From an uncultured Pelagibacteraceae bacterium (GTDB taxonomy: Bacteria; Pseudomonadota; Alphaproteobacteria; Pelagibacterales; Pelagibacteraceae), in NCBI GenBank assembly GCA_902568855.1, contig CACFSB010000004.1, forward strand, positions 1 through 34,095: 34,095 nt of DNA, given 5' to 3'. How positions within the stretch are numbered: the stretch's first letter is position 1; each line of letters begins with the position of its first letter. Position numbers and translations under genes: made by a program. The notes below the pieces were generated by a model. The model was not told the DNA's origin and made no database searches. It saw nothing but the letters and a program-made list of their open reading frames with translations. This document shows, piece after piece, positions 1-34,095 of this stretch.

Positions 1-512
1 TTTTTCCTATTCCTCCTGACGTTATGGTTATTCCAATGGTAATATCCAAAAAAATTGATTTTAAAAAAATTTTTCTTATAGCAACAATATTTTCAGTTTT
101 AGGTGGGGTGTTTGGTTATGTAATTGGAGCATTCTTTTTCGAATTTGGAGCACACATCATGAGTTTTTATGGTTATGAGGATAAACTATACAGCATAAAA
201 GAAAGCTTGATGAAAAATGATGGTTTGTATGCTTGGTTGGGAATACTTTTTTTGGCAGGTTTTACTCCTCTTCCTTATAAAGTTTTCACGATTGCAAGTG
301 GTCTCATAGGTTTTAACTTTTTAATTTTTGTTTCAATAAGCTTAATTTCTAGAGGGTTAAGATTTTTTTTAGTATCATATCTTTCTTATATATTTGGAGA
401 TTTGTTTAATGAATTTATGGATAAACATGGGTCAAAATGGTTTACTATTATTGGGATATTAATTGTTATTGTTGGGCTAGTAGTTTATCTAATTTTTAAA
501 CCTAATGTTTAA
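1..512 (+). CDS. YqaA/DedA-family (SNARE-associated/VTT) membrane protein, 5' end outside window
   Basis: Integral membrane protein of the DedA superfamily (YqaA-like branch), whose members are thought to act in lipid or ion transport across the inner membrane; the exact substrate is unknown here. The frame stays open to the window edge: before the first Met at base 24 it reads FPIPPDV, the proline-rich motif typical of the middle of this family, so the gene starts left of base 1. What remains has four or five hydrophobic segments and the second family motif, GFTPLPYKVFTIASG, followed by a conserved arginine region (SRGLRFF). It overlaps the next gene, dsbB, by 8 bases and is probably co-transcribed with dsbB and coq7. 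Family assignment is confident; function is not. Confidence 0.85.
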   Translation, partial: FPIPPDVMVIPMVISKKIDFKKIFLIATIFSVLGGVFGYVIGAFFFEFGAHIMSFYGYEDKLYSIKESLMKNDGLYAWLGILFLAGFTPLPYKVFTIASGLIGFNFLIFVSISLISRGLRFFLVSYLSYIFGDLFNEFMDKHGSKWFTIIGILIVIVGLVVYLIFKPNV

Positions 513-990
513 TTTAAAAGCTGAATTTCATTTAAAAATAATTTTTCTATTTAGCTTTATTGCTTTGATTTCTGCTTTTTTCATAGAATATGTTCTTGGA
601 CATCAACCTTGTAATTTATGTTTAATTGAAAGAATTCCTTACATATTAAGTATCATAATAATAATTGCGTTTTTTTTTATTAAAAAAAATGAGAGATTCT
701 TGGTTATATTATTAATTCTTACTTTTATCTTCTCTTTTGCAATTTCATTTTATCATTTTGGAATTGAACAAGGTTTTTTTCAAGAGTCATCTGTTTGTGG
801 AGTAAAGAGTTTGACAGAAATTATTACCAAAGAAGATTTGCTTAAACAATTAAGTGAAAAAACAATAAGCTGTAAAGATGTGACATTTAGGATTTTTGGG
901 TTATCGCTGACAAGTATTAATATTGTAATTAGTTTATTGTTTATTATAACACTTTTAAAAATTTTTAAAGAATATGAAAAAAACAAATAA
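505..990 (+). CDS. dsbB: Disulfide bond formation protein B (DsbB)
   Basis: Inner-membrane quinone reductase that re-oxidises the periplasmic thiol oxidase DsbA and passes electrons to ubiquinone. The 161-aa product has about four membrane helices. The N-terminal redox pair is Cys36-Asn-Leu-Cys39 in the context HQPCNLCLIERIPY, with the Arg that follows it in the family. The second periplasmic pair is Cys98 (SSVCG) and Cys123 (TISCKD). Size and topology fit DsbB. It overlaps the DedA-like gene upstream (8 bases) and coq7 downstream (17 bases), so the three probably form an operon. Pairing with a ubiquinone-synthesis gene fits its electron acceptor. No dsbA lies in the window. Confidence 0.9.
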   Translation: MFNLKAEFHLKIIFLFSFIALISAFFIEYVLGHQPCNLCLIERIPYILSIIIIIAFFFIKKNERFLVILLILTFIFSFAISFYHFGIEQGFFQESSVCGVKSLTEIITKEDLLKQLSEKTISCKDVTFRIFGLSLTSINIVISLLFIITLLKIFKEYEKNK

Positions 991-1504
991 AAGAGTACAG
1001 GAATTTATTAGAGTTGATCATGCTGGTGAGAGAGGTGCTGTCAAAATCTATGAAGGTCAATTGTTAGCTTTAAACACTATTGTAAAAAATGAAAGTTTAA
1101 AAAAAACAATTGAAGAGATGAAAGAACACGAAATAGAACATTGTCAATTTTTTGAAAAAGAAATAAAAAAAAGAAATATAGAACCAACAAAATTTTTACC
1201 CTTATGGGATTTATTAGGTGTTGGATTGGGTTTTGGCTCTACATTATTAGGCAAAAAAGCTGCAATGCTATGTACGGCATCCGTTGAAGAAGTTATTGAT
1301 AAACATTATTTAGATCAAATTAATCAGCTTGGTCCTGAAGAGGAAGAATTAAAAAATAAAATTATAAAATTTAGACAAGATGAATTAGATCATAAAGATA
1401 TTGCTTATGAAGAGGGTGCAACGAAAAAAGGCTTTTACGCTATAATGGATAGAATTATCAAAACTGGATCTAAATTAGCAATAAATATTTCTGAGAAAAT
1501 TTAA
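974..1504 (+). CDS. coq7: Demethoxyubiquinone hydroxylase (Coq7/CAT5 family)
   Basis: Di-iron monooxygenase catalysing the C6 hydroxylation late in ubiquinone synthesis. The 176-aa protein carries the family start RVDHAGERGAVKIYEGQ with ligand Glu19, then the ExxH-type iron ligand motifs EEMKEHEIEHCQFF (about residues 48-60), a second EExxxxHY motif (SVEEVIDKHY, about 102-111) and a last E/H set in DELDHKDIAYEEGA. All di-iron ligands appear present. Alphaproteobacteria often use Coq7 in place of the flavin enzyme UbiF. It overlaps dsbB by 17 bases. ubiE and ubiB, other quinone-pathway genes, lie about 10 kb downstream. It converges on the HNH gene, whose repaired stop would sit only two bases beyond the coq7 stop. 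Confidence 0.95.
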   Translation: MKKTNKRVQEFIRVDHAGERGAVKIYEGQLLALNTIVKNESLKKTIEEMKEHEIEHCQFFEKEIKKRNIEPTKFLPLWDLLGVGLGFGSTLLGKKAAMLCTASVEEVIDKHYLDQINQLGPEEEELKNKIIKFRQDELDHKDIAYEEGATKKGFYAIMDRIIKTGSKLAINISEKI

Positions 1505-1506
1505 TT

Positions 1507-2077
1507 TTAAGCTTCTAACTCGACATCCCAATATAAATAGTCCATCCAACTTTTATGTAAATAATTAGGGGGGGAAATTCTTTCCATTTTTATGTAAATC
1601 TTCAGTTGATGGTTGATAAGGATATTGATTGAGTTTCATTCCTGAAGATTTTAATAATTTTCCACCTTTTTTAACATTACATGCTGAACATGCTGTTACA
1701 ACATTATCCCAGTGTGTTTCTCCACCCTTTGATCTTGGTAACAAATGATCAAAAGTTAATTCCTCTCCACTTCCACAATATTGACAAGAAAATTTATCCC
1801 TTAAAAAAACATTAAATCTCGTGAAACTTGGTTTGGATTGTGGAACTATGTAATCTTTAAGAGCAATAACGCTTGGAAGCTGCATTTTGAATGATGGACT
1901 TCTTACAACTCTATCATAACTACTTACTATAATTACCCTATCTAAAAAAACTGACTTTACTGTATCTTGCCAAGACCATAATGATAAAGGGTAATAACTT
2001 AAAGGTCTATAATCAGCATTTAAAACTAATGCAGGACATTTTTCTAATGATACATCTTGTTCAATAAAGTCGTTCAT
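1507..2077 (-). pseudogene. HNH endonuclease, frameshifted near its C-terminus at a 7-base homopolymer
   Basis: HNH-family nuclease common in Alphaproteobacteria. The intact frame runs from 2077 to a TAA at 1565-1567 (170 aa). The HNH/zinc module is about residues 98-140: CQYCG, then LTFDHLLPRSKGG, HWDNVV and CSACN, with all four cysteines and the metal-binding His/Asn present. The frame breaks in a run of seven G (coding-strand C) at 1568-1574. With six C, FPP would continue NYLHKSWMDYLYWDVELEA and stop at 1507-1509, matching the C-terminal tail I recall for alphaproteobacterial homologues. Either one extra base was read in the homopolymer or the last 19 residues are truly lost. The catalytic domain is intact, so the protein may work either way. 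A strong promoter lies directly before the ATG. Biological role is unknown. Confidence 0.8.
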
Positions 2078-2083
2078 AAATTA

Positions 2084-2112
2084 ATTTTAACTTAAATAAA
2101 AAATGATTTCAA
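2084..2112 (-). promoter_or_regulatory. Sigma-70-type promoter of the HNH gene (leaderless arrangement)
   Basis: On the - strand a -35 box TTGAAA (2107-2112) and a -10 box TAAAAT (2084-2089) are separated by exactly 17 bases. Only six bases separate the -10 box from the ATG at 2077, so transcription should begin at or next to the start codon. The promoter shape is seen directly; leaderless translation is inferred. Confidence 0.6.
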
Positions 2113-2122
2113 TATTAAGAAC

Positions 2123-2776
2123 TCATTTTATTTTTTTTAAAATATAATTTAATGCTATGCTGGAAGCTTCGATGGGAATATGATGGTCACAATTCTTAAT
2201 TAAATGGGTCTCTATTTCAATATTAGATCTGATAAAGAAATCTTTTGCCTCTAACATATAATTAGGTGAGACAACTTGATCAGAATCACCATGAATTAAA
2301 AGAATATTTGTTGATGTTCTCTTTCTTTTCTTGAGATCTTCTTGGTTAATAATCTTACCAGAAAAACCTACAACACAACTAAATTTATTTTTAGATGTAA
2401 GACCTAAATTAATTGACATCATACATCCTTGGCTAAAACCAGACAAACAAATTCTATCGTTTTCTAAATTATATCTAATTTTTACTTCATCTATGAATTG
2501 ATTGAGTTTTTTTTCAGCCTTAATTGTCTCATTTAAAATGTATTTTGGATCATCTTTTGTAAGATCAAACCATTGATACCCAGATGGATTTATAGGACAA
2601 GGTTCATGACCATTAGGGCAGAGAAAAATTGTATTTGTAAGGTGTCTTTTCCAATTTAATGAAAGCATACTTATATCTTTCCCATCACCTCCATACCCAT
2701 GTAGTAAAATGACTACGTTTTCAATTTTCTCATCTTTTTCTGGTTTTATAATGGTTGTATCAAGGCAAAATGTCAT
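2123..2776 (-). CDS. Alpha/beta-hydrolase, carboxylesterase/phospholipase type
   Basis: Predicted serine esterase of the YpfH/carboxylesterase-phospholipase group (217 aa), likely cytoplasmic because no signal peptide is visible. Motifs in order: the oxyanion strand VVILLHGYGGDGKD near residues 22-35; the nucleophile elbow GFSQGCMMS (Ser about 115); the acid in HGDSDQVV; and the catalytic His in CDHHIPIEA near the C-terminus. The full catalytic triad is present and the length is normal for the family. The physiological substrate cannot be read from sequence; short-chain esters or lysophospholipids are typical. It is divergent from the small HIG1 membrane gene and is separated from the HNH gene by about 45 bases. 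Confidence 0.8.
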   Translation of the reverse strand: MTFCLDTTIIKPEKDEKIENVVILLHGYGGDGKDISMLSLNWKRHLTNTIFLCPNGHEPCPINPSGYQWFDLTKDDPKYILNETIKAEKKLNQFIDEVKIRYNLENDRICLSGFSQGCMMSINLGLTSKNKFSCVVGFSGKIINQEDLKKRKRTSTNILLIHGDSDQVVSPNYMLEAKDFFIRSNIEIETHLIKNCDHHIPIEASSIALNYILKKIK

Positions 2777-2825
2777 AATAATTGATTTATGTTTTTTTAT
2801 CTATAAAACAGCCTACTATAATTTT

Positions 2826-3029
2826 ATGATTTCTGGAATATTAGTAAAAATTTTATCTATAATCTTGCTAGTAGCTGTTGGTTTAGTTCTAATCCTTGGT
2901 ATTGGAACTTTATTTAAAGGTGGAGAAACAAGCAAGAAATACTCTAATAAATTAATGCAGTTAAGAGTCTTGCTGCAATTTATAGCAATTATAGCCTTAG
3001 TTGCTTTTGCATATTTTTTTAAAAATTAA
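2826..3029 (+). CDS. HIG1-domain small membrane protein
   Basis: A 67-aa protein with two membrane helices (MISGILVKILSIILLVAVGLVL... and LLQFIAIIALVAFAYFF) joined by a polar loop GGETSKKYSNKLMQLR. This is the signature of the hypoxia-induced/HIG_1_N family. In mitochondria and alphaproteobacteria these proteins associate with respiratory supercomplexes or cytochrome oxidase; that role here is an inference from the family. The frame is open upstream to 2709, but the upstream residues lie antisense to the esterase start and do not resemble the family, so the Met at 2826 is chosen. Its stop overlaps the converging tlpA-like gene by four bases. Confidence 0.75.
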   Translation: MISGILVKILSIILLVAVGLVLILGIGTLFKGGETSKKYSNKLMQLRVLLQFIAIIALVAFAYFFKN

Positions 3030-3535
3030 TTAAAATTACTTAACCACTTAATAAATTTTTCATCAAAAAAGTCGATTGATCCAATTATTCTCGCAAACTC
3101 GAGTCCATCTTTGTTAAAAAGTATAGTTGTAGGAAGACCTCTTAATTTAAATTTCTTTGCCAATGTATTGGGCGAGTCAAAATATATTTCTAAATTTTTT
3201 ATCTTCAAATCTTCAAAGAAAGTTAAAGATTTTTGACTAGTATCCTTACCAATATTTATAGGAAATATCTTTAGATTATCTAAATTTGAATTTTCAGCTA
3301 ACAAATCTAAAGATGGCATTTCATCTTTACATGGAGCACACCAAGTTGCCCAAAAATTCAATAAAACCAGATTTCCTTTATAATCATTTAAGTTTAATTC
3401 TTTATTTTTAATGTTTAAAAACGTTATATCACTGTAATTTTTTAACTCTTTATTAATGACTAAATTTTTTATATCGGAAGTGTCACTAGCAAAAGAATTT
3501 GATAGCATTAAAATAAATATTATTAATAATCTCAT
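3026..3535 (-). CDS. TlpA-like thioredoxin-fold thiol-disulfide protein
   Basis: Periplasmic thiol:disulfide oxidoreductase of the TlpA/ResA/AhpC-TSA redoxin group (169 aa). A short signal peptide (MRLLIIFILMLSNSFA) precedes the fold. The active site is Cys66-Ala-Pro-Cys69 in LLNFWATWCAPCKDEMP, and the cis-proline loop is seen in LRGLPTTILFNKDG. TlpA-type proteins usually reduce apo-cytochrome or oxidase copper-site cysteines, and the HIG1 gene beside it would fit an oxidase-linked role, but this is inference. The gene is divergent from argH with only 24 bases between start codons. It overlaps the HIG1 stop by four bases. Confidence 0.85.
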   Translation of the reverse strand: MRLLIIFILMLSNSFASDTSDIKNLVINKELKNYSDITFLNIKNKELNLNDYKGNLVLLNFWATWCAPCKDEMPSLDLLAENSNLDNLKIFPINIGKDTSQKSLTFFEDLKIKNLEIYFDSPNTLAKKFKLRGLPTTILFNKDGLEFARIIGSIDFFDEKFIKWLSNFN

Positions 3536-3551
3536 GTTAAATAGGTATAAT
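3523..3551 (+). promoter_or_regulatory. Candidate argH promoter, near-leaderless
   Basis: A perfect TATAAT (3546-3551) lies eight bases before the argH ATG, with a weak -35 TTAATA (3523-3528) at 17-base spacing, inside the first codons of the divergent tlpA-like gene. The predicted transcript start is about two bases before the ATG. Seen directly: the -10 box and spacing. Inferred: use as a promoter. Confidence 0.45.
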
Positions 3552-3559
3552 TAATTATC

Positions 3560-4951
3560 ATGGTAAAAAATAAAAACAACCAAACAATATGGAATACAAG
3601 AATTAAAAATAATTCTTCTAATCTCTCACAAAAAATAGGTAGCTCTATTGATGTAGATAAAAGACTGTATAAAGAAGATATAAACGGTTCTATTGCTCAT
3701 GTAGAAATGTTATTTAAACAAAAAATAATTTCTTTTAGAACAAAAAATAAAATTATTTATGGACTAAATAAAATTGAAAAAGAAATATCTAGTAAAAAAT
3801 TTGAATTTAAGAAAAAATACGAGGATATTCATATCAATATTGAAAAAAGACTGTTTCAAATAATTGGTGAAGAAGCAGGGTATGTTCACACAGCAAGATC
3901 TAGAAACGACCAAGTAATAACCGACTTAAAGATCTGGATTAAATCTGCAAATCAAAAAATTAGTGTGATGTTAAATAATGTAATTAAAAATTCAATTAAT
4001 TTAGCTGAAAAAAATATAGATACTATTATGCCAGGTTTTACTCATTTAAAAAATGCACAAGCAGTCTCATTTGCACACTATCTGATGGCATATGTAGAGA
4101 TGTTTAAAAGAGACAAAGACAGATTTAAAAATAATTTAGACAGTTTAAATGAAAACCCATTAGGTGTTGCCGCATTAACTGGAACCTCTTTTAACATTGA
4201 CAGGAACTATACGACAAAAAAACTTGGTTTTGAAAAACCTACAAATAATTCAATCGACACCGTAGCGGATAGAGATTTCGTTTTAGATTTTCTTTACAGT
4301 GTTTCTGTTTGTTCACTGCATTTATCAAGAATTTCTGAGGAATTAATTATCTGGAATTCTGATGGTTTTAATCTGATTAACCTCTCAGATAAAATAGTAA
4401 CTGGTTCATCAATAATGCCACAAAAAAAAAATCCTGATCTTTTAGAGTACTTAAGAGGTAAATCTGGAATTACTTTTGGTAATTTATTTTCAATGTTTAC
4501 TATATTAAAAGGATTACCTCTTTCATACTTCAAAGATCTTCAAGATGATAAAGAAATTATTTTTAAATCATATGATGTTCTTTTTCAAAGTTTAAAAATA
4601 TTTAGTGAAATTCTTAAGAATGTAAGTCCTAATAAAAAAAGAATGCTTGAATTAGCATACTCAGGTTACATTACTGCAACAGATTTAGCAGATTATCTAG
4701 TTAAAAATAATTCAATGTCTTTTAGAAAAGCTTACCAAAAAACAGCTTCACTAGTGAATTTAGCTGAAAAGAAAAAGAAAAAACTAAATGAATTATCCTT
4801 GGAAGACTTAAAAAAGGTTGAACCAGCATTAACAAAAGATGTGCTAAAAGTGTTTGATTTAAAGAATTCTGTCAATTCCAAAAAATCTTATGGTGGAACA
4901 TCTTTTGATAATATCAAAAAGATGATAAGGAAATATAGAAAATTAAGATGA
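3560..4951 (+). CDS. argH: Argininosuccinate lyase
   Basis: Last enzyme of arginine synthesis; splits argininosuccinate to arginine and fumarate, as a cytoplasmic homotetramer. 463 aa, the usual length. Family signatures are in order: HVEMLFKQKII, the substrate loop TARSRNDQV (about residues 112-120), MPGFTHLKNAQ with the conserved His, NENPLGVAALTGT, and the flexible catalytic Ser loop GSSIMPQKKNPDLLEYLRG. The N-terminal WGGRF motif of most ArgH proteins is altered to IWNTRI, probably a lineage feature. It starts an operon: its TGA overlaps the ATG of a small lipoprotein gene (ATGA), which in turn overlaps lysA, linking arginine and lysine/diaminopimelate synthesis. Confidence 0.97.
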   Translation: MVKNKNNQTIWNTRIKNNSSNLSQKIGSSIDVDKRLYKEDINGSIAHVEMLFKQKIISFRTKNKIIYGLNKIEKEISSKKFEFKKKYEDIHINIEKRLFQIIGEEAGYVHTARSRNDQVITDLKIWIKSANQKISVMLNNVIKNSINLAEKNIDTIMPGFTHLKNAQAVSFAHYLMAYVEMFKRDKDRFKNNLDSLNENPLGVAALTGTSFNIDRNYTTKKLGFEKPTNNSIDTVADRDFVLDFLYSVSVCSLHLSRISEELIIWNSDGFNLINLSDKIVTGSSIMPQKKNPDLLEYLRGKSGITFGNLFSMFTILKGLPLSYFKDLQDDKEIIFKSYDVLFQSLKIFSEILKNVSPNKKRMLELAYSGYITATDLADYLVKNNSMSFRKAYQKTASLVNLAEKKKKKLNELSLEDLKKVEPALTKDVLKVFDLKNSVNSKKSYGGTSFDNIKKMIRKYRKLR

Positions 4952-5082
4952 TTAAAAAAATTACATTTGTTATTTTATTTTGTTGTATTTTAGTTTCTTG
5001 TGGAAAGAAAGGCGATCCTGAATATAAAGTTTTAAATAAAGAAATTAAAATACCAACAATTATAATTAACAAAATTTCATGA
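4948..5082 (+). CDS. Small LptM/YifL-like lipoprotein
   Basis: A 44-aa gene overlapped at both ends by ATGA junctions with argH and lysA. The product begins MIKKITFVILFCCILVSCGKKGDP: a short basic end, a hydrophobic stretch and a lipobox with the modified Cys at residue 18, followed by GKKGDP. The C-GxKG-(P/D) motif directly after the lipobox and the position immediately before lysA match LptM (formerly YifL), which in E. coli helps LptD assembly in the outer membrane. Family and synteny support the call; function in this organism is inferred. The tail is short and Lys/Ile-rich. Lnt, which acylates such lipoproteins, is encoded at 31225-32769. Confidence 0.75.
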   Translation: MIKKITFVILFCCILVSCGKKGDPEYKVLNKEIKIPTIIINKIS

Positions 5083-6293
5083 AATATATTAATAAAAGAC
5101 TAACAGTGGAAAATGTCAATTTCCAGAGAATAGCTAAAAAATTTGGAACCCCTTTTTATTGTTATTCATATTCAAAATTAAAAGAAAATGTTAAAAAATT
5201 TAAGAAAAATTTTAAATCTTTTTCACCATTAATTTGTTTTGCAGTAAAATCTAATACCAATGTTAATTTAATTAGAGAAATTAAAAAATTTGGTTTAGGG
5301 GCTGATGTAGTTTCTTTGGGTGAACTTATGATGGCCCTAAAAGCAGGAATAAAACCAAATAAAATAGTATTTTCTGGAGTTGGAAAAACTTCTACTGAAC
5401 TGAATTTTGCAATAAATAAGCAAATACTACTCATTAATGCTGAGTCATTGAGTGAAATAATGGAAATAAATAGACTTGCAAAATTAAGAAACAAAAAAGT
5501 TAGAGTTGGAGTTAGACTTAATCCTAATACAGATGCAAAAACACTTAATCAAATTTCTACAGGGAAAAAAGAGAATAAATTTGGAGTAAATAAAAATACA
5601 TTTCATAAAATTGTTAATTTTTGTAAAAGTTCAAAAAATATAGACTTAAAATGTTTGAGTGTTCACATAGGCAGCCAAATATTAGATCATAAACCTTATG
5701 GAAAAATGCTTAAAGCTGTCAGCTATATCTTAGACAAGACTAATCATCAATTTGAATTTATTGATTTAGGTGGAGGTATGGGAATTAATTACTCTGATAA
5801 AAACAAAATACTTAATTATAAAAAGTATAACACTGCAATCAATGATTTTCTCAAAAAACATAAAGTAAAAATTATTTTTGAACCTGGTAGATCTATAATT
5901 GGCAATACTGGTATGTTAATTAGTAAAGTTATTTATATAAAAGACAGTGGTAGAAAAAAATTTATAATTTTAGATGCTGCTATGAATGATCTTATGAGAC
6001 CCGCATTATATGGGGCATTTCATAGGATATTGCCAGCAATAAAATCTAATAAAATATCAAATAAACCTTATGAATTCGTTGGTCCAATTTGCGAAAGTAC
6101 TGATAAATTTATAACTTTAAAAAAATTCCAAAAATTAAAGGAAAAAGATTTAATAGCTATATGTGATGTTGGTGCCTACGGTATGTCTTTAAGCTCAAAT
6201 TATAATTTAAGACCTAAACCTACAGAATTACTAATTAAAGGTTCAAAGATTAATGTAATTAGAAAAAGACAAAAGCACACGGAAATAATCTAG
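5079..6293 (+). CDS. lysA: Diaminopimelate decarboxylase
   Basis: PLP-dependent fold-type III enzyme converting meso-diaminopimelate to lysine. 404 aa. The PLP lysine is in CFAVKSNTN (Lys about 53); SVHIGSQI, the phosphate-binding glycine loop DLGGGMGINY and EPGRSIIGNTG follow in order. The catalytic Cys is in GPICESTDKF, and the C-terminal YGMSLSSNYNLRPKP completes the site. All key residues are present. The start overlaps the lipoprotein gene's stop by four bases; plsC follows 11 bases downstream. It belongs to the argH-lipoprotein-lysA-plsC operon. Confidence 0.97.
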   Translation: MKYINKRLTVENVNFQRIAKKFGTPFYCYSYSKLKENVKKFKKNFKSFSPLICFAVKSNTNVNLIREIKKFGLGADVVSLGELMMALKAGIKPNKIVFSGVGKTSTELNFAINKQILLINAESLSEIMEINRLAKLRNKKVRVGVRLNPNTDAKTLNQISTGKKENKFGVNKNTFHKIVNFCKSSKNIDLKCLSVHIGSQILDHKPYGKMLKAVSYILDKTNHQFEFIDLGGGMGINYSDKNKILNYKKYNTAINDFLKKHKVKIIFEPGRSIIGNTGMLISKVIYIKDSGRKKFIILDAAMNDLMRPALYGAFHRILPAIKSNKISNKPYEFVGPICESTDKFITLKKFQKLKEKDLIAICDVGAYGMSLSSNYNLRPKPTELLIKGSKINVIRKRQKHTEII

Positions 6294-6304
6294 CTTTTAA
6301 CAGA

Positions 6305-7006
6305 ATGTTAAGAAACTTTATATTTTCATTATTCTTTTTTATTGGAATTATTTTTATTTCAATAATTTTTTTGCCCTCATTTTTTTTACCTAAACAAATA
6401 GTGTTATTTGGTGGTAAGTTAATGGGTCACTGGACAAGTTTTTGCTTAAAATTTTTTCTTTCAACAAAAATAGTAATTAAAGGGACTGAAAATATTATCA
6501 GAGATGAAAAATTTTTTATAGCTGCATCACATCAATCAATGTTTGAAACATTCTTTCTTCAAACTTTATTTAACTCACCAGTATTTATTCTTAAGAAAGA
6601 ATTATTATTCATACCTATATTTGGATGGTATCTGAGAAAAATTGGATCCATATCAATTAAAAGAGGTCAAATTACAAAAGATAATCTCAGTTTTTATGAT
6701 GAAATTTCAAGTGTAGTTACTAATTCAGATAGACCACTAATAATTTTTCCTCAAGGAACTAGAGTTTTGCCTAACGAAAGACCACCATTTAAAAAGGGAG
6801 CCTCTAGAATTTATGAGAAACTTAAAATTGCTTGTCAGCCAATTGCAATTAATTCTGGGTATGTCTGGCCTAAATCAGGCAGAAAAATTAGTAATAGAAC
6901 TATAACTGTATCTATAATGAAACGAATAAATAATGATTTAGAAAAAGAGATATTTCTTAAAACTTTAGAGGATAAGATTTATTCAGAATTAAATCTTATA
7001 GATTAG
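6305..7006 (+). CDS. plsC: 1-acyl-sn-glycerol-3-phosphate acyltransferase
   Basis: Transfers an acyl chain to lysophosphatidic acid to make phosphatidic acid at the inner membrane. 233 aa with an N-terminal membrane helix. The catalytic HX4D motif appears as His76-QSMF-Glu81 (HX4E), a substitution I recall as common in alphaproteobacterial PlsC. The substrate motif FPQGTRVLPNERPPFKKG is intact, and KIGSISIKRG is the third block. It closes the argH-lysA operon and overlaps the dnaN stop on the other strand by four bases, so the two transcripts converge. The E-for-D change should not be read as inactivation. Confidence 0.88.
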   Translation: MLRNFIFSLFFFIGIIFISIIFLPSFFLPKQIVLFGGKLMGHWTSFCLKFFLSTKIVIKGTENIIRDEKFFIAASHQSMFETFFLQTLFNSPVFILKKELLFIPIFGWYLRKIGSISIKRGQITKDNLSFYDEISSVVTNSDRPLIIFPQGTRVLPNERPPFKKGASRIYEKLKIACQPIAINSGYVWPKSGRKISNRTITVSIMKRINNDLEKEIFLKTLEDKIYSELNLID

Positions 7007-8115
7007 CCTTTCATTGGCATCACCACATAGATACTATCAAAATCACTCGGATCTTTTATTAAAGCTGGAGATCCTGTATCATTTAAAAATAACTCTATTT
7101 TTTCACCATCAAGCTGTGAAGCAACATCTATTAAATATCTTGAATTGAAACTGATTTCTAAATCATGATCAAATTGGACACCTAAGGTTTCATTTCCATC
7201 ACCACTGGTAGTATTATTAACAGAGAGATTTAAGGTATCCTTGGACAATTTAAACTTAACCCCATCTTTTTTATCTAAAGATACTGATGCGACCCTATCG
7301 ATAGATCCTAAAAATGATTTAAGATTTGTCTCTAATTTTTTTTGATTATTTTTAGGAATTACTTGTACATAATTTGGAAATTTTCCATCAATTAATTTAG
7401 AAATCAAAATACTATTAGTTAATTCAAACTTAATTTTTGATTTTAAGTTAGATATTTTAAGATCACCATCATAATTATCTAGTAAAGAGCAAAGCTGGTA
7501 AATAGTTTTTTTTGGAAGAATAATTGGTTCAAAATTTATTTTTTCACTTAATCTTATTTTTGAAATTGACATCCTATGACTATCAGTTGCGACAGCAGTC
7601 AAATAAATCTTATCCTCAACTTCAGTTTGATGAAAATATATACCACTTAAATAATGACGTGTTTCATCATTTGATATTGAAAACTTACACTTATTAAGTA
7701 ACTTTAAAAAATGTTTTGAATTAATTGCAAAAGTATTATCATTAAAATTTTCGTCAGTAAGTGGAAACTCTGAGGAATTTATACAATTTAGATTAAATAT
7801 TGATTTTTCAGACTCTAGCTGAAGTTTGTTTTCGCTACTCATTGATAAGTTTAATTTTTTGTCTGAAGAAAATTTTCTAACAATATCAAACATAATTGAT
7901 GAAGTTGTAGTTGTATTTCCCTCCTCTAGAATTTCAACATTTTCAATTTGATGAATGAAAATCAAATCAAGATCTGTGGCTGTGATTGTTAATTTTGAAT
8001 CACTTGCATTTAGTAAAACATTAGAAAGTATCTGTAACGTGCTTCTTTTTTCTATTACACCTTGGCAATAACTTAAGGCTTCTTGAAGCTCTTTTTGATT
8101 GACGTTAAATTTCAT
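7003..8115 (-). CDS. dnaN: DNA polymerase III beta subunit (sliding clamp)
   Basis: Ring-shaped processivity clamp of the replicative polymerase. 370 aa, with three repeated clamp domains: the N-terminus MKFNVNQKELQEALSYCQGVIEKRSTLQILSNVLL is typical, the middle domain carries HYLSGIYFHQ...TAVATDSHRMS, and the C-terminus ends in YVVMPMKG, the family's M-P-M-R/K-like end that helps form the client-binding pocket. It follows dnaA on the - strand with a four-base overlap (dnaA stop/dnaN ATG), so the two are a classic dnaA-dnaN transcription unit. Its 3' end overlaps the convergent plsC. Confidence 0.96.
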   Translation of the reverse strand: MKFNVNQKELQEALSYCQGVIEKRSTLQILSNVLLNASDSKLTITATDLDLIFIHQIENVEILEEGNTTTTSSIMFDIVRKFSSDKKLNLSMSSENKLQLESEKSIFNLNCINSSEFPLTDENFNDNTFAINSKHFLKLLNKCKFSISNDETRHYLSGIYFHQTEVEDKIYLTAVATDSHRMSISKIRLSEKINFEPIILPKKTIYQLCSLLDNYDGDLKISNLKSKIKFELTNSILISKLIDGKFPNYVQVIPKNNQKKLETNLKSFLGSIDRVASVSLDKKDGVKFKLSKDTLNLSVNNTTSGDGNETLGVQFDHDLEISFNSRYLIDVASQLDGEKIELFLNDTGSPALIKDPSDFDSIYVVMPMKG

Positions 8116-9512
8116 CCTTCTTTATTATATAAAATAATATTTTTTAATTTATTTATATTATCATTCATGTCTGGATTATTTTCTTTTAATTTTTCTATTG
8201 TTTTCACAGAATGAATTATAGTTGTATGATCTCGATTTGAAAATTCTCTTCCAATTTCTGGTAATGATTTTGTGGTTAAAATTTTAGTCAGATAAATAGC
8301 TGTCTGTCTTGGTCTAACTAAATATCTCGATCTTCTTGAGGATAACATCTCATTTTTGCTGATTTTGAAAAATTTACAGACAATTGTTTGTATTGTGTCT
8401 ATCGTTACGTTATTTTCTGTTAAATTTAATAGATCTTTCAAAATAATCTTTGTCTCAGATAAACTCGGTAGTTTGTTATAAATTCTCGAGAATGAAACTA
8501 TACGATTTATTGCTCCAACTAATTCCCGCACATTAGTTGTAATTTTATTACTTATAAAATCTTGAATTTCATCTGTAAAATTTAGTTTATCAGCATAAAG
8601 ATTAGTTAATTCATTTATCTTGTGATTGATAATCTTTCTTCTTAAATCATACTCGGGTTTTTGAATATCTACTACTAGACCTCCAGAAAATCTTGATTTT
8701 ATTCTTTCTTGAATTCTAGATAGCTTATTAGGTGGTCTGTCAGCTGAGACAATTATTTGTGACTCTTTATCCAAAAGTGCATTAAAAGTATGAAAAAACT
8801 CTTCCTGCATAGCTTCTTTGCCATTCATGAACTGAATATCGTCTATTAATAAAACATCTGTATTTCTAAAATATTCTTTAAATTTAACCATATCATTAGA
8901 TTTAATTGATTTTACAAATTGATACATAAAACGTTCAGCTGAGATAAACATAACTTTTTTGTTTTTACTCATTTCGTAGCCTATAGAATTTAAAAGATGA
9001 GTTTTACCTAAACCTACGCCCCCATATACGTAAAGTGGATTATAATGAGATATATTCTCAGATACCTTTAAAGAAGCTTCAAATGCTATTTTATTACTTG
9101 AGCCGATTAAAAAGTTTTCAAATCTTTTATTAGGATCTATTCGACTATACTGGAAATGAGAATCTTTTATAAATGAGACTTTTCGAGTTTCATTTATTTG
9201 ATTAAGATCATCAAATTTCTCACTTTTAGTATCCTTTTTTTCTAAAATCTTAAATTCTATTCTTATAATTTGTTTTTTGTGTTTTCTGATAGTTTGTAAA
9301 ATTTGATCTAAATATCTTGATGTAATCCAATCACGGATAAACCTCGTTGGAACAGTTAATAAAATATAATTATTAAAATCTTCATGTAAATCAACTTTTT
9401 TTATCCAACTTTCATAAACTTCTTTTCCCAATTTAAGTTTTAATTCAGACTGAATTAGTTTCCAATCAAGATTAATCTTATCAAAACTTTTATTTGTGTG
9501 CGTATTGTTCAT
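8112..9512 (-). CDS. dnaA: Chromosomal replication initiator protein
   Basis: AAA+ ATPase that binds DnaA boxes and opens the origin. 466 aa. Domain I is near residues 10-90 (WKLIQSELKLKLGKEVYESWI), followed by a short linker. The AAA+ domain has Walker A GGVGLGKTHLL (about 165-175), Walker B VLLIDDIQF, and the sensor/arginine-finger region ERIKSRFSGGLVVDI. The C-terminal helix-turn-helix has the DnaA signature REFSNRDHTTIIHSVKTI. It begins at 9512, 270 bases from rpsT, and overlaps dnaN downstream. The upstream region holds an AT-rich repeat pair and a relaxed DnaA box that could serve autoregulation or the origin. Confidence 0.97.
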   Translation of the reverse strand: MNNTHTNKSFDKINLDWKLIQSELKLKLGKEVYESWIKKVDLHEDFNNYILLTVPTRFIRDWITSRYLDQILQTIRKHKKQIIRIEFKILEKKDTKSEKFDDLNQINETRKVSFIKDSHFQYSRIDPNKRFENFLIGSSNKIAFEASLKVSENISHYNPLYVYGGVGLGKTHLLNSIGYEMSKNKKVMFISAERFMYQFVKSIKSNDMVKFKEYFRNTDVLLIDDIQFMNGKEAMQEEFFHTFNALLDKESQIIVSADRPPNKLSRIQERIKSRFSGGLVVDIQKPEYDLRRKIINHKINELTNLYADKLNFTDEIQDFISNKITTNVRELVGAINRIVSFSRIYNKLPSLSETKIILKDLLNLTENNVTIDTIQTIVCKFFKISKNEMLSSRRSRYLVRPRQTAIYLTKILTTKSLPEIGREFSNRDHTTIIHSVKTIEKLKENNPDMNDNINKLKNIILYNKEG

Positions 9513-9578
9513 TTTTTTGGAGAGACTCCAGTTACATCAATAATGATGGTTATTGCAACAAATTATTTTACTAAACCG

Positions 9579-9668
9579 AAAATAAATAAAATCTAGGATT
9601 GTGTAAAAAATTTTTTTAAAAATTTCTTTGACAAAATATCTTTTTATGTATCCAAAAATAAATAAAAT
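9579..9668. repeat. 14-bp direct repeat pair flanking a relaxed DnaA box
   Basis: AAAATAAATAAAAT occurs exactly at 9579-9592 and again at 9655-9668, 76 bases apart start to start. A TTWTNCACA match sits between them at 9600-9608 on the - strand. In a very AT-rich genome an exact 14-mer of A and T can arise by chance, so the functional meaning is uncertain. Confidence 0.4.
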
Positions 9669-9755
9669 TTATAATTGAATTAAATATAATAATTTTTTAC
9701 TAATTCTAAATATTGTAATTTAAGATTACCCCATCATATATGAAGCGTATTCTTT

Positions 9756-9770
9756 AAGTTGAATCAACTT
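9756..9770. repeat. 15-bp inverted repeat just past the rpsT stop
   Basis: AAGTTGA-A-TCAACTT, seven-base arms with a one-base centre, 12 bases beyond the rpsT stop on the - strand. No U-tract follows on either strand, so it is not a standard intrinsic terminator. It could be a protein-binding dyad or a 3'-end stabilising element. Confidence 0.4.
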
Positions 9771-9782
9771 GAGGTATAGAAA

Positions 9783-10043
9783 TTATAATGAACTTATTTT
9801 TTTTGTAATTTTAGATACGTTCCTAGACGCATTTTCTTTTTTTATTATTCCAGTTTTAGCAATCTTCATTAACTCAGAATTCAACTTGGGTAAGAACTTT
9901 AAAGCCTCTGACTTTTTTTTATTTTCAATCAGAACGTTCATTTTTTTTAATGCAATTTTGTATCTACTTTTTCTCGCTTTGTTTACCGCAGTCTGTTTAG
10001 ATATTCGTCTAATTCTTTTAATTGCTGATTTTGTATTAGCCAT
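9783..10043 (-). CDS. rpsT: 30S ribosomal protein S20
   Basis: Primary 16S rRNA-binding protein of the small subunit. 86 aa, the normal size, very basic: it begins MANTKSAIKRIRRISKQTAVNKARKSRYK and continues with the alternating Lys/Ala helices of S20. The large + strand open frame over the same bases is a shadow. It is flanked by dnaA and mutM on the same strand, the usual alphaproteobacterial position of rpsT. A good promoter lies between the mutM stop and the rpsT ATG; no Shine-Dalgarno sequence is seen before the start. Confidence 0.96.
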   Translation of the reverse strand: MANTKSAIKRIRRISKQTAVNKARKSRYKIALKKMNVLIENKKKSEALKFLPKLNSELMKIAKTGIIKKENASRNVSKITKKISSL

Positions 10044-10054
10044 AATTTTGCAGG

Positions 10055-10083
10055 GGTATAACCGCTTAAATAAGCCTGGTCAA
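10055..10083 (-). promoter_or_regulatory. rpsT promoter
   Basis: On the - strand, -35 TTGACC (10078-10083) and -10 TATACC (10055-10060) are spaced by exactly 17 bases. The spacer contains a small dyad GCTTA-TT-TAAGC. The -10 box ends 11 bases before the rpsT ATG, predicting a leader of about five bases without a ribosome-binding site. Confidence 0.6.
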
Positions 10084-10091
10084 TAATATAT

Positions 10092-10958
10092 TTATTGTTT
10101 TTGGCATATTTCACACAAAAATGTTGATCTATTTGATTGAGTTATTTTATTAATTGTTCCCGAACAACCAAATCTCTTACAGTTTTGTTTATCTCTACCA
10201 TAAACCTTAAACTCTTTTTGAAAATTACCTTGATCACCTTTGGTATTTTTAAAGTCTCTTATAGTTGATCCACCTTTCCTTATTGCATTATGTAAAATTT
10301 TTCTTGAATTTATAACTATATTTTTACATTGGTATTTTTTCAAATATTTAGCTGATAGTGAAGGATTAATTTTTGATAAATATAGAATTTCACTTGCGTA
10401 AATATTTCCGATTCCAGATACAAAATTTTGGTCTAATAAAAAATTTTTAATACTCTTATTTTTTTTTTTAAAGTGATTAATCAAATACTTTGAATTAAAT
10501 TTTTTGTTAAAAGGTTCTGGGCCTAAATTTTTAAACTTTTTTTTTACACTATTAAAGTCATCAAAAAATTGAAAGTAACCAAATCTTCTTGGATCATTAT
10601 AAATTAACCTTATATTCTTAAAGAAAAATTCAACGTGGTTGTGTTTTTTTGGCAAATTTGGTGAATTATAAAAACTAGTATTGGTGAGCATGTTATTTTT
10701 TTTATTTTCAACAATATGAATTGTTCCTGACATTCCTAAATGAACTATACAAAAACTTTTATTTTCCAGCTCAATAATCAAATATTTTGAGAATCTTTTG
10801 ATATTTAAAATAAGTTTGTTTTTTAGCTTTTTTTCAAAAGAGGTTTCCAATTTAAATCTTAAGTTTCTATTTCTAACCAAAACTTTATTGATTTTTTTAC
10901 CTTTTATATTTTTTAATAAAGATTGTCGGACTATTTCTACTTCTGGTAATTCTGGCAT
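10092..10958 (-). CDS. mutM: Formamidopyrimidine-DNA glycosylase (Fpg)
   Basis: Base-excision repair enzyme removing oxidised purines such as 8-oxoguanine, with AP-lyase activity. 288 aa. The catalytic N-terminus MPELPEVEIVRQSL (Pro2 after Met removal, Glu3) is intact. The helix-two-turn-helix region reads NFLLDQNFVSGIGNIYASEILY. The C-terminal zinc finger uses a C-x4-C form (CKRFGC) then CEIC, as in other alphaproteobacteria. It is divergent from ubiE and lies upstream of rpsT. A TATAAT sits five bases before its ATG. Interior stretches are Lys/Asn-rich, as expected from the base composition. Confidence 0.95.
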   Translation of the reverse strand: MPELPEVEIVRQSLLKNIKGKKINKVLVRNRNLRFKLETSFEKKLKNKLILNIKRFSKYLIIELENKSFCIVHLGMSGTIHIVENKKNNMLTNTSFYNSPNLPKKHNHVEFFFKNIRLIYNDPRRFGYFQFFDDFNSVKKKFKNLGPEPFNKKFNSKYLINHFKKKNKSIKNFLLDQNFVSGIGNIYASEILYLSKINPSLSAKYLKKYQCKNIVINSRKILHNAIRKGGSTIRDFKNTKGDQGNFQKEFKVYGRDKQNCKRFGCSGTINKITQSNRSTFLCEICQKQ

Positions 10959-10963
10959 TTACT

Positions 10964-10969
10964 ATTATA
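10964..10969 (-). promoter_or_regulatory. Candidate -10 box of mutM, leaderless arrangement
   Basis: A perfect TATAAT on the - strand, five bases before the mutM ATG. The expected -35 position holds only a T-run (TTTTTA), so the promoter call rests on the -10 box. The predicted start of transcription coincides with the start codon. Confidence 0.35.
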
Positions 10970-10991
10970 TTAAATGAATAATTAATTAAAA

Positions 10992-11696
10992 ATGCAACAA
11001 CATCTTCAAAATAAAAAAGGATTAGTTCAGGGTGTATTTAATCAAGTTTTTGATAAATACGATTTAATGAATGATTTTATGTCATTTGGAATACATAGAC
11101 TGTGGAAAAAAAACCTAATCAATATGATTGGCCCATCAAAAAATAAAAGCTTAGTTGATGTTGCTTGCGGTACTGGAGATATAGGAAAACTTTATCTAGA
11201 CAACACTAATATCAATAATCATGTTACTTGCATCGATCCAAATAAAGGGATGGTATCCAAAGGAAAAGAAAAGCTAAAAAATTATAAAAACATAAAATGG
11301 ATAATTTCCAGTGCAGAAAAACTCCCCCTCAAAAATAATTCATTTGACTTTTATACGATTAGTTTTGGCTTAAGAAATACAAAAAATTTAGATAAATCTT
11401 TATCAGAGGCACATAGAGTTTTAAAAAAAGGCGGACGATTTTTTTGTTTAGAATTTTCCAAAATACAAAATAAGAACTTAGAACTTATTTATAAAAATTA
11501 TTCAAAATTAATTCCTTTAGTTGGTAAATACGTTGTTGGACAAAGAGAGCCTTATGATTATCTTATTGAAAGTATTGATAATTTTGTCAATCAAGAGGAA
11601 CTTTTACAATTTATGAAAGAGAATAAATTTCAAAAATGCGATTACAGGAACTTCTCTAATGGAATAGTATCTATACATAGTGGTTGGAAAGTTTAA
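10992..11696 (+). CDS. ubiE: Ubiquinone biosynthesis C-methyltransferase UbiE/COQ5
   Basis: SAM-dependent C-methyltransferase making demethoxyubiquinol from the octaprenyl-benzoquinol precursor. 234 aa. The family start VQGVFNQVFDKYDLMNDFMSFGIHRLWKK is followed by the SAM loop DVACGTGDIG (about 54-63) and the UbiE signatures YTISFGLRNTKNLDKSLSEAHRVLKKGG and GWKV at the C-terminus. It begins 33 bases from the divergent mutM. Its TAA overlaps the ubiB ATG (TAATG). The next quinone gene, coq7, is at 974-1504. Confidence 0.96.
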   Translation: MQQHLQNKKGLVQGVFNQVFDKYDLMNDFMSFGIHRLWKKNLINMIGPSKNKSLVDVACGTGDIGKLYLDNTNINNHVTCIDPNKGMVSKGKEKLKNYKNIKWIISSAEKLPLKNNSFDFYTISFGLRNTKNLDKSLSEAHRVLKKGGRFFCLEFSKIQNKNLELIYKNYSKLIPLVGKYVVGQREPYDYLIESIDNFVNQEELLQFMKENKFQKCDYRNFSNGIVSIHSGWKV

Positions 11697-13261
11697 TGAT
11701 AAAAAAAATTATAACTTTATTTAAACTTGGACGAAAAATAGCTCAATCAGATATATTAGAGATAATCTCAAAATTTCAAAAGCCACCATTAGCAATCACA
11801 TTAATATTAAAATTTTTAGCAATATCTTTTTCACCTAAAAAAAAGAACTTAATTAAAAGTGAGGGCGAACGATTATCAGATTCTTTGGAATCTATGGGTA
11901 CAACTTTTATAAAACTTGGACAATTCTTAGCTACGCGTCCAGATATAATTGGGGAGAATCTGTCAAAACAACTTGAAAATCTTCAAGATAAGTTGCCACC
12001 ATTTTCACTTATACAAGCTAAAGAAATAATAAAAAATGATTTAGGACAAGAAACATATGACTCAATTATAAATCTAAGTGAACCTGTTGCAGCAGCCTCT
12101 ATAGCCCAAGTTCATAAAGCTCAAATCAACGATAATGGTACTATCAAGGATGTTGCGATAAAAATTTTACGTCCAAACATCAAAAAAATTTTTAACGATG
12201 AAATTGATGCAATTATGCTTTTTGCTTTTTTAATGGAGTCATTTATTAAAAAGACAAAAAGATTAAAATTGGTTGAGGTAGTTTTTTTACTAAAAGAAAT
12301 AACAAATTTAGAAATGGATTTAAGATTTGAGGCAGCTGCAGCTAATGAATATGCGGAAAATACTAAAAATGATGTTGGGTTTAGAGTTCCTGAAATTTAT
12401 TGGAATTTTACAAGTGAAAATGTAATGACATTAGATTGGGTTGATGGGATTTCTATTAGGGAAACTGAGGAGCTAAAAAAAAGAAATTTAAATACTGAAA
12501 AAATTGCAAACGATATTATTCAAAATTTTCTAAGACATGCAGTGAGGGATGGATTTTTTCACGCTGATATGCATCAAGGAAATGTATTTATAGATAATAA
12601 TGGTCATATAGTTCCAATTGATTTTGGAATAATGGGTAGACTTGATAAAATGAGTAAAAGATTTTTGGCAGAAATATTATTTGGTTTTATTCAAAGAGAT
12701 TATCGTAAAGTAGCAGAAGTACATTTGGTCGCTGGACTGGTTCCTAAAGAGGTTCCAATTGATGACCTTGCTCAAGCCCTAAGATCAATTGGTGAACCAA
12801 TTTTTGGCCAAACAGTAAAAGATATTTCTGGTGGAAAATTATTAAAACAATTATTTGATGTTACAGAAAAATTTAACATGCAAACACAACCTCAACTTCT
12901 TATGCTTCAAAAAACAATGGTTGTTGTGGAGGGGGTAGCCAGAAAATTAAATCCAAATACAAACATTTGGACTACATCTAAACCTGTTCTAGAAAATTGG
13001 TTAAGAGAAACGAAAGATCCTATGACCACAATTAATGAAACAATTCAAAGTACTTCTGAAGTGATTAAAAGATTACCGGAATTCCCAGAAATAATGGATA
13101 AAGCTAATCAAGCCCTAACATATTTAGCTAGTGGTCAAATTCCACAAAATTCAAACTCTTATACCGCTTTGAATACAAAAAAATCAGAAATGACCGCTTT
13201 TAGAAATCAATCTATTATTGGCTTTTTAGTCCTTGTAATTTTTAGTCTATTGGTATTTTAA
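11696..13261 (+). CDS. ubiB: Ubiquinone biosynthesis accessory kinase-like protein UbiB (ABC1/ADCK family)
   Basis: Membrane-associated atypical kinase-like ATPase required for ubiquinone synthesis, homologous to yeast Coq8. About 521 aa. The ABC1 signatures are the KxGQ motif TTFIKLGQFLATRPDIIG, the Ala-rich nucleotide loop AAASIAQVHKA, FHADMHQGNVFID with the catalytic Asp, and the metal-binding IDFGIMGRL. The C-terminus ends in a hydrophobic helix (SIIGFLVLVIFSLLVF). I start it at the ATG overlapping the ubiE stop (11696), which gives the normal MIKKIITLFKLGRK beginning; an in-frame TTG four codons upstream is less likely. coaBC follows after eight bases. Confidence 0.95.
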   Translation: MIKKIITLFKLGRKIAQSDILEIISKFQKPPLAITLILKFLAISFSPKKKNLIKSEGERLSDSLESMGTTFIKLGQFLATRPDIIGENLSKQLENLQDKLPPFSLIQAKEIIKNDLGQETYDSIINLSEPVAAASIAQVHKAQINDNGTIKDVAIKILRPNIKKIFNDEIDAIMLFAFLMESFIKKTKRLKLVEVVFLLKEITNLEMDLRFEAAAANEYAENTKNDVGFRVPEIYWNFTSENVMTLDWVDGISIRETEELKKRNLNTEKIANDIIQNFLRHAVRDGFFHADMHQGNVFIDNNGHIVPIDFGIMGRLDKMSKRFLAEILFGFIQRDYRKVAEVHLVAGLVPKEVPIDDLAQALRSIGEPIFGQTVKDISGGKLLKQLFDVTEKFNMQTQPQLLMLQKTMVVVEGVARKLNPNTNIWTTSKPVLENWLRETKDPMTTINETIQSTSEVIKRLPEFPEIMDKANQALTYLASGQIPQNSNSYTALNTKKSEMTAFRNQSIIGFLVLVIFSLLVF

Positions 13262-13269
13262 TTCACCTC

Positions 13270-14469
13270 ATGAGTAACTTGAATAATAAAAAAATCTTAT
13301 TAATAATTTGTGGAGGTATAGCTGCATATAAAAGTCTGGAATTAATCAGACTTTTAAAAAAGGATGGTGTAATTATAAAAACAATTCTTACTAAAAGCGG
13401 TGCTGAATTTGTGACACCTCTTTCAATTACTTCGTTATCTCAATCAAAAGTTTATCAGGATCTTTTTAGTATAGAAAATGAAGTAGAAATGAATCACATA
13501 AGTCTTTCAAGATGGGCGGATCTCATTTTAATTGCGCCTGCGACAGCTAATACAATATCTAAACTTGCTAGTGGAAGTTCAGACGATTTAGCTTCAACTG
13601 TTGCTCTTGCGTCAAACAAAAAAATTTTTATTGCTCCTGCAATGAATGTAAGGATGTGGGAACATCAATCTACTAAACAAAATATAAAAAAACTAAAAAC
13701 CTATAACTATGAATTAATTGGTCCTGAAATTGGAGATATGGCATGTGGAGAATACGGTGAAGGTAAAATGTCGGAGCCAAAAGAGATAATAAATAAACTT
13801 GAAATTTATTTTAAAAATTTAAAAATAAAAAATAAATTAAGGGCAATCGTGACCGCAGGACCAACCAAGGAGTATATTGATCCAATAAGATATATATCTA
13901 ATAAATCCAGTGGTAAGCAAGGCTATGAAATTGCGAAATCATTATCAAAAAAGGGTTTTGAAACAACTTTAATTTCAGGACCAACAAATTTAGAAATAAA
14001 TAATGATATCAATTTGATCAAGGTTGAAACTGCTGAAGAAATGTTTCAATCGACTCTTAAAAGTTTACCGGCCGATGTTGCAATATTTTCAGCGGCAGTG
14101 TGTGACTATAAAGTGAAAGAAATTTCTAAAATAAAAATAAAGAAACAGGATGAGATTAGTTTAGATTTAGAAAAAAATGTTGATATTCTTGATTATGTCT
14201 CTAATCATAACTCCTTAAGACCAAAACTTGTGGTAGGATTCGCAGCTGAAACGAATGATTTAGAAAACTATGCTAATAAAAAACTAGGTGAAAAAAATTG
14301 TGACTGGATAGTTGCAAATGATGTATCAAATAAATCAATTGGTTTTGAGTCAGATTTTAATGAAGTATCAATTCTTTATAAAAATAAAAAAATAGAGAGA
14401 CTTAAATATAAATCTAAATCAGAAATTTCAGATGAATTAGTTGAAAAAATCATTGATCATTTAAACTAA
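13270..14469 (+). CDS. coaBC: Bifunctional phosphopantothenoylcysteine decarboxylase / phosphopantothenate-cysteine ligase
   Basis: Carries out two steps of coenzyme A synthesis. 399 aa, the usual length of the fused protein. The CoaC half has the flavoprotein start LLIICGGIAAYKSLELIRLLKK, the active-site PAMNVRMWEH and the substrate-clamp motif GDMACGEYGEGKM. The CoaB half starts near residue 193 with IVTAGPTKEYIDPIRYISNKSSGKQG and has the ligase motif FSAAVCDYKVK and VGFAAET. It overlaps dut by one base (TAATG) in the ubiE-ubiB-coaBC-dut operon, a common alphaproteobacterial order. Confidence 0.97.
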   Translation: MSNLNNKKILLIICGGIAAYKSLELIRLLKKDGVIIKTILTKSGAEFVTPLSITSLSQSKVYQDLFSIENEVEMNHISLSRWADLILIAPATANTISKLASGSSDDLASTVALASNKKIFIAPAMNVRMWEHQSTKQNIKKLKTYNYELIGPEIGDMACGEYGEGKMSEPKEIINKLEIYFKNLKIKNKLRAIVTAGPTKEYIDPIRYISNKSSGKQGYEIAKSLSKKGFETTLISGPTNLEINNDINLIKVETAEEMFQSTLKSLPADVAIFSAAVCDYKVKEISKIKIKKQDEISLDLEKNVDILDYVSNHNSLRPKLVVGFAAETNDLENYANKKLGEKNCDWIVANDVSNKSIGFESDFNEVSILYKNKKIERLKYKSKSEISDELVEKIIDHLN

Positions 14470-14906
14470 TGATTAAAGTTTTAGTAAAAAAATTAAAACC
14501 TTCTGTAAAATTACCATCATATAAAACTAATGGTGCTTCTGGCATGGATCTGATGGCATTTATAGATAAATCAATTGAACTAAAGCCAGGAGAATCGTGC
14601 CTAATACCAACTGGATTATCACTCGCATTTCCTAAAGAATATGAAATTCAAATAAGACCAAGGTCAGGATTAGCGGCAAAAAGCAATATTAGTGTTTTAA
14701 ATACACCTGGTACAATTGATAGTGATTATAGGGGAGAAATAAAAGTTATTTTATTTAATCATGGTAACAAAAGTTTTAAAATCAATAACAACGATAGAAT
14801 TGCTCAAATGATTTTAACCCCAGTTATAAAAATGGATCTAGAAGAAACAAATGAACTTCCAGAGTCAATAAGAGGAGCAGGTGGTTTTGGTTCAACTGGT
14901 AAATGA
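14469..14906 (+). CDS. dut: Deoxyuridine 5'-triphosphate nucleotidohydrolase (dUTPase)
   Basis: Hydrolyses dUTP to dUMP, keeping uracil out of DNA and feeding dTMP synthesis. 145 aa, trimeric family. All five motifs are present in order: ASGMDLMAF, RPRSGLAAK, NTPGTIDSDYRGEIKV with the catalytic Asp and Tyr, DRIAQMIL, and the P-loop-like C-terminal RGAGGFGSTGK. It follows coaBC with a one-base stop/start overlap and runs into the next gene (E1-like protein) with a four-base ATGA overlap. Confidence 0.97.
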   Translation: MIKVLVKKLKPSVKLPSYKTNGASGMDLMAFIDKSIELKPGESCLIPTGLSLAFPKEYEIQIRPRSGLAAKSNISVLNTPGTIDSDYRGEIKVILFNHGNKSFKINNNDRIAQMILTPVIKMDLEETNELPESIRGAGGFGSTGK

Positions 14907-15640
14907 GAGAAAGTCTTAACAAATCTCAAATTGAAAGATTCTCAAGACAATTAGTTTTAAAAAATATAGGTGCGAGAGGTCAAAAAAAAATTTTATCCTC
15001 TAAAATTTTAATTGTTGGTGTTGGAGGTTTAGGTTGTCCTGCTGCAGAAAATCTAGTAAGAGCTGGTATTGGAACTATTGGTCTTGTTGACAATGATATC
15101 GTAAATCTTTCCAACATACATAGACAAAGCTTATTTACTTCTAAAGATATAAATAAATCAAAAGTTAGTGTAGCCGCAAAAAAACTGAGGGATATAAATC
15201 CATCTGCTAAAATTAAAACTTACAAATCAAGACTCAATAAGAATAATATCAAAAATATAATTAAACATTATGAAATAATAATTGATGGTTCAGATAATTT
15301 TAAGACAAAATTTTTAATTAATGATTTCTGTGTAAAATTGAAAAAAAAATTGGTAACAGGGGCAATTAGTAAATTTGATGGTCATGTATTTACATTTGAT
15401 TTTACTGATAAAAAAACAGCTTCTTTAAAAAGTTTCTACCAAGAAAATAAAATTTCAGACGATGACTTAAATTGTGAATTTGAGGGAGTTCTTGGCACAA
15501 CTGCATCAATTGTAGGAACAACTCAAGCAAATGAAGCCTTGAAAATGATTATGAAAATTGGGCAAACTTTAAAAAATCAAATATTAATTATTGATCTTTT
15601 AAATCTTAATTTTAGAAAAGTTAAATTTAATAGAAAATAA
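14903..15640 (+). CDS. ThiF/MoeB/HesA-family E1-like adenylating protein lacking zinc cysteines
   Basis: Member of the E1-like superfamily that adenylates the C-terminus of ubiquitin-fold sulfur carriers such as MoaD or ThiS. 245 aa. The nucleotide-binding loop ILIVGVGGLGCPAAENL (about residues 35-51), LVDNDIVNLSNIHRQ with the Arg finger, and IDGSDNFKTKFLIND are all present. A Cys sits in LNCEFEGVLGTTASIVG at the usual ThiF-type catalytic position. The two CxxC pairs that bind structural zinc in MoeB and ThiF are absent: the first is replaced around KSFYQEN, and the protein ends at FRKVKFNRK, where others carry a CPxC tail. No rhodanese domain is attached. It is the last enzyme gene of the ubiE-dut operon. 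Partner unknown. Confidence 0.8.
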   Translation: MRESLNKSQIERFSRQLVLKNIGARGQKKILSSKILIVGVGGLGCPAAENLVRAGIGTIGLVDNDIVNLSNIHRQSLFTSKDINKSKVSVAAKKLRDINPSAKIKTYKSRLNKNNIKNIIKHYEIIIDGSDNFKTKFLINDFCVKLKKKLVTGAISKFDGHVFTFDFTDKKTASLKSFYQENKISDDDLNCEFEGVLGTTASIVGTTQANEALKMIMKIGQTLKNQILIIDLLNLNFRKVKFNRK

Positions 15641-15654
15641 GGTGTAGCTTAATA

Positions 15655-16095
15655 ATGAAAAAATTATATCTTTTAATTTTTCTCTGGATTTTTTTTCCGT
15701 TAAATATTTTTGCAAATGATACTTTTCTCTCATTAAAAAAAAATAAAGTAAATGTTAGATATGGTCCAGGGTTTGAGTATCCTATAAAATATATCTATAA
15801 AAAAATTAATTTACCTATTAAGCAGATTGATAAGAAGGAAAATTTTAGGAGGATTATTGATCTCAAAAATAATAGTGGATGGATACATGTCTCTCAACTC
15901 AAAAAAGCAAATTCTTTAATACCAAAAATCGATAAAATTTTGTTTAGCAAGCCAACAAATTTTTCAAAACCTTTAGCAAAAATAGAAAAGGGTAGGGTTT
16001 TGTTAATACAGAATTGTAATGATGATTGGTGTAAGGTGAAAACTGGAAACTTTAAGGGTTGGGTAAAAATAGAAAATTCCTGGGGTGTGAATTAA
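15655..16095 (+). CDS. Secreted SH3-domain protein
   Basis: A 146-aa protein with a cleavable signal peptide (MKKLYLLIFLWIFFPLNIFA) followed by two bacterial SH3-like repeats. The first contains VNVRYGPGFEYPIKYIY, the second VLLIQNCNDDWCKVKTGNFKGWVKIENSWGV. This is the alphaproteobacterial family of periplasmic SH3 proteins, likely cell-wall or protein binding; the exact role is not known. The paired Cys in NCNDDWC may form a disulfide and so could be a DsbB-dependent substrate. It follows the E1-like gene by 14 bases and ends the + strand operon that starts at ubiE. Confidence 0.75.
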   Translation: MKKLYLLIFLWIFFPLNIFANDTFLSLKKNKVNVRYGPGFEYPIKYIYKKINLPIKQIDKKENFRRIIDLKNNSGWIHVSQLKKANSLIPKIDKILFSKPTNFSKPLAKIEKGRVLLIQNCNDDWCKVKTGNFKGWVKIENSWGVN

Positions 16096-16131
16096 TCTTG
16101 ATCTACTCGACTTATATTTTTTAATGTGAAA

Positions 16132-16311
16132 CTACTTTTGTTGTTCACAAACATCCTTGATTACAGGGGCATTTGCACAATCTAAACATTTTGTTTTCTG
16201 AACAATACAACCATCATCAAGAACTTCAACATCAACAATTTTATCACACTTGGAACAAGTTGAGGAAATTGTTAGTCCACATTTTTTACAGTTATAATTT
16301 TCTGTTTGCAT
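16132..16311 (-). CDS. Small Cys-rich zinc-ribbon protein (59 aa)
   Basis: A short open frame with clear protein-like sequence: MQTENYNCKKCGLTIS is followed by STCSKCDK, then an acidic linker VDVEVLDDG, and KTKCLDCANAPV with a last Cys near the end. CxxC pairs are C8/C11, C19/C22 and C42/C45, plus single C35 and C55. Spacing fits one or two zinc-ribbon knuckles, or an iron-sulfur/rubredoxin-like site. It has no signal peptide or membrane helix. It lies downstream of the DUF2061 gene on the same strand, after a 120-base gap that contains a Fur-type dyad at 16362-16376. I do not recognise a named family; the even Cys pairing makes a chance open frame unlikely. Confidence 0.7.
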   Translation of the reverse strand: MQTENYNCKKCGLTISSTCSKCDKIVDVEVLDDGCIVQKTKCLDCANAPVIKDVCEQQK

Positions 16312-16346
16312 GATGAAAAATTAATCATAAATAAATTTATTTCAAC

Positions 16347-16376
16347 AATTATCCCTGCGAATGATAATTATTATCG
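16347..16376. promoter_or_regulatory. Fur-type 7-1-7 dyad with an extra half-site
   Basis: TGATAATTATTATCG (16362-16376) matches the classical Fur 7-1-7 pattern TGATAATnATTATCA at 13 of 14 arm positions. A further ATTATC half-site (AATTATC, 16347-16353) pairs with GATAATT nine bases away, so three half-sites are arrayed. It is about 50 bases upstream of the zinc-ribbon ATG. Sequence match is direct; binding by a Fur/Mur/Zur-type protein is inferred, and AT-richness raises the chance rate. Confidence 0.45.
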
Positions 16377-16431
16377 AAAATTTTTTTGCGAAAGATTACT
16401 AATTGCTTTTTTTTTGGGATATTTGATCAAA

Positions 16432-16671
16432 TTATTTTTTAGATTTGCTTGTCCACCATTTATCTAAAATAAAATACCAAATTGAATTTGCAATTGGTTC
16501 AACAATTGCATCTGTAAGTGCAACTTTAAAAGAGACATCTGCTACTATCATTAAAACTGTAATCGCAATTGCAAAGTGTCCAATTGTATAAATTACAGTT
16601 CTAAGTAAAGAGCCTTTATTATTTTGATAAATATTTTGGGATGCTTGAAAAATGCCTTTAGTAATTTCCAT
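16432..16671 (-). CDS. DUF2061 small membrane protein
   Basis: A 79-aa predicted inner-membrane protein. After an amphipathic N-terminus, the DUF2061 pattern appears: SLLRTVIYTIGHFAIAITVLMIVADVSFKVALTDAIVEPIANSIWYFILDKWW, with two helices separated by a short polar turn and the conserved E-P and W-Y residues of the family. The function of DUF2061 proteins is unknown. The ATG overlaps the stop of the aspartyl-hydroxylase-like gene by one base, so it is translated from the same mRNA and is probably part of the katG transcription unit. Confidence 0.75.
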   Translation of the reverse strand: MEITKGIFQASQNIYQNNKGSLLRTVIYTIGHFAIAITVLMIVADVSFKVALTDAIVEPIANSIWYFILDKWWTSKSKK

Positions 16672-17267
16672 CAGTTTTTAAAAGGACTTTCAAGAACACA
16701 AGCCACAAGGTGTATTCTAGCCTGTTCACCTCCATTAAAAAAATTATGATATTTTGTGTTGTTTGTAATCCAAACTTTCCCATCTGCGGGTAAGTGTTTA
16801 GCAACATTCTCTATAACCATTGAACACCCTTTGTTTGTGATTATAGGCACATGAAGTCTACATTCTGGATCTTTGTGCCAACTCAAAGTTGATCTGGGCT
16901 CTTTTAATAAGAGCCTAACTCTTCCCAATTTAAATCTCTTGCTTAGAACTTTGTAAACTTCTGCAAAGTATGTGTTTTCAAATTCAGGTATTAATTGTGT
17001 ATATTTAGACTCATCTATATCAACATCTCTTGAAACCTCTTTTCCAGTTTCGTCTGCAATTGTCCAATATTTTCCTCTAATGTTGCTCCCTTCAATCGAG
17101 CTCTTATCGTTTGGAATTTGGTTTAATGGAATTGCACCAAAATGTGTAACACCTGGTGTATTAAATTTTTTTAATTTCAAGATTTTATCTAAATCATCTT
17201 TTAATTTCGAAATATCAAAATTTAAATCTGGAACTTCATAAAAATCCTCAAAATTTGCTGTTGCCAT
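16671..17267 (-). CDS. Aspartyl/asparaginyl beta-hydroxylase-like 2OG-Fe(II) oxygenase
   Basis: Non-haem iron dioxygenase of the Asp_Arg_Hydrox family (198 aa), using 2-oxoglutarate and O2 to hydroxylate a protein or small-molecule side chain. The iron facial triad is visible: HxD as His131-Lys-Asp133 in STLSWHKDPECRLHVPI and the distal His186 in EQARIHLVACV; nearby Arg residues could bind 2-oxoglutarate. The length fits stand-alone bacterial members; the substrate is unknown. It lies 23 bases downstream of katG on the same strand and one base overlaps the DUF2061 gene. Co-expression with a haem peroxidase and nearby Irr suggests an iron- or oxygen-linked role. Confidence 0.82.
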   Translation of the reverse strand: MATANFEDFYEVPDLNFDISKLKDDLDKILKLKKFNTPGVTHFGAIPLNQIPNDKSSIEGSNIRGKYWTIADETGKEVSRDVDIDESKYTQLIPEFENTYFAEVYKVLSKRFKLGRVRLLLKEPRSTLSWHKDPECRLHVPIITNKGCSMVIENVAKHLPADGKVWITNNTKYHNFFNGGEQARIHLVACVLESPFKN

Positions 17268-17290
17268 ATAACTTTATCTTTTTTTCAAAT

Positions 17291-19528
17291 TTAATTTAAT
17301 TTCAAATCAAATCGATCAGAATTCATAACTTTTACCCATGCAACTACGAAATCTTTAACAAATTTTTCACTTGAGTCCTCACAAGCATAAACTTCTGCAA
17401 GAGCTCTTAGTTGAGAATTTGAACCAAAAATCAAATCAACTCTTGTTGCTTTCCATTTAGTTTTTTGAGTTTTTCTATCTCTTCCAACAAATGTTTGTTC
17501 TGATTTGTCTTCCTCTTTCCATGTAGTATTCATATCTAATAGATTTACAAAGTAATCGTTAGTAAGAGAACCAGGTTTATTTGTAAAAACGCCGTAATTT
17601 GAACCATCATAGTTAGTATTTAAAACTCTCATACCACCTATAAGTGCTGTCATTTCTGGTGCAGTAAGACCCATTAGTTGTGCTTTATCAACCAATTTTT
17701 CCTCTGCCGAAACATTTGAAACTCCTCCATTTAGATAGTTTCTAAAACCATCTGCCTGTGGTTCAAGAAGACCAAAAGAATGAATATCAGTCTGGTCTTG
17801 TCTAGCATCTCCTCTACCTGCTAAAAATGGAACGTTAACTTTGTGTCCTGCCTTTTTAGCAGCCATCTCAATACCAACACCTCCTGCTAACACAATTAAA
17901 TCTGCCATTGATACACTTTTCTTTTTATTATCAAATTGATCTTTAATTTTATTTAAAGCTTTTATCACAACTGATAACCTTTTAGGATTATTCACAGTCC
18001 AATTTTTTTGTGGTTCTAGCATTATTCTTGCACCGTTAGCACCACCTCTTTTATCTGATCCTCTAAAAGTTGAAGCTGATGCCCATGCAGTAGAAACTAA
18101 ATCTGAAATTGATATTTTTGATTTAGAAATTTTGTTTTTTAAATCTTTAATATCTTTTGATTTAAGTTTGTACTTTGGTTTATCAATTGGATCTTGCCAA
18201 ATTAATTGTTCTTTTGGAACTTCACTACCCAAGTAGCAAACTCTTGGACCCATATCTCTATGGGTTAATTTAAACCACGCCCTTGCAAAGGCATCATGAA
18301 ACTCTTTAGGGTTTTGATGAAAATGCTTTGTAATTGGTCCATAACTTGGGTCAACTTTCATTGATATATCTGTTGTTTGCATCATTGGTGGATGAAGTAC
18401 ACCTTTTTGGTGTGCATCAGGAACCATTTTAATTTTTTGTCCATTTTTCTTTGGAGTCCATTGATGAGCTCCTGCTGGGCTTTTTGTTAGCTCCCAATCA
18501 TGACCGTATAAACAGTCTAAATAACCCATATCCCACTTGGTAGGATTTTGAGTCCAAGCACCTTCAATACCACTACTTATCGTATCGACACCTTTTCCAG
18601 ATTTATATCCACTATTCCATCCAGTAGACTGATCTTGAAGTTTTGAAGCTTCTGGATCTGGACCTTTATAAGACTCTGATGCTGCTCCATGAGATTTTCC
18701 AAATGTATGTCCTCCAGCAACCAAAGCTGCTGTTTCATAATCGTTCATAGCCATTCTTCCAAATGTCTCTCTGATGTCATGAGCTGCTAGTAGTGGATCT
18801 GGATTTGCGTCTGGACCTTGTGGATTTACATAAATCAAGCCCATATGAGAAGCACCTAGCGGCTGCTCTAAATCTCTTTTTCCACTATATCTTTCAACAC
18901 CTAGCATCTCTTTTTCTGAACCCCAATAAATATCATCCTCCGGTTCCCAAATATCAGTTCTACCTGCACCAAAACCAAAAGTTTTAAAACCCATGGAGTC
19001 TAATGCTACATTTCCAACCAATATAAATAGATCTGCCCAAGAAATTTTTCTTCCATACTTTTTTTTGATTGGCCATAAAAGTAACCTTGCTTTATCTAAA
19101 TTCACGTTATCTGGCCAAGAATTGAGCGGAGCAAATCTCTGATTACCAGTACCGGCACCGCCTCTACCATCACCAGTCCTGTAAGTTCCTGCAGCGTGCC
19201 AAGCTAATCGGATAAATAAAGGACCGTAATGACCATAATCTGCAGGCCACCATTCTTGTGAGTTTGTCATTAATTTTTTTAAATCTTTTTTTAACGCTTT
19301 GTAATTAAGTTTTTTAAATTCTTTTGCATAATTAAATTTTTTATCCATAGGGTTTGATAAATTAGAATGCTGACTAAGAATTTTTAGATTTAAACTATTT
19401 GGCCAGAAGTCTCTTACTGTTTGACCTCTTCCTGCAGAAAACTTTGCAGGTGTGCCTACCCCTGTAAAAGGACATTTACTTAGCTCATTTGCTTTAAAAG
19501 ATTTATTTTTAAAATTTTCAGTGCTCAT
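17291..19528 (-). CDS. katG: Catalase-peroxidase
   Basis: Bifunctional haem enzyme that removes hydrogen peroxide. 745 aa, the normal two-domain length. The distal haem site is Arg107/Trp110/His111 in [11 protein letters not shown]; the proximal His274 is in [12 protein letters not shown]. The catalase-specific Met-Tyr-Trp adduct residues are present (Trp110, Tyr233 in LIYVNPQGP, Met259 in FGRMAMND). The C-terminal duplicate domain lacks the haem ligands, as in the family. No signal peptide. It is less A/T-skewed and richer in Gly/Trp than its neighbours, which reflects strong conservation but could also mean acquisition. Its promoter contains an Irr-type element, and irr is directly upstream. 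The dioxygenase and DUF2061 genes follow. Confidence 0.97.
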
Positions 19529-19563
19529 TAATTATTTTCCTATGTTTGTATTGGTAATATTAT

Positions 19564-19592
19564 AGTTTATAATGGTTCTAAATAGCTGTCAA
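19564..19592 (-). promoter_or_regulatory. katG promoter
   Basis: On the - strand: consensus -35 TTGACA (19587-19592), a 17-base spacer and -10 TAAACT (19564-19569); a TATAAA two bases earlier is an alternative. The ATG at 19528 is 35 bases beyond the -10 box, giving a leader of roughly 29 bases. The spacer and -10 box are covered by the iron-control-like dyad. Confidence 0.65.
19566..19582. promoter_or_regulatory. Irr-type iron control element (ICE) within the katG promoter
   Basis: On the - strand the sequence reads TTTAGAA-CCA-TTATAAA, matching the Irr-box dyad TTTAGAA-N3-TTCTAAA (consensus from memory) at 13 of 14 arm positions. It occupies most of the -35/-10 spacer and part of the -10 box, the ideal place for a repressor. 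The gene for Irr itself ends 43 bases away. Motif and position are seen; binding is inferred. Confidence 0.6.
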
Positions 19593-19625
19593 TTGGTTAA
19601 TAATGACGCTCAATAAATTGATAAA

Positions 19626-20024
19626 TTAATCTTCGAGTTTGACAAGAACTTCAATGGATTTGATTTTTTTTCCATCAATTTTTCTTTTAATATTTATGGG
19701 TCCTACATCAGAGTTTTCTAAGTCAATCAACTTTCCATCTTTCAAGTTATAAAAATGATGATGATCAGTAATGTTGGTGTCAAAATAAGTTTGGTTTGAG
19801 TTTACAGGGATTTGCTTTAAATACCCTTTTTTTTCAAAAGCATGAACTGTATTATAGATTGTAGCTAAAGATATTTTGTTATCTATTTTATCTTTAATTT
19901 TTTGCTCTAACTCGTTTATTGTGAAATGAAATGTTCTTTCAGTATTAAACAAAACCTCGCATATCTGAAGTCTTTGTTTAGTAGGTCTTAATCCAGAATT
20001 TCTTAATTTATCTATATATTTCAC
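19626..20024 (-). CDS. irr: Iron response regulator Irr (Fur family)
   Basis: Fur-superfamily transcription factor that in Alphaproteobacteria senses haem/iron status. 132 aa. The winged-helix DNA-binding domain starts with LRNSGLRPTKQRLQICEVLF and has the recognition region ISLATIYNTVHAFEKKGYLK. The following segment TYFDTNITDHHHFYNLKDGKLIDL carries the His88-His89-His90 motif that distinguishes Irr from Fur and PerR. The short Cys-containing haem motif of Bradyrhizobium Irr is absent, as in many Irr proteins. The start is a GTG at 20024; no better ATG is near. Position directly before fabA-fabB-fabI is a conserved alphaproteobacterial arrangement. ICE-like sites lie in front of katG and in the irr/fabA gap. 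Confidence 0.87.
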   Translation of the reverse strand: MKYIDKLRNSGLRPTKQRLQICEVLFNTERTFHFTINELEQKIKDKIDNKISLATIYNTVHAFEKKGYLKQIPVNSNQTYFDTNITDHHHFYNLKDGKLIDLENSDVGPINIKRKIDGKKIKSIEVLVKLED

Positions 20025-20036
20025 TTTTTAAGCAAA

Positions 20037-20061
20037 TTGTTAGTTAAAATTATTCTAACAA
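20037..20061. promoter_or_regulatory. Divergent irr/fabA operator: inverted repeat with ICE-like core
   Basis: An outer dyad TTGTTAG (20037-20043) / CTAACAA (20055-20061) with an 11-base centre. Within it, GTTAAAA-TTA-TTCTAAC (20043-20059) matches the Irr-box arms at 11 of 14 positions and shares the TTCTAA half-site with the katG element. TATAAT boxes facing each way (20064-20069 on -, 20066-20071 on +) adjoin it. It could let Irr control its own gene, fabA or both. Confidence 0.45.
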
Positions 20062-20117
20062 GTATTATAATTATATTATATAGTTACAAAATCAAGTAAA
20101 TAAGAGTATTCAATTTT

Positions 20118-20618
20118 ATGAAAAAAAACTCTTACTCATACGATGAACTGATAAATTGTGGTGAAGGTAAACTATTTGGTCCTGGTAATGCCAAATTACC
20201 TCTTCCACCAATGCTTATGTTTGATAGAATTACAGAAATTAATGACAACAAGGGAGCTTTTAAAAAAGGTTTGTTAAAAGCTGAGTTAGATATTAAAAAT
20301 GATCTTTGGTTTTTTGATTGTCACTTTAAAGAAGATCCTGTTATGCCAGGATGTTTAGGTTTAGATGCTATGTGGCAACTAGTTGGTTTTTTTCTAGGTT
20401 GGAAAGGAAATCCTGGTAAGGGAAGGGCTTTAGGAGTTGGTACTGTTAAGTTTACAGGTGAAGTTTTAAAAAATGTCAAAAATGTACGATATGAAATAGA
20501 TATGAAAAAAATAATGTCGCCTGGAGGAACAACTGTTGGTCTTGCTAATGGGGTATTACTTGCTGATGAGAAAAAAATATATTCAGCTGACAATTTAAAA
20601 GTGGGTTTATTTAAATAA
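20118..20618 (+). CDS. fabA: 3-hydroxydecanoyl-ACP dehydratase/isomerase
   Basis: Introduces the cis double bond of unsaturated fatty acids by dehydrating 3-hydroxydecanoyl-ACP and isomerising the product. 166 aa hot-dog-fold protein. The catalytic His69 is in [17 protein letters not shown] and Asp83 in [25 protein letters not shown] is the N-terminal signature. It is divergent from irr with a 93-base gap carrying an ICE-like dyad. Its TAA overlaps the fabB ATG by one base. Together with fabB and fabI it forms the anaerobic-type unsaturated fatty-acid branch. Confidence 0.97.
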
Positions 20619-21829
20619 TGAGAAGAGTGGTAATAACTGGTTTAGGGGTAGTATCTTGTTTAGGTAACAATCAAGATGAAGTTTATCAATCTTTATTAAA
20701 CTCTAAATCAGGAATTTCTTTTGCAGAAGAATATAAAGAACATAACTTAAAAAGCCATGTTCATGGTAAACCGAACATTAAACTAGAAGATCATATAGAT
20801 AGAAAAACAATTAGATTTATGGGTTCTGGTTCAGCATATAATTATGTGGCCATGAAAGAAGCGATTAAAGACTCTGGCTTAGAGGAGAGAGATATAAGTA
20901 ATTTTAAAACAGGAATTGTAATGGGTTCAGGTGGCCCTTCGATTGAAAATGTTATTTTGGCTGCTGATAAAACACGAGCTAAAACACCAAAACTTATGGG
21001 ACCTTTTATTGTTCCAAGAACAATGGCAAGTACAGCTTCTGCTACACTTGCAGTGCCATTTAAAATTAAAGGCACTAACTACACTATGAGTTCGGCTTGT
21101 GCAACAAGTGGACATTGTATTGGAAATTCTATGGAATTAATTCAATTGGGTAAACAAGATATTGTTTTTGCCGGTGGTAGTGAGGAAATTCATTGGGCAA
21201 TGACTGCAATGTTTGATGCTATGACTGCTTTGTCATCAAAATACAATGATACGCCTGAGACTGCATCAAGAGCTTATGATAAAACAAGGGATGGTTTTGT
21301 AATTGCCGGGGGCGGAGGAGTGTTAGTGCTTGAAGAATATGAACACGCTAAGGCTAGAGGAGCAAAAATTTATGCTGAATTAACTGGCTATGGAGCAACT
21401 TCAGATGGCTATGATATGGTAGCGCCATCAGGTGAGGGAGCAGTAAGATGTATGAAAATGGCTATGGCAACGGCAAAAAATAAAATTGATTATATAAACA
21501 CTCATGGAACATCTACTCCTGTTGGAGATATCACAGAATTAAATGCTGTGAAGGAGACTTTTGGATCAGAAATTCCAAAAATAAGTTCAACCAAATCTCT
21601 TTCGGGACATCCTTTAGGGGCAGCATCTGTTCACGAAGCAATATATTGTTTAATTATGATGAAAAATAATTTTATTGCTGGCTCGGCAAATATTAATGAA
21701 ATTGATGAGGAAGCCAAAAATTTCCCAATAATTGCTAAAACTAAGACAGGAGTAACCTTAAATGCAGTTATGTCAAATAGCTTTGGTTTTGGTGGAACTA
21801 ATGCGGCATTAATTTTTGAAAAGGTTTAG
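20618..21829 (+). CDS. fabB: Beta-ketoacyl-ACP synthase I
   Basis: Condensing enzyme that elongates the unsaturated acyl chains produced by FabA. 403 aa thiolase-fold protein. The catalytic triad is visible: Cys161 in [14 protein letters not shown], His296 in [11 protein letters not shown] and His331 in [16 protein letters not shown]; a C-terminal glycine-rich [11 protein letters not shown] closes the site. Start and stop are tightly coupled: a one-base overlap with fabA and two bases before fabI. The fabA-fabB pairing supports KAS I over KAS II. Confidence 0.96.
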
Positions 21830-21831
21830 TT

Positions 21832-22617
21832 ATGAGTTTAATGAAAGGAAAAAAAGGATTAATTTTAGGTGTTGCTAATGAGAGATCAATCGCCTGGGGT
21901 ATTTCCCAAAAACTAGCTGAAGCTGGAGCTGAGCTTGCGTTTACTTACTTAGGAGACGCATTAAAAAAAAGAGTAATACCTTTAGCAGAAAAATTAAATT
22001 CAAAAATAACATTCAGTTGTGATGTTGAAAAAAAGGAGGAAATAGAAAAGTTATTTGAAAATATTAAATCTGAGTGGGGAGAAATTGATTTTGTAGTTCA
22101 CGCTATTGCATTTTCAGATAAATCAGAATTGTCTGGTGAATATTTAAATACTACTAGAGAAAATTTTTTAAGAAGCATGTTGATTTCATGCTTTTCATTT
22201 ACTGAGGTTGCTAAGGAAGCATCCAAGGTTATGAAAAATAATGGGTGTATGTTAACTTTAACTTATGAATCCACCAAAGCAATACCAAATTATAATGTAA
22301 TGGGTGTTTGCAAATCTGCACTTGAAGCGAGTGTTAAGTACCTTGCAAGAGATTTGGGTGCAAAAAATATAAGAGTGAACGCAATTAGTGCTGGCCCAAT
22401 AAAAACTTTAGCTGCATCAGCTATTGGTGATGCAAAATTTTTATACAAATGGAACGAAGATCACTCTTTTTTAAAAAAAAATGTAGATATCTATGACGTA
22501 GGTAATTCAGCATTATACCTTTTAAGTGATTTGGCAAGTGGGGTAACTGGTGAAATACATTATGTAGACGCAGGATATAATAAAGTTGGGATGCCAGATC
22601 CAAAAAATATGAAATAA
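21832..22617 (+). CDS. fabI: Enoyl-ACP reductase (NADH), FabI type
   Basis: Catalyses the last reduction of each fatty-acid elongation round. 261 aa short-chain dehydrogenase. The nucleotide-binding region is LILGVANERSIAWGIS; FabI-specific catalytic residues are Tyr145 (TLTYEST) and the Tyr154-x6-Lys161 pair in YNVMGVCKSALEASVKYLARDLG; substrate-loop region ISAGPIKTLAASAIGD. It is the last gene of the fabA-fabB-fabI operon. Its stop lies 35 bases from the convergent FkbM gene; no strong hairpin is visible in the gap. Confidence 0.96.
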   Translation: MSLMKGKKGLILGVANERSIAWGISQKLAEAGAELAFTYLGDALKKRVIPLAEKLNSKITFSCDVEKKEEIEKLFENIKSEWGEIDFVVHAIAFSDKSELSGEYLNTTRENFLRSMLISCFSFTEVAKEASKVMKNNGCMLTLTYESTKAIPNYNVMGVCKSALEASVKYLARDLGAKNIRVNAISAGPIKTLAASAIGDAKFLYKWNEDHSFLKKNVDIYDVGNSALYLLSDLASGVTGEIHYVDAGYNKVGMPDPKNMK

Positions 22618-22652
22618 ATCAAATTATTAATCTTTTTTCAGTGCAAAATATT

Positions 22653-23384
22653 TCAAGTATTTATGATTAATTTTTTATGAAACTTGCTTTTTTTGTTAAG
22701 AAAAAAAATATCTTGTTCGTGATAATCTCTATTAATGACAAATTTTTCACCTAAAATTTTAAAAGCATCGTAATTTAATTTTTTTAAACAATCTTTAATT
22801 TTTCTAAAATTATAATTTTTCTCTATTAAAATTATTGGATAACTTTTTTTTATGTGCTTAAAACTACCTTTTAATATTTCTAGTTCAAATCCCTCAGCAT
22901 CTATTTTAATAAAATCTGAATTTAACTTGTAATTATCTAATTTATTAACATTAATTTTTTTTTGTTTAATTTTTATATTAGTATTTTTTAAATATTTATC
23001 TAAATATTCATTTATGTTTTCTAATTTAAATGAATTAAGGCTATCTAGATTAGTGTTTTTAAAATATGGCATATAAATTTTTTTTTTTCCTTTAAAATTA
23101 CCCAAAGCAATTTTTTTAAAGTTTTTTTTATTAGATTTATTTTCCAAAAATGGATCAAAGCAAGTAATTAATAAATTATGATTTAATTTTTTCATTAATT
23201 GATATGTTTGAAACTTATTTGAACCTATATCAATTACATTTTTAAATTTGGAATTTTTAAGAAAAGAATATTTTTTTCTTTCAATAAAAAAAAAGAAGTC
23301 TGAATATTTTTTATAAAAATTTAAAAAAAATATATAAAGAAAAATATTTTTTCTTATAATAGAATTAATTAAATAACTTAACAT
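22653..23384 (-). CDS. FkbM-family SAM-dependent methyltransferase
   Basis: O-methyltransferase of the FkbM family (243 aa), which typically methylates sugars, polysaccharide or secondary-metabolite hydroxyls. The SAM loop is NVIDIGSNKFQTYQLMKKL (about 50-68); the family hallmark DFIKIDAEGFELEILKGSFKHIKKSYPIILIEKNYNF follows near the middle. The N-terminus is hydrophobic and aromatic. Composition is extreme even here: Lys, Asn, Phe and Ile dominate and long A or T runs fill the DNA. It sits alone between the fab operon and the pnp cluster, on the pnp strand but 88 bases after the pnp stop. It looks like a variable, surface-glycan-type gene rather than part of either neighbour. Substrate unknown. 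Confidence 0.8.
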   Translation of the reverse strand: MLSYLINSIIRKNIFLYIFFLNFYKKYSDFFFFIERKKYSFLKNSKFKNVIDIGSNKFQTYQLMKKLNHNLLITCFDPFLENKSNKKNFKKIALGNFKGKKKIYMPYFKNTNLDSLNSFKLENINEYLDKYLKNTNIKIKQKKINVNKLDNYKLNSDFIKIDAEGFELEILKGSFKHIKKSYPIILIEKNYNFRKIKDCLKKLNYDAFKILGEKFVINRDYHEQDIFFLNKKSKFHKKLIINT

Positions 23385-23472
23385 GTATTAATTAAAAAAA
23401 CTTTATTTTTTAAAATATTCAATGCAATTTAAAAGAATCCTATTAATTAAATTTTCTTAAAATTTCTAAATT

Positions 23473-25545
23473 TTACTCCGCAGCTTGTTTCATAGAAAGT
23501 TTAACTTTACCTCTATCAAACCCTATAACTTTAACTTTTACTTCATCGCCCTCTTTAACGACGTCTGTAACCTTAGCTACTCTTTTATCTGCAAGTTCAG
23601 AGATGTGAACAAGTCCATCTTGTTTGCCTAAGAAATTTACAAATGCACCAAATTCCATAATTTTCATTACTTTGCCTGAGTAAATTTTATTCAACTCAGC
23701 TTTTGCTGTAATATCTTTAATCATTTGCAGAGCAATATTTCTAGCCTCTTCATCTGGTGCAGCAACTGTAACTACGCCCTCATCATTAACATCAACTTTC
23801 GCACCTGATTTTTCTACAATCTCTCTTATTGTTGCTCCACCTTTTCCAATCACAGCTGCAATGTCTTTTTTATCAACATTTATTTTTTCCATTTTTGGAG
23901 TGTGTTTTCCAACATCTGATCTTGAAGCTGATAATGCTTTATTCATTTCACCTAAAATATGAATTCTTCCATCTTTAGCTTGGCTTAGTGCCTGTTCCAT
24001 AATCTCAAATGTAATACCAGTGATTTTTATATCCATTTGAAGGGAAGTAATTCCGTCTTTAGTTCCAGCTACTTTAAAATCCATATCTCCTAGATGATCT
24101 TCATCACCTAAAATATCTGATAAAACGCTGAACTCATTACCCTCTTTAATTAATCCCATCGCTATACCTGCAACTGGTTCTTTAATCGGAACACCTGCAT
24201 CCATTAATGCAAGTGATGTTCCACAAACTGTAGCCATTGATGAAGAGCCGTTAGACTCTGTAATTTCTGAAACAACTCTAAATGTGTAAGGAAATGTCTC
24301 ATTAGACGGTAGTGAAGAATGAATGGCTCTCCAAGCTAATTTACCATGTCCTATTTCTCTTCTGCCAGTTCCTATTCTGCCTGTTTCACCAACTGAAAAA
24401 GGTGGGAAGTTATAATGAAGCATAAATCTCTCTCTTTGTAATCCATCTAAACTTTCAATTCTTTGTTCATCATCGGAAGTGCCCAAAGTAGCTGTTACAA
24501 TTGCTTGTGTCTCTCCTCTGGTGAATAGGGCAGAACCATGAGTTCTTGGTAAAATTCCGACCTCACAATAAATAGGTCTAACATCTGATAATCCTCTACC
24601 ATCAATTCTGTTCTTATTTTTAAGAATATCTGTTCTTACAATTGATTTTTCTATCTTTTTAAGTTCAGAATTTACATCTAGATCTGTATAATTTTCGTCT
24701 TCCTCATAAAGTTTTTTAGCTTTATCAGTTATTTCAGAAATTTGATTTGACCTATCTTGTTTATCTCTAGTTGCAAACGCTTTTTTAAGATCCTCTGTAA
24801 AAGTCTCCTCAAGTTTTTTCTTGACTTCAGATAGATCTTTCTTTTCAACAGTCCATTCAGGTTTTCTACATTCTTTTGCAAGGTCCTCAATCATCTGAAT
24901 CACAGGAACAAAACCCTTATGACCAAATTTAACTGCGTTTAACATTTCTTCCTCTGTTAAACCGTTTGCTTCAGACTCAACCATAAGCACAGCATCTTTT
25001 GTGCCTGCTACAACTAAATCTAATTTTGATTTTTCTAAATCAGTCTTTGATGGATTTAAAACATATTTTCCATCAATATATCCAACTCTAGAAGCACCTA
25101 CGGGACCCATGAATGGCATTCCTGATATAGCTAATGCTGCTGAGGAAGCTGTGATAGATAAAATGTCGGCTTCATTTTCTTTATCATAAGAAATTACAGT
25201 TGGTAATAGCTGAACTTCATTTTTGAATTCATCTGGAAATAATGGTCTGATAGGTCTGTCAATTAATCTCGAAATTAATGTTTCACTTTCAGTTGGTCTT
25301 GCTTCTCTTTTAAAATATCCACCTGGAATTTTTCCCGCTGCATAATACTTTTCTTGGTAATTAACAGATAATGGAAAGTAATCCATATCTGGATTGACTT
25401 TTTTCGCTCCAACTACTGTTGCTAAAACAACTGTCTCTCCACATGTTGCGATTATTGCTCCGTCTGCTTGTCTTGCTACTTTACCCGTTTCTAAACTTAT
25501 TTTCTTTCCTGCTAATTCAATTTCCTTCTTATATACTTTAAACAT
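23473..25545 (-). CDS. pnp: Polyribonucleotide nucleotidyltransferase (PNPase)
   Basis: Phosphorolytic 3'-5' exoribonuclease of mRNA decay. 690 aa. Two RNase PH-like domains flank an alpha-helical linker: the first begins [26 protein letters not shown] and contains [28 protein letters not shown]; the second holds the active site with [14 protein letters not shown] and [21 protein letters not shown]. The C-terminus has KH ([24 protein letters not shown]) and S1 ([30 protein letters not shown]) RNA-binding domains and stops soon after the S1, slightly short for the family. It lies 57 bases after rpsO. The leader consists of purine-rich GAAAN repeats. Confidence 0.97.
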
Positions 25546-25586
25546 CTTATTTCCATTTCGTTTCGTTCTTTTCGTTTCATTTCACT
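25546..25586 (-). repeat. Purine-rich GAAAN tandem repeats in the pnp leader
   Basis: On the - strand, between rpsO and pnp, the leader reads as successive GAAAT, GAAAC, GAAAA, GAAC, GAAAC, GAAAT, GGAAAT units ending just before the ATG. About seven imperfect pentamer units; no stable hairpin is visible, unlike the RNase III-cleaved stem before E. coli pnp. Possible protein- or ribosome-binding tract. Confidence 0.5.
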
Positions 25587-25602
25587 CTATCTATCTTGAC
25601 TT

Positions 25603-25851
25603 TTACTTTCTCAAATTCAATTTCGACAGCACATTTTTGTAAGAATCTATCTTGTTTTTTTTAAGATACTCTAACAATTTTTTTCTTCTATTTACCGCTC
25701 TCAACAACCCAACAGAGGAGTGTTTATCCTTCTTAAATTGTTTTATATGTTTAGAGAGAGTTTCAATTTTTTCTGTTAGCAAAGCAACTTGTACTTCTGA
25801 AGAACCAGTGTCCTTATCGTGCATTGCTAATTCTTGTACTTTTTTATTCAT
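25603..25851 (-). CDS. rpsO: 30S ribosomal protein S15
   Basis: Small-subunit protein binding the 16S central domain. 82 aa, a few residues shorter at the N-terminus than the usual 89. The conserved core HDKDTGSSEVQVALLTEKIETLSKHIKQFKKDKHSSVGLLRAVNRRKKLLEYLKK is intact. It lies between rbfA and pnp; the usual truB is missing, leaving only 12 bases between rbfA and rpsO. The + strand open frame across it is a shadow. Confidence 0.96.
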   Translation of the reverse strand: MNKKVQELAMHDKDTGSSEVQVALLTEKIETLSKHIKQFKKDKHSSVGLLRAVNRRKKLLEYLKKNKIDSYKNVLSKLNLRK

Positions 25852-25863
25852 ATTTTTTTCTTT

Positions 25864-26232
25864 CTATTTATTTGTTTGTTTTATTAAATTTTCTATTTTT
25901 TCTGCATACTCAAAAGACTCATCTTTTCTAAAAAGTAGTTTTGGTAAAAATTTCATAACCACTTTTTGCGATAAAATTTTTCTTATCAAAAAAGAATATT
26001 CTTTTAATGTATTTATAGTTTCTTCTGCATCTTTTCCTCCTAGAGGAAGGACATATGCTTTTGCAATTTTTAAATCTGGGCTCATTCTTACCTCTGTAAC
26101 TGTTATGGTGTTAGTTTCTAAGTTGGGCACCTTAGCCTCATTTCTTATAAAAATCATGCTTAAAGACTGTTTAATCATTTCTCCAACTCTGAGTTGTCTT
26201 TGAGATAATGGTTTTCCTATTCGATCCGCCAT
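25864..26232 (-). CDS. rbfA: Ribosome-binding factor A
   Basis: 30S assembly factor needed for late 16S rRNA maturation. 122 aa with the single KH-like domain: RQLRVGEMIKQSLSMIF at the N-terminus, ITVTEVRMSPDLKIAKAYVLPLGG in the middle and FLPKLLFRKDESFEYAEKIENLI at the end. Its ATG overlaps the infB stop by one base, showing translational coupling in nusA-infB-rbfA-rpsO-pnp. Confidence 0.95.
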   Translation of the reverse strand: MADRIGKPLSQRQLRVGEMIKQSLSMIFIRNEAKVPNLETNTITVTEVRMSPDLKIAKAYVLPLGGKDAEETINTLKEYSFLIRKILSQKVVMKFLPKLLFRKDESFEYAEKIENLIKQTNK

Positions 26233-28400
26233 TAGATTGACCTCTCTGTCGATGTGACACTGAATGCCTCTATTGTGTCGTTTTTTTGAAAATCCATATA
26301 ATCTTTAACTGTAATACCACATTCTTGGCCACCACTAACCTGTTTCACTTGGTTTTTTTCTCTAAATATTGTTGAAACCTTTCCTGTATAAATAATTGTT
26401 CCATCTCTAATAATCCTCACATCAGATGTACTATTTATTTCTCCTTCAGTGATTTTAGAGCCAGCCACTTTACCAGCTCCTGAAACTTTAAAAATCTCTA
26501 AAATTTGCGCTGTACCAGTTATTTTTTCTTGAATATCTGGAGCTAATAAGCCTGACATCCTTTTTTTAATATAATCTAAAACTTCATAAATTATATTATA
26601 AGAAGAAATTTTTATTTTTTCGTTTTCAGCAAGCTTTTTTGCTTCTTTACTTGGTTTGACATTAAATGCAACAAGAACAGCATTAGATGCCTTTGCTAAG
26701 GTAACATCTGTTTCTGTTACCATTCCTATATCTGCTAAAATTATTTTTGGTTTAACTTCATCATGTGTAATTTGACTTATTGCATTTTTAATTGCTTCAG
26801 AGGATCCATGCACATCTGATTTTATGATTAAATTAAGTTCTTTAGATGAATTTTTTGAAAAAGCAGATTCTTGTGTCGAAAATGATAAAGGATTTTTACC
26901 CTCTTTTTTTTCTTCAGCTCTGTTTTGACTAAGTGTTTTAGCCTCTTTCTCTGTCTCCAAAACAATGAAGTCATCTCCAGCCTTTGATGCTCCATTGATT
27001 CCTAAAATTTCAACTGGTGTTGAAGGTAATGCTTCATCAATATTTTGACCCTTGTCGTTTATAATTGCTCTAACTTTACCCCATTTTAAACCACTCACAA
27101 AAAAATCTCCTTTTTTAAGTACTCCTGATGTTATAATTATATTTGCAACCGGTCCTCTCCCGATATCTATTTTTGACTCCAAAACAATACCTGTCGCTTT
27201 TGACTCATAATCAGTTTTAAGATCGAGTATTTCAGCCTGAAGAATTATTGACTCAACTAATTTATCCAAATTTTTTTTTGTCTTGGTTGATATTTCTACC
27301 ATTAGTGTGTCTCCAGATAAGTCCTCGGAAATTAATTCATGTTCTAATAATTGATTCTTAATTTTTTGTGGATCGGCTTCTGGTAGATCACATTTGTTTA
27401 TTGCAACAACTATTGGAACATTGGCCGCTTTGGCGTGTTTAATTGATTCCACTGTTTGGGGTTTTACGCCATCATCTGCAGCGACCACTAACACAACTAG
27501 GTCAGTAAGTTTCGATCCTCTTGCCCTCATCTCTGTAAAAGCTGCGTGGCCCGGTGTATCAATAAAAGTTAATTTATTACCTTTGCTTTCTATTTGATAA
27601 GCTCCTATATGTTGTGTTATGCCGCCAAATTCACCTGATACAACATTTGCGCTTCTTAAAACATCTAGCACAGAGGTTTTTCCATGATCAACATGTCCCA
27701 TGACAGTTACAATTGGGGGTCTATTTTTTAGGTTTTCAGCTCTTGAGGCTTTGATTTTTTGAATAATTTCCTCTGCTTTTTCCTCTCTAATTGGGTTATG
27801 CCCAAATTCTTTTACTAAATACTCTGCTGTGTCGGCAGCAAGTGTTTGGTTAATTGTAACCGTAACGCCCATTCCAAATAAGAACTTAATCACATTACTT
27901 GATTGCTCTGCCATTCTATTTGCAAGCTCTCTTACAGTGATTGCTTCTGGAATATTTATATCTCTTTTGATTGGTTTAACGCTTTCATTGTTTTGGTCTT
28001 TATTTTGATTTTTGCTTTCTTTTTCTCTGGCTCTTCTTACGGATGCCAAACTTCTTTCTCTTGCTTCTATTTCATCACTCAAGGCTCTAGAGACAGTTAA
28101 TTTAACCTCTCTTTTTTTTGATGTAAGTTTATTTTTTTTATCTTTTGTGTTAGACTCATCTTTTAATCTTTTTGTTGCTCTTTGTTCAGCAAGTTTTCTT
28201 TTTTCAAAATCACTAGTATTTGTTTTAAATTTTGTATCAAAAAGAGGTTTTTTTGGTGCAAATGAACTTCCTCTTTTTGCTAATTTACTGTTAGATTTTT
28301 CTATTACTACTGACCGTTTACCTGAAAACTTATTTACATCAATATTTTTTAAAGTTTTTTTTGGTTTGCCAGATAAAGATAATTTTAATTTTTTGTCCAT
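26232..28400 (-). CDS. infB: Translation initiation factor IF-2
   Basis: GTPase that places fMet-tRNA on the 30S subunit. 722 aa. A Lys/Arg/Ser-rich disordered N-terminus (about 1-150) is followed by the IF2N domain [26 protein letters not shown]. The G-domain motifs are [14 protein letters not shown] (G1), [11 protein letters not shown] (G2), [17 protein letters not shown] (G3), NKCDLP (G4) and ISTKTKKN (G5). C-terminal domains end in [23 protein letters not shown]. It follows nusA by 13 bases; the YlxR gene usually between them is absent. Confidence 0.97.
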
Positions 28401-28413
28401 AACTCATCTCTTA

Positions 28414-29967
28414 TTAATCTTTGTAAACAATTCTTCTGGCCGACATAATTAGTTCGTCGGCCTCTTCTTTTGAAAGCGCAAAATCCTCAAGATACCCCTC
28501 AATCCTTATTTTTGAGCCTTTCACAACATCATAACCTCCTGTAAGTTCATCAGAGGCTAAATCAGCAAATTCTTCTAATGAGAGAATTTTCTGTTCCCCT
28601 AATGTAACTAGCATACCAGGTGTAAGACCTTTTAAATTTATTAATGACTCGCTTAAACCAAGCTCTTTAATTCTTTTTGATATATCTTCTTGATCTTTTT
28701 TGTGAAAATCTTTTGATCTTTCAATAAGTGCTTGAGCAGTATCAGCTTCAATCCCCTCAATTTTAGTTAAATCTTCTACTGAGCTATCTTTAATATCATC
28801 AATTGTTGAAAATCCTTCAGCCACAAGCAGTTGGCCAAGTGTTTCATCTAATTCTAAATTTTTTACAAAATTTTCTGTCTTTTCTTTAAAGTCTTGCTGT
28901 CTTCTTTCTGAATCCTCTTGATCTGTCATAATATTAATTTCATAATTAAGCAATTTCGTTGCAAGCCGTACATTCTGTCCTCTTCTTCCGATTGCCTTAC
29001 TTAAATTTTCCTCAGTTAATATTACATCTAATTTTTTACGCTCTGCGTCGACGTTAACTCTTAGAACTTCTGCAGGAGATAATGCACTTGAAACTAAAAT
29101 TGCTGGATCTTCAGACCAGTTTACAATATCTATTTTTTCACCTTGAAGTTCATTTACTACAGCTTGAACTCTTGAACCTCTCATACCCACACAAGCTCCA
29201 ACCGGATCTAAAGATGCATCAATAGCTTTAACACAGATTTTTGCTCTACTACCAGGATCTCTTGAAGAAGATTTAATTTCTATTAGTCCATCATAAATTT
29301 CAGGAACTTCTTGAATAAAAAGTTTTTCCATAAATTTTGGGTGTGCCCTTGACAAAAATATTTGTTGACCTCTCTGTTCTCTTCGAACATCAAAGCAATA
29401 AGCTTTTATTCTATCTCCTGCTTTTATATTTTCTCTTGGTATCAATTCATTTTTTTGAATGATTGCCTCTGTTCTCCCCAAATCAACAATTACATTCCCA
29501 AATTCCAATCTCTTTACAATACCACTCAAGATTGAGTCTTTTTTATCAATAAAATCATTAAATTGTCTTTCGCGTTCCGCATCTCTTACATTAGAACTTA
29601 TTACTTGTTTAGCAATTTGTGCTGCAATCCTTCCGAAATCAAAAGAAGGTAATGGTTGTAAAATTTCGTCACCAATAGATTTATCCTTATTGTTATCATC
29701 TAGAATAATTGCATCCTCTAACTTAATCTCCATATTTGAATTTTCTGGATTTTCTGCAACAATTAATTTTCTAAATATTTCAATATCACCATTGTCTCTG
29801 TTTATAGAAACCTTGATTTCATTATCTTGGCCAAATTTTGATTTTGCAGCTTTTGCAATTCCAGTTTCCATTGAACTAATTATTAATTCTTTATCTATGG
29901 ATTTTTCAAGTGCCACTGCTTCAGCAATTCTAATTAGCTCTAGTTTATCTGCTCTTTTATTTAACAT
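28414..29967 (-). CDS. nusA: Transcription termination/antitermination protein NusA
   Basis: RNA-polymerase-binding factor for pausing, intrinsic termination and antitermination. About 517 aa from the ATG at 29967. The order is the N-terminal RNAP-binding domain (LELIRIAEAVALEKSIDKELIISSMETGIAKAAKSKFG), an S1 domain (SILSGIVKRLEFGNVIVDLGRTEAII), two KH domains (including DPVGACVGMRGSRVQAVVNEL and SKAIGRRGQNVRLATKL), then two helix-hairpin-helix-type C-terminal repeats with acidic linkers. A longer reading from a TTG at 29982 is possible but would put the start against the terminator T-run. A strong intrinsic terminator ends 13 bases before the ATG. Confidence 0.95.
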   Translation of the reverse strand: MLNKRADKLELIRIAEAVALEKSIDKELIISSMETGIAKAAKSKFGQDNEIKVSINRDNGDIEIFRKLIVAENPENSNMEIKLEDAIILDDNNKDKSIGDEILQPLPSFDFGRIAAQIAKQVISSNVRDAERERQFNDFIDKKDSILSGIVKRLEFGNVIVDLGRTEAIIQKNELIPRENIKAGDRIKAYCFDVRREQRGQQIFLSRAHPKFMEKLFIQEVPEIYDGLIEIKSSSRDPGSRAKICVKAIDASLDPVGACVGMRGSRVQAVVNELQGEKIDIVNWSEDPAILVSSALSPAEVLRVNVDAERKKLDVILTEENLSKAIGRRGQNVRLATKLLNYEINIMTDQEDSERRQQDFKEKTENFVKNLELDETLGQLLVAEGFSTIDDIKDSSVEDLTKIEGIEADTAQALIERSKDFHKKDQEDISKRIKELGLSESLINLKGLTPGMLVTLGEQKILSLEEFADLASDELTGGYDVVKGSKIRIEGYLEDFALSKEEADELIMSARRIVYKD

Positions 29968-29980
29968 TTTTATTAGTTCC

Positions 29981-30007
29981 AAAAAAAAATGGGCATATGC
30001 CCATTTT
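29981..30007 (-). terminator. Intrinsic terminator/attenuator in the metK-nusA gap
   Basis: A perfect 22-base palindrome (29986-30007; arms AAAATGGGCAT and its complement, with GGGC/GCCC near the centre) reads on the - strand directly into nine T (29989-29981). It is the clearest hairpin-plus-U-tract in the window. It stops 13 bases before the nusA ATG and lies downstream of a promoter-like sequence, so it would act within the nusA leader as well as behind metK. The A-run on the other side makes it look bidirectional, but no + strand gene ends here. Confidence 0.75.
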
Positions 30008-30029
30008 GTAAATTCAACAAAGAAAAAAT

Positions 30030-30057
30030 AATATAATAAAGTTTTTTTTTAATTCAA
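30030..30057 (-). promoter_or_regulatory. Candidate nusA-operon promoter
   Basis: On the - strand: -35 TTGAAT (30052-30057), a 16-base spacer and -10 TATATT (30030-30035), starting five bases after the metK stop. Transcription would begin near 30023 and cross the terminator hairpin before nusA. Between the terminator and nusA there is too little room for another promoter. Confidence 0.5.
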
Positions 30058-30062
30058 CTTAA

Positions 30063-31232
30063 CTATTTAGCAAAAATACCTTTTTTATCAGTTTTTTCCC
30101 AAGAAAAAGAGCCATCCTGTTCTGGTATCCTACCAAAGTGGCCATATGCAGCAGTTTTTTCATATATAGGTTTGTTAAGCCCTAACATTTCTCTTATTCC
30201 TCGAGGGGATAAATCAAAGTTCTCTTGGATTTTTTCTAAGACAAATTTGTTTTTATTTAAATCATTGTCAAAAAGATCAACATAAACAGATAGTGGTTTT
30301 GAAACACCAATTGCATAAGCTAATTGTATCAAACATTTTTCAGAAATTTTTGATGCAACTACGTTTTTTGCGATATATCTCGCGGCATAAGCTGCTGACC
30401 TATCAACTTTGGTTGGGTCTTTTCCTGAAAATGCACCACCACCATGTGGAGCGGCTCCTCCATAAGTATCAACAATAATTTTTCTTCCAGTCAGCCCACA
30501 ATCACCATCAGGGCCACCAATAACAAAATTACCTGTAGGGTTTACATAAAATTCATCCTCATTGAAATCTTTTAAAAAATTTTCAGGTATGGATTTTAAC
30601 ATGTAGGGTTTTAACAAATCTTTTACTTGTGATTGATTAACGTCGGCTGAATGTTGGGAAGATATAACTACAGATTTTACTTTAAAAGGTTTTCCTTCAA
30701 CATATTCAAATGTTACCTGGCTTTTTGAATCTGGTTCGATATTTTTTAGTTTTCCTAATTTTCTATCCTCGGCCATTAGTCTCAAAATCTTATGAGAATA
30801 ATGAATTGGTGCCGGCATCAAGACATCTGTTTCATCGCATGCATAACCAAACATAATACCTTGATCTCCAGCTCCTTCATCTTTGTTAGCAGATGAGTCA
30901 ACACCCATAGCAATATCAGTTGATTGAGAATGTAAATGACTTTCTATTTTGGTTGCTTCTTTCCAGGTAAAGCCCTCTTGATCATAGCCAATGTCTTTAA
31001 TGCAGCCTCTAACCTTTTCAATCAATTCATCTTTTTTAATTTCAGGTCCTCTCACCTCACCAGCTAAAACAACCTTATTAGTTGTAGTTAATGTTTCGCA
31101 AGCTACTCTAGAATACGGATCTTTAGAAATGTAAGTATCAACAACCATATCTGAAATTCTATCAGATACTTTATCAGGATGTCCCTCAGAGACAGACTCA
31201 CTGGTAAAGAGATAATTTTTTAAATTACTCAT
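30063..31232 (-). CDS. metK: S-adenosylmethionine synthetase
   Basis: Makes SAM from methionine and ATP; cytoplasmic oligomer. 389 aa. Signatures: the start [20 protein letters not shown] with the catalytic His, the ATP/phosphate loop [12 protein letters not shown], and [44 protein letters not shown] near residues 240-285. All active-site Lys and Asp residues appear present. It overlaps the lnt stop by eight bases and so has no room for a SAM riboswitch at its own start. nusA follows after a terminator; trmB and rimP, common between metK and nusA in Alphaproteobacteria, are absent. SAM feeds UbiE and FkbM. Confidence 0.97.
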
Positions 31233-32769
31233 TTTTAGTTCTATTAAATGAAAATATCAAAAAAATATACATTAAAATTATTATTATAAAAATTTTATTT
31301 CCATATTTTGAAAAAATTGTTGGTTTTATTTTTTTTGTTTCAAGCAAATCAACAAAACCAGATTGATCTAAAGCAATTTTTTTTTCAACAACTCCTAAGG
31401 GATTAACAACTGCTGATATTCCATTATTAGCAGATCTTAAAACATATTTGCCACTTTCAATAGCTCTATAAGCACTGTGTACAAAATGCTGATGTGGACC
31501 TATCGAATGACCAAACCAACCATCCTCAGAAATATTTACAATAAGATCAAAATCTCTAATTTTAGAAATATTTCCTGTGTAAATTATTTCGTAACAAATT
31601 AGAGGTAAAAGTCTCACAGAAAAATTAGGTTTATTCAAATCAATAATATTTCTTTTTTTTCCTCTTGAATAAGATTGATAATTATTGGTTATGGTCTTTA
31701 ATCCTAAGAGACTTAATGTTTTCTCAAAAGGCAAAAATTCACCAAAAGGAACTAGATTAACCTTGTTATATGAATTTAAAATTTCAAGGTTGTGGTCATA
31801 AACTGTAAATGAATTAAAATATTTTATAGTTTGACCAACTTTTTTTATGTCGTTAATTCCAAGTGATAATAAATGATTTTCATCAAATTTGCTTTGAAAT
31901 AAGAATTTATATTCTTTAAGTTCATCTTTTGAAATGTCTGGCAAAATACCCTCGGGCCAAATAAAAATTGTTTTTTCATTTTTTTTAGGAGAACTAATTT
32001 TAATCAAATCATCAATTACCGAAATAGGGTCAGTATTTTTATAGAATCTATCAATACTAATATTCGAACTTATAATTCTCATTTTATAGTTGAGCTTATT
32101 AGCCTCAGTATTGTTAAATTTTTCAGCTCTTTGAGATCCAAAAACATAAAAGGATAATGTTGTTATGAAAAATAAAATACAAACAATAATTTCTTTTTTA
32201 CTGTCTCTTAAGATAAAAAATGATGGACTAGCAAAAAGGGAAATGCAAAAAAGATTAAGACTATATGTACCTATAATTGATATAATACCTAAAATTTCAA
32301 TTTGATTTGAAAAACTATAGACAATCAAATTCCATGGAAAACCAGTTAAAATTATTCCTCTTGTGAACTCAACTGTTCCAAATACTAAGGAAAAAAGAAA
32401 GAAAGAACTTAAATTTTTCCTCGGCTTCAAGATTAAAAATACAAATGAAGCTAAACCATAAAATAAAGCTAAAAAAGCAGGAACTAAAACTATAGTCAAT
32501 GGAATTAAAAACTTAAAACTTTCATCAAAAGTCAATGATATCGAAATCCAATAGAGATTACTTGTAAAATACCCAAGCCCAAATAACCAGCCATAAATGA
32601 AAAATAACTTTTTATTTTTACTGGTCTCTAAAAGTTTTATTAAAAGAATATAAAAAAAACTGAAAGTTAAAAAATTAATTATAATATAATTAAAAGGTGG
32701 TAAGCTTAATGATGAAAAAGAACCTAGTAAGATTAAAATAAATGATTCAATATAAATTTTTTTTTTCAA
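31225..32769 (-). CDS. lnt: Apolipoprotein N-acyltransferase
   Basis: Inner-membrane enzyme adding the third acyl chain to lipoproteins. 514 aa. About six N-terminal membrane helices and one C-terminal helix frame a periplasmic nitrilase domain with the Glu-Lys-Cys triad: [11 protein letters not shown] (Glu), [15 protein letters not shown] (Lys), and [10 protein letters not shown] (Cys). [38 protein letters not shown] is the C-terminal signature. It starts one base after the ybeY stop and overlaps metK; the corC gene commonly found before lnt is absent. A substrate candidate is the LptM-like lipoprotein at 4948-5082. Confidence 0.95.
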
Positions 32770-32770
32770 A

Positions 32771-33232
32771 TTAATTCATTTTTGATTTTACATGTTTATA
32801 TATAAAATTTTCCTCTCTTAACATTTTAAAATAATCTTTATTTTTTATATGATCAAACCCTAAAAGATGAAGAAAACCATGAATAAATATTTTGATTGTT
32901 TTTTGTTTAAATGACCCTAAATCTTGAGATTTCGGCTTATCTAAATAATTATAACTAATTATAATATCGCCTAAATAAGTATTTTTTGAAATCTTAATTT
33001 TTTTATTAAATGGAAAAGATAAAATATCAGTAGATTTATTTTTATTCCTAAAATTTTTGTTTAATCTTTTAATATTTTTATTGTTAGAAAGTAATAGGCT
33101 CAATGAAACTTTTTTGTTTGAAAATTTATATTTCTTCGGAAAAGCATTGCATATATTTTTAAAAAAATTTTCTGAATTTCTAAGTCTTTTTGACCAAGCC
33201 TTGTCTTCAGAGAAGACACTAAGTTTAATCAT
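32771..33232 (-). CDS. ybeY: Endoribonuclease YbeY (16S rRNA maturation)
   Basis: Metal-dependent RNase for rRNA processing and 70S quality control. 153 aa. The metal motif is HGFLHLLGFDHIKNKD (about 118-133), with all three His ligands, and the family's TDILSFPF block precedes it. Long Lys/Asn runs reflect base composition. It overlaps the phoH stop by eight bases, the standard phoH-ybeY pair. Confidence 0.93.
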   Translation of the reverse strand: MIKLSVFSEDKAWSKRLRNSENFFKNICNAFPKKYKFSNKKVSLSLLLSNNKNIKRLNKNFRNKNKSTDILSFPFNKKIKISKNTYLGDIIISYNYLDKPKSQDLGSFKQKTIKIFIHGFLHLLGFDHIKNKDYFKMLREENFIYKHVKSKMN

Positions 33233-34095
33233 TATTTGAATATGCTTTTACTATTTTTGATACAAGCGGATGTCTAACAACATCTGAGTGATCAAAATCA
33301 ATAATTGATATTTCTTTTAAATGCCCAAGTAATTCTTTTGATCTAACCAATCCAGACATATTTTTGCTAGGTAGATCAATTTGAGTTGGATCTCCATTAA
33401 CTACAATTTTTGAATTTTCACCAATACGAGTAAGAAACATTTTGATCTGAGTATCTGTTGCATTTTGTGCTTCATCTAAAATTGCAAAGGAATTTTTGAG
33501 AGTTCGACCTCTCATAAAAGCCAATGGTGCAATTTCTATGTCTCCAATTTCAATCATTCTTTGGATTTTTTCAAAATCAAAAAGGTCGTATAATGAGTCA
33601 TATAAAGGTCTTAAATAGGGGTCTACTTTCTCTTTCATGTCACCAGGTAAAAATCCTAAGCGTTCTCCGGCTTCAACTGCAGGTCTTGATAAAATTATTC
33701 TTTCAATCTTTTTCTCCAAAAGCATAGTTAGGCCAACTGCAACAGCCAGAAATGTCTTACCTGTTCCTGCCGGTCCGGCAGAAATTACAACATCACTTTG
33801 TCTTAAAGCTCTTACATAATTTTTTTGTTTCTCAGATCTAGGAATTATAGATTTTTTAGGTGTTTTAATTATATCAGTAACGTTATTATTTTTTATTTTT
33901 TCATTAATCATAAATTTGTCTACCGAAGAAAGTATATCTTTATTTTCAATATTTCCATTATTAATAAATTGATTAACTAAAAATTTAATCGCATTTTTTA
34001 CTTTTTCATTTGTTTCTGGATCTGATTTTATAAGAATAGAATTTCCCCTTGAATATAAACTACATTTTGTAATTTTTTCAAGTTCCTGTAAATTT
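33225..34095 (-). CDS. ybeZ: PhoH-like ATPase (YbeZ), 5' end outside window
   Basis: P-loop ATPase paired with YbeY in RNA metabolism. An internal Met at 33911 would give 228 aa, but the frame stays open to the right edge and encodes the known N-terminal part (for example SRGNSILIKSDPETNEKVKNAI, about 40-60 residues before that Met). So the true start is to the right of base 34095. Walker A is SAGPAGTGKTFLAVAVG, followed by LSRPAVEAGERLGFLPGD, the Walker B AILDEAQNAT and GDPTQIDLP. The C-terminus DFDHSDVVRHPLVSKIVKAY matches the family. It leads the phoH-ybeY-lnt-metK cluster. Confidence 0.93.
   Translation of the reverse strand, partial: NLQELEKITKCSLYSRGNSILIKSDPETNEKVKNAIKFLVNQFINNGNIENKDILSSVDKFMINEKIKNNNVTDIIKTPKKSIIPRSEKQKNYVRALRQSDVVISAGPAGTGKTFLAVAVGLTMLLEKKIERIILSRPAVEAGERLGFLPGDMKEKVDPYLRPLYDSLYDLFDFEKIQRMIEIGDIEIAPLAFMRGRTLKNSFAILDEAQNATDTQIKMFLTRIGENSKIVVNGDPTQIDLPSKNMSGLVRSKELLGHLKEISIIDFDHSDVVRHPLVSKIVKAYSNND

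Follow-up and report, generated by a model that had tools for sequence, protein, structure and literature searches.

A predicted Irr-type operator in the katG promoter of SAR11 bacteria and its place in a proposed regulator-scavenger module

Irr of Rhizobiales and Rhodobacter is a Fur-superfamily regulator with an HXH motif that acts at a TTTAGAA-type promoter dyad, the ICE or Irr box (named in PMC3413700 and PMC7762939), and its targets include bfr, mbfA, ccpA and haem genes. For Rhodobacter, the reported targets include the rubrerythrin-like MbfA and the peroxidase CcpA (PMC3413700). The SAR11 locus described here has a regulator and a promoter dyad of the same kind. It differs in that the target is katG or a rubrerythrin gene (rbr) adjacent to irr, in that the right arm of the dyad studied here reads TTATAAA and not TTCTAAA, and in that the exact SAR11 consensus is almost absent outside the irr locus (3 of 77 sites). 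In mycobacteria (FurA-katG) and Streptomyces (CatR-catalase), a Fur-type regulator is encoded directly upstream of the enzyme and is autoregulated. The SAR11 arrangement resembles both in the regulator gene directly upstream of katG and in its predicted autoregulation, but its regulator belongs to the Irr branch, its katG has a promoter and a predicted operator of its own, and rubrerythrin can hold the place of katG. The PerR regulons of Firmicutes share with SAR11 the targets (the regulator's own gene, catalase and rubrerythrin), five metal ligands and an AATNATT-like core, whereas the SAR11 protein is without the cysteine zinc site and has Irr as its best family match. Among Alphaproteobacteria, katG of Magnetospirillum gryphiswaldense is also reported to be under a Fur-superfamily protein, although the regulator there is Fur itself and not Irr (PMC3251581, PMC5459824). 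In the titles and abstracts that we surveyed, neither an Irr box before katG in SAR11 nor an irr-linked rubrerythrin was reported, which is weak evidence of absence in both cases. SAR11 cells are among the commonest in the sea. The first cultured representative was described as lacking catalase, and its case has been cited in discussions of leaky, shared functions (PMC3033426).

We propose, with a probability of roughly 77%, that a dyad in the SAR11 katG promoter is the operator of the adjacent Irr-like protein, which would repress both katG and irr, and that the two genes belong to an old regulator-scavenger module. The protein would bind as a dimer over the spacer between the -35 and -10 boxes of katG, and the bound dimer should exclude RNA polymerase because the box covers the spacer and the start of the -10. 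Through a second copy of the box in the irr promoter, the regulator would limit its own synthesis. Its inactivation by haem, as for known Irr, and probably also by peroxide would then release katG. The module, which pairs a regulator with a peroxide scavenger and usually irr with rubrerythrin, would be of old alphaproteobacterial origin, and in many SAR11 lineages katG would have taken the rubrerythrin place while the operator-bearing promoter stayed.

The irr-katG locus and its promoter

The window, that is the whole stretch of 34,095 nucleotides analysed here, is contig 4 of a Pelagibacteraceae genome that is 52% complete. On its minus strand lies katG (17291..19528), which encodes a bifunctional catalase-peroxidase of 745 aa (TIGR00198, 1126.5 bits against a cut-off of 770.25; NF011635, 1212.8 against 981). 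Upstream of it, on the same strand, a Fur-superfamily regulator of 132 aa is encoded (19626..20024), with a PF01475 match of 73.5 bits against a cut-off of 23.1. The fabA-fabB-fabI genes are divergent from this irr-like gene and start at 20118. On the other side, 23 bp downstream of katG, are a gene for a PF05118 aspartyl/asparaginyl hydroxylase-like protein (16671-17267, minus strand) and one for a DUF2061 membrane protein (16432-16671, minus strand), both possibly co-transcribed with katG.

In the irr-katG gap, read on the minus strand, TTGACA (19587..19592) is followed by a 17-base spacer and TAAACT (19564..19569); these would be the -35 and -10 boxes of katG and set its putative transcription start. 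Inside the spacer sits a 17-bp dyad, TTTAGAA-CCA-TTATAAA (19566..19582, minus strand), which overlaps the first four bases of the -10. For comparison we take TTTAGAA-N3-TTCTAAA to be the Irr box, in the letters that the earlier note, made from this sequence alone, had given; 13 of the 14 arm positions of the window dyad match it, with one mismatch. The earlier note was correct in its coordinates, in the TTGACA-N17-TAAACT layout with a dyad in the spacer and in contact with the -10, and in its count of 13/14. A dyad of the Irr-box type is thus present over the -35/-10 spacer of katG. Single-window significance was considered as support for an operator and rejected: the AT-rich window contains 22 sites at no more than three mismatches against 21.5 expected, which is chance level, and a second one-mismatch match, equal in quality to the promoter dyad, lies within katG (17730-17746). 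The meaning of the dyad therefore comes from its conservation across relatives and not from window statistics.

A weaker copy of the box, GTTAGAATAATTTTAAC (13/16), occurs in the irr-fabA intergenic region at 20043..20059 on the minus strand, 18 bp before the GTG start of irr, and is likely to be the autoregulatory operator of irr, for which it is our candidate.

The earlier note had called the neighbouring gene irr, and this held in part. Among the NCBIfam models, IrrA (126.5 bits) and Irr (115.3 bits) were by far the best matches of the window protein, while PerRA (59.6 of the 200 bits required), PerRB (53.6 of 250) and Fur (38.7) scored much lower. Both Irr scores fall below the curated cut-offs (150 and 170, respectively), and the protein is therefore named Irr-like; this shortfall also counts against the operator model. 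The HXH haem-binding motif, as defined for Irr in PMC7762939, is present as HHH within DHHHF, its outer His pair is invariant in 197 relatives, and the protein has a single cysteine. The haem regulatory motif of Bradyrhizobium Irr (CPW/CRW) was absent from the window protein and from 30 Irr matches of other Alphaproteobacteria. Such a motif is not required of Irr, because it is reported to be missing from Rhodobacter Irr as well (PMC3413700). At the level of neighbouring genes, fabA was present at 191 of 198 katG loci but only at some of the 30 irr loci of other Alphaproteobacteria. An Irr-like identity is in keeping with the best family matches, with the HXH motif and, less clearly, with the divergent fabA.

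Conservation of the box and exchange of katG with rubrerythrin

Among 230 loci, katG was present in 211 and its start was resolved in 198, the other 13 being dropped for a missing N-terminus or the lack of an ATG. Some genomes occur twice in the set, as numbered and as named records, and clustering strips such near-copies: the 198 katG promoters gave 84 clusters at ~85% identity and the 203 irr promoters beside katG gave 49, with one representative scored per cluster. All 84 representatives matched TTTAKAATNATTMTAAA at 13/16 or better no more than 115 nt from the katG start, and 83 of them at 14/16 or better. Dinucleotide-shuffled intergenic regions reached 14/16 or better in 0.9% of cases, a comparison that is descriptive and not independent since the consensus was drawn from the same sequences. 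According to the earlier note, loss of the dyad from katG promoters that keep their -35 and -10 boxes would speak against an operator; in the SAR11 katG promoters the dyad survived throughout. The box-anchored columns of the left arm were T81 T84 T84 A84 G78 A84 A81 and those of TAAACT were T84 A84 A83 A75 C48 T77, the first four of which lie within the anchor; anchoring favours the arm columns, though 13/16 sufficed for a match. The left arm falls between the -35 and -10 and is part of neither, and both arms are near-invariant. In 71 of the 84 representatives TTGAC preceded the anchored box by no more than 16 nt, and the column conservation fits TAAACT as the putative -10.

At 195 of the 198 loci, irr lies 56-215 bp upstream of katG. 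The exceptions include L014, which is cut by the contig end, and L013, from another family of the order, where a tRNA-Pro gene precedes katG, irr lies on a different contig and the box is kept. At L227, fabA directly precedes katG with no irr between them, and the katG promoter retains a 14/16 box. In 22 of the 84 representatives there were two boxes at a distance of 30-32 bp, roughly three turns of the helix, and the second one, where inspected by eye, was a mirrored copy just upstream of the -35. At least one clade (L014, L020, L024, L025 and L031) has no box other than the one immediately before the -35; activation by Irr would also be possible from there, which counts against the operator model.

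The single-window statistics would agree with a reading in which only the promoter is conserved and its AT-rich spacer happens to seem palindromic. This reading is at odds with the conservation over 84 clusters, with the mirrored second box and with the recurrence of the box at irr, at rbr and in other Alphaproteobacteria; we regard it as refuted by the comparative data and attach almost no probability to it. As a prediction, an Irr-type operator before SAR11 katG is well supported.

The gene under the box is not always katG. In the first 19 katG-less genomes inspected, rbr was the next gene after irr and had a similar box in all 19, and 20 further loci had katG in 11 cases, rbr in 8 and neither in one (L297). 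Across 399 genomes of the genus, which the katG and rbr searches are taken to cover alike, katG was called in 195 (183 of them above the family cut-off), rbr in 123, both in none and neither in 81, many of the latter being incomplete. The exclusion has a Fisher P-value of 4e-48, with neither relatedness nor incompleteness taken into account. Of 16 sister-family genomes, 12 had rbr, and the katG carriers, G026 and G038, were without it. On a tree of irr and fabA proteins, built by a quick search from 104 thinned rows (186 distinct, 252 loci) and with 35 of its 101 inner branches weak, the katG/rbr label needs five changes. Whichever scavenger is present, the irr-adjacent promoter is marked by a similar box of predicted regulator type. 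This suggests that a lack of katG often does not mean a lack of defence, as many such genomes have rubrerythrin in the same regulated place.

At L297 (G469:C1:104100-106500), the stretch after irr has a katG-type promoter, complete with both boxes, but neither katG nor rbr was found in it; it looks like a katG deletion that left the putative operator behind. Seven genomes that are at least 90% complete (G222, G302, G425, G431, G436, G449 and G450) matched a Fur-like protein but gave no irr match, and G134, G374 and G466 gave no Fur-type or irr match at all. G222 and G302 are also without katG and rbr, as if the entire module had been lost.

The box at irr, at rubrerythrin and in other genomes

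The irr promoters beside katG had a box of at least 14/16 in 33 of 49 clusters and no 13/16 site in 10. Beside rbr, the irr promoter reached 14/16 in 27 of 34 loci, and all seven that failed were from the sister family. Both shortfalls count against the operator model. The rbr promoters beside irr reached 14/16 in 32 of 34 loci, the other two (L234 and L239) having 13/16.

Genome-wide, the exact consensus TTTAGAATNATTATAAA gave 77 sites in 71 of 113 genomes, compared with 16 sites for a reversed control pattern. No more than 160 bp separated 74 of the 77 sites from irr, the exceptions being two sites in G128 and one in G449. The exact consensus was missing from 42 of the 113 genomes, including that of the window, which is a further point against the operator model. 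Because exact sites are nearly absent outside the irr locus, the SAR11 regulon of the box looks small, as far as sequence can tell. A larger regulon did not emerge from a one-mismatch scan of 12 genomes, which gave 60 sites where the reversed control pattern gave 83; weaker genuine sites outside the irr locus may nevertheless exist. Eleven loci away from irr were inspected, at which seven sites were intragenic and four were not (L043, L045, L057 and L059), those of L043 and L057 lying beside genes. At L045 (G026:C1, 1501-1517), a perfect Irr box, TTTAGAATTATTCTAAA, precedes fabA by ~200 bp, and the irr gene of this genome adjoins katG on a different contig; the box either marks fabA as an Irr target or is left over from the irr promoter. 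At L059 (G012:C1:55952-55968), a 15/16 site lies between divergent bioY-like and polA-like genes (named by eye), with an exact-type site 282 bp off inside the polA-like gene, which may represent an extra target or chance.

Most genomes searched encode a second Fur-type protein, and Fur is reported to control katG directly in Magnetospirillum (PMC5459824, PMC3251581); the operator could accordingly belong to Fur or Mur and not to Irr. All eight sfuC regions scanned, however, contained a different, GATAAT/GAGAAT-type box of Fur type, which stood before sfuC in the four where this gene was found, and the katG box is unlike it. Moreover, the katG-type box is found together with irr, whose own promoter contains it. 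Fur was rejected as the binder on account of the different sfuC-region box, and we consider control by another Fur-superfamily protein very unlikely. Binding by the Irr-like protein encoded next to the box is the likely alternative on these comparisons.

In the sister family (L262-L266 and L268), a Fur-like dyad, TTGATAATAATTCTCAA and variants of it, stands just before the Irr box in the irr-rbr intergenic region, which suggests that rubrerythrin there may be under dual Fur/Irr input.

To place the locus within the class, 144 genomes were drawn, 119 of which had an IrrA match, and the best-scoring 30 loci, which are not a random sample, were used. In 28 of these best-scoring 30 loci rbr was found downstream of irr, in 27 of them within ~700 bp. 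A match to the Irr box of at least 12/14 was present in 13 of the 27 irr-rbr regions that could be scanned, compared with 0.04% of single-base shuffles. An irr with a nearby rbr is therefore probably the old arrangement of the class. In the set of the best-scoring 30 genomes katG was found in 19. Seven of 20 katG genes of other Alphaproteobacteria had a box of 12/14 or better in the 300 nt before them (0.05% of dinucleotide shuffles), two of the seven being from one genus; the other 13 had no box, which again counts against the operator model. At all seven boxed genes irr lay on another contig or more than 2 Mb off. A second Irr-like gene, with a weaker IrrA match (126 bits), occurs on the opposite strand ~1.9 kb from katG at L358 (G524:C73, 68709-73091), where katG has no Irr box.

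A predicted Irr box before katG recurs across the class and is not special to SAR11; what appears specific to SAR11 in our sample is katG in the rbr place beside irr. The claim of the earlier note that this lineage couples KatG directly to Irr can be upheld in so far as a putative Irr-type operator is conserved at katG, irr and rbr. Its lineage-specific part has to be given up in view of rbr beside irr in 28 of the best-scoring 30 loci and the boxes at 7 of 20 katG genes in other Alphaproteobacteria. Because irr, a nearby scavenger and an Irr-type box recur across the class, the question whether Irr senses iron, peroxide or both could be tested at this one locus.

Iron, haem or peroxide as the signal

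The effect of the bound regulator on katG is likely, from the position of the box, to be repression. As to the signal, G471, which we take to be P. ubique HTCC1062, has irr followed by rbr under two boxes, and we infer that this rbr is SAR11_0399. The mRNA of SAR11_0399 was reported to rise 1.57-fold (P 0.025) by 24 h after addition of an iron chelator, and P. ubique Irr protein to show no significant change in iron limitation (PMC2864753). A rise of rbr at low iron is opposite to simple, canonical Irr repression.

Such canonical repression was what the earlier note had envisaged: haem-free Irr would repress katG when iron or haem is short and spare haem iron. This would be in line with the position of the box over the promoter spacer, with the HHH form of the haem-binding motif, and with published Irr proteins, which are reported to bind the ICE only without haem and to hold down iron storage, among other functions, when iron is low (PMC7762939, PMC3413700). 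Against it, rbr of P. ubique, with similar boxes, goes up and not down in iron limitation, and a saving of haem iron is not established for this reason. The earlier note had further linked loss of irr to raised catalase activity in other Alphaproteobacteria. Catalase was indeed raised in R. sphaeroides, but purified Irr failed to bind the katE promoter and the effect was judged indirect (PMC3413700), which again does not favour canonical repression of katG. Overall, we consider canonical Irr control rather unlikely.

Irr is also reported to repress or activate according to the position of the ICE (PMC7762939). Irr might accordingly activate at low iron from a box upstream of the -35, as at rbr, and repress from a box in the spacer, as at katG. 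In many rbr promoters the stronger box does lie just before the -35, in most katG promoters a box lies in the spacer, and the rise of rbr at low iron would be accounted for. The two positions do not separate cleanly, however: some katG promoters have the upstream box alone, and several rbr promoters, that of G471 among them, also have a spacer box. We therefore regard position-dependent control as unlikely.

A serious rival is that the protein is a PerR-like peroxide and iron switch, that is, a Fe-dependent repressor whose site is destroyed by H2O2, with katG or rbr together with irr forming a minimal peroxide regulon that is derepressed by low iron or by peroxide. We judge this to be quite possible, though short of an even chance. 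The regulatory ligands of PerR, which we take to be numbered His37, Asp85, His91, His93 and Asp104, are five. All five align with identical residues in the Irr-like protein when compared with B. subtilis PerR (PDB 2fe3), and they do not vary across the 197 distinct Irr sequences aligned for the order; the sequences from other Alphaproteobacteria, extracted by match position alone, likewise keep all five (30 of 30). A ligand set so common to Irr generally does not single SAR11 out. The Cys4 zinc site of PerR is missing: the two CxxC columns hold N/D/S and mostly T/E/D/Q/K/A in the 197 sequences, and the Irr-like proteins of the order have 0-2 cysteines. The best family match, too, is Irr and not PerR. 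In favour of PerR-like control, the regulator's own gene, katG and rbr are genes of the kind that PerR typically controls, the AATNATT at the centre of the box is similar to the PerR box, and the rise of P. ubique rbr at low iron is what derepression of a metal-dependent repressor would give, although 1.57-fold is small and iron starvation may act indirectly. Bradyrhizobium Irr, for its part, undergoes oxidative degradation.

A LysR-domain search for an OxyR candidate gave none in seven katG-bearing genomes of the genus (one of them 52% complete) or in G026. Each of the seven had a single LysR gene, whose product is free of cysteine and, in the one scanned with NCBIfam, is GcvA/YafC-like, and G026 had none. 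A metal-dependent, peroxide-sensitive repressor fits the rbr rise, the ligands and the lack of an OxyR candidate at least as well as canonical Irr does. More tentatively, SAR11 Irr may have shrunk from a global iron regulator to a dedicated, self-limiting peroxide switch, with the haem enzyme KatG or the non-haem enzyme rubrerythrin, never both, as its exchangeable payload under a conserved promoter and putative operator beside irr, and with PerR-like sensing of iron and peroxide through the five ligands in place of the missing OxyR, a proposal about which we are more doubtful than confident.

At L251-L254, the sole LysR gene adjoins sfuC, a periplasmic iron-binding gene that is induced in iron limitation, and a link of this LysR protein to iron uptake is possible.
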